NCBI RefSeq assembly: GCF_001029265.1 | Contig: NZ_CP011856.1 | Coordinates: forward strand, 248,001 to 312,000 | Reading direction: 5' to 3' | Length of the DNA: 64,000 nucleotides | Source of the DNA: Spiroplasma eriocheiris | GTDB taxonomy: Bacteria > Bacillota_I > Bacilli_A > Mycoplasmatales > Mycoplasmataceae | Part shown: positions 1 through 64,000 of the stretch, piece after piece | How the letters are laid out: each line of letters opens with the position of its first letter | Position numbering within the stretch: the stretch's first letter is position 1 | Translations under genes and position numbers: made by a program | Notes under the pieces: model-generated | Database searches by the model: none | What the model was told of the DNA's origin: nothing | Seen by the model: only the letters and a program-made list of their open reading frames with translations

Positions 1-1347
1 GATATTATTAGTGCCCAACCAAATGTTGATATTCTAACTTATACAAATACCTTAGGCCAAGCAGTTCCAATTGATCCGACCTGGTGGGTTTATAATGATA
101 CTTTAGACAATGACCAGGGCCTTGATTCATATGATCCGAGCAAGGATATTCCCTTGGACCAAATTGATTTTAGTCACCTAAGTTATGGAAATTCTGATTT
201 AGTTAAATATAACGGGGTAACTAATCCTAGTCGGTATACGGCATTAGAATATGGCTATTATGATCCTACTTATCTTGATAGTAGTGGGAACCATGTTCGC
301 CCATATTATTTAATGAAAAATATTTTATTAAAATTACCAGCAACAGGGGTCAATGGTATTGACCTCAATAAAGTTATTGTGAATGATAAAAATCCGTCGG
401 GAAATCCGTTTCCATCTTTAATTGATGGAAAATATGGGGTTGTTCGTACCCGCGATAATAGTTATGTTATTCGCCCATTTGATTGAAATTATAGTGTTAT
501 TGCAATTACTAGTGTTCAACAAGTATTTGGTGACGCTGGGATTCCAACCCAATGATATACCGAAGCATTTAAAACTGGATTATTAAAGATTGCGAATGCC
601 AATGATTTAGCAAGTAATCCTTATCAAAAGAAAGTTAATTATCAGGTGGTCGGCGTTCAAAATTCTTATGAAAAGCCATTAATTTATTTAAATCAAAATA
701 TTGCCAACCAGTTATTAGGTTATGCCACAACTTATCACCAGGATCTTGGGATTCCCACTTATTTTAATGGGAAATTTACCCTTAACTCCGAACCAACTGA
801 CCAGACAACAAGATTAGGATTAGCCTCCATAACTGGGGGGTATGATATTAATAATTTTAATGACAACTTTAACTGAATGGTCAAGGATAATAATATGATT
901 AGTACAAAAATTGATATTTTAGACCGGGTTGCTCTAATTGCCTTAATGTTAGGAATTGCCTTTATCTTAATTATTATTTTTGCCGCAATTGCGATTGTTA
1001 CGATGATTACCAATTTATTTGTTAACCAGTTTAGTAAGATGATGGCTTTATTACGGATTCAAGGATATACCAACCGGGAAATTAACTCCTTTACCTTAGG
1101 GTTATTTACGCCAATTGTGGTGATTGCTCTTATCCTTGGTTTTATTGCCGGGTGGTTTGCCATTGTCGGGGGAATTAATATTTTTGAAAATGCCCATCTG
1201 CTTGTGCTTCCTTATTCATTTACTTGGTATTTAATTATTATTGTCTTATGTACAATTGCCATTATTTATTTAGTAACTTATCTATTATCCGCCCACAGTT
1301 TACGAAAAATGCACATTCAAGAGCAAGTTGCCTTATTAGATGAATAG
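1..1347 (+). CDS. ABC transporter permease, FtsX-like, C-terminal part (5'-truncated by window)
   Basis: The frame is open from base 1 and ends at TAG 1345-1347, so at least 448 codons are present and the start lies outside the window. The visible part is a long extracytoplasmic-looking region followed by three hydrophobic segments near the C-terminus (about 940-1010, 1110-1180 and 1225-1290). Between the first two lies a stretch with RIQGYTNREI, the pattern of FtsX/MacB-type permeases (lineage-specific lipoprotein or peptide exporters). UGA codons at 484, 553 and 874 are read as Trp. The ATPase partner is not visible. The substrate is unknown. The family call is fairly firm, the role only generic. 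Confidence 0.7.
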
Positions 1348-1377
1348 AAATTACGAGGATTAATTCGTAATTTTTTT
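1348..1377 (+). terminator. Rho-independent terminator of the permease gene
   Basis: A 9-bp stem (1348-1356 with 1365-1373) with an 8-base loop runs into a T tract directly behind the permease stop codon. Confidence 0.75.
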
Positions 1378-1405
1378 GTCTTTTTTAAGAAAATACTTAT
1401 ATAAT
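1376..1405 (+). promoter_or_regulatory. Candidate sigma-A promoter for gltX
   Basis: TTGTCT at 1376-1381 and TATAAT at 1400-1405 are separated by 18 bases. The pair follows the permease terminator and lies about 50 bases before the gltX start. The -10 is perfect and the -35 is a partial match. Confidence 0.5.
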
Positions 1406-1452
1406 TATTATGTTAAGGGTAGGAAAAATACCAACATTGAGAAGGAGTTATA

Positions 1453-2916
1453 ATGGAAAAGAAAATTAGATTACGATATGCTCCCAGCCCAACGGGATTC
1501 TTACATATTGGAAACACCAGAACAGCATTATTTAATTATTTATTAGCAAAACACTACCAGGGTGCTTTTATTTTAAGAATTGAAGACACTGATGTTGAAC
1601 GAAATGTGGAAGGAGCGATTGCCTCTCAACTAGATAATTTACGCTGATTGGGGATTGAACCAGATGAAACTATTGATAAACCTGGTCAATATGGACCATA
1701 CACCCAGTTAGAAAGATTACAAACATATGCTGAATATGCCAATAAGTTGTTAGCCACTAAAAAAGCATATTATTGTTTTTGTACGGCTGCGGAATTAGAA
1801 GCTTCACGGGAAAAACAACTAGCCCAAGGTTATGCTTCGCCCCGTTATGTTCGTCGGTGCTACCGTCTTTCGGAAGCGGAAGTTAATGAAAAATTAAAAA
1901 ATAATATTCCAAAAAGTATTCGCTTTTTTGTTCCTGATCAGGAAAGTTATGATTTTAATGATTTAGTGCGTGGACCAGTTCATTTTGAATCAAAAGATCT
2001 TGGTGACTGAGTAATTATGAAATCAAACGGGATTCCAACTTATAATTTTGCCGTAGTAATTGATGATATTTTAATGGAAATTAGTCATGTCGTTCGTGGC
2101 GAAGAACATATTTCAAATACGCCAAAACAATTGATGATTTATCGAGCTTTTGAAAAAGAGCCCCCAATTTTTGCTCACTTGACTTTAATTGTTAATGAAC
2201 AACATAAAAAATTATCAAAACGGGATGGTCATTTAATGCAGTTTATTAGCCAATATCGTGAAATTGGGTACTTACCAAATGCCATTTTTAATTTTATCGC
2301 GTTATTAGGATGGTCACCATTAGGAGAAGAAGAAATTTTTACTAAAGAAGAACTAATTAAAATTTTTGATGAAACAAGACTAAGTAAATCCCCAAGTATG
2401 TTTGATGTTAAAAAATTAACTTGAATGAATAATTTATATATTAAAAAAATGAGTGATGAGGAATATTTAGCCTTTACCAAACCTTTTTTAGCAAGCGCTT
2501 ATGATTTAACAAATAAAGCGAATGATTGATTAACAATGCTCTTATTAATTTATAAAAAAGAACTGCAATATGGTCAAGAAATTGTTGCTTTAACAAAACC
2601 GTTCTTTGTTCCGGTTACTGAATTAAGTTCAGAAACAATTGGAATGTTAAATAATTTAAATAATTATCAGGAATTAATTGTCGAGTTTCGCAACCAAGTT
2701 AACCAGTTAACAAACTGAAATGAAATTAGTATTAAAGAAATTATTAGTATGTTGGGTAAAACTTTAAATGTTAAGGGAAAAGACTTGTTTATGCCAATTC
2801 GGATTTTTGCTTCGCATCAAGAGCATGGTCCAGAATTAGCCAAAGTTATTTATTTATTAGGAAAGGAACAAGTTATTAAAAACATTGATAACTTATTAAA
2901 CAGTAATGAAAAGTAA
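1453..2916 (+). CDS. gltX: Glutamyl-tRNA synthetase
   Basis: The 487-residue product charges tRNA-Glu with glutamate. It is a class I synthetase: [19 protein letters not shown] near residues 10-30 holds the HIGH-type motif, and KLSKRDG near residues 252-258 is the KMSKS-type motif. The length fits bacterial GltX. The start ATG 1453 follows an AGAAGGAG Shine-Dalgarno sequence. Several UGA codons are read as Trp, so the gene looks broken under the standard code but is intact under code 4. Its end overlaps the HD-domain gene by 11 bases, suggesting coupled translation. Mollicutes usually make Gln-tRNA through GltX and GatCAB; no gat gene lies in this window. Confidence 0.95.
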
Positions 2917-4138
2917 ATTACCATTAATTATTCGTGATAGTGTTCATGGTGACATTGAATTATGAGAACAAATTGCTGTTAACCTTATCAATAGTCAAGA
3001 ATTTCAACGTTTACGTAGAATTAACCAACTTGGTGGTGGGCAGTTTATTTTCCCGAGTGCTTCGCATACGCGGTTTACACATTGCATTGGGGTTTATCAT
3101 TTAATTAGTGAAATTTTAAAAACAAAATCATTCCAAGAAAATTATCCCAATCCGCGTCAGCAGTTACTAGTTAAATTAGCAGGGTTATTGCATGATATTG
3201 GGCACGGACCATTTTCGCATACTTTTGAAATGGTCAATGATGTTAATAAAGCTAATATTAGCCATGAAGAATATTCAGCGTTAATTATTAAATCATCAAC
3301 AACGCAAGTTAACCAAATTTTAAAACAGGAATTAACTGATGAAGAAATTGCTGAATTATGTTTAATGATTGAAGAAAAGCACCCGGATAAAGTATTATCT
3401 TCCTTAGTATCTTCTCAAATTGATGCCGACCGGATGGATTATTTATTACGGGATGGGAAAAACAGTGGGGTTGAATATAGTCATTTAGATGTTCAATGAA
3501 TTATTCGTCATATTGATATTAAAGATCATAAAATTGTATTCCCACAAAAAACCCAGTATGCCATTGAAAGTTATTTAATTGGGCGTTATCATATGTATAA
3601 ACAAATTTATCTTCACCCGTTAAGTATTGGTTTTGATTTAACTTTTAAGATGTTTTTTCAAAGATTATATGATTTATACCACACAGGATTTCAATTTAAA
3701 AATAATGATATAATAGACTTATTAAAACCATTATTGGAAGGGAAACAAATGACAGCAAGTGCTTATTGCCAACTTGATGATTACACTTTTTTTACTTACA
3801 TTAAAATGTTAAGTAATGAAGATGATGAAATTTTACAAAAACTAATCACAATGTTAACTAACCGTAATTTCTTACGTCAAATTGATGCCAAACGAGGTGA
3901 TTTAGAAGAAATTAAAAAAAATTTGGCAAAAAAATACAAAAACTATTATAATTATTTTATGGTTGAATTTGAGTTAAAACCAGTAAAACTTTATGATGGT
4001 GAAAAAAAACCAATATTTATTCAAGTCAATAGTGATATTAAAAATCTAAATGAAATTTCTGAAATCTTTTTAGCAAATAGTGATAAAAAATTACATGGTT
4101 CAATATCATATTACACAGTAAATGATGTCTTGAAATAA
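2906..4138 (+). CDS. HD-domain phosphohydrolase (dGTPase/YwfO-like)
   Basis: The 410-residue protein has the metal-binding HD motif in LLHDIGHGPFSH (about residues 94-105). Upstream it has a His/Arg pattern (FQRLRRINQLG, HTRFTHCIGVYHL), and near residues 173-182 an Asp-rich helix DADRMDYLLRD. This combination is typical of the SAMHD1/dGTPase-like family that includes Bacillus YwfO, which hydrolyses nucleoside triphosphates. The C-terminal part is less conserved. Its ATG lies inside the last codons of gltX, and rpoE follows after about 30 bases, so the three genes are probably cotranscribed. The exact substrate cannot be told from sequence. Confidence 0.82.
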
Positions 4139-4168
4139 ATTATTAATAATTTAAAAGGGGTAGAACAG

Positions 4169-4708
4169 ATGATGAATGATAATGTTGAATTATTAGAATT
4201 AGTATATGAATATTTAAAGAAAATTAAACACAGTGATACTTTTGAAAATATATGAAATGCCATCGCTGTCAATGATATCAGTGTCCAAGGACATAGTAAA
4301 GAAGATGTTATTGCTGAATTATATACTGATTTAGTATTAGATAATCGTTTTGTTTTAACAAGTGAAGGTATGTGAGGTTTACGTGAACTTTTAAAATATG
4401 ATGAAATTAAAAAACAATATGATTATACTGATCAATTTGAAACAACTGAAGAGTTTGAAGATATTGATTTAGATGAAGAAGAAGATAAAGATGATCTTTC
4501 TGATCAATTAGATTTTGATGACGATCTTGATGAAGACATTGATGATGATGACGATGATGAAGATTTAACTGAAATTGATTTAGATGATGATTTAGCAGAA
4601 ACCGAGTTTTCGGTTGATGATGATGACCAAACAGTAGCTGCTAAATTAGGAATTACTGAAGAAATTGACTGACAAGCTTTAGAAAAAGAAATGGAAGAGA
4701 ATAATTAA
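4169..4708 (+). CDS. rpoE: DNA-directed RNA polymerase delta subunit
   Basis: The 179-residue product binds RNA polymerase and improves promoter selectivity and recycling in Firmicutes. The N-terminal half matches the HARE-HTH/RpoE fold (short helices with DTFENIWNAIAVNDIS). The C-terminal half is almost purely Asp/Glu (about residues 85-150), the hallmark of the delta subunit. Two tandem ATGs (4169 and 4172) are possible; the first sits about 8 bases after AAGGGG. The pair rpoE-pyrG is conserved in Gram-positive bacteria, which strengthens the call. A hairpin follows the stop. Confidence 0.88.
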
Positions 4709-4720
4709 ATTTTATATGTA

Positions 4721-4767
4721 ATTAGAAACAATTATATATTAATTTTCGATTGTTTCTAATTTTTATT
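4721..4767 (+). terminator. Hairpin terminator or attenuator between rpoE and pyrG
   Basis: A perfect 12-bp inverted repeat (4721-4732 with 4749-4760) is followed by a T-rich tail. It sits after rpoE and only about 27 bases before the pyrG start, so it could end rpoE transcripts or modulate read-through into pyrG. Confidence 0.65.
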
Positions 4768-4793
4768 TTTAGTGCAGAAAGGATGGAAAAACT

Positions 4794-6398
4794 ATGACTA
4801 AGTATATCTTTGTAACCGGTGGGGTTGTTTCAGGACTAGGAAAAGGAATTACAGCTTCTTCAATTGGGGTTTTATTAAAAGCAAGTGGGCTGAAGATTTT
4901 TATGCAAAAATTTGACCCATATTTAAATGTTGACCCTGGGACAATGAGCCCTTATCAACATGGCGAAGTTTATGTAACTGCCGATGGTGGTGAAACTGAT
5001 TTAGATTTAGGGCATTATGAACGCTTTATTGATGAAAATTTGACAAAAGAATCAAACATCACATCTGGTTTTATTTATAAAAATGTTATTGAAAAAGAGC
5101 GCCGGGGTGAATATGACGGGCGAACTGTCCAAGTTGTTCCCCATATTACTAATGAAATTAAAAATAAGGTTTATTCAGCTGCAAAAAATTCACAAGCAGA
5201 TGTTATTATTACTGAAATTGGGGGCACAGTGGGGGACATTGAATCATTACCTTTTATTGAAGCAATTCGCCAGGTTCGGATTGAAAAGGGTCGCGAAAAT
5301 GTTATTTTTATGCATGTTTCACTAGTTCCATATATTGCAGCTTCAAAAGAATCAAAAACTAAACCAACCCAGCATTCTGTCCGGGAATTATTATCATTTG
5401 GAATTCAACCCGATATTATTGTGGCCCGAACAGAACAACCATTAGATGAAAGTGTGCTGGCCAAAATTGCGTTATTCTGTAATGTTGAATTGCAAAATGT
5501 CTTAGTTGCTAATGATGCCAAAACAATTTATGAAGTTCCATTACATATGTATGAACAAAATGCGCAGTTATCAGTAGCAAAATTATTGAACTTAAAATTG
5601 CCTCGAACAGATATTAGTCAATGAAACCGCTTTGTGAATCAGATTCATAATTCGCAAGCAGAAATTGTCATTAAACTAGTGGGTAAATATGTTGAATTAC
5701 CAGATGCTTATTTATCGGTAATGGAATCATTGCACATTGCTGGTTATGAAAATAATGTTAAAGTTAAAATTGACTGAATTAAAGCTGATGATGTTTATGA
5801 AGATAATTGTTCAGAATTATTAGCTGGGGCAAGTGGAATCTTGGTTCCTGGTGGTTTTGGTGAACGCGGGTTTGAAGGTAAGATTTTAGCGGTTCAATAT
5901 GCGCGTGAACATAACATTCCTTTTTTAGGAATTTGTTTTGGAATGCAAGCAGCTGTTGTTGAATTTGCCCGTAATGTTTGTAAAATTCAAGGCGCAAATT
6001 CAAGTGAATTTGGAGAAACTCCTAATCCTGTAATTGATTTAATCCGGGGAAAAAATAAAGATGAAGCCCGGGGTGGGACGCTGCGCTTAGGAAATTATAA
6101 AGCAACTTTATTAAAAGGATCACTAGCAGCGCAGTTATACCAACAAGAGGAAGTTTGAGAACGCCACCGTCACCGTTATGAATTTAATAATGACTATCGT
6201 AAATTATTACAAGACTACGGAATGATTTTTAGTGGTATTTATCAGGAGAAAGACTTGGTAGAAATTATTGAAATTCCTAGTCATCGGTTCTTTATTGCTT
6301 CGCAATACCATCCTGAGTTTACTTCGCGACCAAATAAACCAAATCCGTTGTTTAATGGGTTTGTAAAAGCAGTCATTGATTATAATAACAGTAAATAA
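4794..6398 (+). CDS. pyrG: CTP synthase
   Basis: The 534-residue enzyme makes CTP from UTP using ATP and glutamine. The N-terminal synthase domain begins with [18 protein letters not shown] and carries [13 protein letters not shown]. The C-terminal glutamine amidotransferase domain has the nucleophile in FLGICFGMQ, with Cys at residue 381. The late HP pair ([10 protein letters not shown]) completes the triad. The length equals that of typical bacterial CTP synthases. The start follows GAAAGGATGG. UGA is used for Trp at several sites. A strong terminator shared with the convergent epimerase-like gene follows. Confidence 0.96.
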
Positions 6399-6447
6399 AA
6401 AAATAGTAAGGATTTAGATGACTCTTTAATCCTTACTATTTTTATTT
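6398..6447. terminator. Bidirectional terminator between pyrG and the convergent sugar operon
   Basis: A long stem (AAATAGTAAGGATT pairing with AATCCTTACTATTT) is flanked by A and T tracts, so it can work on both strands. It separates rightward pyrG from the leftward epimerase-kdgK-kdgA operon; the stop codon of the epimerase-like gene lies inside it. Confidence 0.8.
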
Positions 6448-7284
6448 AATAAACTTAATTTTTAATATATATTCTTTTTGATGACCAGGTTGCAATTTGT
6501 TAATCCATGGTTTTGCAAAAATATCAACCTGGCCACTATCTTCATAATCTTGATGACCATCCCATGGTTCAATACAAATAAATTTGGCTTGATCATTAAT
6601 TTTTCAAAAAACAAGATTAGGATAGTTTTGAACGGTAATTTTAATTTCTCGGGTGTTATCTGTTAAAATAACTTCTGTTAAATTATGATTTAATAAGTCA
6701 TAACTTTGTCCTTTACTATAATCCATGTGGTTAGGAATAAATTCATTAATAGTGGTACTAACCATATTTTTTTTAAACCAATTATCGCTAGGAATAGTTG
6801 TTAAAACTTGTGGTTTATTAAAACTAATTTTTGCTGTGGGCGGGTCAATAATAAAAGATGGGTGTCATCCAAAGCAATACGGTAAGTCTTGGGTAGTTTC
6901 ATTATTAATAATTGTTACTTGGTTAATAAATTCATCATCGTGAATTTCATATTTTACTTGCAAAGTAAAAGCAAACGGGTATTGGTCTTTGAATTCCTGG
7001 TGATGGATAAATTCAAAAACAATTGTATTTGTTGTTTTCTGAATAATTTTTCAATTTTTAATATCTCGGAAGAAACCATGAATTGGCATTGAATATTTTT
7101 GCCCATTATATCAATACTCGTTATTAATAAGACGTCCAGTTATTGGAAAACAGATTGGATTTTGTTTTTGCCAATCACCATCTAACTGGTAGGTATATTC
7201 TTTCTTTTTGTATTGCACAGATGTTAATTCTAAGGGATTATCATTAATAGTTATTTGGATTTCTTTTGTCTGAATAGTATGCAT
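6442..7284 (-). CDS. Aldose 1-epimerase family protein (LacX/mutarotase-like)
   Basis: The 280-residue product resembles the galactose-mutarotase-like beta-sandwich family, which interconverts anomers of free or phosphorylated sugars. The C-terminus carries the family pattern CIEPWDGHQD, then a Gly-rich turn and LQPGHQKEY before the last strand. The start is ATG at 7282-7284, preceded on the minus strand by an AGAAAGGAAG ribosome site. It is the last gene of a leftward operon, 23 bases after kdgK, so it probably acts on the same uronate or sugar substrate, for example as a uronate mutarotase (inference). The gene is interrupted only by UGA-Trp codons. Confidence 0.75.
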
Positions 7285-7307
7285 TTTAGTTACTTCCTTT
7301 CTAAAGG

Positions 7308-8330
7308 TTATCTAGTAACATCACGAGCAGGTTGGGTTATAAATTTTTTAATTTCATCAATTGTAAAGGAATAATGATCACCATACATAGTATGTTTCAA
7401 AACGCTATTAGCTAGGGCAAAGTCTAATGTAACATTGTCTTCTCAACCATTAAGGACTCCTTGCAAAATTCCGCTTGCAAAAGCATCACCCCCACCAATT
7501 CGATCAATAATGTTGTGAAGGACAACCGGGGTAGTTTGGTAAAATTTGTTATTAGCATATAAAAAACCAGTTAAAATGTTATCTTGTGGAGATTTAACTT
7601 CTCTTTTGGTACATGCCAAAAGTTTCAAATTAGGAAATTCAGCCATTAAGTTTTGCCATCCGGTTTGTAATTCTAATTGATAATCTTCGCTGCTATTATT
7701 AACAATTAGGTTAAGGATGAATTGTAAATCTTTGTGTCCGCAAAAAGCATAATCAACATAGGGCAAGATTGTTAGAATTGCTTGCTGAGCTTCTTGAATC
7801 GTTCACAAATTAGCTCGGTAGTTAAAGTCAAAACTTATAGTTTTATTATTTTTTTGCATTGCTTGAATTAATTTCAAAGCATTTGTTTGAACTGTTTGAT
7901 TTAATGCTAAAGTAATTCCTGAAAGATGGAGATGATCAATTGTTTTGACAATTTTGTTAATTGTCTCCTCATCAGGATTTCAACTTCAAAATGCTGAGTT
8001 GTTCCGATCATAAGTTACTTCACCATTTTTGATACTAGTGGGGGATGATAAATAATATAATCCAATCCGACTATTGTGAGTTGAAGTAATGAAATTGGTT
8101 TTAACACCAAATGAATTTAAATGTTTTTTAAATTTATTACCAATTTGATTTTCGGGAAATTGGCTAATTGCATAAACTTCATTATCCCAACCAGCTAAAT
8201 TGATACCAACATTCATTTCTGCACCACCATAATTAAAACGAACAAAACTACCATCTTCAAAACTAGTTCCCATTTTTGTTGTTAATCGTAACAATGGGTC
8301 TCCTAAAATACCAATGACTTTTTTCTTCAT
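7308..8330 (-). CDS. kdgK: 2-dehydro-3-deoxygluconokinase (PfkB family)
   Basis: The 340-residue kinase would phosphorylate 2-keto-3-deoxygluconate (KDG) to KDPG, the last but one step of hexuronate breakdown. The N-terminus has GILGDPLLRLT and the substrate-side pattern YGGAEMNVGINLAGW typical of KDG kinases. The C-terminal PfkB signature DRIGGGDAFASGI contains the catalytic Asp. Its ATG is directly adjacent to the kdgA stop codon, showing tight translational coupling. Other PfkB sugar kinases could look similar, but the kdgA partner and the uronate genes across the regulator make KdgK by far the best call. Confidence 0.88.
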
Positions 8331-8963
8331 TTAAATATTTTGTGCTAATCGCACATATTCCTTTGCTTTATTAACAACGGCAAGATAATCATCTTTTTCA
8401 ATCGGATTAATTAAATTACCACCAATTCCGCATGCTAAACAACCATTTTTTAGCCATATTTGGAGATTATGCTCATCAACACCGCCAGTTGGCATAATTT
8501 CAATATTTGGTAAAGGTGCTTTAATTGCTTTAATATAATCAGGACTGAAACAACTGCCCGGAAATAGTTTTACTAGTTTTCAACCATTGGCTAAAATATT
8601 AGTCATTTCCGTAATCGTCATAGCTCCCGGAATATATAAAACTTTTTTTGCTTGGCATAACTTACTGATTGCCAAGTTAAAATTAGGTCCAACAATAAAT
8701 TGACATCCCCAAGCAATTGCTTGCTGTGCCAATTCCTCATTAATGACAGTCCCGGCCCCAATTATAATATCGGTTTGTTTTTGATAAGTTGTTTGTATTG
8801 TTTTAATAACTTCTTCAATATTAGGAATTGTAAAAGTTATTTCAATAATTTTGATGTTTCCTTCAATGCATGCTTTAACTGCTGCAATTGCTTTTTGTGC
8901 TGTGGTGGTACGAATTACCGCCACAATTTTTTCGTTCTTTAATGTTAAGAGAACATTTTCCAT
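8331..8963 (-). CDS. kdgA: 2-keto-3-deoxy-6-phosphogluconate aldolase (KHG/KDPG aldolase)
   Basis: The 210-residue class I aldolase would split KDPG into pyruvate and glyceraldehyde-3-phosphate. Visible family features are the VAVIRT start strand, EITFTIPN with the catalytic Glu, IIGAGTV, and the Schiff-base Lys in KLFPGS. The start ATG 8961-8963 is preferred over the in-frame GTG nine bases upstream because AGGTG then lies at normal spacing. It is the first gene of the leftward operon. A promoter and a 28-base palindrome lie immediately upstream, so it is probably controlled by the neighbouring GntR regulator. Confidence 0.92.
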
Positions 8964-8983
8964 TTCTTTCACCTCACAAAACT

Positions 8984-9012
8984 ACTATACTACTTTTTTA
9001 ACTTGTATACAA
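8984..9012 (-). promoter_or_regulatory. Promoter of the kdgA-kdgK-epimerase operon
   Basis: On the minus strand TTGTAT (9007-9012) and TATAGT (8984-8989) are spaced by 17 bases. The -35 hexamer lies inside the palindromic operator, an arrangement expected for repression by steric block. Confidence 0.6.
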
Positions 9013-9021
9013 GTTAAAAAA
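8994..9021. promoter_or_regulatory. 28-base perfect palindrome, predicted GntR operator
   Basis: The 28 bases from 8994 to 9021 equal their own reverse complement, with core ACTTGTATACAAGT. The same 12-base core recurs at 9946-9957 in front of the PTS-led operon. Position over the kdgA promoter and next to a FadR-type regulator gene suggests the regulator's binding site. Binding itself is inferred. Confidence 0.75.
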
Positions 9022-9022
9022 C

Positions 9023-9060
9023 AAAAAAATAAATAACCCTTTAATTAACAAGGATTATTT
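9023..9060 (-). terminator. Terminator of the gntR-type regulator gene
   Basis: On the minus strand AAATAATCCTT pairs with AAAGGGTTATTT (with one G-T pair) and is followed by a T-rich tract. The regulator's stop codon is inside the first arm. This isolates gntR from the kdgA operon downstream. Confidence 0.6.
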
Positions 9061-9744
9061 AAAAATATTAGGAAATTTTTGACGCATATAAGGAATTGTT
9101 TTTAAAAAGTTGTGTGTATGATTTTGCATAAATTGATCAATTTTATCGACCCAACCATTTTTAATAATTTCCAGTTCTTCTTTATGCTGGTTTAACACAA
9201 TATCGAGGTTAATTTGATCAATTACTTCAATAATCCGAATTCGATCATAACTTGCCGCCATTTCTCGTAACTTGGTTCAAATATGTTCATGGTTAACACC
9301 AAGAAAAATTAAACGATGAAATTCATTATCTAATTCATAAAATTTCATTACATCAAAAATTTCTTGACTAATTAATTTTTCTTGTTTTTGAATAATTTTT
9401 TCTAGGTGGCTCCATACTTTTTTATCAAATTTAACACAAGCTTGTTTTAGAATTTCAATTTCAACGGCTTTCCGAACTAAGATGCCATCTTCTGCTTGTT
9501 GAATATCAATTTTTGAAACAAAGGAACCTTTTTGGGGTAAAATATCAATTAATCCTTCTGTTTGTAAAACTTTTAAAGCTTCGCGAATTGGAGTCCGTGA
9601 AATATTTAATTGTTTACTTAATTCATTTTCAGAGATTAAAGTGCCAGGTAAAATTACAAATTCAAGAATATTTTGCTTTAGTAGTTGGTATGCATAATCA
9701 CGAGAATTTAAACTGCTTAAATTTTTGTCTTTCTTAATAAACAT
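9055..9744 (-). CDS. GntR-family transcriptional regulator, FadR/FCD subgroup
   Basis: The 229-residue protein has an N-terminal winged helix-turn-helix (about residues 15-80, with ISENELSKQLNISRTPIREA and QKGSFVSKI) and an all-helical FCD ligand domain. The FCD metal or ligand ligands appear as ELDNEFHRLIF, NQHKEELEII and NHTHNFL. UxuR, ExuR and several KdgR regulators belong to this subgroup and respond to uronates or aldonates. It lies between two oppositely oriented uronate operons that share a palindromic site, so it is the likely local repressor. No copy of the palindrome was seen in front of its own start. Confidence 0.88.
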
Positions 9745-9990
9745 TACCGTTATCTACTACCTTTCTATTCTTTCTATAACTTTATTCTATCAAAAATCTT
9801 TTAATAAAAATCATTAAAATCATGTAAATAATATAAAGATATTTTTTAACAAAACCATTGCAAAAAAAAAAAAAAAAGTGGTACCGTTAAAGTGAAGATG
9901 AGAGCTTTGTATAACTTGTTCTCTCTTTATTTTTAGATATTTTATCTTGTATACAAGTATTCAAGATAACCAGAGAAAGAAGGTGAAAAT
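9745..9990. promoter_or_regulatory. Divergent control region between gntR-type gene and PTS operon
   Basis: This 246-base gap holds a run of sixteen A (9862-9877), a TTGTAT half-site (9907-9912), and the full palindrome CTTGTATACAAG (9946-9957). A weak candidate promoter is TTGTTC 9917-9922 with TATTTT 9938-9943, which would place the palindrome at or just after the transcription start. A Shine-Dalgarno AGAAGGTG precedes the ATG at 9991. Confidence 0.55.
9946..9957. promoter_or_regulatory. Second TTGTATACAA palindrome, predicted operator of the PTS-uxuA operon
   Basis: This 12-base perfect palindrome is identical to the core of the kdgA operator at 9002-9013. It lies 33 bases before the permease start codon. 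Confidence 0.65.
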
Positions 9991-11640
9991 ATGATGTTAA
10001 ATACTGATGGTTATAGTATCAGTGGGGGAACGGAGTTTATGTTATTCCTTAATTCATTTTTTGGTGAAGCTGCGTTACTAGTTGGATTAATTTGTTTAAT
10101 TGGACAATTAATTCAGCGCAAAAGTTTTTCTGATGTTGTAGTTGGTACTTTTAAATGTATTATTGGTTTTTTTATTTTAGAGATTGGTTCATCCGCTTTA
10201 AAAACAACTTTAGGAGATTTTACCCCAGTTTTTAAAAACTTAGTAACCGGTCCTGATGGTAGTTCAATTACTGCGCAGTTCGCATCCAATGAAGCAATTT
10301 TTGCCACAATTGGGGGAATTATTCCATCAATTATGACAGTGGCAACGGGTATTATGGTTATCGCAATTTTATTAAACATTGCCATGGCAGCATTAACAAG
10401 ATTCCGCTATGTTTATTTAACGGGACATGTTTTATATTATATGTCAATTGCGTTTGCCGCTGCTATTTTAGTTGGTATCAGTGGCGCTTTAAAAGCTGAA
10501 GACTATGTAATTATTATCATTGGGGGAGCAACCTTTTTATCATTTTATGCAATGATGTCAAGTGCAGCTAACCAAAGATTTTTACGTTATATTTTAGGGC
10601 GTGATAGTATTGCAGTCGCTCATACCGGATCATTGAGTTTCACAATGGCTGGTTATATTGGACTAGGATTTAACAAACTTGCCAAAGGCAAAGTTAAATC
10701 AACAGAAAATATGAATGTTCCAAAAACAGCTGGATTTTTAAAAGAAGGAATGATTACTACGGCATTATCAATGTTAATCTTTTATATTTTAATTTTTTGT
10801 ATTGCTTATGGAGTCCGTGGAATTAATGCATTTATTGGAACTTCAGCAGGGCCATCTTCGCTAAATGCTTATGCGAAAGACCCGACAATGTCATGGTTTG
10901 CGTTAGCATTAATTGATGGTTTTAAATTTGCGGCGGGTACCCAAATTTTGGTTTTTGGGGTAAAAATGTTTGTTGGACAATTAGTACCCGCCTTTAAAGG
11001 CTTTGCAGAGAAAGTTGTTAAGCGAGGACGAGCTGGAGTTGATGTGGCTTTAACATGGGTTACGGCCCCAAATGCCACTGTAATTGGATTTATTACATCA
11101 TTTGCCGGGGGAATTGTTGGTTTTGCATTAACATTTGTAATTGCAAAATTTGCCCCCCAAGTTACTTTGTTAGGAACTGACAATATGTATCATGCTGTTT
11201 CGGCAATTCCAGTTGTTTTGCCAGGAATTGTTGGCCATTTCTTTATTGGCGCTGGAGCAGGAGTATATGGAAATTCTCGGGGGGGAATTTGAGGAGCACT
11301 TGTTGCCCCATTTTTATCAGGAGTTATTATTACTTTCATTCCGTGTGCTTTCTATGCCGCTAATATGTATGCGGGACCAGATTATACCATTCGAATTGGG
11401 GCGGGGTGATCAGACACTGATTTTATTTGAGCATTAATTCCGGGAGCATTTGCTTTAATTAATAAATGAGTGGTATTAATTGTAGGAATTGCATTAGTGA
11501 TCGGGACTGTTGCTGGTGATAATATTCGCACTTTAATTCAAAAGAAAAAAGGAACTTATCGACCAGCGGGTGCTTACACGGAAGAAGAAATGTTAGCAAA
11601 ATTTAATATCAAACCAAAAGAATTTAAAATTGAAGTTTAA
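9991..11640 (+). CDS. PTS IIC permease, ascorbate (UlaA/SgaT) family
   Basis: The 549-residue polytopic membrane protein has about 10-11 hydrophobic segments. Family-typical stretches are LGRDSIAVAHTGS, VALTWVTAPNATVIGF and VLPGIVGHFFIGAGAGVYGN. UlaA members move L-ascorbate or related sugar acids with phosphorylation by separate IIA and IIB proteins. No IIA or IIB gene is present near it. The gene leads a putative operon of hexuronate genes and follows a predicted operator, so a uronate or uronate-containing sugar is the likely substrate (inference). UGA codes for Trp at 11290, 11407 and elsewhere. Two tandem ATG codons are possible starts. Confidence 0.85.
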
Positions 11641-11657
11641 AAATAGGGAGTTTTGTT

Positions 11658-12062
11658 ATGAACTGATGGTATGTCTTAATTATTGTAGTTGGGTTATTAT
11701 TAATTTTTGTTTTTATCTGACAGGGAATGATTGGCGCAAAAAGTATGAAAATATGAACCGTTGATAAAATGCAAAAACTAATTAGGTTAGAAATTCGGCA
11801 AAATTTAATTGATGAATTCGATTTAAATTTACGAAATGCCAAAATAGTTTTTACTAATTATGTTGAAAAGCGAAATTATTGAAGTGTAATTGAAAAGTAT
11901 TTGGTAGAAATTCATTGTACTTCTGAAATTGATAATCGCGATATTATTGCTAAATATGCTGTTCGTTATCATACCAAAATTGTTTCACGAGGAATGTTAG
12001 AGAAAAGAATGATGTCATTAAAACTATTAAGTTACAGTGCACAAAATATTACCAAAAGGTAA
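11658..12062 (+). CDS. Membrane-anchored protein of unknown function next to PTS IIC
   Basis: The 134-residue product begins with one strong transmembrane segment (residues 3-22) and then a charged mainly helical domain with many Lys, Arg, Asn and Glu. I recognise no family. It starts 18 bases after the permease stop, after TAGGGAG, and ends three bases before the next gene. UGA-Trp codons occur at codons 3, 21, 32 and 75. Its place suggests a role linked to the permease or uronate uptake, but nothing in the sequence proves it. It shows no similarity to PTS IIA or IIB that I can see. Confidence 0.65.
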
Positions 12063-12065
12063 CTA

Positions 12066-12988
12066 ATGAGCTATCAGTGAATTATTTTAATTTTATTAAT
12101 TGTTCTTAGTATTGTAATAGTTTTTTGAACATATTTTAATCATAAAAATAACCAACGACTAAAAAATGTTGCCAATGAATTTACTAAAAATATTTTAGCA
12201 ATGCTTGTCATTGAAAAAAATGAATTTTAATTCCCGGAAATTTAACTAATGATCTTGTGCGAGTTAAAAATAAAGTTAAGGCACCTGAAGAGTTAGCTAA
12301 AGTAATTTCGACTGCACTAAAAATTTGTTTTGTTAATTTTATTTGAATCTTTTTAGAAAAAATTGTTGAAAAATATACAAGTCAACAAGAAGCGAAACGT
12401 AATCTTCTCTTTCGAGATGTTAACTATGGTAGTGAAAAGAAAAATGATAGTTGTTTTAAAAATAGTATCGCCAATTTAGTTACTAATTGAGAATTAGAAT
12501 TCTATCAATTAAATGATGATACTTTAGAACTTATTAGTCTTGCACAATATTTTCAGCAATTAAATCAAATTAAAAAACAGGTTTTTATAAAATTTAATAT
12601 TAATTTTATGAATAAAAAATATTCATTTGTAACCTGACCGGTTGGTAACCACGATTTTGAACTACAAGATATTTATAATATCTTAAAAATAAATAAGATT
12701 GAATTTGTTAATTCTCAAATGTTATTAGAAAATTACTATTATCATGTTTTTAAAAATCATTCGATTACTAGTTTAGAAAATCTTGAAACAACATATCATC
12801 TTTATTCAACTAACTTAGTAACCAAAATTAGTTTGTTGGAACAAAATAAAAAATTAACTAATACTGAAAAAGGCAACCAAATGATTTTAACTCTAAATTT
12901 AATTCAGTTGGAAGTTGCTTACCAAGCTCTTAAACAAAAAATGTTATTAGAGTTTGAGTTTGATAGTAATGTGGCAAAGGAGGGATAA
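12066..12988 (+). pseudogene. Membrane-anchored protein of unknown function, -1 frameshift at A7
   Basis: The first frame runs 12066-12230 (one transmembrane segment, residues about 4-22) and stops at TAA. The frame one base back is open from there to TAA 12986-12988 without interruption. One extra A in the run 12214-12220 would join them into a 307-residue protein. The run is in the context A AAA AAT in the zero frame, a canonical slippery heptamer, so recoding or transcriptional slippage is an alternative to gene loss or a sequencing error. The second part is hydrophilic and helix-rich, with no family I recognise. It lies between the other small membrane gene and a lipoprotein. Confidence 0.65.
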
Positions 12989-12989
12989 A

Positions 12990-13613
12990 GTGAAAAAAAT
13001 ATTATCATTATTAACCAGTATGGCAATTTTAGGAAATGCCACGACAGTTGTGGTTGCTTGTGATAAAGAATTATTAGAAGCAACTAATTTAACAACATGG
13101 TCAAGTCAAAAAGTTGATAACTCTATTAACTTACAACAAGAATTATCAACAGTAGCTAATAAAAGTTTAACAACCGCTTATTCTTTTATTGGCCAAAAAG
13201 ATCCAGATAAAGCAACTAATCTTAAATATCAAGATATTTTAGTAGCAACGACGGCAAAAAATAGTTTTACTAATTTAGTGGCTAATATTATTGCTAATAA
13301 ACTTGGCAAGGATGTTGGCGATACTAAAAACTGATTTACAGAAAATAGTATTGATGAATCAATCAATACTAGTGGAGGAATTAAAATTTCAAATATTTTA
13401 GCTTATTTTAATTATCAATTAAGTATTGAAGGTAAGTTAGTTGATCCGAAAAGTCCAACTGTAATTCAAAAAAATAATAAAATTCACCTTGTAATTACTT
13501 TTGATCCATTTGGAAATTTTAGTAATAGTAATAGCAATGTGGTAATTGTAAATAAAAATACTGATAAGTTTACCGGAACAGCAACTTTTGATGTTGTTGC
13601 TGACTGGTTATAG
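12990..13613 (+). CDS. Small lipoprotein
   Basis: The 207-residue product has a signal peptide with lipobox VVVAC (Cys about residue 24) and an Asn/Ser/Thr-rich mature part. Start GTG at 12990 is chosen because AGGAGGG lies six bases upstream and it gives a standard KK-hydrophobic-Cys leader. An upstream in-frame codon would add unlikely residues. It would sit on the outer face of the membrane. Position in the uronate operon suggests a binding or surface role in sugar capture, but I recognise no domain. Confidence 0.75.
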
Positions 13614-13628
13614 AAAGAAGGAATTAAA

Positions 13629-14246
13629 ATGGCTGTAGCAATTAATCCTAATTTAGAAGGAAAAGTAGTAGTGATTACTGGTGCTGGTGGAAATAACCCG
13701 CGGGGAACAACTTCAAAAGAAGTCTACGAAGTTGGAGATGAAATTAACAAAGAAATTCAAAGTTTCTTTGATATGGAAGTTGAAGGATTTAAATTTGTTT
13801 TTGATTTAAACTTCATTGGGAAATTTAATACAATTAAAGTTTTTATTAAACATATGTTAAATAAAGAAGCAACAATTATTAATACCTCTTCAATGGCATC
13901 TTTTGCCCCAATGACAAAAGTACCAGCTTATGCAGCAGCTTATGCCGCTGTCAATAATTTTACAAAATGATTGGCAGTTCACTTTGCACCAAGTAATGTC
14001 CGTATTAATGCCATTGCGCCCGGTTTTTTCTTGACCGCTCAAAATAAATCTTTATTACAAACCAATGATGGTCAATGAACACCGCGCACTAAAAAAATTT
14101 TAGCTGCTACCCCGATGAACCGTTTAGGTGAACCGAAAGAATTATTAGGAACAATTTTATGATTAATGGATCATGAAGCATCTGGGTTTGTTACTGGTGT
14201 AGTAGTCCCTATTGATGGGGGCTTCCAAGCATACTCAGGAGTTTAA
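13629..14246 (+). pseudogene. UxuB-like fructuronate reductase (SDR), internal deletion and lost catalytic Lys
   Basis: The frame is intact and encodes 205 residues, against about 275-280 for SDR-type D-mannonate oxidoreductases. The C-terminal two thirds match that family (NNPRGTT, INTSSMASFAPMTK, RINAIAPGFFLT, VVVPIDGGFQAYSG). The N-terminal GKVVVITG strand is joined directly to GAGGNNP, which in intact proteins lies about 70 residues later at the end of the cofactor half. The Rossmann turn and helices are therefore missing. The catalytic YxxxK is Y101-AAA-Y105, so Lys is replaced by Tyr. The enzyme would normally reduce fructuronate to mannonate; this copy should be inactive. It could still be expressed as a remnant. 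Confidence 0.75.
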
Positions 14247-15076
14247 ATGAAAACTTATTATGCTATTGGAATTAAAGAATATTCCCAGATGAATAGTCAA
14301 GAACTACGAGAAAATTTTTTAATTAGTAATTTATTTATTAATGATGAATTTAATATTTATTATACGCATTATGATCGCAATGTAATAATTGGTTGTAAAC
14401 CAGTTAGTAAAGAAATTGTGATTAGTGATGGAAAAGTATTTAACCAACCTTATTTTCTTTCGCGCAGAGAAATGGGGATAATTAATCTTGGTGGAACCGG
14501 ACGGATTGAAGTAGATGGTCAAAAGTTTGAGTTAGCTAAAACCAATGCGTTATATATTCCGATGGGAGCAAAACAAATTAGTTTTAGTTCAATTACTCAA
14601 AATGATCCAGCATTATTTTATATCAATTGTGCTCCGGCACATCAAGGCTATCAAATAAAAAAATAACTAAACAAGATATTAAACAAAAATTTGTTGGTAA
14701 TCCCCAACAGGGTAACACAAGAATTATTAACCAGTTAATTCATCCAGATTATGTTCAAACTAATCAAGTATGTATGGGAATAACTGAATTAATTGAAAAT
14801 GGTAATTGAAATACAATGCCTTGCCATACCCATGAACGAAGAATGGAAGCATACCTATATTTTGATTTACCAGTTACTGACATTGTTGTTCACTTAATGG
14901 GTCAATCCCAAGAAACACGATCGCTAATTGTTAAAAATAATGAAGTCGTTTTATCACCACCGTGATCAATTCATTGTGGTGTTGGTACTACTAGTTATTC
15001 GTTTGTGTGAGGAATGGCGGGTGAAGATTTTAATTGAGATGATATGCAAATAGTTAAACCAACAGATTTATTATAA
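14247..15076 (+). pseudogene. kduI: 5-keto-4-deoxyuronate isomerase (KduI), -1 frameshift at A7
   Basis: The two frames together encode 276 residues, the normal KduI length. KduI isomerises 5-keto-4-deoxyuronate to 2,5-diketo-3-deoxygluconate and can act on hexuronates in some bacteria. Frame one (14247-14666) covers the N-terminal cupin half (REMGIINLGGTGRIEVDG) and ends in TAA 14664. The frame one base back continues with the second cupin half to 15076, including [14 protein letters not shown] with the metal-binding His and Glu, and the terminal IHCGVGTTSYSFVWGM region. The junction is A7 at 14657-14663 in the context A AAA AAA, highly slippery. Without frame change the metal site is lost. 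Confidence 0.8.
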
Positions 15077-15097
15077 GAAGAACAAGAGGTGTTATTT

Positions 15098-16492
15098 ATG
15101 AAAGAATTTTGTGGTGAAGATTTTTTATTAGAAAATCCAACAGCAAAAAAATTATATGATTGAGCAAGTAAAATGCCAATTTTAGATTATCATAATCATT
15201 TAGTTGCCAAAGAATTAGCTGATAATATTGGTTTTCGTAATTTAACGGAATTATGATTAAAAGGGGACCATTATAAATGACGACAAATGCGAACATGTGG
15301 AATTCAAGAAAAATATATTACTGGTGATGCTGATGATTATGATAAGTATTTAAAATGAGTTGAATGTTGTGAAATGCTAATTGGTAATCCCTTGACTCAA
15401 TGATGTCAATTAGAATTAAGAATTTACTTGGGAATTACCAAACCATTAATATTAAAAAATGCAAAAGCAATTTGAGATGAAGCTCAAACAAAATTAGCAA
15501 CGATGACTTGCCGAACATTTCTAGAAAAATCTAATGTTTATGCAATCTGTACAACCGATGATCCCATTGATAATCTAGAATATCACCAAGAATTAAAAAC
15601 CTCATGACCAGCAGTCAAAGTAATTGGTAATTTCCGTCCGGATAAAGTGATGAAAATTAATGCCGATGGTTTTGGCGATTATATTGCAAAACTAAGTAAT
15701 GTTAGTGGAACTGATATTAAAGATTATGATTCATTGATGATTGCTTTAGAGAAAAGAATTAATTTTTATGACCAAATGGGTGGCAAATCAGCCGACCATG
15801 GTTTAAACGAATTTCAATTTATTCCAACTACAATTGCTGAAGCAAACACAATTGTTAAAAAACGTTTAAGTGGTCAAAAACTAACTGAAGAAGAATTCTT
15901 TAAATTTATTTCAGCATTATTATTAGATCTATCTAGAATTTATAAAAAATATGACTGGGCAATGTTGTGACATATTAATTGTTTACGCGACAATAATCCA
16001 GAATTATTTAAAAAATTAGGTAGTGATATTGGTACTGATAGTACCGCCGAAGGATTTTTAGCAAAACCATTGAATCAAATGTTAGGAATTTTAAAAGCCG
16101 AAGGTAACTTGGGAAAATTAAGTATTTTTTCATTAAATCCTAATAATTGAGATGCGATTGCTACTTTAGCAGGAAATTTTCAAAATAATGATGATGGAAT
16201 TAAAGGAATGATTCAGTTAGGAACCGCTTGGTGATTTGCGGATACTTATACTGGTAATATTATGCAAATTGAAAAATTTGCGGAGTTATCAACCTTAGGA
16301 GTTAACATTGGAATGCTAACTGATTCTCGTGCTTACTCATCATTTGCTCGTCATGATTATTATCGAAGAATTTTATGTAATCTGGTTGGAGAGTGAGTGG
16401 AAAGAGGAATGTGTGTCAATGATGATACTATCTTAAAAAGATTAATTGAAGGGATCTGTTTTAACAATGCCAAAGAATATTTTGGATACTAA
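15098..16492 (+). CDS. uxaC: Uronate isomerase (glucuronate isomerase)
   Basis: The 464-residue amidohydrolase-fold enzyme would convert D-glucuronate to D-fructuronate (or galacturonate to tagaturonate). Close family matches are the metal motif DYHNHL near residue 28-33, WLKGDHYKWRQMRT, CTTDDPIDNLEYH, NFRPDK, the Trp-rich GTAWWFAD and the C-terminal MLTDSRAYSSFARHDYYRR. The length matches E. coli UxaC (470). Start ATG 15098 follows AAGAGGTG. Many UGA-Trp codons are used, several at positions where the family has Trp. No disruption is seen. The gene overlaps the start of kduD. Confidence 0.95.
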
Positions 16493-17267
16493 TATAAGTG
16501 ATTTTTTAATCAAAAAATTTAGTTTAGTTAATAAGGTTGCTCTTGTAACTGGGGGTAATACCGGAATTGGCTATGAGATTGCGTTAGCCTTAGCCAAGGC
16601 AGGAGCTGATTTATATATTTTTTGTTATGACAACACGAATACTGCACAAATGGAAAAGGAAGTAGTAAAATTAGGAAGAAAAATAGTTTTTGAATATGGT
16701 GATTTAACTAATTCAAAAACCTTAGTTCAAATTGTTCCGCATGTTTTGCAAAATTTTCAACACTTAGATATTGTTGTGAATAATGCGGGAGCTATTTCCC
16801 GAACACCAATTTTATCAGGTACTGATGAAGAATGACAGCATGTACTTGCGATTAATTTAACTGCGGTTTATCAGTTATCACGCGAAGCTGCGCAGGTTAT
16901 GGTTAACCAGCAGTCTGGTAAAATCATTAACATTGCTTCGATGTTATCTTATCAAGGAGGGAAATTTGTTCCTTCATATACAGCTTCTAAACATGGGGTT
17001 GCTGGTTTGACCAAAGCTTTTTGTAACGAACTAGCTAGTTACAATATTCAAGTAAATGCTATTGCTCCAGGTTATATTGAAACCGCAAATACCGCTCCAA
17101 TTCGTCAGGATCCTGTTCGCAGTGCCGAAATTTTAAACCGGATTCCTAGTGGTCGGTGAGGACAACCCCAGGATTTAGGACTAACTGCTGTTTTCTTAGC
17201 TTCACCTGCTAGTGATTATCTAAATGGTAGTTTAATTTCCGTGGATGGGGGATGACTAGCCCGCTAA
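16467..17267 (+). CDS. kduD: 2-dehydro-3-deoxy-D-gluconate 5-dehydrogenase (KduD, SDR family)
   Basis: The 266-residue short-chain dehydrogenase would reduce 2,5-diketo-3-deoxygluconate to KDG. The cofactor motif VTGGNTGIG, NNAG, catalytic Ser in NIASMLSYQGG and YTASK are all intact. KduD-specific stretches are RSAEILNRIPSGRWG and the final SVDGGWLAR. The start ATG 16467 lies inside the end of uxaC (26-base overlap) after AAGGGATC; the N-terminus is a little longer than in E. coli KduD, so a later start cannot be excluded. As the only intact SDR here, it might also have to replace the broken UxuB-like enzyme, which is speculation. Confidence 0.9.
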
Positions 17268-17298
17268 TAAATTAAAAAATAGAAAGAGGAAGAGAAAT

Positions 17299-18360
17299 AT
17301 GAAATTATCGTTTCGTTGATATGGTCCTGATAAGGACCCCATATCGTTAGAATATATTAGCCAAATACCAAATGTAGCATCGATTGTTACACAATGTTAT
17401 AAATTCAAACCAGGAGTAGCATGAGAAAGTGATGAAATTATTCGGATTAAAAAATTAATTAATGATCATCATTTAAACTGAGAAGTTGTTGAGTCAATTC
17501 CTGTTCATGAAGACATTAAATTGGGACTACCAACTCGTGATGAGTATATTAAAAATTATTGTACAACAATTGAAAGATTAGCAAAAGAAGGAATAAAGGT
17601 TATTTGTTATAATTTTATGCCGGCTTTTGACTGGGTGCGCACTGATTTATATAAAAAAATGCGGGATGGTTCATTATGCGAAGCATATGATCAGAATGTA
17701 ATTGACCAGTTAGATGCTACTAGTGCTATTAAGAAATTTAAAGAATTGCCAGCCTGAACTTTAAGTTTTCCAGATGAACAAACAGCAGAAATTATTGGTG
17801 CATATCAAAAAATGAGTGATGAAGAATTATGAGATAACATTGCTTATTTTATTAACAAAGTAATTCCGGTTTGTGACCAGGTAGGGGTTAAAATGGCAAT
17901 TCATCCAGATGATCCCGCGTGACCAATCTTTGGGATTCCACGGTTAATTATTAACGAAGAAAATTTGGCAAGATTTTTAGCAATTAATCCTTCACCAAAT
18001 CATGGTTTAACTTTATGTGTTGGTTCCTTATCAACTAATTTAAAAAATAATATGGAGCAAATTGTACGCCGTTTTGTTGATCGCATTCATTTTACTCATA
18101 TTCGTAATATTCGCTATGATACTCCGCATTCATTTTATGAAATTGCCCATGGTGATCATGATGGAGTTTTAGATTTATCAGCCATTGTAAAAGCCTATGC
18201 TGATAATGACTATCAAGGTTATGCACGTCCAGACCATGGCCGTTTAATTTGAGGTGAAGAAAAACAACCTCATACTCCTGGATATGGATTATATGATCGG
18301 GCTTTAGGGTTATCTTATATTAACGGGTTATGAGATGCTTATCAAAAAACTAAAAAATAA
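17299..18360 (+). CDS. uxuA: Mannonate dehydratase
   Basis: The 353-residue enzyme would dehydrate D-mannonate to 2-keto-3-deoxygluconate. Family hallmarks are MKLSFRWYGPDKDPISL at the N-terminus, YNFMPAFDWVRTDL, the metal-site stretches MAIHPDDPAWPIFGIPR and LCVGSLSTN, FTHIRNIR, and the C-terminal RPDHGRLIWGE and GYGLYDRALG. The length matches the Gram-positive type. The start follows AGAGGAAGAG. It is the last gene of the rightward uronate operon, about 30 bases after kduD, and is followed by a terminator. It feeds KDG to KdgK and KdgA encoded leftward. Confidence 0.95.
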
Positions 18361-18370
18361 ATTATTTTTA

Positions 18371-18402
18371 ACATAAATATTATAAGTATTTATGTTTTTT
18401 TA
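18371..18402 (+). terminator. Terminator of the rightward uronate operon
   Basis: ACATAAATA (18371-18379) pairs with TATTTATGT (18387-18395), followed by a T run. The remaining gap up to purA at 18492 is AT-rich with no further feature I can support. Confidence 0.65.
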
Positions 18403-18491
18403 TTAATTACTTTAAAATTCTACATATTTATCTTATTTTATATTATTATTACCTTGTAAATAAAAAATCTAAAATTTAAGGAGAGAATAAA

Positions 18492-19793
18492 ATGCAAGAA
18501 GATAAAATAAGAACTTTGGCTGTGGTTGGTAGTCAATGAGGTGATGAAGGAAAAGGCAAAATTACCGATTATTTTGCCCAATCAGCAGATTACGTGGTGC
18601 GATGAGCTGGTGGGGATAATGCTGGCCATACAATTGTTATTGATGGGAAAAAATATAAATTAAGTATTGTTCCCTCAGGAGTTTTTAATGCAAACTCAAT
18701 GAATGTCATTGCAAATGGCTGTGTTGTTAACTTGCGTAAGTTAGTTAGTGAGATTAATTATTTAGCGGAAAATGGTTATGACTGTAAAAACCTTCGCATT
18801 AGTAACCGTGCGCATTTAATATTACCGTATCATCTGAAAATTGATGAATTACAAGAAGAATATCGTCAAGATGATTTAATTGGAACTACTAAAAAAGGAG
18901 TGGGACCATGTTATCAAGATAAAGCTGAACGAATTGGAATTCGGGTAGGTGATTTATTTGAACCAGAAAACTTTAAGAAAAGATTGACAGCTAATTTAAA
19001 ATTTAAAAATGAATTATTAACTAAAATCTTTAATGCTGAACCATTTACTGTGCAAGAAATTTATGATGAATATTTGGAATTATTTAACCAAATTAAAGAT
19101 TTAGTAACTGATACTTCGTTAGTAATTGATAATGCCATCAAAGTTGGGAAGAAGGTCCTATTTGAAGGCGCCCAAGGAGTTATGTTAGATTTAGACCATG
19201 GTACTTATCCATTTGTAACTTCTTCTAATCCTTCGGCAGCTTCAATTCCAACTGGGTGTGGAATTGCGCCTCGTTATATTAGCAATGTGATTGGAATTGT
19301 GAAAGCATATAATACCAGAGTCGGAACGGGACCATTTCCTTCGGAAATTACTGGTGAAGTTGCCGATTATATTCGAGAAACTGGGCATGAATATGGAACA
19401 GTATCAGGAAGAGCTCGGCGCATTGGGTGATTTGATGCGGTATTAATGAAACATTCATTACGAGTTAGTGGTTATACAAGTATGGCCATTATGTTATTAG
19501 ATGTTTTAACTAGTCTTGATAAAATTAAAATTTGTACAAAGTATCGTTACCAAGACCAAGAAATTGATTATGTCCCAAGTACAATTGCCGAATATAATCA
19601 ATGCCAGCCAATTTTTATGGAAGTTGATGGTTGGACAGAAGATATTAGTCAAGTTAAAACTTATGAAGAATTACCAACTAATGCAAAAAAATATTTAGCT
19701 AAATTATCAGAAATAGTTGGGGTTCCTATTAGTTTATTTTCGGTTGGTCCTGATCGTGCTCAAACAATTTTAATTGATAAGGAGATATTTTAA
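18492..19793 (+). CDS. purA: Adenylosuccinate synthetase
   Basis: The 433-residue enzyme joins IMP and aspartate with GTP to form adenylosuccinate. The P-loop VVGSQWGDEGKGK is at residues 11-23. GTTKKGVGPCYQDKAERIG, FEGAQGVMLDLDHGTYPFVTSSN and RVGTGPFPSE are further signatures. The start follows AAGGAGAG. It is followed after five bases by purB, the pair that completes IMP to AMP conversion in organisms that salvage rather than make purines. Confidence 0.96.
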
Positions 19794-19798
19794 TAGTT

Positions 19799-21100
19799 AT
19801 GATTGAAAGATATTTGGTAAAAGAAATTGCTGACATTTGAAGTGATGATAATAAGTATGCGACATGAGGATTAGTAGAGTTATTAACTTGTGAAGGGTGA
19901 AATCAGTTAGGGTTAATTAGTAATCAAGAAATTGCCGCTTTAAAACAAAATTTAAAAGTTGATATTCCCCGCATGCTTGAAATTGAAACAGAAACCAAAC
20001 ATGATGTTGTCGCCTTTACGAGAATGTTATCAGAACATATGGGGCCAGAAAAAAGATGGGTCCATTTAGGGTTAACTTCAACAGATGTTGTTGATACTAG
20101 TCAAAATTATCTAATCAAACAATCCAATTTGATTGTTGATAAGTATTTAAACTTGTTATTAGCAAGTTTAAAAGCAAAAGCATTGCAATATAAAACCCAA
20201 ATAATTATGGGCCGAACACATGGAATGTACGGTGAGCCAACTTCATTAGGGTTAAAATTTTTACTGTGGTATGCGGAGTTAGCACGAAATATTAAACGTT
20301 TTAATTTTGCTAAAGAAAATATTGAAGTAGTGAAGTTAAGCGGTTCGGTTGGTAATTTTGCGCATATTGAACCGGAAGTGGAAACTTATGTTGCTAAAAA
20401 ATTAGGATTAGGGATTGATCCAATTACAACCCAAGTTACTCCTCGTGATCGCCATATTAATTTATTTACTAGTTTTAGTCAGATTGTTAGTTTATTAGAA
20501 AAGATGGCAATTGAGTTTCGTCATTTCCAACGAAGTGAAGTTAACGAAATGGCCGAGGGTTTTAGTGCAAACCAAAAAGGTTCTTCGTCAATGCCCCATA
20601 AGAAAAACCCTATTAGTTCAGAAAATATTTCAGGTTTGGCGCGGTTAGTTCGCAGTAATATGTTAGTTACTTTTGAAAATAATTTATTATGACATGAACG
20701 CGATATTTCGCATAGTAGTAATGAACGAATTATTTTACCAGATACTTATCATTTAGTGGTTTTTTTATTAAAACGAATGATTAATGTCATTGATAATCTA
20801 GTTGTTAATATTGATAATATTAACCAACATTTAACCCAAGCAAATAATATTTTTTATAGCCAAGTAGTATTAACGGAAATTATTAAAAAAACAACATATA
20901 GTCGTGAAGAAATTTATGATTTTGTGCAAAAATGTACTTTAGAAACACAGCAAACAAACCAAGATTTTTTCCAAGTGTTAATTAAAAATAATGTTGAAAA
21001 ATATTTGCCAAAAGCAGAATTAACAAAATTATTTAATTTAAATTATTTTATTCGGAATGTGGATAAGATTTACGATCGGGTGTTACAGAAGGAGTCATAA
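19799..21100 (+). CDS. purB: Adenylosuccinate lyase
   Basis: The 433-residue fumarase-superfamily enzyme splits adenylosuccinate to AMP and fumarate. The family signature [19 protein letters not shown] is at about residues 260-280, and the earlier [13 protein letters not shown] and [12 protein letters not shown] match the other two active-site regions. The start lies directly after purA; its Shine-Dalgarno AAGGAG is inside the end of purA. No anomalies beyond UGA-Trp codons. Confidence 0.96.
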
Positions 21101-21101
21101 A

Positions 21102-21671
21102 ATGAAATTAATTGTTGGTTTAGGAAACCCAGGGGATGAATATAAATACACACGCCATAATATTGGTTTTTTAGCATTAGACCGTTTAGTAGAAAAATTT
21201 AACCCCGATGGTCCGAAAAAGAATTTTAATGCTTTTTATTGAGAAACAAAAATTAATGATGAAAAAGTTATTTTTATGAAACCCCAAACTTATATGAATT
21301 TAAGTGGGAGTGCCGTATTAGCTATTAAGCAATTTTATAAAATAAATTTAGAAGATATTATTATTATTCATGATGATAAGGATATTGAATTTGGGGCGTT
21401 AAAAATAAAAACGGGTGGTTCAAGTGCTGGTCAAAATGGAATTAAGGACTTAATCAATAAATTAGGGAGTGAAAATTTCAAACGGATTCGGATCGGAATT
21501 GGTCGTGACCAGCAAATTGACTTAAAAGATTGGGTTTTGGGAAAGTTTACTAAACAGCAACTAGCAACTATTAATGATGATATTTTGGTGCGAATTGAAG
21601 AAATCTTCATTCATTATTTATTAAAACAAGAAAGTTTTAATAAGATAATGAGTTTATATAATGCAAAATAA
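21102..21671 (+). CDS. pth: Peptidyl-tRNA hydrolase
   Basis: The 189-residue enzyme frees tRNA from stalled peptidyl-tRNA. The N-terminus has GLGNPGDEY and the catalytic His in YTRHNIGF (residue 19). [13 protein letters not shown] and [12 protein letters not shown], with the Asp that supports catalysis, follow. The start is one base after the purB stop, with a Shine-Dalgarno AGAAGGAG within purB. rsmI follows immediately. Confidence 0.95.
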
Positions 21672-21673
21672 TA

Positions 21674-22546
21674 ATGAAACAATATAGTTTTAAAAGTAAT
21701 AATCCCAAACTTTATTTAATTGCCACTCCAATTGGAAATTTACAAGAATTTAGTCCCCGCGCCATAGCAATCCTTCAAAACGAAGTCGGGAAAATTTATT
21801 GTGAGGATACCCGTAATACCATTAAACTGCTTAACCATTTTAATATTAAAAAGAAACTAATATCCTTAAATAAGGATAATGAAAAAACCAGATATCAAGA
21901 GTTACTTCATAGTATTGATCAGCGAGAATCAATTGCTTTAGTTAGTGACGCAGGATATCCATTGATTAGTGATCCAGGGTATTATTTTGTTAACCATTTA
22001 ATGTACGAGCTAAACTATGATATTGTTCCAGTTAATGGATCAAGTGCTTTTTTAAGTGCGTTAATTAGTTCCGGTCTTGATCCTCGTCATTTTTTATTTT
22101 ATGGTTTTTTAAGTCACCAGAAAAATAAAAAACAGGGAGAACTAGAAAGTTTACAACAGGTGCCATACCCAATTATTTTTTATGAATCACCTCACCGGTT
22201 AATTGAAACATTACAATTATTACTAACAATATTTAATGATCGGCAAGTTTGTGTGGCCAAAGAAATAACAAAAATTCATGAACAGTTTTATCGTGGCAAA
22301 ATTAGTGATATTATAGAAGAAATTATGAAAGATGATAATTATCAATTTGGCGAATATACGATTGTAATTGCGGGGAATATTGAAAATTTAGCTGAGGTTT
22401 CACTTAGTGATGACCAATTAATTTCTGAAGTTAGTACTTTAATTAAAGAACAAAATTATAAAGCAAAGCAGGCAATTGATATTGTGGCAAATAAATACCA
22501 CATTAGTAAAAATATTTTATATAATAAATATCATAAGAAAGACTAG
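21674..22546 (+). CDS. rsmI: 16S rRNA (cytidine1402-2'-O)-methyltransferase
   Basis: The 290-residue tetrapyrrole-methylase-fold enzyme methylates the ribose of C1402 in 16S rRNA. Signatures are LYLIATPIGNLQEFSPRAI, CEDTRNTIKLLNHF, LVSDAGYPLISDPGY, VPVNGSSAFLSALISSG and FYESPHR. Start ATG 21674 is two bases after pth, so the four genes purA-purB-pth-rsmI appear to be one operon. Confidence 0.95.
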   Translation: MKQYSFKSNNPKLYLIATPIGNLQEFSPRAIAILQNEVGKIYCEDTRNTIKLLNHFNIKKKLISLNKDNEKTRYQELLHSIDQRESIALVSDAGYPLISDPGYYFVNHLMYELNYDIVPVNGSSAFLSALISSGLDPRHFLFYGFLSHQKNKKQGELESLQQVPYPIIFYESPHRLIETLQLLLTIFNDRQVCVAKEITKIHEQFYRGKISDIIEEIMKDDNYQFGEYTIVIAGNIENLAEVSLSDDQLISEVSTLIKEQNYKAKQAIDIVANKYHISKNILYNKYHKKD

Positions 22547-22568
22547 CAGATTATTAAAGGGGTAGATT

Positions 22569-23330
22569 ATGAAAAGACAAAATATTAAGATTGCAAAATT
22601 AATATTTTATCTAGCAATTATTGGGCTAGTTTTATTTTCATTATCCTTATCTTTTTGGTACACGTTACTCCATTATAAATTAAATTGAATTAACTTTGCT
22701 TTTTACACTTTTTCATGATGAAGTGTTCAAACTAGTTTAATTTTATTACTGTTTGCGCTAGGTGGGGTAATTAATATTTTTTGGCCAAAATATTTACAAT
22801 TTATTAATAATGATAATTTTAAATTATTCTTAGTTTTTATCTCCGTGGTAACTTCAATCTTTTTTACCATTGGGATCTTTGTCAGTTTAGCAACTAATAC
22901 TAAATTTACTCCTAATAATGATGGACAAGCAATTTACTGAATATCAACCGCCATTGGCCATTGAATTTTACCCATCGCTATTATTGTTTATTTTTTTGTT
23001 ACTTCAGAAGTTAAGGAAATTAATCTTAAAAGATTTTATTTAAAAGACTTGCACAAGTTCTATTATTTCCCAATTGTTTATACAATTTATATTGGAGTTC
23101 GGGAAGTTGTTTTATTAGTCCTGCCAGTTGATGAAAAATTATTTAATTATGCCAGCGGGGTAGGCAATTATTATGCCCCATATTTTTTCCAAGATTTTCG
23201 TCAGACTGCTTATTATATTTTATATTTAATTGTGTTGGTAATTCTTATTTTCTTGATTTTAACAATTTTAATTTTAATTAATAATATTCGTTATTATAGA
23301 AGAAAAAACCAGTTGTTAAAAGAAGAATAA
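22569..23330 (+). CDS. Polytopic membrane protein, unknown (possibly DUF1600-like)
   Basis: The 253-residue protein has about six hydrophobic segments separated by short loops, with charged residues at the C-terminus (RYYRRKNQLLKEE). The pattern of Trp and aromatic residues (many encoded by UGA) recalls the mollicute DUF1600 or FAR-17a/Pr6Pr-like membrane families, but I cannot confirm membership. The start follows AAAGGGGTAG. It is 22 bases after rsmI and may be the tail of that operon. Function is unknown. Confidence 0.65.
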
Positions 23331-23365
23331 TTTTACTTTTTCTTAATATTTATGTAATTAAAGAG

Positions 23366-23462
23366 TATAATAAATAAGTGTAGGCGAAATATTAAAACTG
23401 AATATAATTAGAGTATTTAAAATACCAAAATTTATTCGCGAGGATAATTTTGGTATTTTTAA
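23366..23462 (+). ncRNA. Candidate small RNA 1 or leader with strong terminator
   Basis: A perfect -10 (TATAAT 23366-23371; weak -35 TTAATA 17 bases upstream) is followed within about 50 bases by a 14-bp stem (23419-23432 with 23446-23459) ending in a T run. There is no open frame of note between them. A transcript of about 80 bases from near 23378 is predicted. It could instead be a terminator for the upstream gene or an attenuator for the gene at 23586. The rest of this 255-base gap is AT-rich without other visible features. Confidence 0.4.
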
Positions 23463-23585
23463 TTAAAACAGCGAATAATAATTAATATTTAGAAATGAAA
23501 AACTAATTAGGTTAATTAATATCATATTTTAGTTTTTTAGGATAAAATAATAGTGTTAATATACTAAAAAGAAGGGAAAACCAAT

Positions 23586-24458
23586 ATGTCAGAAAATAAT
23601 TTTTGAAGTAATGTCGAAACTGGAATGAATAACTATTTAACAAAATATTTAAGTTTGTTTAAAGAAAGTTACCAAAAACCAGAAGTATATAAAGATGAAA
23701 AAGTGGATGCTTTTTTAAAAGGTTTAGAAGGTAAGGAAGGGTTTGAACAAGTTTTTAATTATGTACGGGTAGAAATTAAGCCCTTATTTGACCAAATCCG
23801 TACAAGCTATTTAACGGATAAAAAACCAGAAGAAATTGAACAAAATAAAATTAATACTTTAATTGAAGTAAGTAAACTATTCAATGCTATTATTCCGTTG
23901 CCACGATTTTTAAATGATTTTATGGTTAGTGCTAAGGAATCATCTCCGGTTGATTTAAATAAATTATTTGTTAATATGATGAAATTAGAAGTTAATGAAT
24001 TAACAAAAATTTATGATGAAGAAATTAAAGGAATGGACCCGGTAATTGATAATTGTGTTGCTGATTTAAATAAATCAGAGGATGCTTTAGAAATTTGAAA
24101 TTTCATTAATCAATTTGGGTTATTCTTACAACGTGATATGGCCCTAACTGAATATAACCAAAGTGAAGAAGACAAAAAATTTGATGAACAACTTAAAAAT
24201 ATTGATAAAATTGAACAAGACTTTAAAGATGGAAAAATTCAATTACCAGAATTTAATAAAGAACGCTTAGTAGAAGAAGTCAATAAATATCATAGTTTTG
24301 TAACGGAAATGACTCCGGAAACTCGCAAAGAAGTAGCTGACAAGGCAATTAATTACCGTAATAAAGTTTTACCACTAGTTCAAATTGTTCAATGCTTGCA
24401 TGATTTATTAATTAATATTTTAACAGCAACCAATATTATCAATACCGATAAACAATAA
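23586..24458 (+). CDS. Hypothetical protein, soluble, helix-rich
   Basis: The 290-residue product has no signal peptide or membrane segment. It is rich in Glu, Lys, Asp and Asn with long predicted helices, beginning MSENNFWSNVETGM. Start ATG 23586 follows AAGAAGGGAAAACC. I recognise no domain or conserved motif. It is flanked by two small candidate RNAs with their own terminators, so it is probably a single-gene unit. UGA-Trp codons occur early (codon 7) and in the middle. Confidence 0.7.
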
Positions 24459-24488
24459 CTAAAATTTTAAAATAATAACTTTGTTATC

Positions 24489-24516
24489 TTGAAATATTTT
24501 AAATTCAAGATATAAT
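24489..24516 (+). promoter_or_regulatory. Sigma-A promoter of candidate small RNA 2
   Basis: TTGAAA (24489-24494) and TATAAT (24511-24516) are spaced by 16 bases, one of the best promoters in the window. It lies just after the hypothetical gene ending at 24458. Confidence 0.65.
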
Positions 24517-24522
24517 AGAAGT

Positions 24523-24577
24523 ATGGAGTTAGATATAAATCTACTCTTGGCAAAAACGGGTATGCCCGTTTTTTTAT
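24523..24577 (+). ncRNA. Candidate small RNA 2
   Basis: The strong promoter upstream and a compact terminator (AACGGG loop CCCGTT, 24555-24570, followed by T7) bound a transcript of about 55 bases. Before the terminator, GAGTTAGAT and ATCTACTC can form a second hairpin with one bulged base. No reading frame fits. It does not look like SRP RNA, tmRNA or RNase P RNA. Function is unknown. Confidence 0.5.
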
Positions 24578-24583
24578 TTATCA

Positions 24584-24624
24584 GCAATCAACGCTAATCC
24601 TGATTGCATTTTTTTTTTTTTTTT
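24584..24624 (+). terminator. Second terminator with a T16 tail
   Basis: GCAATCA (24584-24590) pairs with TGATTGC (24601-24607), followed by A and sixteen T (24609-24624). It lies just after candidate small RNA 2 and before the secreted-protein cluster. The T16 run is unusually long. Confidence 0.6.
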
Positions 24625-24679
24625 GTTATTATAAAAGTCATATAAAATAAATTGATGTTATGGGGAGTGTTTAATAATT

Positions 24680-25831
24680 GTGAAAAAATTAATGGCCGTC
24701 TTTTTGTTATTTTTTCCTGTCAGTGTAACTGTTACCAATGCGGTAATTGCTGTTAGTTGAAAAGATACCAATGATATTAAATATTTAATTACAAAAGAAA
24801 CTTTAACTCGTAATTATTTGTGATCATTAACAAGTTTACGGGGTTATGATGATGGATTAATGCCTTCTATTAGAACAAATGTGCTATTAGCACTTAGCCA
24901 AAATGCCCCATGAATTGATATCAATACTTTAGATATTCAAGTCTATTATGGTAATATTAATGATAATAATTTTTATAAAGCAACTCCAATTGATTTTTCC
25001 GATTTTAAAAATGATGGCTTAATTTTATATTTTACCGTGGGAATTTTTACGAAAGCGGGTAAAAAATATCAGGGTCATCAATTTATTAATTTTGATTTTC
25101 GACCAACCTGAACTTTTCCAGCAAAAGACAAAGTTAGTTTAAATAATAATGGTACGCCCATTAATAGTATTGATAGTTTAGTTAAAGCGTGAAATAGTCT
25201 TTTACAAAACCAAATTATTATTAATAATTTTAATCAACAATTTCAAACGATGGGAGTCGACATTTCGCTCGGGATGGGGTTACAACCTGGTCAAATGCTA
25301 ATTAGTGGTGATACAAAAAATTATTTAAAATTAAGTGGCGAAGAAATTAAAGAAGATAATGGCCATATTACAATAACTGATAATTTATTTAGTTATCTCC
25401 CGGATAAACTTCGCGCAGCTTTATTTAAAATCCCAACAAATAATTTTCTACTACCCGTTGGTCAAGAAATTAATGTTAAAAGTAAGGATATTAAAGATCA
25501 CGGTTATGATTATAGTTATTTAGATTACGAGGTTACCCTAGACTCAACTTTACAAGACTTATTAGTTCCAATGCGCAATTATTTAGTAACAATTATTAAT
25601 AATATTTATCGCAAGGAAATTGACCCTAATACTTTTAGTGTGCAATTTAAAAAGAATAGTTATGCAGACCCCACATTATTAGATTTAACAACTCCAATTA
25701 GAGATTTATGAACTTTCACTAGTCCCGAGGGGGATAAAAAACACTGGGTATGAATGGAAATGTTTAATGCAACTGATACCTTGTTAAATATTTCATCAAC
25801 CCCAGGGTTTCACTTAGCATTTAAGATTTAA
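24680..25831 (+). CDS. Secreted protein, paralogue of the lipoprotein at 28033
   Basis: The 383-residue product has an N-terminal signal-like segment (residues 2-25) but no Cys at its end, so it should be secreted or membrane-anchored rather than lipidated. Start GTG 24680 follows GGGGAG at slightly long spacing; ATG 24692 is a less likely alternative. The N-terminal and C-terminal parts resemble the lipoprotein at 28033: compare IRTNVLLALSQ with LRDHVLAIISQ, and LTTPIRDLW...FHLAFKI with LTTPLVNLW...THITFKI. The two flank a GH123-like lipoprotein in an apparent operon. I recognise no named domain. Confidence 0.7.
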
Positions 25832-25845
25832 GGGAGGGAGCAAAT

Positions 25846-28023
25846 ATGGCATTATCATTGCGTAATTTAACAACAACTTTTTTACTAACTACTTTGGTTG
25901 GTTCTTTAACTACTTTAACGGTTGCTTGTGCCCGAACATTTACGAACGCTAGTGGTGGAAACCATAGTTATGAGAACCAATATAATTTTCAGTATGGTTG
26001 TGAAGATCGCGGACCGGTTCAAGATGATAATGTGTATTTTCACACTTTTTTTGGGGATGCTAAATTTACTTATTCAGTTTATTTAGCTGAATCACAACCG
26101 GAATTTTATGGAATTCGTGATAATTTATTTAACTGTCAAAATGATAATCCAACTTTAACAACTTGAAAAAATGAATATACTAATTTACAGTTAATCATTT
26201 TAAATAAACTTAGTTTGGATAAATTTAATGATTTATCAGTAAGAGTAATTGACAACGATGATCCTAATATTGAGGTTCAAGCAAATTTTTTAACATTTAT
26301 TAAAGCGCATAATAATGCTGCTGGCCGTGACAAGGATATTTACCAAGGGACCCAATATATGCCTGATGCCATTGGTCCAAGTAAGTTGTCTACTTTAAGT
26401 TTTGATGTGCAGCCCATTTGAGTTAGTATTTATACAAAGAATAATGCTCGTAGTGGTTTTCATAATTTAAAATTAGAATTAAAATTCAATGTTAATGGGC
26501 AAAATATTACTTTAACCCGTCCTTTCCAATTGAATGTTAAAAATTATCAGTTAGTAATGGATGATTCTCAACAAGAGCCAAGTGAACGGTTTGGTTTTAG
26601 CGCAACTTCTTACCCCTCAAATGCAATGAATTATGTTGAAAAAACAACTAATAATAATTTAACGACAAATAGTTTGAGTTTGACAGCTGATCAAATTGGC
26701 CCCCGGCCTATGAACATTCCCTATTATTTAACTGATACTTACCAACCATATTTAATTGAACATTTAAAAACCTTAAAAAGAACCAATAACTTTTATTTAT
26801 ATGGAACTGGTTTTAGTCACCAGTTAATTCAATGAACAGGAAAATTATCAAAAAGCGGTTGAAGTGACCAGCAATATGAAGATTATATTAAAAATAACAA
26901 TTTTAGTGATGTTATTAAAGATAAGGACTGGACATGAACATTTGATTTCACAGGGTTAGATGCCTATTTAAAACTAGCAGCTAAATTAGGATATCGACAA
27001 TTTCTTTTTACAACAATGGATACTGGAAATTTTAGTTTTTGGTATTTAAAAGGAGCAAGTGCTACGCAAGGACCCCAACGTGATTTTAAAGTTTCGCTAG
27101 TTAATGCGGGTAATGGGATGCTGGGGAGTGATTTTAATAATTATCTGGAATTTTTACATAGTAAACTAATTAAATCCTTATCGGAATATTGGCACCAAGC
27201 TTCCCAAAAACCAGAATACAAAACTCCTGATGGTAAAACAATAACTCTTTATGATTCATTTGATGAGTTGGCCGATAAGACAAATGAACTAACAATGAAA
27301 AATGTTAATGACAATGATCAGTATCGTCTAATTAAGTCAAATGTTTTTGCCGGATGAAGATTTAAATATGATCCGTTTAACGAAAAAGAAATTCAGGAAA
27401 TCTTTTTGAACAAGTACAACCAAATGATTTTACAACAGCGAGAAATTGTTCAAAAATTTAATAATTTAAATATTTATAAATTACGAAGTAATATATTACG
27501 TCGCAAATCATTAGGAAATTCAACAATGATTTATAGTTCATGAAATAATTTCCCGGCTTCATATTTACAGTCTGATAATAGTGAACAAGTCTGGGGCCCA
27601 TTGCTGGCTTATAAAGTAGGGGCAAATGGTTATGTTCGTTGGGCATATGATTTTTATCGTGATGATTATTATAAATTAGGAGAAGTTAGCTCTGAGTTTG
27701 AAGCTGGGGATAATTTCTTAGTTTATCCTGGTGATATTAAAGGCCCTCGTTTAAGTGTACGTTTTTTAAACTATTTAGCGGGAGTTCAAGAAGTGCATAA
27801 GATGATGCAGTTAATTGAGCTTTATCCGAACAAGCGTTACGACATTAATCGGGCATTAAATGCAATTGGCTTTGCCGGAACCACAACTCGGGATAATAAA
27901 TATAAATGATACCCCCAAGATTTCACAATTAGTGATGTTAAATTCTTACAACCAGGTTTACACTATCAAAAAACAGTTGGCGAACAAGTTTATGAGTTAT
28001 TTATGTATATTGATACATTTTAA
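25846..28023 (+). CDS. Surface lipoprotein with GH123/DUF4091-like glycosidase region
   Basis: The 725-residue product begins with a signal peptide and lipobox LTVAC (Cys about residue 28), so it should sit on the outer membrane face. The C-terminal part (about residues 590-680) has the DUF4091 pattern: GYVRWAYDFYRDD, GDNFLVYPGDIKGPRLSVR, then a helix where DUF4091 proteins have GIEDYEYL. Upstream, LGYRQFLFTTMD and SEYWHQA...LYDSFDELAD resemble the GH123 barrel, in which an Asp-Glu pair is catalytic (beta-N-acetylgalactosaminidase); here the candidates are Asp473-Glu474. Substrate and activity are inferred. The gene follows its neighbour by 14 bases and starts after GGGAGGGAG. No frame disruption. 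Confidence 0.72.
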
Positions 28024-28032
28024 GGAGGAACC

Positions 28033-29211
28033 ATGAAAAGATTACTTTTAAGTTTAATGTCTTTAAATTTTACATTAACTGCTAGTTTATCAATAATTAG
28101 TTGTCAACAAACAACTGTAAAAGCTGATATTTTTGACTTGGCCACGATTAATCCAGAAATTTTAACAAAGCATCATTGAACAATTGACCAGTTATTAGGA
28201 GCGAACAATGGAAAGTTTGGTAGTTTACGTGACCATGTGCTAGCGATTATTAGCCAAGAACTACCACAGTTAGACTTATTAAAAATTAAGGCTGATATTT
28301 ATTATAGTAATCAAACATCAGTTAATCCCCAATTATTAGTTAACTTTAATGATATCAATAACTTAGCACCAATATTTAATTTTACGGTACATTTAACCCC
28401 ATCGGAATATGGACATTATCAAAATGAAAAATGAATTCATTTTGAAAAAAACATTGATTTTTCAAACTTAGATGTTTTCAAAAATGCAACTTATGTTTAT
28501 AATGATCATCCTTTAAAGTTTAATGCCACAGAATTATTAACAACTTTTATTAATAACTATAATAGCATTATTACAAGCGAAGCAGCAAATTCGGAAATTA
28601 AAACATATTTGGAAAACCAAAATTTAATTAATAATAATTTGGAATTACCAAGGAATTTATTTAAAATTAATTATCAAAACTACCAAGAAAATTTAAGTGA
28701 TTATCTTACTTTTAAACAAGATAATGCGAATTTAGTTTTTAATCCTGCTGATAAAGTGTTAGTTCAACAAGAATTAGCGGCAAAAGGATTACAATTCCAT
28801 ACTACTAGCTTTTTAACAGGTTGAAAAGTAACAACTGATGGTAGTGATTTTAATACAAATGATTGACGCTATATTGACTGAAAACCGTTACCAAAAACTT
28901 ATGATAAAAGTACGTTAGTTCAAGATGTAATTGAAGATACAAGAACTTATTTAACTGCACATATTGCATATGTACACAATTCTCATTTCTTAACTAACCA
29001 AGATATTGAAATTGTTATTAAAAAAAGTTACCAACCAAATGCTGATGATGCATGACCATTAACAACCCCATTAGTTAATTTGTGAAAAACCGCCGACCAT
29101 GGGAATTTAAATTATGCTTATGTTTGAATTAGCAAAAGTAATAATAGTTTATTAACAGTGGACAACAGTAAAAGTGTAGCTGGAACCCATATTACTTTTA
29201 AAATAAGTTAG
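28033..29211 (+). CDS. Lipoprotein, paralogue of the secreted protein at 24680
   Basis: The 392-residue product has a signal peptide with lipobox SIISC (Cys about residue 24). Parts of its mature region align by eye with the 24680 product, mainly the first 60 mature residues and the C-terminal 60. It follows the GH123-like lipoprotein by nine bases, with a TAAGGAGG ribosome site overlapping the previous stop. I recognise no enzymatic motif; a binding or accessory role on the cell surface is possible. Confidence 0.72.
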
Positions 29212-29228
29212 AAAAGAGGAAAAACCAA

Positions 29229-30503
29229 ATGGTGAGAGAATTAGAAGTATTTAAATATTTTATTGGTACAAACCTTTGTTTGATATTTTTTAGCACTGCA
29301 GTGGTGGCAATGTTTTATTGAAAAAATTTTCAAATTAGTAGAAAAGCACCCACTATTTTAAAAAGTAAGTTTTATTATGTGATTTATTTTTCATTGCCAA
29401 TAATAATCATCTTGCCAATAGTCGAAATTATCTTATTATTTACAACTTCTAATTTCTATTTTATTAGTAACCCACCATTAACTTGATCATACTCATCGCG
29501 CTTTATTTGTCATTTATTATTGACAATTATTAGTGGTTTATTATTCTGTGGTTTTTGTGGTATTTGATATTTTAACCGCTGAAAATTAATGTTATATTTT
29601 ACTAATGATACCTTGGGGAATTTTTTTGATCAAATTGATCGGGTTAGTTTAAATGCTAATGTAATAAAATATCATGAGGAATTGATTTTTAAATTTAATA
29701 ACCAGTTTATTCAATATCACCAAAATAATCCTTTTTCAAGTTCTTTGCTAAAAATTTTAAATTTAACTATTACTCTTGAGCAAGATCCTATTGTTTTACA
29801 TAAAGTTAATTTTTTAAGAATTAACAAATACTCATTTGCAAAAATTAATTCTCAAAAAAATGATGTTAATTTTATTACGAAAGTTTATGCCGCTTTAATG
29901 TGAAAGCAACTAATAAATTGAATCATCTTATTTTTTAGTTTTATTAATCTGCTGCTAATAATTTTTATTTTTGTAGCTGGAATTGTACAGTGGTCGCCCA
30001 AATTATGAGACTTTTATCATTATTCTCAGCAAAAGTATGTTTTAGTTAGAAATAATATTATTTATATTTTTGCTGTAATTATTGTTAGTTTTAATTTTTT
30101 AGTTTTAACCGGATTAGGAATTAAACTATTTATTAATATTTATAGTCAGAATTGAAAAAATTTGCTTTTTAATATTACTAAAATAATTTATAGTGTCATT
30201 ATTATTAGTTTAAGTCTTTATTTTTTAACAAGTTTAATTAATTTTGTTGATTATTTTAATGCTAAAATAAGTAATTCTAATGTGGTTGCTCCAATTAATG
30301 TAAATGATTTGTTAATTTGATTAAACCAAGATTATATCAAAGGTATGGGGATTATCATTTTATTGCAAATTATTTTCACAAGTTATATTATTGGAAATTT
30401 AACATATGAATTAATAATTAATTTTCAGGCCCAACAAATTGCAAAGAAATTACTGATTAATCATCACTATTGAGGATTTTTGTCTAAAGTTAAGAAGAGT
30501 TAA
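29229..30503 (+). CDS. Polytopic membrane protein of unknown function
   Basis: The 424-residue product has about seven or eight hydrophobic segments: three in the first 120 residues, a hydrophilic stretch of about 100 residues (roughly 120-220), then four or five more. It ends with a short basic tail. Start ATG 29229 follows AAGAGGAAAAACC after the upstream lipoprotein. It is the last gene of the surface-protein operon. No transporter or enzyme motif was recognised; a role in export or anchoring of the preceding proteins is only a guess. Confidence 0.68.
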
Positions 30504-30623
30504 TTATTAACAATTAGGCTTGTCCAAAAAAAATGGGGATCAAAGCAAATAAAATTTAAATTTTTATGATAAAATATATATGTAGTATATGGTCAAAATA
30601 GTATAAAAGTTAGGGTGAAAAAA

Positions 30624-32027
30624 ATGAATCCAATGGGCATGAATAACAATCTTTTTTATTGTTCCCCAAATTGTCAGGGGCATTTTAACGTGGGTGCAAA
30701 TTATGAGTATTATCATCAATATCCAGTGCCAGGACATTATCAATATCCACAGTACTTGCAACCACAACCTTATTCGCCATTAGTACCATTTCAACAATCA
30801 ACAATAATACCGCCATTTTGAGGTTCAATAGCGTTAAATAATTTTACTGGTTATCAACCAAACCAGTATCAACAATTTGCTCAGTATCCTAATATGTTAC
30901 CACCACATAATATTAGTGTAAATAATGAAAGAATGTATGCACCGGTTCCAGAACCTTATCAACCAAAGATGAAATCTTATAATGCAAAAGATGAATATGA
31001 CTGGGCAGTTCATATTTCAGAAATTTTAGATGAGTTTGTTAATCGAAATCGTCCTAAAAATAGATTTAATACGGAACATGACTCGTATGATAAATTAATA
31101 ACAACTTTAAACAATTCAATTAACAACCTAAATAATGCGGTGAAACATAATGAAGAATTAATTAAAGCAGCTAATTTATCAGAACCATTGCCTTCAATTA
31201 ATAGTTTACCAACAGATGATGTTATGAAGGAGCAAGCTTTAGCAGCTGAAGTTTCATCGGTACCAACAACAAGTGAAAACTTAACTGATGCAGTCATTCC
31301 TTTAGTAACACCAAAAATAATGGAAACTCCGTTGGAAAATGAGGATGATCATTTATTTTTTGACCCTAGTGTTATTGATGATCTTGATGACCACGAGTTT
31401 GCAAATATACCAGATGATGAATTAAAAGAAGACATCCAAGAATTTACTAAAATTGAAGAAATGCCTGAAGTAGAGATTTTAGATAATAAGCATAGTTATC
31501 AACAAAGTTATAATGATGAAGATTACTACCAAGAAAATACAAATTTAAATGATGACTTAGTAGGAATCTTAGAATCGGCTCACACAGAAGAGAGTGTTGA
31601 AAATACTATTCCTCTTGCCACAACTTATAAGAATATTAGTTTAAAAACGCCAACGGGAAAAGTTAGTGCCCAAGAAGTTTATGAATATATGTTTGATGAA
31701 TATGGACATAATAAAGTTGGTCAATTTGATGTAATGGAGAAATTTGGACTAACTGATAAACAATATATAAAATTATTAAATAATTTTTATGATATTGATG
31801 GACCGACACAAAAAATCAAACAACCAAAATTAAACCAACCACGAAAAATTAACAAAAAAGCATTGCTAATATCCTTAGCAGTGATCTTAACACTTGTTGT
31901 TTTAGTTGCAATTTTAATTGTTCTATATTTTGAAGTACCAGTGGTGCATGATAAATTGCAAATTGCAATTGATAAAATTAATAGTGGATGAAATCAAATG
32001 ATTATGTCAATTAAAAACAAACTATAA
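30624..32027 (+). CDS. Low-complexity N-terminal, C-terminally membrane-anchored protein
   Basis: The 467-residue protein has a Tyr/Pro/Gln/Asn-rich N-terminal 110 residues with two Cys (FYCSPNCQGHF). A coiled-coil-like stretch follows near residues 150-180, then an acidic middle, then a folded-looking stretch (VSAQEVYEYMFDEYGHNKVGQFDVMEKFGLTD). A single transmembrane helix near residues 414-438 precedes a short tail. No signal peptide is present, so most of it should face the cytoplasm. The start ATG 30624 is chosen over GTG 30615 because AGGGTG then serves as ribosome site. The composition of its N-terminus resembles the protein at 47206. Function unknown; a scaffold or cytoskeletal role is speculative. 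Confidence 0.7.
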
Positions 32028-32052
32028 ATAAATATTTATAGTTTGTTTTTTT
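32016..32052 (+). terminator. Terminator after the low-complexity membrane protein
   Basis: AACAAACTATAAATA pairs with TATTTATAGTTTGTT (about 15 bp) followed by a T run. The gene's stop codon lies within the first arm. Confidence 0.75.
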
Positions 32053-32110
32053 AAAATCTATGTATAATAGAGTATGTAGATTATTTTGAGTTTTAAAGGA
32101 GTGTATAAAA

Positions 32111-34111
32111 ATGGCAGGGACCTTAGTTATTCTGGAATCACCTACGAAAACAAAAGCCGTTGCAAAATATTTAGGAGAAGGTTATACTGTTTTATCTTCA
32201 GAAGGCCATATTCGAAATTTATCGACCAAAGGAGAATTTGGGCTCGGAGTTGATATTATAACTTTTGAACCAACTTATAAAATTGAACGGGGGAAAAAAG
32301 AAAAAGTTAAAGAATTAAAAACAGCAGCTAAATCAGCGGATTTAGTTATTCTGGCGACCGACCCGGATCGGGAAGGAGAAGCAATTGCTTACCACTTAAA
32401 TGAAGTTTTGGCTTGTAAAGATAAATCACGCCGAGTGCGGTTTAATGAAATTACAAAAGATGCTGTTTTAGAAGCTTTTCAATACCAAACGGATATTGAT
32501 ATGAACTTAGTTAAATCCCAAGAAGCACGACGTATTTTAGATCGTTTTATTGGGTTTCGGTTAAGTAAACTATTACAGAAAAAGATTAAATCAAAATCAG
32601 CTGGGCGGGTACAATCAGTAGCCTTAAAATTAATTGTGGAACGCGAAAAAGAATATCAAAATTTTGTTCCCCAAGAATACTGAACTGTTGAGGGGCTATA
32701 TAAAAAAGCCGTTGTTAAATTAGTTAAATATCAAAATGAAAAAATTGAGCTTAACAATGAAGCAGAAGTTTTAAAAATAAAAGCTGCTCTCCAAAAAGAC
32801 TACGAAGTTGTGGATATTAAGGAAAGTGAACGCCAACGAAAATCTCCTAATCCCCACACGACCTCAACAATGCTTCAAGAAGCAAGTAGTAAGCTGGGAT
32901 TCCCATCAAACAAAACTTCAATGATTGCCCAACAATTATATGAAGGAATTAAGGTTAAAGATGATTTGGCTGGATTTATTACATATCCGCGGACAGATTC
33001 AATTCGGTTAAGTGAAAAATTTGTACAAGATGCTTTTGACTATATTACTATTAACTATGGGAAAGAATATCTAGGGGAGGTTAAACAACCATCACGGAAA
33101 AAGAAAAATGTCCAAGATGCCCATGAAGCAATTCGCCCCACAGATTTAACGATGACACCAGACCTAGCAAAAGAGTACCTTTCACGTGATCAATGACGGT
33201 TATATAAAATAATTTATCAACGCGCATTGGCTAGTTTAATGGCAAGTGCAAAATTATTAGGAACAACAATTAGCTTATTAAATAATGATTATGAATTTAG
33301 AATTACTGGTAGTGTTGTGATCTTTGAGGGATTTTTAAAGGCAGTGTCCTTAGATGATGATGAAGATCTTGCTAAATTACCAAAATTAAAAATTGGCCAG
33401 TTCATTAATTTAAATGAATTATATGGGATTCGTCATTTTACCAAACCACCAAGCCGTTATTCAGAAGCCCGGTTAATTAAAACTTTAGAAGAAATCGGGG
33501 TTGGGCGTCCTTCAACATATGCTCCTATTATGAAAACGTTACGTGATCGTGGTTATATTATGATTGAAAATAAAGCAATTAAAGCCACTGAACAGGGGAT
33601 CTTAACAAGTGATAAATTACAAGAATATTTTAATGATATTATTAATGAATCATATACTTCTTCAATTGAAGAAACTTTAGATGTTATTTCAAAAGGGGAA
33701 AGTGAACCCAAACCGTTATTAAAAGAATTTTGAGAACGGTTTGAACCACGGATTGAAAATGCTATGAATTTAATGGAAGAAATTCCAGTCGAAAAAGCAG
33801 GGATTATTTGTCCAGAATGTGGAAATGACTTAGTTTATCGTTATGGAAAATATGGGAAATTCATTGCTTGTTCTGGGTTTCCAAAATGCCGCTATATTCA
33901 CCAGACGGGGCCAAAGTTTGGAACTTGTCCAAAGTGCGGCATTGGCGAAATTATTTTAAAATTTAACAAACGTAATCAACGTTTTAAGGCATGTACTAAT
34001 TATCCGGACTGTGATTACACGGATTCTTATAAAGAAGAGAAACCAGATGACAATGGTGGGGACAATGTTGAAGAAAAAAATGAGTTATATCGCATTAATT
34101 TTCTAAATTAG
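32111..34111 (+). CDS. topA: DNA topoisomerase I
   Basis: The 666-residue type IA enzyme relaxes negative supercoils. The N-terminal Toprim domain has VILESPTKTKAVAKYLG and ATDPDREGEAIAYHL. The catalytic Tyr is Tyr292 in FITYPRTDS. QSVALKLIVERE follows the Toprim part. Two four-Cys zinc ribbons are near the C-terminus (CPECG...CSGFPKC and CPKCG...CTNYPDC). The length is typical for mollicutes. Start ATG 32111 follows AAGGAGTG. The gene stands alone, with TATAAT at 32063-32068 upstream. Confidence 0.96.
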
Positions 34112-34253
34112 ATAATTTTAGCAAAATTTAGAAAATAATTTTACAATTTTGATATTTCTGACTGGGAATTTATATAAAAAATTGTAATAATTAAAAAATA
34201 ATTTTCCTAAATATAAATGTATAATGAGACAATAGAAAGGGGAATATAACACT

Positions 34254-34577
34254 ATGTATAGTAAAGGACAAGTAGTTACAGTTAAAATTACTAATATTAC
34301 ACCTTTTGGAGCATTTTGTGAATTAAAAGATGCTACTGGCTTAATTCATATCTCAGAATTTTCAGACTTCTTTGTCAAAGACATTAAACAATTTGTTAAT
34401 GTTGGTGACGAAGTTGAAGTTGAGGTATTAGATTTTGATGCTGATAAAAAACAAGTAAAATTAAGTTATAAAAACTGTCGACCAGAATTACTAAAGAAGA
34501 CAAATAGCCAGATTCAAGAAACTGGCGCTGGTTTTCAACCATTAAAAGAAAAAATTAATTCATTAACTAGCAAATAA
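34254..34577 (+). CDS. S1 RNA-binding domain protein (GSP13/CvfD-like)
   Basis: The 107-residue product has one S1 domain over residues 1-75 (GQVVTVKITNITPFGAFCEL, GLIHISE, GDEVEVEVLDFD, KLSYK), followed by a short tail. Small single-S1 proteins such as Bacillus YugI/GSP13 bind the ribosome or mRNA. Start ATG 34254 follows AGAAAGGGG and TATAAT at 34220-34225. The gap before it (34112-34253) is AT-rich with a loose inverted repeat but nothing firm. pgi follows. Confidence 0.82.
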   Translation: MYSKGQVVTVKITNITPFGAFCELKDATGLIHISEFSDFFVKDIKQFVNVGDEVEVEVLDFDADKKQVKLSYKNCRPELLKKTNSQIQETGAGFQPLKEKINSLTSK

Positions 34578-34652
34578 TAATTAATAATTAATACCTAATT
34601 AGTGAGTTTTCATTGAAAGTTTAAAATTAGGAAGTGAGCGTATCAAATAACA

Positions 34653-35945
34653 ATGATTAAAACAGATTTAACAAATGCAATATCAGAATTAGATTTTAAT
34701 AAATATAACCAACAAATAGCTGCGATTCATCAAATGATCCATAATAAGACAGGTATGGGTCATGAGTTTTTAGGATGAGTTGAATGACCACTTAATTACG
34801 ATAAAGCAGAGTTAGCAAAAATGAAAGCAGTAGCAAGTGAACTTACGAAAGAAATTGATGTTTTGTTAGTTATCGGCATCGGGGGAAGTTATCTTGGTTC
34901 ACGAGCTGCAATTGAAATGATTAATGGACTGTATTATCAACCACAAGTTGAGATTATATATCTTGGCAATACAATGTCATCGACATATACTCAACAAGTT
35001 TTAGATTATGTAAAAAATAAGGAATTTGGAATTTGTGTTATTTCCAAATCTGGAACAACAACAGAACCAGCAATTGCCTTTCGCTTATGTAAAGATTTAT
35101 TAGAACAAAAGAAGGGTAAAGCAGTTGCCAAAACCAGAATCGTTGCTGTGACAGATAAAGCAAAGGGTGCCTTAAAGGAACTTGCCAACCAAGAAGGCTA
35201 TCAAACATTTATTATTCCCGATGACATCGGGGGACGATATTCGGTGCTAACACCAGTTGGAATCTTTCCAATGTTAGTCGCTGGAGTGAATGTTGATGAA
35301 GTTTTTGCGGGAGCAAAGTTAGCTTACGAAGATACTTTGAGCGCCGATTTAACTAACCAGGCATATCGCTATGCATTAGCACGGTATTTATTAAATACTC
35401 GTGACCACTACCAAAGCGAAATGTTAGTTAGTTATGAATTACAATTCCAAATGCTGAATGAATGGTGAAAACAACTGTTTGGAGAATCAGAAGGTAAAGA
35501 TGGAAAGGGGTTATTACCAACTTCATGTATCTTTTCTACTGATTTACATTCCTTAGGACAATTCATTCAGGAAGGTACTAAAAATATTATTTTTGAAACA
35601 GTGATCAAAATTAATAAACCAAATGGTGATTTAGTACTAACAGCTGACCAAGAAAATTTAGATGGTTTAAATTACTTAGCTGGTAAAACATTACATAGTG
35701 TAAATACCATTGCCATGGCCGGGGTTGTTGATGCCCACCATCAGAGTGGTAATGTCCCAAATATCATTTTAGAATTTGCGACAATGGATGCGAAAATGTT
35801 TGGTTACTTATCATATTGATTTATGAAAGCGTGTGCAATGTCAGCGTATTTATTAAAAATTAATCCGTTTAATCAACCAGGAGTTGAAATATATAAAACT
35901 AATATGTTTAAATTACTGGGCAAACCAGGGAAAGAACATAATTAA
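34653..35945 (+). CDS. pgi: Glucose-6-phosphate isomerase
   Basis: The 430-residue enzyme interconverts glucose-6-phosphate and fructose-6-phosphate in glycolysis. Typical stretches are [52 protein letters not shown] and the late QPGVEIYK. Start ATG 34653 is preceded by TAGGAAGTGAG at long spacing. It is convergent with coaD, sharing a bidirectional terminator. Confidence 0.95.
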
Positions 35946-35973
35946 AAAAGTAGTTTTGAAAACTACTTTTTTA
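35944..35973. terminator. Bidirectional terminator between pgi and coaD
   Basis: A near-perfect stem (AAAAAAGTAGTTTT with AAACTACTTTTTT, four-base loop) is flanked by A and T runs. It contains the stop codons of both convergent genes. Confidence 0.85.
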
Positions 35974-36385
35974 ATTGGTTAATTTGTTTTAATAAGGTTG
36001 AAGAAATTTCAGTTAATCCATAATCCGCAATAAAAAAAATTGTTTCGAGATTATTATTTAACTTTTTATTTGCAAATGCTAATTCCATTTCGTATTTCAA
36101 ATCATTATTATTTCGTAACCCCCGAATAATATAATTTGCTCCTAATTCTTTGGCAAACTCACTTGTTAGACGGTTATCATTTGTTAAAACTTCAATCATT
36201 GGATTAATATCAGCACAAATAGCTTTAACAATTTTAGTTCGTTCAAAAATATCACCTTGTTCTTTTTTATCTAAATTAATTGAAACAATAACATATAACT
36301 TTTCAAATAACAAACTTGCCTTTTTAATAATATTAATATGTCCTTCATGAATTGGATCAAAACTACCTGGGAAGATTGCTTTCAT
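35963..36385 (-). CDS. coaD: Phosphopantetheine adenylyltransferase
   Basis: The 140-residue nucleotidyltransferase forms dephospho-CoA from 4'-phosphopantetheine and ATP. It has the T/HxGH-type nucleotide motif GSFDPIHEGHINII (residues 7-20), NYIIRGLRNNNDLKYEMELA, and the ISST motif near residue 130. Usual length is about 160, so the C-terminal helix is a little short. The start is preceded by a GGGGTG-type site on the minus strand. Confidence 0.93.
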   Translation of the reverse strand: MKAIFPGSFDPIHEGHINIIKKASLLFEKLYVIVSINLDKKEQGDIFERTKIVKAICADINPMIEVLTNDNRLTSEFAKELGANYIIRGLRNNNDLKYEMELAFANKKLNNNLETIFFIADYGLTEISSTLLKQINQLKK

Positions 36386-36531
36386 CGTAACACCCCTGTT
36401 CTATGTTTTATTTTATCGCATTTTTTAAAAATATAAAATTAAGTTAAATATATTTTCAAAATTTTATTTGTTATTGTATAATGTTTAAGATTATAGTTAT
36501 ATGGTTTCTTATCACAATTAATAGTAGACAA

Positions 36532-36560
36532 TTTTTTAATTTAGAATGTTAATTAAAAAA
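36532..36560 (+). promoter_or_regulatory. AT-only hairpin in the leader of the RNase J-like gene
   Basis: TTTTTTAATT (36532-36541) is exactly complementary to AATTAAAAAA (36551-36560) with a nine-base loop, ending just before the ribosome site. A TATAAT at 36477-36482 suggests a leader of about 95 bases. A regulatory role is possible but not shown. Confidence 0.3.
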
Positions 36561-36581
36561 CTTCAGAAAGGAAGACGATTT

Positions 36582-38249
36582 ATGTCAAAAATTAGTTTTT
36601 TTGCCCTTGGGGGGCTAGATGAGCGCGGGAAGAATTTATACTGCGTGGAAGTTGATCAAGATATTTTTGTTTTTGATGCGGGGACAAAAAACCCGGAACG
36701 GGGAATTTTAGGAATTGATGTTGTGATTTCTAATTTTGATTATTTAAAAGAAAATCGCAATCGTATTAAAGGGATTTTTATTACTAAACCTTCCGATGAA
36801 TGTTCAGAAGCAGTGACATATATTTTAAAAGAAGTTGCAATTCCAGTTTATGGAAGTAAACTGACTGCTCATATTTTAAATTTTCACCTACAACGTTTTA
36901 AAGTACGGGGAAAAGAAGAACTATTTAAAGTTGTTAACCCCCGCGATGTTATTGAATTCGGACCTTGCAAAGTAGAAGTTATTGCAACGACAACAAACAT
37001 GCCAAATAGTTATGGTTATGCTTTGCATACTCCCAATGGGGTAATTATTTATACCGGGGATTATATGTTTGATGCAAAAGCTGACCCTGATTTTGCGATG
37101 GATATGCAACATTTAACTGACATTGCTACCCATAATAAAGTATTATTATTTTTATCAGAAGCTTCATCAGCCTCACGAATGGATTATACGGCGCCAAACC
37201 ATAAAATTAAAAGTTATATTGAAAGAGCAGTTAAAGAAGCACAGGGTCGCTTAATTTTAGCTTGTTTTGATCAGGACTTACATAAAATAAATGAATTATT
37301 TGATTTAGTGCGGGAAAACAATATTAATGTTGGAATTTATGGTCAAACTTTATTAGAGGCTTTAAAAGTAATTAATGCCAATAACCAAATGAACTTAGAA
37401 GGAATTAATCTTAAAACTTTACATGATGTTGTTGATGATGAAAAATCATTAATCATAGTAACAGGAAGTGGTGAACGTTTATATAGTCGGTTAATTAAAA
37501 TCGCTAGTGGGAATGATGACATTTTGGATATCAAAGAAACCGATACCATTATTTTAGCAACCCCACCCAACCCGGGGAGTGAACTAAACCATGCGAATGT
37601 GTTAGATGAGCTAGCCCGTACGGTGGCGAAAACAATTGCCTTATCAGATCGTAAAATTTGAACAATGACCGCTAGTTACGAAGATATTAAATTAATGACT
37701 TCGATTTTAAAACCACAATATTTTATTCCGGTTAAAGGGTTATATAAAGACTTTGTCAAAGCAAAACAAGCTGCTAACGAAGCCGGGGTGCCAGTTGAAA
37801 ACATTTTCTTATGTGATAATGGCGAAAGTGTCAACTTTACAAACGGTGAATTTGATAAAGTAATTGGCAAAGTTAAAACTTCTGACTTATATGTTGATGG
37901 AATTGGTGTTGGTGACATTGGCGCTGTGGTATTAAATGAACGAAAACAATTGGCAACCGATGGGGTTGTTATTATTGGAGTTTCAATTGATGCAAAAACA
38001 AAAGCCATTACTTCCCTAATTGATACCCAAATGCGGGGGGTAATTTATATTCAAGAAAATAATGATATTTTTAAAAAAATGCAAAAAGTAATTACCGATA
38101 TTATTGAAAAACACCATAAAAAAGCGATTGCTGGAGAAATGTATGATGTGAATGAAGTTAAAAATGAAATTCGTAGTACCGTGTTATCATTTGTTAAATT
38201 GGAAACTGGGAAAACCCCAATTATTTTAGCAATTGTAAATGAAATCTAA
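36582..38249 (+). CDS. RNase J-like protein lacking the metal-binding residues
   Basis: The 555-residue protein has the length and order of RNase J: metallo-beta-lactamase domain, beta-CASP domain and C-terminal region (KPQYFIPVKGLYKDF, TPIILAIVNEI). The zinc ligands are lost: the HxHxDH motif is KPSDEC in GIFITKPSDECSEA (near residue 70), the later His before IPDSVG is Thr, and the HxSGHx motif reads TMTASYED. The PVHGE motif reads PVKGL. Only GDYMFD keeps its Asp. It should therefore not cleave RNA by the known mechanism; a structural partner of an active RNase J is a possible role. Start ATG 36582 follows AAAGGAAG. Confidence 0.85.
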
Positions 38250-38362
38250 AATTTAGGATATCTTTTTAGTTTATGATATATTTATAGTATAAATATTAAT
38301 ATAATAATTTTTTGGTATGGTCATATCTATTATTAATTAATATTTCAAGGGGGCAATTTAAT

Positions 38363-41296
38363 ATGAGACGAAATTCTTATGATGATCATCCATTAAATGA
38401 TCAAAATGAGACGACTGCCATCATTAAAATTGAGAAAAAACAACGCCGAAATGATTCAATCGGGTGAATTATTGGATCATTATTGCTAATTTTCTTTACC
38501 ATTATTGCGGTTGGTCGAATTACTTTAATTGGACAGTTTATTGATGATGTTATTTTTACTTTTCCCTTTGGATGGTTTAAATACATTGTTTATTTGTTGT
38601 GCTTAATATTAGGAATTACTATTTTTATTGGGGTTAAAATAAAGTTAAAAAAACGGGTTCGTTATATGATCCTTGTTTTTGCAATTTTAGTCTGTTGAAT
38701 GGTAAGCAATGTGTTATTAATTGTGCAATTTGCGCATCATGAAATTAAATATTTTGACCAAGATAATTTTGTTAATATTATGAGTAACTATATTAACCAC
38801 TGACAAAAAGCATCCATTTTTAATTCTCATCCTCGTAACCCCGTTACTTTTGTGGGCTTTAATGGTGATTGAATTACATTATATGCCGGTGGCGGAATTA
38901 TTGGAAACTTTATTGCCGCAATTTTTTCTTATTTAACAATTTTTGGTTCATTAGCATTAGCATTATGTTTTACAATGCTATGGTTTAGCTGTATTTTTAC
39001 TGGTTCGCCAATCGGGATGTTCCGTTCAAAAAATCGACAAAATAGCCATGGGATTCGGGTAGTTAAATTAACGTCTAATAAAAATCGCAAAGCCAATAAA
39101 AAAGTCTTGCAAACTAGTATTTATCAATCAATTAATATTCCTGACGATGAAATCTTTTCACCCCGTCAAGTTATGCACACAACCGAATCTTCGGATATTA
39201 CAATTCAAATGCCTTCCTTTACTGCTGCTCATGATCAACGGTTGATTGAAGATTTAATTGCCGATGATTATCATCAAACTCGAAATAATAAAGATAAAAA
39301 GCAAAATTATGTTAATTTTAATGAGCCATCAAATCGCTCCCAACCACCGCGTAAACCTGTTTATATTCCTAGCGAGCATGAATATATTCGTCCCCGCCAT
39401 CGTCGAGAAGAAAACAACAAATTAAATGACGCCCCATTTTATTCATCAGCATATGGTAATAATGTTGATTTGTCAAAAGCACGGGAAAAATTAAATTCTG
39501 AATCAGCAATTACTCCGTTCGGAAAATTATCTAATAACTCAACAATGAAGACAAGTGAACTTCGGCAAACTTCAATTTATGATGAAAATGATCAAACCCA
39601 AGAATTTAATATTCCGCCTGTTAATACTCCAGTCAAGAATGAACCTGGATTTTATGATGATTTACCAGAGTTAACTCCGGAACCACAGCAACCCCCAAAA
39701 AGTTATGTTTCACAAACTGATCAAATTTTAGAAGCGCATAATAAAGCAATTAATCGTCAGTTAAATCGCCATAATCCTAATTATTCTGAATCCCCACAAC
39801 CAATTTCACAACCACGAAATGTTGAAATTAATAAAAATGCGGCAGTTAATCCTAAAAAATTAACAATTAATGAAAGTTATGAATTACCAAAATTAAGTTT
39901 ATTAAATGAAAAAGTAGTTAACCATCAAAATAATGAAATTAATAAACAAGCGGCCCAAAATAAAGCGTTAAAAATTAATGAAGTTTTTCAGCAGTTTAAT
40001 GTTGCAGCGAGTGTCCAAGGAATTAACATTGGTCCAACGATTACTAAGTTTGAAATCCATATGCAGCCAGGGGTAAAAGTTAATAAAATTACTAGTTTAG
40101 AAAATGATTTAAAATATGCTTTAGCAACCCAAAATGTGCGGATTGAAGCTCCAATTCAAGGAAAATCTGCGGTCGGAATTGAAATTGCTAACCAAATTAG
40201 TAATAAGGTAACCTTACGGGAAATTATGGAAAAAACTCCATTAGAAAAACAGAATAATAAATTATTAGTTGCGATAGGCCGTAGTGTAAATGGTGAAATT
40301 ATTTTTATTGAATTAGATAAGATGCCCCATTTATTAGTTGCCGGGTCAACGGGAAGCGGGAAGTCAGTATCAATTAACACAATTTTATCTTCTTTACTAT
40401 TGCGAACAAAACCTCATGAAGTTAAGCTATTATTAATTGACCCAAAACAGGTTGAATTAGCAGTTTACAATAATTTACCACATTTACTAGCTCCAGTAAT
40501 CTCGGATACAAAATTAGCAAATGGGGCGTTAAAAAAAGTTATTGGGGAAATGGAACGTAGGTATAGTATTTTATCGGAAAAAGGTGTTCGTAATATTGAA
40601 ACTTATAATGCGAAAGTTAAAACAGAAGATAAGTTACCATACATTGTTGTTGTTATTGACGAACTTGCTGATTTAATGATGACAGCGGGAAAAGACATTG
40701 AAGATTCTATTATGCGGATTACCCAGTTAGCTCGTGCAGCAGGAATTCATATGATTATTGCCACTCAGCGTCCATCAACTGATGTTATTACCGGAGTTAT
40801 TAAAACTAATATTCCATCCCGAATTGCGTTTGCGGTAGCTTCCTCAATTGATTCCCGAACTATTTTAGATCAAACCGGAGCCGAAAAACTAATTGGGTAT
40901 GGAGATATGTTGTATGCTCCTGCAGGGCAAAATATTCCGACTCGTGCCCAAGGAGCTTATATTTCCGATGAAGAAATTGAACGGTTAGTTCAGTATTGTC
41001 GTAGTCAACAAGAACCAGAATATGAAGAGGAATTTTTAAATATTGACCAACCAGGGGGCAAAGAACCAGGTGATCAAAATGATTTAGACCCCTTATATCA
41101 TGAAATTAAACGGTTTGTGATTCTGAACCAAAAAGCGTCAACTTCACTAATTCAACGAAAATTCTCGATTGGATATAACCGGGCAAGTCGGCTAATTGAT
41201 TTATTAGAAGATAATGGCGTTATTGGACCTCAAAATGGTGCAAAGCCCCGAGAAGTTTATATCCAAAATCTTGATTTAGAAGATAATGAATGATAG
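38363..41296 (+). CDS. ftsK: DNA translocase FtsK/SpoIIIE
   Basis: The 977-residue protein pumps chromosomal DNA across the division septum. The N-terminus has about four transmembrane segments (residues 32-225). A Pro/Gln/Asn-rich linker follows to about residue 520. The motor has Walker [14 protein letters not shown] and Walker B VVVIDELADLM, with ATQRPSTDVITG and DSRTILDQTGAEKL. The C-terminal gamma-type winged helix (RKFSIGYNRASRLIDLLED) recognises KOPS-like DNA. The start ATG 38363 follows AAGGGGGC. The coding region ends ...NEW with TGA read as Trp just before TAG. A terminator follows. Confidence 0.93.
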
Positions 41297-41299
41297 AGA

Positions 41300-41328
41300 A
41301 AATCCTTAATTAAATTAAGGATTTTTTT
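41300..41328 (+). terminator. Terminator of ftsK
   Basis: AAATCCTTAAT pairs with ATTAAGGATTT (11 bp) followed by T7. Confidence 0.85.
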
Positions 41329-41438
41329 GTTGATAATTATTTTTGTGGTTACTAGTTTTAATTTAAAAAATATTTAACCTTTTTTTAAAAATATGTTACA
41401 ATTATGTGACCTAACTATGAAACAAAGGAGGTATTTTG

Positions 41439-43426
41439 ATGCGCAAGGAAGTTACAACCAATAGTCTAGTAACTATTGATAATGCTTTAGTTTGTAAATA
41501 TTGTCAAAATAATATTGAAAATATTAAAGTTTTTCTTCGAACAAGAATATTTCCCAATTTATGGAATGAAGAGCTGCTATTATTACCGCTTGCCCAGGGG
41601 GCAAAGTTTTGTCAAGAACAACCATCCACAATTAATATTGCAATCATTAATTGCCATTTTAAGCAATACTATTTAATTTATTCAGAAAGTAAAGAAAAAA
41701 ATCAACATCATAATGTTAAATTTAATCCAAAGGTGTTAGAAAAAGCTGACCAATGAAATCGTCAAGATCATAATGTACAAATGAATCTTGCCAATGCCAA
41801 GATTCCACCTGCAAAATTTTACTCAGCGTTACAAATTAAACCTAATTTAATTAAAACAGTAGTAAAAACCAAGAAAAAATTTAAGGCAACTCTTATCTTT
41901 ACAATGATATTTTTATTAGTTGTCGGGTTATCGTTAGGAGCATGGCAAGGAATAAAATTATTTACTAATTCAACTGGGTCTGGTGAAAATAGACCCGTTG
42001 TTCCAATTATTAATCCCCGTGATTTAGGTAATTTATCAAAAGACTTAACGGGGGATTATCAAAATTATTATATTAATATTAATGATACCTCGGAAAATAG
42101 TTTACGATCAGCTATTAAACAAGTTGTACACTATGACAATAGTTTATTAGATCCTAATTTAATAAGTTTAATAGACCATCCATTAGCAACTTTACAAACA
42201 AATAATGTCCTAGACCATTAAAAACAAATAATATTGCAATCGATATTACAGTTCCTACCCAAGCGAGTTTGTTGTGAAATGGGAAAGCCACTATTAATTT
42301 AACAGTCCATAATTCTGGCCAAAAAATTAAAACATTTGATAAATCAATTGTTAATGTTAATCAAGTTAATAACCATCAATATGTTTTAACTTCTGATGAT
42401 ATTATTTATGATGCTAATAATGATTGAGAACAAGTTTTAACTTTATCTTCACAAGTAATGCAAATGGATGTTTCTAACATTAATGGTACTCAAGAACTTT
42501 ATGGTTTTACAAAAGATAATAATTTATTTTTTATTGGGAAAAATAAAAAAGTAATTAGCCGTATTTTTAAACCCAACGGGATGTATTTCACAAAAACAAT
42601 TAAAAAAACTTTACTAATCCCATTTGATTTAAACAATATTTATTATAAAAGACTTTTCTTTCTTATTTTAACAACTGATGGGTTTTTATATCAATTAGTG
42701 TTTTATCCACATTACAATACTTTTCATGTTGTAAAAGAAATTGACAGTTTAACAATAATGCCTGAAGAAGTTAATGATATTTATTATAATCCTTTGTCAA
42801 ATAGTGTTGATGTTTATTACCAAACTAACTTTATTTCTTTTCCCATTAAATTAGATTTTAATATTGAACGTGATGTTAAGATAGAGCATATTCAGATTTC
42901 AAATGATTTTAAATTTGCTAAAATTTTTTATAAGAATGGATTGGAAATCAAAGTAATAAAATCTGCTAAGAGCAATCTTGTGGATGGTTTCATAATTATA
43001 GCTAATAAGATTCGACGTGAATTTATATTCCGACTGAATTATGTTGATATTTTAAATATCATCATGGATGATTCTGATAGCAATAAAATTAAATATATTT
43101 TAGCCCGTAATTATGATGAAACTTTAAAAAAAGATAACATTCAATTACTTAAAATTAATGATGATATCAGCACCGATAATTTAGGAGATCATTATGAAGT
43201 AGTATTAGAAAATTTAACTAATAATTTTTTTGAAGATGCTAACGGTCATTTGTATGTGTTTGGTAAGCAAAATAATGGGTTAACTCCATTATATTCTTCA
43301 CAAAATGATTGACAGCAACCAATAACTTATTTTAATGAAGAGTTTTTGAACTATCAAGTGCAATTTGCGAAGACAACCCTAGATAACTTTTATCTTTACA
43401 CAAAAAATAGTGTTTATAAATTTTAG
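41439..43426 (+). pseudogene. Unknown membrane protein with N-terminal Cys motif, -1 frameshift
   Basis: Frame one (41439-42221) encodes 260 residues: an N-terminal CKYCQNNIENIK with a CxxC pair, a transmembrane helix near residues 146-168, then an outer domain. It stops at TAA 42219. The frame one base back opens at 42206 and runs to TAG 43424-43426, about 405 more residues with a beta-rich composition. Adding one base at GACC (42213-42216) would restore one protein of about 662 residues. No slippery sequence is present, so this is a real lesion or a sequencing error. Start ATG 41439 follows AAAGGAGG. No family was recognised. Confidence 0.6.
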
Positions 43427-43470
43427 AATAAACTATTAAGGTAATTTTGAATATTATCTGGTAGTTTATT
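43427..43470 (+). terminator. Probable terminator before the ECF operon
   Basis: AATAAACTA and TAGTTTATT form a 9-bp stem with a long loop, followed by T-rich sequence. The rest of the gap to 43637 is AT-rich with TATAAT at 43583-43588 as a possible -10 for ecfA1. Confidence 0.45.
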
Positions 43471-43636
43471 TTATTTTAAAAAAAATATTAAAATAAATTC
43501 CTTTATTTATAATTTATATATATAATATGTTTGTAATAAATAATTTATTTAGTTAATTTTTAGATATTAGCAAATATTGCTATATAATTAATTTATAAAT
43601 TTTGGGGAGAAAATACATATTAAGGTGATCAGTAAA

Positions 43637-44503
43637 ATGGCAAGAAAGAAAAAAAATGTAGATATAACACTGGAAAAATTAAATAATATTTCATTGAAAT
43701 TAACAGATATTGAATTTCGTTATCGCGAAAATCATCCCAACGCTGTTGATGGGGTTAGTTTTGAAATTAACCATGGTGAATATGTGACTATTATTGGTCA
43801 TAATGGTAGTGGGAAGTCAACAATTAGTAAGATCATTATTGGTGTTTTACGTCCTCAAAATGGTAGTGTTGAAATTTTTGGAAATGTGATGACTAATTCA
43901 AAAATGAATGGGATTCGAAAATTTTTAGGAATTGTTTTTCAAAATCCAGATAATCAGTTTATTGGTTCAACCGTTCGTGATGATATTGCTTTTGGTTTAG
44001 AAAATCGCCGTATTCCCCAACCGGAAATGCAACCAATTATTGAAAGAGTGGCAAAACAAGTTGGAATGCTAGATTTTCTAAACCATGAACCCTTAATGCT
44101 ATCTGGGGGACAGAAACAGCGTGTGGCGATTGCGTCAGCATTAGCTTTACAACCAGAAATATTAATTTTTGATGAAGCAACTAGTATGTTGGATCCCAAA
44201 GGAAAAAAAGAAGTTAAACAAATTATGGTTGATTTAAAAAACACTCGTGAAAAAACGATTATTTCAATTACCCACGATATGGATGAAATTTTAAATGCGG
44301 ATAAGGTGATTGTGATGAATAAGGGGAAAATGGTTAAGTGTGGGAAACCAGAAGAAATTTTATATGATGAAGATTTCTTACGTTCAATTCATTTAGATGT
44401 GCCGTTTGTTTCCAAAATGATTGATTTTTTAAAGGCAGCTGGATTAAGTGTTAAGAACACCTTAAGTTTAGAGGAGTTGGTGGATGAAATATGTCAAAAA
44501 TAA
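43637..44503 (+). CDS. ecfA1: Energy-coupling factor transporter ATPase EcfA1
   Basis: The 288-residue ATPase is one of two subunits that power ECF vitamin and cofactor uptake. Walker [10 protein letters not shown] is near residue 54, the Q-loop is VFQNPDNQF, the signature LSGGQKQR, Walker [13 protein letters not shown] and the switch ITHDMDE. Start ATG 43637 is chosen over GTG 43625 because AAGGTGA then serves as ribosome site. It overlaps ecfA2 by 13 bases. The three core ECF genes are together; no substrate-binding S component is next to them, so this is probably a shared (group II) module. Confidence 0.93.
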
Positions 44504-45402
44504 AAAATAAAAAAAATGATGAAGTTAAAAATTTAGAAAGTAGCGACATTGTTTTTACTAATGTTTCGCATGTTTATGCGCCGAAAACTCCGTATGAATT
44601 TAAATCGCTAGAAAATATTAATTTAACTCTTTCGCCGGGGAAAATTATCGCAATTATTGGTTCAACAGGAAGTGGAAAATCAACTTTAATTCAACATATT
44701 AATGGATTATTAATTCCAACCACTGGTGAAGTTAATGCGAATGGTTTTATTATTAAAGCTAAGCAAAAGAAAATTAAAAATATTAAACAATTGCGTAAAA
44801 CCATTGGTTTAGTCTTCCAATTTCCAGAGTATCAATTATTTGAAGAAACCATTGAAAAGGATATTATGTTTGGACCAGTACACTTGGGTGAAAAAAAAGA
44901 AGTTGCCCGGGAAAATGCTAAAAAATATTTAGAAATGGTGGGGTTGCCCCTGAGTTATCTTGAACGGTCACCCTTTGACTTATCCGGAGGACAAAAACGA
45001 AGAGTAGCTATTGCCGGGATTTTAACAATGGAAGGAAATACTTTAATCTTAGATGAACCAACCGCCGGGTTAGATCCTGAAGGAGAAGAAGATTTTATTG
45101 ATCTTTTCAATCGCATTAATAAAGAGCAACAAAAGCGTATTATTCTCGTTACCCATAATATGGATCATGTGCTCCAAATTGCTGATGAAGTTATTGCAAT
45201 GAAAGAAGGAAAAGTTTTAAAAGTCGGAACTCCCTTCGATATTTTCCGCAATAAAGAATTATTAGAGGAATTATTGATTGAACCACCAAAAATTTATAAT
45301 TTAATTTATAAACTACAAGAAAAAGGCTTAGATTTAACTAACCACGATATTCGTAACATGGCACAATTAGCCGCAGAAATTGTTAAAATGAAAAAGAAAT
45401 AA
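44491..45402 (+). CDS. ecfA2: Energy-coupling factor transporter ATPase EcfA2
   Basis: The 303-residue second ECF ATPase has Walker [11 protein letters not shown]-loop [23 protein letters not shown], Walker [12 protein letters not shown] and VTHNMDH. The FPEYQLF pattern is typical of the EcfA2 (CbiO2) subunit. It is translationally coupled to ecfA1 and followed by ecfT after 17 bases. Confidence 0.93.
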
Positions 45403-45419
45403 GAAAGGTTGTGTAAACA

Positions 45420-46385
45420 ATGAGATTATCATTTGGGCGTTATATTGCTTATAATTCTCCGATTCATCGAATTGATCCTCGTGTTAAATTATTCATGTTA
45501 ATTGCATTGATGGCTTCAATCTTTTTTTCAACTGGTTTTAGTGGCTATGTGTTATTAGGTTGTACAGTGTTAACAATTTTCTTTATGGCTCATTTACGAG
45601 CACGAATGCTTTTTTCCTTATTAAAACCAATTTTATTTATGTTTACGGTGTTACTAATTATTAACTGTTTTTTAATTACTAATGGCTATATTGGTTGACA
45701 CTGAGGAGGAAAAGCAGAAGCGTTAGGACCATCAGCCCCTGGGGGAAAAGCATGATTTTGCTTTTCTGAAAAAGCTGTGTTTAATGCTTTGTATATGGCC
45801 TGCCGGATTTATTTGATGATTATGATTACAACAATCTTAACTGCCACAACCCAGCCTTTAGACTTAACATTAGCTTTAGAAGACTTACTAAGCCCATTAA
45901 AATTAGTAAAGTTTCCAGTTCATATTTTATCAACAATTATTTCAATTGCTCTAAGAATGATTCCGACGTTAATTGAAGAAGCCGGGCGAATTATGAAGGC
46001 CCAAGCTTCGCGGGGAGTTGATTTTAAGAATGGTCATTTTAAAGATAAAATTAAATCTACCACATCTTTAATTATTCCATTATTAGTGTCAGCTTTCCAA
46101 AAGGCGGAAGATTTAGCTTATGCGATGGATGCGCGTGGTTATGATCCGCATGCAAAACGTACGCGCTATCGCCATTACCATATTAATTTTACCGATATTA
46201 TTATCTTTATTTTTGTAGCTGGAATTGCTAGTGTTGTTATTGCCCAGTGAGCAACCATGGGCACAAGCGAAACATTCTATAATGTTTGGCATTGAGAAGG
46301 TAGCGGCTGAGTTTTTGGCAAAATTAAAACCGGATTTATTCCCCTACGGATTCCGCACATTGATGATTTTGTAATGGGTTGATAA
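45420..46385 (+). CDS. ecfT: Energy-coupling factor transporter transmembrane protein EcfT
   Basis: The 321-residue membrane scaffold links the two ATPases to interchangeable S components. It begins GRYIAYNSPIHRIDPRVKL, has about five or six transmembrane segments, and carries the two Ala-Arg-Gly coupling motifs as AQASRGVD and AMDARGYD. It is longer than the usual 265 residues because of an insert near residues 98-120 and a C-terminal tail. The tail and insert are rich in UGA-encoded Trp. truA follows after two bases. Confidence 0.92.
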
Positions 46386-46387
46386 GA

Positions 46388-47125
46388 ATGTATTTACTAT
46401 TAACTTTACAATATGATGGTTATGATTATCATGGCTGAGTAAAACAAAAAAATGCTAAGACAATTCAGGGTGAATTAGAAAAGGCATTTTTTCGTGTTTC
46501 TCACCAACAATTATGGATGCTAGGATCAAGTAAAACCGATCAACAAGTTCATGCCTGAGATCAAAAGGTTTTAGTTAAACTGTCGTTTATTCCTAAGGAT
46601 GTCGGGTTTTTTATCAAAACTGTTAGTGCTTCATTACCATTAGATATTAATATTAAAGATTATGAAATCCGGGATGAAAATTTTGGAGTGCGCAATGTTT
46701 TAGAAAAAGAATATGTTTATACAATTAATGATGGGGCGGTTGATATTTTTAATTGCCGTTATGAATTAAAATATCCAAGATCCTTAGATGTTAACAAATT
46801 AAATCAAATTGCCCAAGTTTTTGTAGGAACCCATGATTTTTTTAATTTTTCGGGAGTTAAAAAATGAGAAAGTATTAATACTATCCGAACAATTAATAAA
46901 ATTTGGGTTGAACGCAATGGTCATCATAAAATTTTAATCCATGTTCAAGCCAAGGCATTTATTCGTTACCAAATTCGGATGATGGTTCAAAATATTTTAG
47001 CGTGCTATGAAGGCAAAATTAGTTTAGCGGACATTAAAACGCAGTTAGCAAACCTTCCAGGGAGCAAAAAAACAAGTTTTTGTGCCAAACCCTATGGGTT
47101 ATGTTTAGTAAAGATTACTTATTAA
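46388..47125 (+). CDS. truA: tRNA pseudouridine(38-40) synthase TruA
   Basis: The 245-residue enzyme converts U38-U40 in tRNA anticodon arms to pseudouridine. It starts MYLLLTLQYDGYDYHGW and has FVGTHDFFNFSG and FIRYQIRMMVQNIL. The catalytic motif usually reads RTDxGVHA; here it is KTDQQVHA, keeping the Asp but with Lys and Gln at normally conserved Arg and Gly. The position after ecfT is conserved in many Firmicutes. Start ATG 46388 overlaps the spacing of the ecfT stop. Many UGA-Trp codons are present. Confidence 0.88.
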
Positions 47126-47205
47126 AAGATAGGGAATTATGATATAATATATACAAATAGAAATTATGGTCATTTTTATCAAAATGTGATGGGGTGCTAA
47201 ATATT

Positions 47206-48483
47206 ATGAGTATAAATTCAAATTTTTATATTGTTCCGAATGAAGAAGGATTTTTAGTTAAATCAGCAGCAAATGATGAGGTCGCATTATTTCGTTCACG
47301 TCGTGATGCTGAAGTTTTTATGTCTAGTTTAGAAACACCACAAAATCCGACTTATGTTCCTTTTCAACAACCGCCAGTGGTCCAACCAGTAATGCCGCCA
47401 ACTTATCCAATGTACCAACCACCAGTGGCACCAACTTCTTCACCACAAGTATTCTTTATTCAACAGCCAGCCCAACAAACACCAATGATGTATCCATTTT
47501 ATCCAATGGGGTTTCCGGGGATGTACCCACCTAATGGTTCTTGTGGTAGTTTTTGTGAACATCGGTGCTATGGTCATGATCATGGTGAACATCATCACCA
47601 CCAATTTTATGGACAACCCGGGGGATATAAAGCCCCAGCAAATAATGCCCCAATGGGCTATGGAAATATGAATAATAATGCAATGGGTTATAATAGCAAT
47701 AATTCAGCGAGTGGAACAAATTATCAGGGATCACCTAATTATCAGCCCAACATGGCTCAATCTCAACCATCAAATTTGCAACAATATCAAGCGCAAAATC
47801 AACAGCAACCGTATATAACTGAAGAATTTGTTAATCCACCAGTGTATGTTGATGAGAATAATTTTAATCCTTACAATAATGAAATGTATGCGCCCCCTGG
47901 TTATAGTGAAGGGTTAGGAAACATGGATATGACAGCAATGAACGCCTCAGCAGAATCATATTCTAATGATGAAGTTTATCGTGGTCAAGAGGTTAATAAT
48001 AGTTCGGAACATAGTATCCCAAATCCTACGACGAATTATCCGCAAGCAGTATCTTCAGAGTTAACAAATGAAAATCTTAATGAGGATAATAACTCACCAG
48101 CACAAAGTGAAAATATAACACCAGTAGTAGAAACAACAAATGATCAACCATCTGTTGTGTCAAGTTCGACGCCAGAACAAGTTGAAAATCACAGTTATGT
48201 TGAAAATGAAAATGTTCAACAACAAGGTAGTTTAAATAACTTAAATTATGGGAATGAAAATCAGAACCAGGATTATTTAAATGATGATTACACAAATGAT
48301 TATATTAATTTCTTAGATAATGATTTATTAACTGCTGGGTTATCAAAAAAAGAATTAAAACGGTTAAAAAAAGAAGAAGAACGTCAACAAAAAATACAAA
48401 CTAAGTTAGCGAAAAAGAATACAAAAAAAGGAAAGTCTGAAAATAACTTTGATATTGAAGACTTAAGTCAAATTGTTGAATAA
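47206..48483 (+). CDS. Low-complexity Pro/Gln/Asn-rich protein with Cys-His cluster
   Basis: The 425-residue product has a small N-terminal folded part (residues 1-45: FYIVPNEEGFLVKSA, then ALFRSRRDAEVFM). A Pro/Gln/Tyr/Met-rich stretch follows. Near residues 108-130 is a cluster of three Cys and many His (SCGSFCEHRC, then HDHGEHHHH) that could bind metal. The next about 240 residues are Asn/Gln/Ser-rich, and the C-terminus is charged (about residues 380-425). No signal peptide or membrane segment is seen. Start ATG 47206 is chosen over GTG 47194 because GGGGTG serves as ribosome site. TATAAT lies at 47143-47148. Function unknown. Confidence 0.7.
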   Translation: MSINSNFYIVPNEEGFLVKSAANDEVALFRSRRDAEVFMSSLETPQNPTYVPFQQPPVVQPVMPPTYPMYQPPVAPTSSPQVFFIQQPAQQTPMMYPFYPMGFPGMYPPNGSCGSFCEHRCYGHDHGEHHHHQFYGQPGGYKAPANNAPMGYGNMNNNAMGYNSNNSASGTNYQGSPNYQPNMAQSQPSNLQQYQAQNQQQPYITEEFVNPPVYVDENNFNPYNNEMYAPPGYSEGLGNMDMTAMNASAESYSNDEVYRGQEVNNSSEHSIPNPTTNYPQAVSSELTNENLNEDNNSPAQSENITPVVETTNDQPSVVSSSTPEQVENHSYVENENVQQQGSLNNLNYGNENQNQDYLNDDYTNDYINFLDNDLLTAGLSKKELKRLKKEEERQQKIQTKLAKKNTKKGKSENNFDIEDLSQIVE

Positions 48484-48520
48484 AAGGTTCCAAGACAATA
48501 AATATGGAACCTTTTTCTTT
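48484..48520 (+). terminator. Terminator after the Cys-His low-complexity gene
   Basis: AAAGGTTCCA (48484-48493) pairs with TGGAACCTTT (48505-48514), followed by T-rich sequence. Confidence 0.8.
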
Positions 48521-48559
48521 AAAAAAGTGTAGAAAATTATCATTTTTAGTGAAATTAAC

Positions 48560-48589
48560 TTGTTTTTTTAATTAAGATAATGTTATAAT
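48560..48589 (+). promoter_or_regulatory. Promoter of the tRNA-Ile/tRNA-Ala unit
   Basis: TTGTTT (48560-48565) and TATAAT (48584-48589) are spaced by 18 bases and end 12 bases before the first tRNA. Confidence 0.6.
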
Positions 48590-48601
48590 AAGTAAGGTTT
48601 T

Positions 48602-48678
48602 CGGGCTATAGCTCAGCTGGTTAGAGTGCACCCCTGATAAGGGTGAGGTCGATGGTTCAAGTCCATTTAGCCCGACCA
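48602..48678 (+). tRNA. tRNA-Ile (anticodon GAT)
   Basis: The 77 bases fold into a full cloverleaf: acceptor CGGGCTA with TAGCCCG, anticodon loop CTGATAA with GAT, T arm with TTCAAGT and an encoded CCA. It should read ATT and ATC codons. Confidence 0.95.
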
Positions 48679-48687
48679 TTTTTTAAT

Positions 48688-48763
48688 GGGCCCGTAGCTC
48701 AGCTGGGAGAGCACCTGCCTTGCACGCAGGGGGTCGACGGTTCGATCCCGTTCGGGTCCACCA
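48688..48763 (+). tRNA. tRNA-Ala (anticodon TGC)
   Basis: The 76 bases form a cloverleaf with acceptor GGGCCCG and CGGGTCC (one G-T pair), anticodon loop CTTGCAC with TGC, T loop TTCGATC and an encoded CCA. It lies nine bases after tRNA-Ile, so both are processed from one transcript. Confidence 0.95.
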
Positions 48764-48868
48764 TTTATATGTTATGTTAAAATAAAAAAATGTTTGTAAA
48801 TAGGAATATTTACTTTTTTTATTTTAAAATAAGATATAATTAATAATGACAAAAAGAAGGTTGGAAAT

Positions 48869-49096
48869 ATGTTAGGAAAAGAATATTGCGGGAAAAAGGT
48901 AACAGTAGTTAGAATTAATCCGTTAATTGAAAATGAATTTTTACATAAAATTCATCAAATTGGGATTTATCCGCACCAAGAAATTGAAGTTATTAAGTAT
49001 CAAAATAAAATTTTACATATTAGAGTCAATAATGTTGAATACGCAATTAACATTGACCAGGCAAAGTATATTGAGGTTAGATATGTCGTGTCATAA
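48869..49096 (+). CDS. feoA: FeoA-domain protein
   Basis: The 75-residue SH3-like protein helps FeoB-dependent ferrous iron uptake. The pattern GKKVTVVRIN, then LHKIHQIGIYPHQEIEVI and a final beta strand with YAINIDQAKYIEV, fits FeoA. It overlaps feoB by 14 bases, the usual operon arrangement. Start ATG 48869 follows AGAAGGTTGG, with TATAAT at 48835-48840 upstream. Confidence 0.82.
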   Translation: MLGKEYCGKKVTVVRINPLIENEFLHKIHQIGIYPHQEIEVIKYQNKILHIRVNNVEYAINIDQAKYIEVRYVVS

Positions 49097-51101
49097 TTCA
49101 GCTGTGAAATCCCCTAAGAAAAAAGATAAAAATAATTACTTTTTATTAGTGGGATCACCTAATATTGGTAAATCAACTTTCTTTAATCATTTAACAAATA
49201 AAACTACAATTATTGGAAACTTTGACCGAACAACAGTCGCCCCGATGGTTGGTAAAATTAAACAGACAACTGATTTGAAGTTAATGGATTTACCAGGAAT
49301 TTATAATTTAAATGCCCGTGGTGATGATGATAATGTTGTTTTAAATACTATTTTTAAAACAGATTTTAGTGGTATTTTAAATGTTTTAGGAGCTAATTCG
49401 TTTTTACGCGATATGCATTTAACCATTCAATTATTAGAAACCCAAAAACCATTAGTTTTATCAATTAATATGGTTGATGAGTTAAAAAACCAACGAATTT
49501 TAAACAATAAGTTAGCAAAAATGTTAACTTGCCCAGTTGTGTTAACGGTAGCGAAAACTAATAAGGGATTAAACAATGTTCAAAAAGAATTAGCATGTCC
49601 TTTGAATGCGTTTAAATTAAATTATGGTAATGATATTGAAAGTAAAATTACCCAAATTACCGAAAAATTAACAATTAGCGGAATGTCAAAGCGGTTTTTA
49701 GCAATTCAACTATTAGAAAATAACCAAATTGCCATTGATTATTTAAAAAATAACCAGGAAAATTACGAGGAAATTTTAGCATTAACTGCTGAAAATAATA
49801 ATGCCAACCAGGAAGTTATTTACCAAGTCCGTTTTGATTTTATTAAAAAGTTATACCAAGAAATTTTTGTGTTAGAAAATTCTGTTTTAGCAGTAACCAA
49901 AAATAAGATTAAAAATTGGCATGAAAAAGTTGACTATTTATTATTAAAGCGCACCTTTGGGCTCCCAATTTTTGTTTTGCTCCTAGTTGGTTTATACTAC
50001 ATTACCTTTGGTCCCTACACAGGTGGTTTTTTAAATGAAAAATTAGATTATTTATTTAATGATTTGCTATTAACACTCATTAAAGATAAAATGCTAGCCA
50101 CTAATGCTCATCTTTTCTTAACGGGTCTCATTTGTGATGGGATTTTAGCTGGTCTGTTTGCGGTCCTACCATTTATTCCTTATATTTTGATCTTATTTTT
50201 ATTTGTTGGATTATTTCAACAAAGTGGTTATTTAGCCCGCGTCTCAGTTTTAACTGACCAGTTACTATCACCCTTTGGGTTATCAGGACGGAGTGTCATT
50301 AATTTAATTTCTGGGATGGGATGTAATGTTCCTGCCATTATGATGGCGCGTAGTACAACTAATAAAAAAGAAAAATTTATTTCAATTTTTATTGCGCCCT
50401 TTATTTCTTGTTCCGCCCGGGCAACAGTATTTGCCTTTGTCGCATCAATGATTTTTACTAAAAACACATGGTTAGTTGTTTTTATCTTACAAATTTTTAG
50501 TGGGTTAACAGCTCTCTTAATTGGGTTATTATTTTCAAAAACAATGTTTCGCAAAAAAGCAAATTTATTTTTAATTGAAGTTCCCAAATGACGAACTCCT
50601 GATTTTTTAACAATTATTAAATTAATGTGGCTTGAATTAAAAACCTTTTTAATTCGGGCAGGTAAATTTATTTTATTAGGAAGTATTATTGTATGATTAT
50701 TTAGTCACTTAGGAATTCACGGTGTTTTAACCGATGAGCAGATTGATCAGTCATTTATTGGCTATGTTGGACGGGGATTAAGTTATTTATTTATGCCTTT
50801 GGGATTAAACGACTGGCGAATGGCAACTAGTTTATTGTTAGCCTTTCCAGCGAAAGAACTAGCTATTAGTAATATGACTATTGTCTTTGGTAGTCAAACT
50901 GCCATTAGTTCGTTCTTTAATTTAGCCAATGGGATTAGTTTTATGTTATTTTTCTTATTATATATTCCATGTTTATCAACAATGGCGGTAATTAAAAAAG
51001 AAACTAACTGAAAAATGTTAGTATCTAACGCCTTATTTTCACTTGCAACAGCCTATATAATTGGTGTAATTGGCTATTGAATCTTCTATCCTTTGATTTA
51101 A
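49083..51101 (+). CDS. feoB: Ferrous iron transport protein B
   Basis: The 672-residue protein joins a cytoplasmic GTPase to a polytopic iron channel. G1 is GSPNIGKST (residues 24-32), G3 DLPGIYNL, G4 NMVDE. The membrane part holds two Gate-type regions with the Cys-containing motif SGMGCNVPAIMMARS and a second half with AFPAKELAISNM. An open extension upstream of ATG 49083 is only the feoA shadow. The start is inside feoA. The length is somewhat short of E. coli FeoB (773) but fits Gram-positive forms. Confidence 0.93.
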
Positions 51102-51213
51102 AAAATAGTAATTAATAATACCATATTTAATAGTAAAAATGCAATTTTTTTGATAAAATTATATAGAAAAAGATATTGATAGGTCAAAGAATTTTGATAG
51201 ATGGGAAGTAATT

Positions 51214-52143
51214 ATGTCAATTTTTGATAAAAATGAAAATGAGAAGTATGCTTATTTTTTAACGAATTTTAAAGAACTTGTGGCCGATTGAGTTGTGATG
51301 GTTGGGGATCCTTATATTAAAACAGCTCTTGATACTGCTTCAATAAAATTATTTGGGATGAATGTTGAAAAAGCAATGAGTTTTTTTGACATTGATTTAC
51401 ATAAAAACCAAAAACTATTAGATATTGGGGCTATTAATGAAGTTTATAGTTTAGATTTGTTAAATGATATTGAACTGGAACACAATAAAAAAACCAAAAA
51501 GAAACCAGAAGCTTTAAGTAAGGATGCGATCTATGACATTATTGATGAATTATTTGAAGATGATTCTGATGTGTTAAGATTTTGTGAATATACTTTAAAT
51601 GTTGTTTTAACAGTTGATGAAGCCGAACAAAAAGCAATCACTGCTATTAATAACTATCGTTCAATTGCTTTTATGAACTATTCAACGAGAATTTTTGAAT
51701 TAATTGAATGGTTTGGAATTACAGTTAACCAAGTAACAGTAAATGGTCTGAATGTCCATAAGTTTGGTTCGCAAAATAATGCGCCCAGTAACAGCCGTGC
51801 CAAAAAACATATAAATAATTTTCGCCATCATCACAAAAAAAATGTTCAGGAAAATGGTGATGACTTAGCACCTAATAAAGAACAAATTTTTACTGAATAT
51901 TTTTCATACAATGGTAACATTAAAGAAAAGATTGTGCAAATGAAAAAAATCCTGCCCTTACTAAATGAAAAGCGGGAGGAATTAAAAGAATTTAATCCAA
52001 AGTTAGAATATGAAATCTTTAATTTTTTAAACCATGCTGAATATCGCCCAGCCATTACGGTTGAAAATAAGGATTATGAAAAAGTTATGGATAAAGTTTT
52101 TAAAAAAGCAGTCTTATGTTTATATTTATTGGAAATGGAATAG
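51214..52143 (+). CDS. Hypothetical soluble protein
   Basis: The 309-residue product has no signal or membrane segment. It is acidic in the first 130 residues, has a His/Lys-rich stretch near residues 190-212 (AKKHINNFRHHHKKN), and helix-rich C-terminal part with an aromatic end (VLCLYLLEME). I recognise no domain. Start ATG 51214 follows GATGGGAAG. It lies between feoB and rplI with its own terminator. Confidence 0.68.
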
Positions 52144-52144
52144 G

Positions 52145-52172
52145 ATCAATATATTTATATATTGATTTTTTT
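52145..52172 (+). terminator. Terminator before rplI
   Basis: ATCAATATA pairs with TATATTGAT (9 bp) followed by T7. It overlaps the end of the hypothetical gene. Confidence 0.7.
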
Positions 52173-52213
52173 ATTGGCATTTTTACGATATAATCATACT
52201 TAGGTGATTATCA

Positions 52214-52663
52214 ATGAAAGTGATCTTAATAAAAGATGTTAAAGGAAAAGGAAAAGTAAATGATGTTATTAATGTTGCGGATGGTTATGCCAAGAATTTT
52301 TTAATTAAAGAACATCTAGCAATTCCAGCCACTGAACATAATTTACAAAAATTACAGGAAGTCTTAGCTACTAATAAAGCTGTTGAACAAGCAGAAATTA
52401 ATGAGCTTCAAAAATTGAAAACTCAGTTAGAAAGTTTAACTTTAAACTTTAAATTAAAAGTCCACGATAATAAAGTTTTTGGTTCGGTTTCATTAACTCA
52501 AATTGAGGACCGCTTAGCCAAAGAATATAATATTAAAATTAATAAAAAGAAATTTACTGAAAATCATAATTTAACAAGTATTGGTTTGCACTATTTAAAA
52601 ATAAAATTACACCATGATATTATTGCAACCTTAAAAGTGATAGTTGACAAAAAGGAGAGCTAA
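52214..52663 (+). CDS. rplI: 50S ribosomal protein L9
   Basis: The 149-residue two-domain protein begins [31 protein letters not shown], the L9 signature, followed by a long connecting helix and a C-terminal domain. It binds 23S rRNA near the L1 stalk. The pair rplI-dnaB, two bases apart, is conserved in Gram-positive bacteria. Ribosome site is TAGGTGAT. Confidence 0.94.
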
Positions 52664-52665
52664 CC

Positions 52666-54033
52666 ATGAGTGAATTAGCAAATGAAAATTTACAAAAAAT
52701 TAATGTCATTAAGGATGCTGAGCAAAATGTTTTAGCTATTGCCGCACACTCGATTGCGGGAGCTGAAGAAATTTTTGCGCTTTTAACGGATGAAGATTTT
52801 ACCACAATGAATTATAAAGTAATCTTTAAAGCATTATATGAATTATTCGCTAATAAAATTGCCATTGATATTACAACTTTAAGTAATCAAATGTTAAAAG
52901 ATAATTTGTTAAATAAAATTGGTGGAATTGAATACTTAACTGATTTATTCCAGTCATATACAACTGATGCCAATCTTAATGAATATTTAGATATTATTAT
53001 TAAAAATACAACCGCCCGAAGATTAAAAGCAGTTATTGATGGTATTAACAAAGAGATTGATTCCCACCAGCCAATTGAAGAAGTGGTTAGCAAAGCTGAA
53101 AAAGAAATTTTAGATGTTAAACGCGAACGCAAAGGGAACTTGTTTAAGACTTCTTTTGATGAAGTTGACAAAGTTTTACAAAAAATTGAAATGTTAGAAA
53201 ACTCTGGTGAAATTTTAACGGGAAGTCCTAGTGGTTTTAAAGATCTTGATAAAATGACATCTGGTTTTCAAAAGGGTGATTTTGTTATTTTAGCGGCTCG
53301 TCCTTCGATGGGGAAAACTGCTTTAGCGTTAAATTTTGCTGTTAATTGTGCCCACCAAACAAAAGATGCAGTTGCGATTTTTTCTGTCGAAATGCCAAGT
53401 GAACAATTAATTCAACGGATGATTGGAACAATTTCAACTGTTGATTCCACAAAAGTCCGGAATGGAAAAGGGCTAACGGAAGAAGATTGAAAAAAAATTA
53501 CCAAAGCAGGAGATGCATTAAAAAAAGCAAAATTATTTATTGATGATACGCCAGGTTTAAAAGTAATTGAATTACAATCAAAATTACGAAAACTATGCCG
53601 TGAAAACAAAGTTTCGTTAGTTGTAATTGATTATCTCCAATTATTAAGTACTGGTTTGCATTTTGGTGATTCACGTCAACAAGAAGTATCAACCATTTCT
53701 CGCCAGTTAAAAGCCCTCGCTCGGGAATTAGAAGTTCCGATTGTTTGTTTATCACAGTTATCTCGTTCAGTTGAAAAACGAGAAGATAAACGACCAATTA
53801 TGTCGGATTTAAGAGATTCGGGAGCCATTGAACAAGATGCTGATATCATTATGTTTTTATACCGTGAAGAATATTATAGTGCCCATGAAAATTGAAATGA
53901 AGATAATAACTTTAATGAAACTGAAAAAGCCCAGTTAATTCTTTCAAAACACCGAAATGGCCCAACGGGATCAGTGGACTTATTGTTTGTTAAAAAACAT
54001 GGTTCATTTGCCAACTTTGGTTTTCAAAAATAA
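52666..54033 (+). CDS. dnaB: Replicative DNA helicase
   Basis: The 455-residue hexameric helicase unwinds DNA at the fork. The N-terminal helical domain (about residues 15-115) contains EQNVLAIAAHS and ITTLSNQM. The RecA-like core has FVILAARPSMGKTALALNF (Walker A), VVIDYLQLLS, LSQLSRSVEKR and LSKHRNGPTG. Start ATG 52666 follows AAAAAGGAGAG. The length is normal. Confidence 0.95.
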
Positions 54034-54154
54034 TTAAATTGCAGAAATTATTAGGGATAAAATCTATTAATTTTTAATTATTTTATTTGCTATTAAAAAT
54101 AAAATAAAGTATGATTATTAAAGAAAGATTTACTTAGGAGGAGAAGAATTTTAA

Positions 54155-55306
54155 ATGCGCAAATTATTATCAATTTTTACAGTAGCGACCTTAATAACAA
54201 CATCAGCTTCTTCTTTAATAGCATGTAAGGCCGGGGATGGGCAATTATTGCCAATGTTTATCTATAATGCTGATAAAGGATTTTATCATAACCCAACAGC
54301 AAGTGAAGCTGACGGAGTGCTTGATCCATATTCATCAACTGCTGATACCCAATACAGTTTAAATGGGGGAGCAGTTAGTTTACAAACGAACATTGCGTTA
54401 CCATTCTTATATGGTCTTAATTTAACTGACGATAATAGTGGGGGTCAAAAAGGTGCCAAATGAAGTAAAGACCAAATTAATAGTGGTTTAAAAGCCCAAA
54501 AAGATAAGCTAATTTCCTCAGCAACTGGAGATGCAAAAACAGCATGAGAATCATTCTTTAATAATTATTCAACGACGGCTGATTCCTTCTATACTCAAGT
54601 TGCCTTAGTGAATACTGATAATCCAGATGTTACAATTGATGGGTCAAATCCAAAACAAATTGTCCAAAAAACAAGTAATTATGAAAAAACCACAGATAAA
54701 AATTATGTTAGCAAAAATGCCGATGATATTATTGTCACAAAAGATTCATTAAATGTATTAACTCCAATTAAACAAGTGGTTGATTGGTTAAATACTCCTG
54801 CTAATAATTATAATACCCAAGCGAAAGATGCTTCAAATGATAAAGTATTACAATCAACAAGATATGTTTTAGTTGAAATCCCAAGCCTTACTTTTACTTT
54901 TGAGTTTACAAATCAAAATAATATATATACTTTTAAATCAACAGTCCAACATGTAACGGGGGTTATTAACTATTTATCATATCGTGATCCTAATAGTAAA
55001 GATGATGCTAAAGCATATGGTCACCAATGATTTTTTGTTGGCTATAACTTCTATGATTTAGCAAATACTAGTGCTTATCAAGATGATGATTATCACCAAT
55101 ACCGTGTTAAAATGCCAATTCCGTTTGCAGATAAAGTTACGTTAGCCCAAGGATTTGTTAATAAAGGTGATCCTGTCAATCCAATTAAACCAGAAGATGC
55201 AAGTAAAGTTGGTTCGAATGGGGTCTTTAAAGTCCGCAGTGCTAATTATTCAATTCCTGATCTAATTTGAACAATTGATCCAAATTCAATTAAGTCTAAT
55301 CATTAG
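54155..55306 (+). CDS. Lipoprotein of unknown function
   Basis: The 383-residue product has a signal peptide with lipobox SLIAC (Cys at residue 24) and a mature part rich in Asn, Asp, Thr and Lys. It contains many aromatic residues toward the C-terminus and ends VRSANYSIPDLIWTIDPNSIK. Start ATG 54155 follows TTAGGAGGAG at long spacing. It is between dnaB and rlmH. No known domain was seen; it should be surface exposed. Confidence 0.75.
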
Positions 55307-55318
55307 TGGCACTTTCCG

Positions 55319-55786
55319 GTGGATATTAAAATTATTGTTGTTGGCACATTAGATAAAAATTATTTAACAGAAGGTAATGATTTATTTCTAACCCGGATTA
55401 AGCATTATAGTAAAATTGAAATTATTGAATTAAAAGAAATTAGTCACTATGATGTCGCTAAAAATATTAAAGCACAAACTGCCCTAGTGCGTGATAAATT
55501 AAGTGCTTATTCAGAATATGTTAAAGTTTTATTAGATATTAATGGTAAGCAGGTGACTAGTTTACAATTAGCAAATTTAATTCAAGAAGTTAAAGACTTT
55601 CAAAATGCTAAACTAGCATTTATTATTGGGGGTAGTGATGGACTTGATAATGAGTTACTATCCAAAGTTAATTATCGTCTTAGTTTAGGGTTAATTACTT
55701 TACCCCACCAATTATGCCGGTTAATTTTATTAGAACAGATTTATCGTTCTTTTAAAATTATTAATAATGAAAAATATCATAAATAA
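55319..55786 (+). CDS. rlmH: 23S rRNA (pseudouridine1915-N3)-methyltransferase RlmH
   Basis: The 155-residue SPOUT enzyme methylates pseudouridine 1915 of 23S rRNA. The SPOUT knot shows as FIIGGSDGLDNELL and TLPHQLCRLILLEQIYRSF, and the protein ends in the characteristic YHK. The start codon is GTG 55319, 12 bases after the lipoprotein stop, with no strong ribosome site visible. Confidence 0.93.
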   Translation: MDIKIIVVGTLDKNYLTEGNDLFLTRIKHYSKIEIIELKEISHYDVAKNIKAQTALVRDKLSAYSEYVKVLLDINGKQVTSLQLANLIQEVKDFQNAKLAFIIGGSDGLDNELLSKVNYRLSLGLITLPHQLCRLILLEQIYRSFKIINNEKYHK

Positions 55787-55818
55787 AATAGGTTATTTCT
55801 CTCAATAACCTATTTTTT
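55786..55818. terminator. Bidirectional terminator after rlmH
   Basis: AAATAGGTTATT pairs with AATAACCTATTT (12 bp) with A-rich and T-rich flanks. It also contains the stop codon of the convergent unknown gene. Confidence 0.85.
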
Positions 55819-56292
55819 CTTTGTCTTTCAATTTTTCATGTTAGCTGCCATTAATTCCCGTTTTCGTTGGCGGGCTAATTCGGATAATCCGGTGGTAGAC
55901 TTTTCCATTAATAATTGTCGATAGATTTTATTATTTTTTTGTTTTGCTAATTTAATGATCTTTACCCGGTCCGCAACTGTCATATGATTAATATCAATAT
56001 AGTTGGGATCATCAGTTTTATAAGCTGCTTTTTTTAGTTCATTATTTTTTTTTTTTTTTTGGGCATTTAATAAGATTTTATACATTGGATTATTTTTATC
56101 AATAGTTTTTTTGGGATCACGAACAACTTGCTGGCGCGGGCGTTTGTTAATTTCATGGTCCCGGGAAAGTTTTCGTTGTAAATTTTCATCTTGAAATCGC
56201 CGCGATTCTAATTTAAATTGTTGAATCCTTTGGTAGCGATCATCGGTTGTTAAATTAACCGCTTGTTTATTTGCTGTTGGCTTTTTCCCCAT
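55810..56292 (-). CDS. Basic, coiled unknown protein
   Basis: The 160-residue product is very basic, with many Lys, Arg, Gln and Asn and no membrane segment. UGA near the end is Trp, so the frame ends at TAG 55810 (...KNWKTKKK). ATG 56292 is preferred over ATG 56298 because AGGA then lies nine bases upstream. A run of sixteen T on the plus strand (56045-56060) encodes QKKKKNN in frame. I recognise no family; a nucleic-acid-binding role would fit the charge but is not shown. Confidence 0.6.
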
Positions 56293-56417
56293 TACCATCC
56301 ATCCTTATGTTCTAACTCTTACCATATTTACTATATTTCATGTTATTTTAATTATATCTTATAATTAGAACGAGTGGTTTATTTCTAAAAAAATTTCATT
56401 TTTTTATTAGAAAACCC

Positions 56418-56446
56418 TTGCAATATTTATCATTATTCAATACAAT
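56418..56446 (+). promoter_or_regulatory. Promoter of the S10 ribosomal protein operon
   Basis: TTGCAA (56418-56423) and TACAAT (56441-56446) with 17-base spacing lie 108 bases before rpsJ, leaving a leader of about 100 bases. No terminator hairpin is evident in the leader. Confidence 0.65.
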
Positions 56447-56553
56447 TTAATAGCATGTATATTTTATGCGAATTGTTGTGGTCTATCAATGATACACTGA
56501 TAACCGTTGTCAATGGTTCAGCAAAAAGTATAATAAAATTAGGAGGAGAATTT

Positions 56554-56859
56554 ATGGCTCAGACAAAAATGAGAATAAAATTAAAAGGTTACGACCACCG
56601 CGTAGTGGACCAATCAATTTCTAAAATCATTGAAGCAGCGCAAGCTGCTGGCGCAGAAGTTAAAGGACCGATTCCTTTACCAACTGATAAAGAAATTATT
56701 ACAATTATTCGTGCTACTCATAAATATAAAGATTCACGTGAACAATTTGAGAGAAGAACCCATAAAAGAGTAATTGATATTATCAATCCGAGCGCTAAAG
56801 TGATGGATACCTTAACTAGAGTACAACTACCTAGTGGGGTTGAAATTGAAATGAAGTAA
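56554..56859 (+). CDS. rpsJ: 30S ribosomal protein S10
   Basis: The 101-residue product matches S10 ([71 protein letters not shown]). It also serves as NusE in antitermination. Start ATG 56554 follows AGGAGGAG. It leads the S10 operon. Confidence 0.97.
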
Positions 56860-56928
56860 TTAGCTTTAAAATATTCTTTGTAAATTATATTAAAGATATA
56901 CATGACGCATTTTCAAGGAGGAAAAGAA

Positions 56929-57717
56929 ATGAAAGGAATCTTAGGACGTAAAATTGGGATGACCCAAGTCTTTGCAACAGACGGACGGTTAGTACCAGTT
57001 ACAGTAGTTGAAGTTCAACCTAACGTTGTTTTACAAGTTTTAACAAAAGAAAAACAAGGTTATGACGCATTACAACTAGCTGTTGAAGATAAAAGAGTTA
57101 ACCTTGTTTCAAAACCAGATCAAGGTCAATTCAAAAAGGCAAACACAACACCTAAGCGCTTCGTAAAAGAAATCAGAAATATGAACGGTTATCAGACCGG
57201 TGATATTATTAAAGCTGACATCTTTACTGCTGGGGAATTCGTTGATGTGACCGGAATTTCAAAAGGAAAAGGATTTACTGGTTCAATTAAAAGACATAAT
57301 TATTCACGAGGTCCAATGGGACATGGTTCAGGGTATCATCGTGGCGTTGGATCAATGGGAGCGATTGCCCCTAACCGCATTTTAAAATCAAAAAAAATGC
57401 CAGGGCATATGGGAGCTGAACAAGTAACAATCCAAAACTTAGAAATTATTGCAATTGATGTTGAAAAAAATGCTTTATTAGTTAAGGGATCAATTCCTGG
57501 TCCAAAAAAACAAGTTGTTATTGTTAAAGAAGCAATTAAGGGATTAACCCCAAATACACCAACCGAACTCTTAGTGAGAACTGTTAAACCAGAACCAAAA
57601 GTTGAAGTAAAAGAAGAACAAGCACCTGCGCCAGCAGCTCCAGTTGAAGATAACCAAACTGTTGAAACATCAACAGCACCCGTTGCTTCTGAGCCAGCTA
57701 GTGAAGAAGCTAAATAG
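56929..57717 (+). CDS. rplC: 50S ribosomal protein L3 with C-terminal extension
   Basis: Residues 1-210 are a normal L3 ([41 protein letters not shown], the peptidyl-transferase loop region, [10 protein letters not shown]). About 45 residues rich in Glu, Ala, Pro and Val follow and end SEPASEEAK, which typical L3 proteins of about 209 residues lack. Start ATG 56929 follows AAGGAGG. The tail resembles a piece of the L29 extension. Confidence 0.96.
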
Positions 57718-57738
57718 TGTGGAAGGAAAATAAGAAAC

Positions 57739-58365
57739 ATGAAAGTACAAGTATTTGATACTAAAGGAACTAGTGTTAAAGAAATTAACCTAAATGATGC
57801 TATTTGAGGAATTGAACCGCACCAACAAGCAATGTATGATGCTGTGGTTGCCCAACAATCAGCAATGCGTCAGGGAACACACAAAGTTAAAACAAGAACT
57901 GAAGTATCTGGTGGGGGAAGAAAACCATGAAGACAAAAAGGAACTGGTCGTGCCCGTCAAGGTTCAATTAGAGCGCCCCAATGAAAAGGTGGGGGAATTG
58001 TGTTTGGACCAACTCCCGATAAAAACTATATTAAGCATGTTAATCGCAAAGTTAGAAAACTATCGATTAAATCAGCATTATCATTAAAAGCAAAAGAAAG
58101 CAATTTAGTTATCGTTGACCAATTTGCCCTAAATGAGCCATCAACTAAAACAATGGTTGAAATTCTAGCCAATTTAAAAGTTAATAATGAAAAATTATTA
58201 ATTGTAACAAAACCAGGAGATGAAGTTATTGTAAAGTCATCTCGTAATATTGAAAAAGTAAATATTATTCCAAGTGATGGAATCAATATTTATGACTTAT
58301 TAAATGCGAATAAATTATTAGTTAGCGAAGAAGTTATTAAAACAATTGAGGAGGTGTACGCCTAA
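57739..58365 (+). CDS. rplD: 50S ribosomal protein L4
   Basis: The 208-residue product has the L4 core with the extended loop [20 protein letters not shown] and [14 protein letters not shown]. It binds 23S rRNA. One UGA-Trp codon lies in the conserved KPWRQKG motif. Its stop codon overlaps the rplW start (TAATG). Confidence 0.96.
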
Positions 58366-58652
58366 TGCATATTACTAATGTTATTAAGAAACCAATTTTA
58401 ACTGAAAAATCATATAACAATATGGCACAAGGGGTATACACATTCGAAGTTGCACGTGGTGCTAATAAAGTACAAATCAAAAAAGCTTTTGAAAAAATCT
58501 TTGAAGTAAAGGTAGCAAAAGTGAATGTAATTAACTATGATCCAAAAGAAAAAAGAATGGGAAAATTTGTTGGTGAAACAACTCATACCAAAAGAGCCAT
58601 CATCAAATTAAAACCAGGTGAAACATTGGATTTATTAGGAGAAGATAAATAG
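58365..58652 (+). CDS. rplW: 50S ribosomal protein L23
   Basis: The 95-residue product has [14 protein letters not shown] and [20 protein letters not shown], typical L23 regions at the peptide exit tunnel. It is translationally coupled to rplD. Confidence 0.96.
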
Positions 58653-58701
58653 TTCCAGGATACAACTATCTGGATATTTGGCTTAAGGAGGATAAATACA
58701 A

Positions 58702-59538
58702 ATGCCAATTAAAAGTTATAAACCAGTCACTAATGGGCGACGTAATATGACAACCCTGGATTATTCAGTTTTAACAACTGACAAACCAGAAAAGTCATTA
58801 TTACAACCATTAAAAAAACGTGGTGGACGAAATAACCAAGGGGTTATTACTACTAGACACCATGGTGGTGGGCATAAAACAAAATATCGTCTTGTTGACT
58901 TTAAACGGAACAAAGATAATGTTATTGGAAAAATTGCCTCAATTGAATATGATCCGAACCGTAATGCTTTTATTTCATTAGTGCATTATATGGATGGAGA
59001 AAAACGATACATTTTAGCGCCCAAAAACATTCAAGTGGGAATGGAAATTATCAGTGGTGAAAAAGTGGATATTAAAGTTGGAAACAACATGAAATTAAAA
59101 AACATTCCAGAAGGAACATTAGTGCATAATATTGAACTACGTCCGGGAAAAGGGGGCCAAATGGCACGCTCGGCTGGTTCATCAGTGCAAATCTTAGGGA
59201 AAGATGAAGATGGTAAGTATGTTACCCTTCGTTTAACATCAGGAGAAGTTCGCAAAGTGTTAGCGGAATGTCGTGCCACAATTGGTGAAGTTGGGAACGA
59301 AGACTATGCTTTAGTTAACTGAGGAAAAGCTGGTCGGAACCGTTGACGCGGCATTCGACCAACTGTTCGTGGGTCAGTTATGAACCCTAACGACCACCCA
59401 CATGGTGGGGGAGAAGGTAAAGCTCCGGTTGGTCGGAAAGCACCAATGACACCATGGGGTAAAAAAGCCTTGGGTGTTAAAACTCGTAATCAGAAAAAAG
59501 CTTCTACAAAATTGATTGTCCGAAGACGTCCTAAATAG
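58702..59538 (+). CDS. rplB: 50S ribosomal protein L2
   Basis: The 278-residue product matches L2 ([49 protein letters not shown], the C-terminal [14 protein letters not shown] region, here written [16 protein letters not shown]). The conserved His of that loop is present. Start ATG 58702 follows AAGGAGG. Confidence 0.96.
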
Positions 59539-59647
59539 TTTAATTAAATTGTTTTGATGGTCACTACTTAATTTTGTAAAGCCTAAGATAGTAAACATCA
59601 CATTTAATTTAAAAAGGTTATTTAGAAAAAAAAGGAGGTAAATGCAG

Positions 59648-59923
59648 ATGTCACGAAGTCTAAAAAAAGGACCATTTGTTGATGAACATTTACTAAAAAA
59701 AGTAGAAGCTTTAAATGCAAATAGTAAAAAAGAAGTTATTAAAACGTGATCTAGAAGAAGCACAATTTTCCCGGAATTTATTGGTCATACCTTTGCAGTA
59801 CATAACGGAAAAGAACATATTCCCGTGTATGTTACTGAAGATATGGTTGGTCATAAATTAGGGGAATTCTCTCCGACAAGAAAATTCGGCGGTCATGGGG
59901 ATGACAAGAAAAAGAAAAAATAA
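59648..59923 (+). CDS. rpsS: 30S ribosomal protein S19
   Basis: The 91-residue product is S19 ([55 protein letters not shown]). A UGA-Trp codon sits in KTWSRRS. The 109-base gap before it has AAGGAGG and no other gene. Confidence 0.96.
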
Positions 59924-59948
59924 TTATTAGAAAGTGAGATATATATAA

Positions 59949-60287
59949 ATGAATGTACAAGCACACTTAAGAATGATTAGAATTTCACCCCGTAAAGTTA
60001 GTTTGGTTGCCGATTTAATTCGTAATAAAAAAGTTGGAGAAGCAATTGTCATTCTAGATAACACAAATAAAAAATCATCGGTGCCAGTTAAAAAACTGGT
60101 TAAATCAGCGGTGGCAAATGCTGTTAATAATAACGGCTTAGATGCTGATAAATTATTTATTAAAGAAATCTTCGTTAACGAAGGACCAACATTAAAACGT
60201 TTCCGCCCCCGTGCCCACGGAAGAGCATATGAAATTTTAAAGAGAACTAGTCACATCACAATTACCGTTAGTGATGGAGCACAATAA
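59949..60287 (+). CDS. rplV: 50S ribosomal protein L22
   Basis: The 112-residue product matches L22 ([45 protein letters not shown]). It lines the exit tunnel. Confidence 0.96.
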
Positions 60288-60305
60288 GAAAGGAAGATAA
60301 CAAAT

Positions 60306-61034
60306 ATGGGTCAAAAAGTTAGTCCAACTGGGTTACGAATTGGAGTTATCAAAACATGAGATTCACGTTGATACGCTGAGAAACAAGATTTTGTGAATTG
60401 ATTACACCAAGATATCAAAATTAGAAAAGCACTAATGCAAAAATTAAAAAATGCAAGTGTTTCTAAAATTGAAATCGAAAGAACTAAAAAAGAAATCGTT
60501 ATCTTTATTAGAACTGCTCGTGTTGGTGTGGTATTAGGACAAGAAGGAAAAAACATTCCCGAATTAGTTAAATTAATTCGCAAAACAATTCATGATCGCA
60601 AAATGGAAATTAAAATTAATGTGGTTGAAATTAAAAACCCTGATATTGATGCACAATTAGTTGCCAATACAATTGCTGAACAAATTGTTAACCGGGCATC
60701 ATTTAGAACTGTCCAAAAATTAGCAATTCGTAAGGTAATGAAAGCGGGAGCCAAAGGAATTAAAACATCAGTTTCAGGTCGTTTAGGGGGAGTTGACATG
60801 GCTCGTACCGAAGGATATTCGGAAGGAATCGTGCCGTTAGCAACCCTAAGAAGTGATATTGATTATGCGCTAGCGGAAGCTTTAACAACTTATGGACAAA
60901 TTGGGGTTAAAGTATGAATTTGTAAAGGTGAAATCTTAGGAAACCAACTAGTTTCATATACTGATGAAAAACCAAAATGAGAAAAAAAAGACTTTAACAA
61001 AAAACCTTTTAACAAGGATAAGGAGGCGAAATAG
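60306..61034 (+). CDS. rpsC: 30S ribosomal protein S3
   Basis: The 242-residue product has [13 protein letters not shown] at the N-terminus, a KH domain ([17 protein letters not shown]) and the C-terminal [17 protein letters not shown]. It ends with a Lys-rich tail. UGA-Trp codons at 60358, 60369, 60378 and 60399 interrupt the standard-code frame only. Confidence 0.96.
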
Positions 61035-61037
61035 TTT

Positions 61038-61451
61038 ATGTTAATACCAAAAAGAACAAAATATCGTCGTCCCCACCGAATCAGTTACGAAGGAAAAGCT
61101 AAAGGAAATACCAAAGTTGATTTTGGAGAATATGGTTTACAATCATTAGATGGGACTTGAGTTACTAACCGTCAAATTGAAGCTGCGCGGATCGCAATGA
61201 CACGTTATATGAAACGTTGAGGAAAAGTATGAATTAGAATCTTTCCCCACATGGCAAAAACTAAAAAACCATTAGAAGTACGGATGGGAAGTGGGAAAGG
61301 AGCACCAGAAGACTGAGTAGCAGTTGTTAAGACTGGAACTATTATGTTTGAAGTCGCTGGTGTTGATGAAGAAACAGCAAGAGAAGCGTTACGTTTAGCA
61401 ATGCATAAATTACCAGTGCGTTGTAAAATCGTTAAAAGAGGTGAAGAATAA
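61038..61451 (+). CDS. rplP: 50S ribosomal protein L16
   Basis: The 137-residue product matches L16 ([54 protein letters not shown]). Several Trp residues are encoded by UGA. The stop overlaps the rpmC start. Confidence 0.95.
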
Positions 61452-62461
61452 TGTTGAATAGTGAGTTATTAAAAAAAACAACTGAAGAGTTAAAAAAACT
61501 AGAGGAAGAATCACGAGCAGAATTATTTGCTTTAAAATTCCAAGCGGCAATGGGAAACTTAGAAAAACCCCACCGTATTAGTTTACTAAGAAAACAAATT
61601 GCTCGCATTTTAACTATTATTAGTCAACGCCGAATTGCTGGAGAAAATACCCAAATTAACGTTAAAATTGATTTAAAAGAAACATATGCCAAAATTGAAA
61701 AAGAATCACAAGCTTTTGCCAAAGAACGAAAAGCCAAAATTGAAAAAATGATGGCCGACCAAGAGGTAAAAGAAAATGATTTCTCTTCATTGATGGATTT
61801 ACCACTAGATGAAGCAATGCTAGGGAACGAAGCTAGTTCAGAAGCTGAACCAGTGGCGAGCGAAGCACCTACTGAAGAATCAACAACAAAAACTGCTAAA
61901 CCAGCAACAAAAAAACCGGCTCCTAAAAAACCGGTTGCTGAAAAAGCAGTTGCTGAGAAAGCACCAGCACCAAAGGCATCTTCAAAACCAGCTGCTAAAC
62001 CAGCGTCACCTGCAACAAAAGGTGATGCTTTAAAAAGTTTAATTGCTAAAAATGAAGCCGAAAAAGATGCCAAAGCCAAAGCAACAACGCCCAAACCAGC
62101 GAAACCAGCAACGGTTACTGTTAAATCAGTAACTAGTGCGAAAGCAGAAATTGAAGTGGAAAAATTAGCACCAAAAACTGCGAAGGGTACTGGGGAAGTT
62201 AAAGCTAAAGTTGAAAAAGATGCCAAGGCGAAACTAGCAGAAATGAAGAGTACTTTAGCGGCGGGAACTGCTAAAGGAAAAGGAACTGGTGTTAAAATTG
62301 ATATCAGTACTAAGCAAAAAGACCCTAATGCAAAAGAATATACATATGGGGCCAACTGGGAAGAAAACCGTGATAAAATTGCCAAAGCAACAACTAAAAA
62401 AGTTAGTGCTACTAGCGAAACTGCCAAAAAAACAACAGCTAAGAAAGGAACAACAAAATAA
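61451..62461 (+). CDS. rpmC: 50S ribosomal protein L29 with very long C-terminal extension
   Basis: Residues 1-66 are a standard L29 ([30 protein letters not shown]... Arg-rich second helix). About 270 more residues follow, while typical L29 has 60-70. The extension begins with a coiled Lys/Glu stretch, continues with Ala/Lys/Pro-rich low complexity, and ends with a less repetitive segment ([29 protein letters not shown]). The frame is continuous and the next gene overlaps it by one base, so the extension is real coding sequence. A large reverse-strand open frame here is a shadow. Confidence 0.93.
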
Positions 62462-62718
62462 TGGAAAGAAATTGTCGTAAAATTTTACAAGGACGAGTAG
62501 TTTCAGATAAATCTGATAAAACAATTGCCGTTCTTGTTGAAACATACAAAAACCACCCCTTATATGGTAAACGAGTTAAATATTCAAAAAAATATTTAGC
62601 CCATGATGAACAAAATGAAGCTCACATCGGAGATAAAGTAAGTATTATGGAAACAAGATCACTATCAAAAGTTAAACGCTTTCGTTTAATTGCCGTGATC
62701 CAAAAAGCAATTGGTTAA
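62461..62718 (+). CDS. rpsQ: 30S ribosomal protein S17
   Basis: The 85-residue product is S17 ([54 protein letters not shown]). It is translationally coupled to rpmC through TAATG. Confidence 0.96.
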
Positions 62719-62744
62719 GATAGGAAAACTGTGAGGAAGAAATA

Positions 62745-63113
62745 ATGATCCAACAAGAATCTAGATTAAAAGTTGCTGATAATTCGGGAGCGAAAGAAGT
62801 TTTAGTTATTAAAAACTTAGGTGGTTCATTTCGTAAGTTTACTAATATAGGTGATATTGTTGTATGTACTATTAAAAAAGCTGTTCCTGGTGGGATTGTT
62901 AAAAAAGGACAAGTTGTTAAGGCAGTAATTGTTCGTACAAAACGCGGACTCCACCGCAATGATGGTAGTCACATTCGGTTTTCAGAAAACGCGGTTGTAA
63001 TTATTAAGGAAGATAAAACACCAAGAGGAACTCGGATTTTTGGTCCGATTGCCAGAGAAGTTAAAGAAGCAGGATTTAGCAAGATTGCTTCGTTAGCGCC
63101 AGAAGTACTATAG
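62745..63113 (+). CDS. rplN: 50S ribosomal protein L14
   Basis: The 122-residue product is L14 ([57 protein letters not shown]). Confidence 0.97.
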
Positions 63114-63123
63114 GAGGATAACC

Positions 63124-63444
63124 ATGATAAAATTAAAATTTAAAAAAGGTGACTTAGTAAAAGTTATTTCTGGAAAACATAAAGGTGTTGAAGGTCCAAT
63201 TATGAAAATCATTCGTGATAAAAACCGGGTTGTAATTGAAGGAATTACTAATACTAAACATGTAAAGCCATCACAAGACAATACTGAAGGGGGAATCCAA
63301 GCGGTTCCTGCTTCAATTCACATCTCAAATATTGCATTAATTGATCCGAAAAATAAAAAAGAAACCACAAAAATTAGTTATCAAATCAATGATAATGGTA
63401 AAAAAACAAGAATTGCTCGTAAATCAAAAGCGCATTTGGCGTAA
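63124..63444 (+). CDS. rplX: 50S ribosomal protein L24
   Basis: The 106-residue product has the KOW motif KGDLVKVISGKHKGVEGPIM and continues with the L24 pattern GITNTKHVKPSQDNTEGGI and HISNIALIDP. Confidence 0.95.
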   Translation: MIKLKFKKGDLVKVISGKHKGVEGPIMKIIRDKNRVVIEGITNTKHVKPSQDNTEGGIQAVPASIHISNIALIDPKNKKETTKISYQINDNGKKTRIARKSKAHLA

Positions 63445-63466
63445 GAAAGGAATAACAAGATAAAAT

Positions 63467-64000
63467 ATGGAACGAATTGAAAAACGTTATAAAGAAGAAA
63501 TTTTACCAGAGTTATTCAAAGAGCAAGGTTACCAATCAATTATGCAAGTTCCGAAGGTTACAAAAATTGTAATTAATGTCGGAGCTGGAGATGCGACTCA
63601 GAATTCAAAAGCAATTGAAGATGTTGTTAACGAGTTAAGTTTAATTGCCGGATTACGTCCAGTTGTAACCTTAGCGAAAGGTTCAATTGCTTCATTTAAA
63701 TTACGGGAAGGAATGCCAATTGGGGCAAAAGTTACTCTTCGCGGAAAAAAAATGTACCAATTTTTAGATAAATTAATTAATATTGCTTTACCACGGGTAA
63801 GAGATTTCCGTGGCGTTAGCAAAGATGCTTTTGACGGCAGAGGAAATTATTCATTAGGAATTAAAGAACAAATCATTTTCCCCGAAATTGACTATGATAA
63901 AGTTAAAAAAATTCGAGGAATGGATATTACGATTGTAACAAGTGCCAACAAGAACGAAGATGCTTATGCATTATTGAAAAAAATGGGAATGCCATTTAAA
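63467..64000 (+). CDS. rplE: 50S ribosomal protein L5 (3'-truncated by window)
   Basis: The first 178 codons are visible and the gene runs off the window end. [69 protein letters not shown] are L5 signatures. L5 binds 5S rRNA. Confidence 0.95.

Follow-up and report, generated by a model that had tools for sequence, protein, structure and literature searches.

A GH123-family lipoprotein within a conserved four-gene cassette of Spiroplasma eriocheiris

What might a glycosidase-like lipoprotein be doing on the surface of a spiroplasma? The question is raised by a gene in the window analysed here – a stretch of 64,000 nucleotides from Spiroplasma eriocheiris (contig NZ_CP011856.1, positions 248,001 to 312,000 of the forward strand) – an organism pathogenic to cultured crabs (PMC4607517, PMC5289999). 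In the paper library searched there was no report linking Spiroplasma with GH123 or DUF4091. The answer that we favour, and consider probable, is that the protein is a membrane-tethered GH123 enzyme, most likely an exo-beta-N-acetylgalactosaminidase, which works with partners on the beta-GalNAc of arthropod host glycans.

The gene, its lipid anchor and its family

The open reading frame at 25846-28023 is the real gene of a GH123-family protein. It starts with ATG, directly preceded by a purine-rich ribosome site, and includes eight TGA codons read as tryptophan; under code 4 a single frame runs open from end to end, which upholds the coordinates assigned in the preliminary description. The features of the gene and its product are as follows.

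25846..28023, + strand: GH123-family lipoprotein, 725 aa, one open frame under genetic code 4
25846..25929, + strand: lipoprotein signal peptide of the GH123 protein, lipobox ending at Cys28 (PS51257-like pattern)
Residues 99-212 of the GH123 protein: putative GH123 N-terminal domain (beta-sandwich), PF22680 match just below cut-off
Residues 549-654 of the GH123 protein: best stretch of GH123_cat, Pfam profile match
27262..27267, + strand: codons of D473-E474; pair conserved without exception in 22 homologues, placed on the canonical DE by alignment

Evidence that the product is a lipoprotein, as originally proposed, comes from the lipobox itself and from the invariance of Cys28 in the seven closest relatives (the cassette-type GH123 proteins, discussed below). 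Spiroplasma cells are wall-less and bounded by a single membrane: the protein, once exported and lipidated at Cys28, would be placed on the outer face of that membrane.

Membership of the GH123/DUF4091 family had been suggested on the strength of three C-terminal motifs – GYVRWAYDF, GDNFLVYPGD and GPRLSVR – all of which are present (residues 595-603, 621-630 and 633-639, respectively). The profile search then recommended bears the assignment out: the Pfam family GH123_cat (PF13320, DUF4091), whose curated cut-off is 23.1, matches the protein with 85.6 bits (E 5.4e-24). The match to the N-terminal domain (PF22680; E 6.7e-06) lies, at 26.4 bits, just below the cut-off of 27, and the conserved D174 and W192 of that domain are present. 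Among solved enzymes, CpNga123 and BvGH123 come closest, the former (PDB 5FQE) being matched at 3e-8 with the single sequence and at 1.5e-13 by profile. A profile-profile comparison (hhalign) of 22 relatives with nine ordinary Bacilli GH123 proteins gave E 3.2e-35 over 464 columns; GH123_cat was matched by 20 of the 22 Spiroplasma-family homologues. Judged by sequence, the protein belongs to the known GH123 family as a divergent member. AlphaFold2, run on the single sequence without an alignment, returned a pLDDT of 31 and no usable fold.

Of 60 genomes from the window's family, 25 carry GH123, some of them in the form of fragments or pseudogenes only. None was found in other families of the order among the 198 genomes sampled; GH123 reappears in some of the more distant families of the class. 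No relatives of the protein were found in the genome_contigs or viral_contigs collections.

Catalytic residues and probable activity

Central to the argument is the active site. Across the 22 homologues, which extend down to 19% identity, 14 columns are invariant, and the sole adjacent pair among them is D473-E474. The same pair falls on the invariant DE of the nine ordinary Bacilli proteins, both with hhalign and with each of three MAFFT strategies. Because D473-E474 is invariant among the homologues and aligned with the canonical DE, it is by homology the conserved catalytic DE motif; the candidate Asp-Glu pair picked out in the preliminary description was thus well chosen.

Nine residues are strictly conserved in GH123 (D95, W115, D327, E328, Y392, G427, W431, Y466 and R478 in NgaLy numbering; PMC11087588). 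Correspondence with NgaLy, set by motif and spacing, maps these to D174, W192, D473, E474, Y563, G595, W599, Y627 and R639, every one of which is present in the protein. The ordinary Bacilli enzymes carry the same residue in all of these columns with one exception – a Val at W192 – on which three alignment strategies agree. One observation we count against the best explanation: directly after the DE the Spiroplasma protein has Leu, where the nine ordinary enzymes have Arg and the relatives differ from one another.

Conservation of this kind bears on the possibility that the protein is a surface glycan-binding lipoprotein – an adhesin or receptor that has kept the GH123 fold and no longer needs catalysis. 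Its neighbours are surface proteins with no assigned role, and two of the 22 homologues no longer score as GH123_cat, as might be expected of such a protein. However, none of the 22 departs from D473, E474 or Y563, a constancy that pure binding does not demand, and we regard this account as highly improbable.

Assuming that the protein is an enzyme, as we favour, a key issue is what it cuts. Catalysis in GH123 is substrate-assisted: the Asp keeps the 2-acetamido group in place, and the Glu serves as acid/base (PMC11087588). With these residues conserved, the Spiroplasma protein would most plausibly use this chemistry too. A (beta/alpha)8 barrel, to which the N-terminal beta-sandwich and DUF4091 region would lend support, would bind a terminal beta-GalNAc; Asp473 would position the 2-acetamido group of the substrate during its attack on the anomeric carbon, and Glu474 would serve as acid/base, GalNAc being released with its configuration retained.

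The statement in the preliminary description that GH123 removes GalNAc stands as the likeliest activity; as the only activity it does not. The family also includes oligosaccharide-releasing members and one that accepts beta-GlcNAc as well (a beta-hexosaminidase), all with the same DE motif (PMC11087588), and the specificity of the enzyme is less certain for that reason. The cut might then be a different one: endo, with release of oligosaccharides, or directed also at beta-GlcNAc, for example in the chito-oligosaccharides of arthropod cuticle. At 725 aa the protein is longer than the solved enzymes (542-610), and the extra stretches could shape the site; furthermore, the use of chitin and GlcNAc has been reported for Spiroplasma (PMC4607517), and nagA is present in the genome. 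Against this, the closest solved matches, CpNga123 and BvGH123, are termed exo-beta-GalNAc enzymes (PMC11087588), and we consider a different cut unlikely. The distinction between exo- and endo-type was also approached through W253/Q256, the residues that mark BvGH123 as exo-acting; visually F323/Q326 resemble them, but the two pairs did not coincide in any alignment and the comparison was dropped.

A four-gene cassette and its inheritance

The functional unit exceeds the GH123 gene. It occupies 24680-30503 and comprises four genes on the + strand – A-GH123-B-TM, with gaps of 14, 9 and 17 bases – of which the enzyme gene is the second. The remaining features are listed here.

24489..24516, + strand: promoter-like site 5' of the cassette, 11/12 consensus; weak, the region's count of comparable sites lying within ~2 SD of shuffles
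24680..25831, + strand: protein A (383 aa), paralogous to B; N-terminus hydrophobic but lacking a lipobox Cys; no match to a known family
28033..29211, + strand: lipoprotein B (392 aa), paralogous to A; lipobox with Cys24; no match to a known family
29229..30503, + strand: TM, membrane protein of 424 aa with seven hydrophobic segments; no known family

That A and B are paralogues is evident from their 26% identity (E 2e-15) and from profile comparison (E 3.4e-21). Searches of A, B and TM against Pfam, NCBIfam and PDB gave no credible match, and promoter and terminator scans of the region came out close to the shuffled level. Also 5' of the cassette, at 22569-23330 of the window, is a gene for a 253-aa membrane protein; it is complete in this genome and disrupted in the close relative G005.

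The complete cassette is found in seven genomes belonging to two GTDB genera. The same four genes recur in the same order in G004, G009, G010, G012 and G013, from the window's genus, and in G148, from another; the flanking genes outside the cassette differ among several of these genomes. In G088 an A homologue precedes the first of two GH123 genes and perhaps a B homologue follows the second. The cassette enzymes form one supported group in the tree, which includes the first GH123 copy of G088. In G005, the nearest relative as judged by neighbouring genes (rsmI, topA and others, 93-97% identical), all four cassette genes are fragmented. Remnants of partner genes occur without the cassette enzyme in G002, G003, G006, G007 and G008, while G001 has a fragment resembling A; an intact A, B or TM without the cassette enzyme was found in no genome examined. 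The simplest reading is that the unit is retained or lost jointly. The cassette is under purifying selection: dN/dS for the enzyme is 0.10 and 0.18 between close pairs and 0.24 in a distant pair, with values for A, B and TM likewise below 1. It is this conserved four-gene block, with its three orphan families, that appears to be the new part, and the cassette appears undescribed.

The position and co-inheritance of A, B and TM point to roles in binding, presenting, anchoring or uptake: the paralogous surface proteins A and B would probably present or bind glycan, and the seven-segment TM may anchor or transport. A bolder proposal, which we advance tentatively, is that the cassette encodes a novel surface glycan-processing machine in which the lipid-anchored GH123, A, B and TM form one complex, cutting and perhaps importing host beta-GalNAc glycans.

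GalNAc catabolism was considered as the reason for the cassette and was not adopted. In addition to nagA the genome carries an AgaS-like gene – its AgaS match scores under the curated cut-off – that adjoins a DeoR-type regulator and a PTS EIICB; the presence of both genes speaks for the reading that we favour. AgaS-like genes are present in three of the seven cassette genomes; four are without one, and GalNAc feeding is therefore no general explanation. The PTS EIICB beside the AgaS-like gene (L092:6525-8443; G000:C1 about 1091524-1093442) is made up of two overlapping frames, 7478-8443 and 6525-7700, and looks like a frameshift.

The missing AgaS-like genes would suit an enzyme that works on the bacterium's own surface, trimming GalNAc-containing glycolipids or glycoproteins of Spiroplasma while TM serves envelope upkeep. 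The surroundings of another GH123 gene in G001 and G009, which adjoins genes for an acyltransferase-family protein and for a 924-aa protein whose G001 copy has a Spiralin domain, speak in the same direction. Yet the entire cassette is dispensable, being decayed or absent in several relatives, and a literature search of titles and abstracts gave no report of GalNAc in spiroplasma glycans; we judge an own-surface role to be quite improbable.

Host glycans as likely substrates, and comparison with known systems

We return to the reading that we favour, an exo-acting enzyme directed at the host. Family membership, conserved residues, lipobox and the cassette with its inheritance are established from sequence; we infer fold, activity, linkage, host target and partner roles. 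The natural substrates would likely be arthropod host glycans that bear beta-GalNAc, for instance as GalNAc-beta-1,4-GlcNAc on glycolipids and N-glycans. Glycolipids of a crustacean contain this disaccharide (PMC3606520), and host glycan substrates for the enzyme are plausible. The lipoprotein may cleave host glycoconjugates, as the preliminary description had it. If the enzyme is active, spiroplasmas would be able, acting from the cell surface, to edit beta-GalNAc glycans, and the cassette suggests an undescribed route by which these bacteria act on the sugars of their arthropod hosts. The locus yields one definite enzyme and a class of substrates open to testing, together with three families of orphan proteins retained or lost alongside the enzyme.

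Within the same bacterial family, further GH123 paralogues (for example in G001, G009, G033, G082 and G171) resemble the cassette enzyme in family, in the invariant DE motif and in having a hydrophobic N-terminus. They differ in occupying separate branches of the tree and in their neighbours; moreover, Trp599 is often Phe or Tyr and the PS51257-like pattern detects no lipobox. The paralogue followed by the 924-aa and acyltransferase-family proteins lies at L041:6812-10633 and L042:7438-11258 (G001 and G009), the Spiralin match having E 4.8e-08. In G088 two GH123 genes share one run (L046:1522-9708) with genes for an A-like protein, a lipoprotein and a small membrane protein. In G001 and G010, a GH123-like branch that has diverged strongly (L043:3342-5471 and L044:4570-6711) has His for the conserved Gly595 but keeps the DE pair; a gene for a small membrane protein follows each copy.

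With CpNga123 (PDB 5FQE, 5FQG) and BvGH123 (PDB 5L7R) the Spiroplasma enzyme shares the DUF4091 region with Y627 and R639, a significant sequence match and, by family alignment, the DE motif. It differs from both in length (725 versus 578-610 aa), in its predicted lipid anchor in a wall-less cell and in its membership of a four-gene cassette, and from the ordinary Bacilli GH123 enzymes in the Leu that replaces Arg after the DE. The same nine conserved residues unite it with GH123 Groups 1-4, with their oligosaccharide-releasing and hexosaminidase members (PMC11087588), and on these residues the substrate-assisted chemistry of those groups would be expected of it. In glycan handling, the proposed cassette complex may be likened to the SusCD systems of Bacteroidota, from which it differs in that the parts are unrelated.
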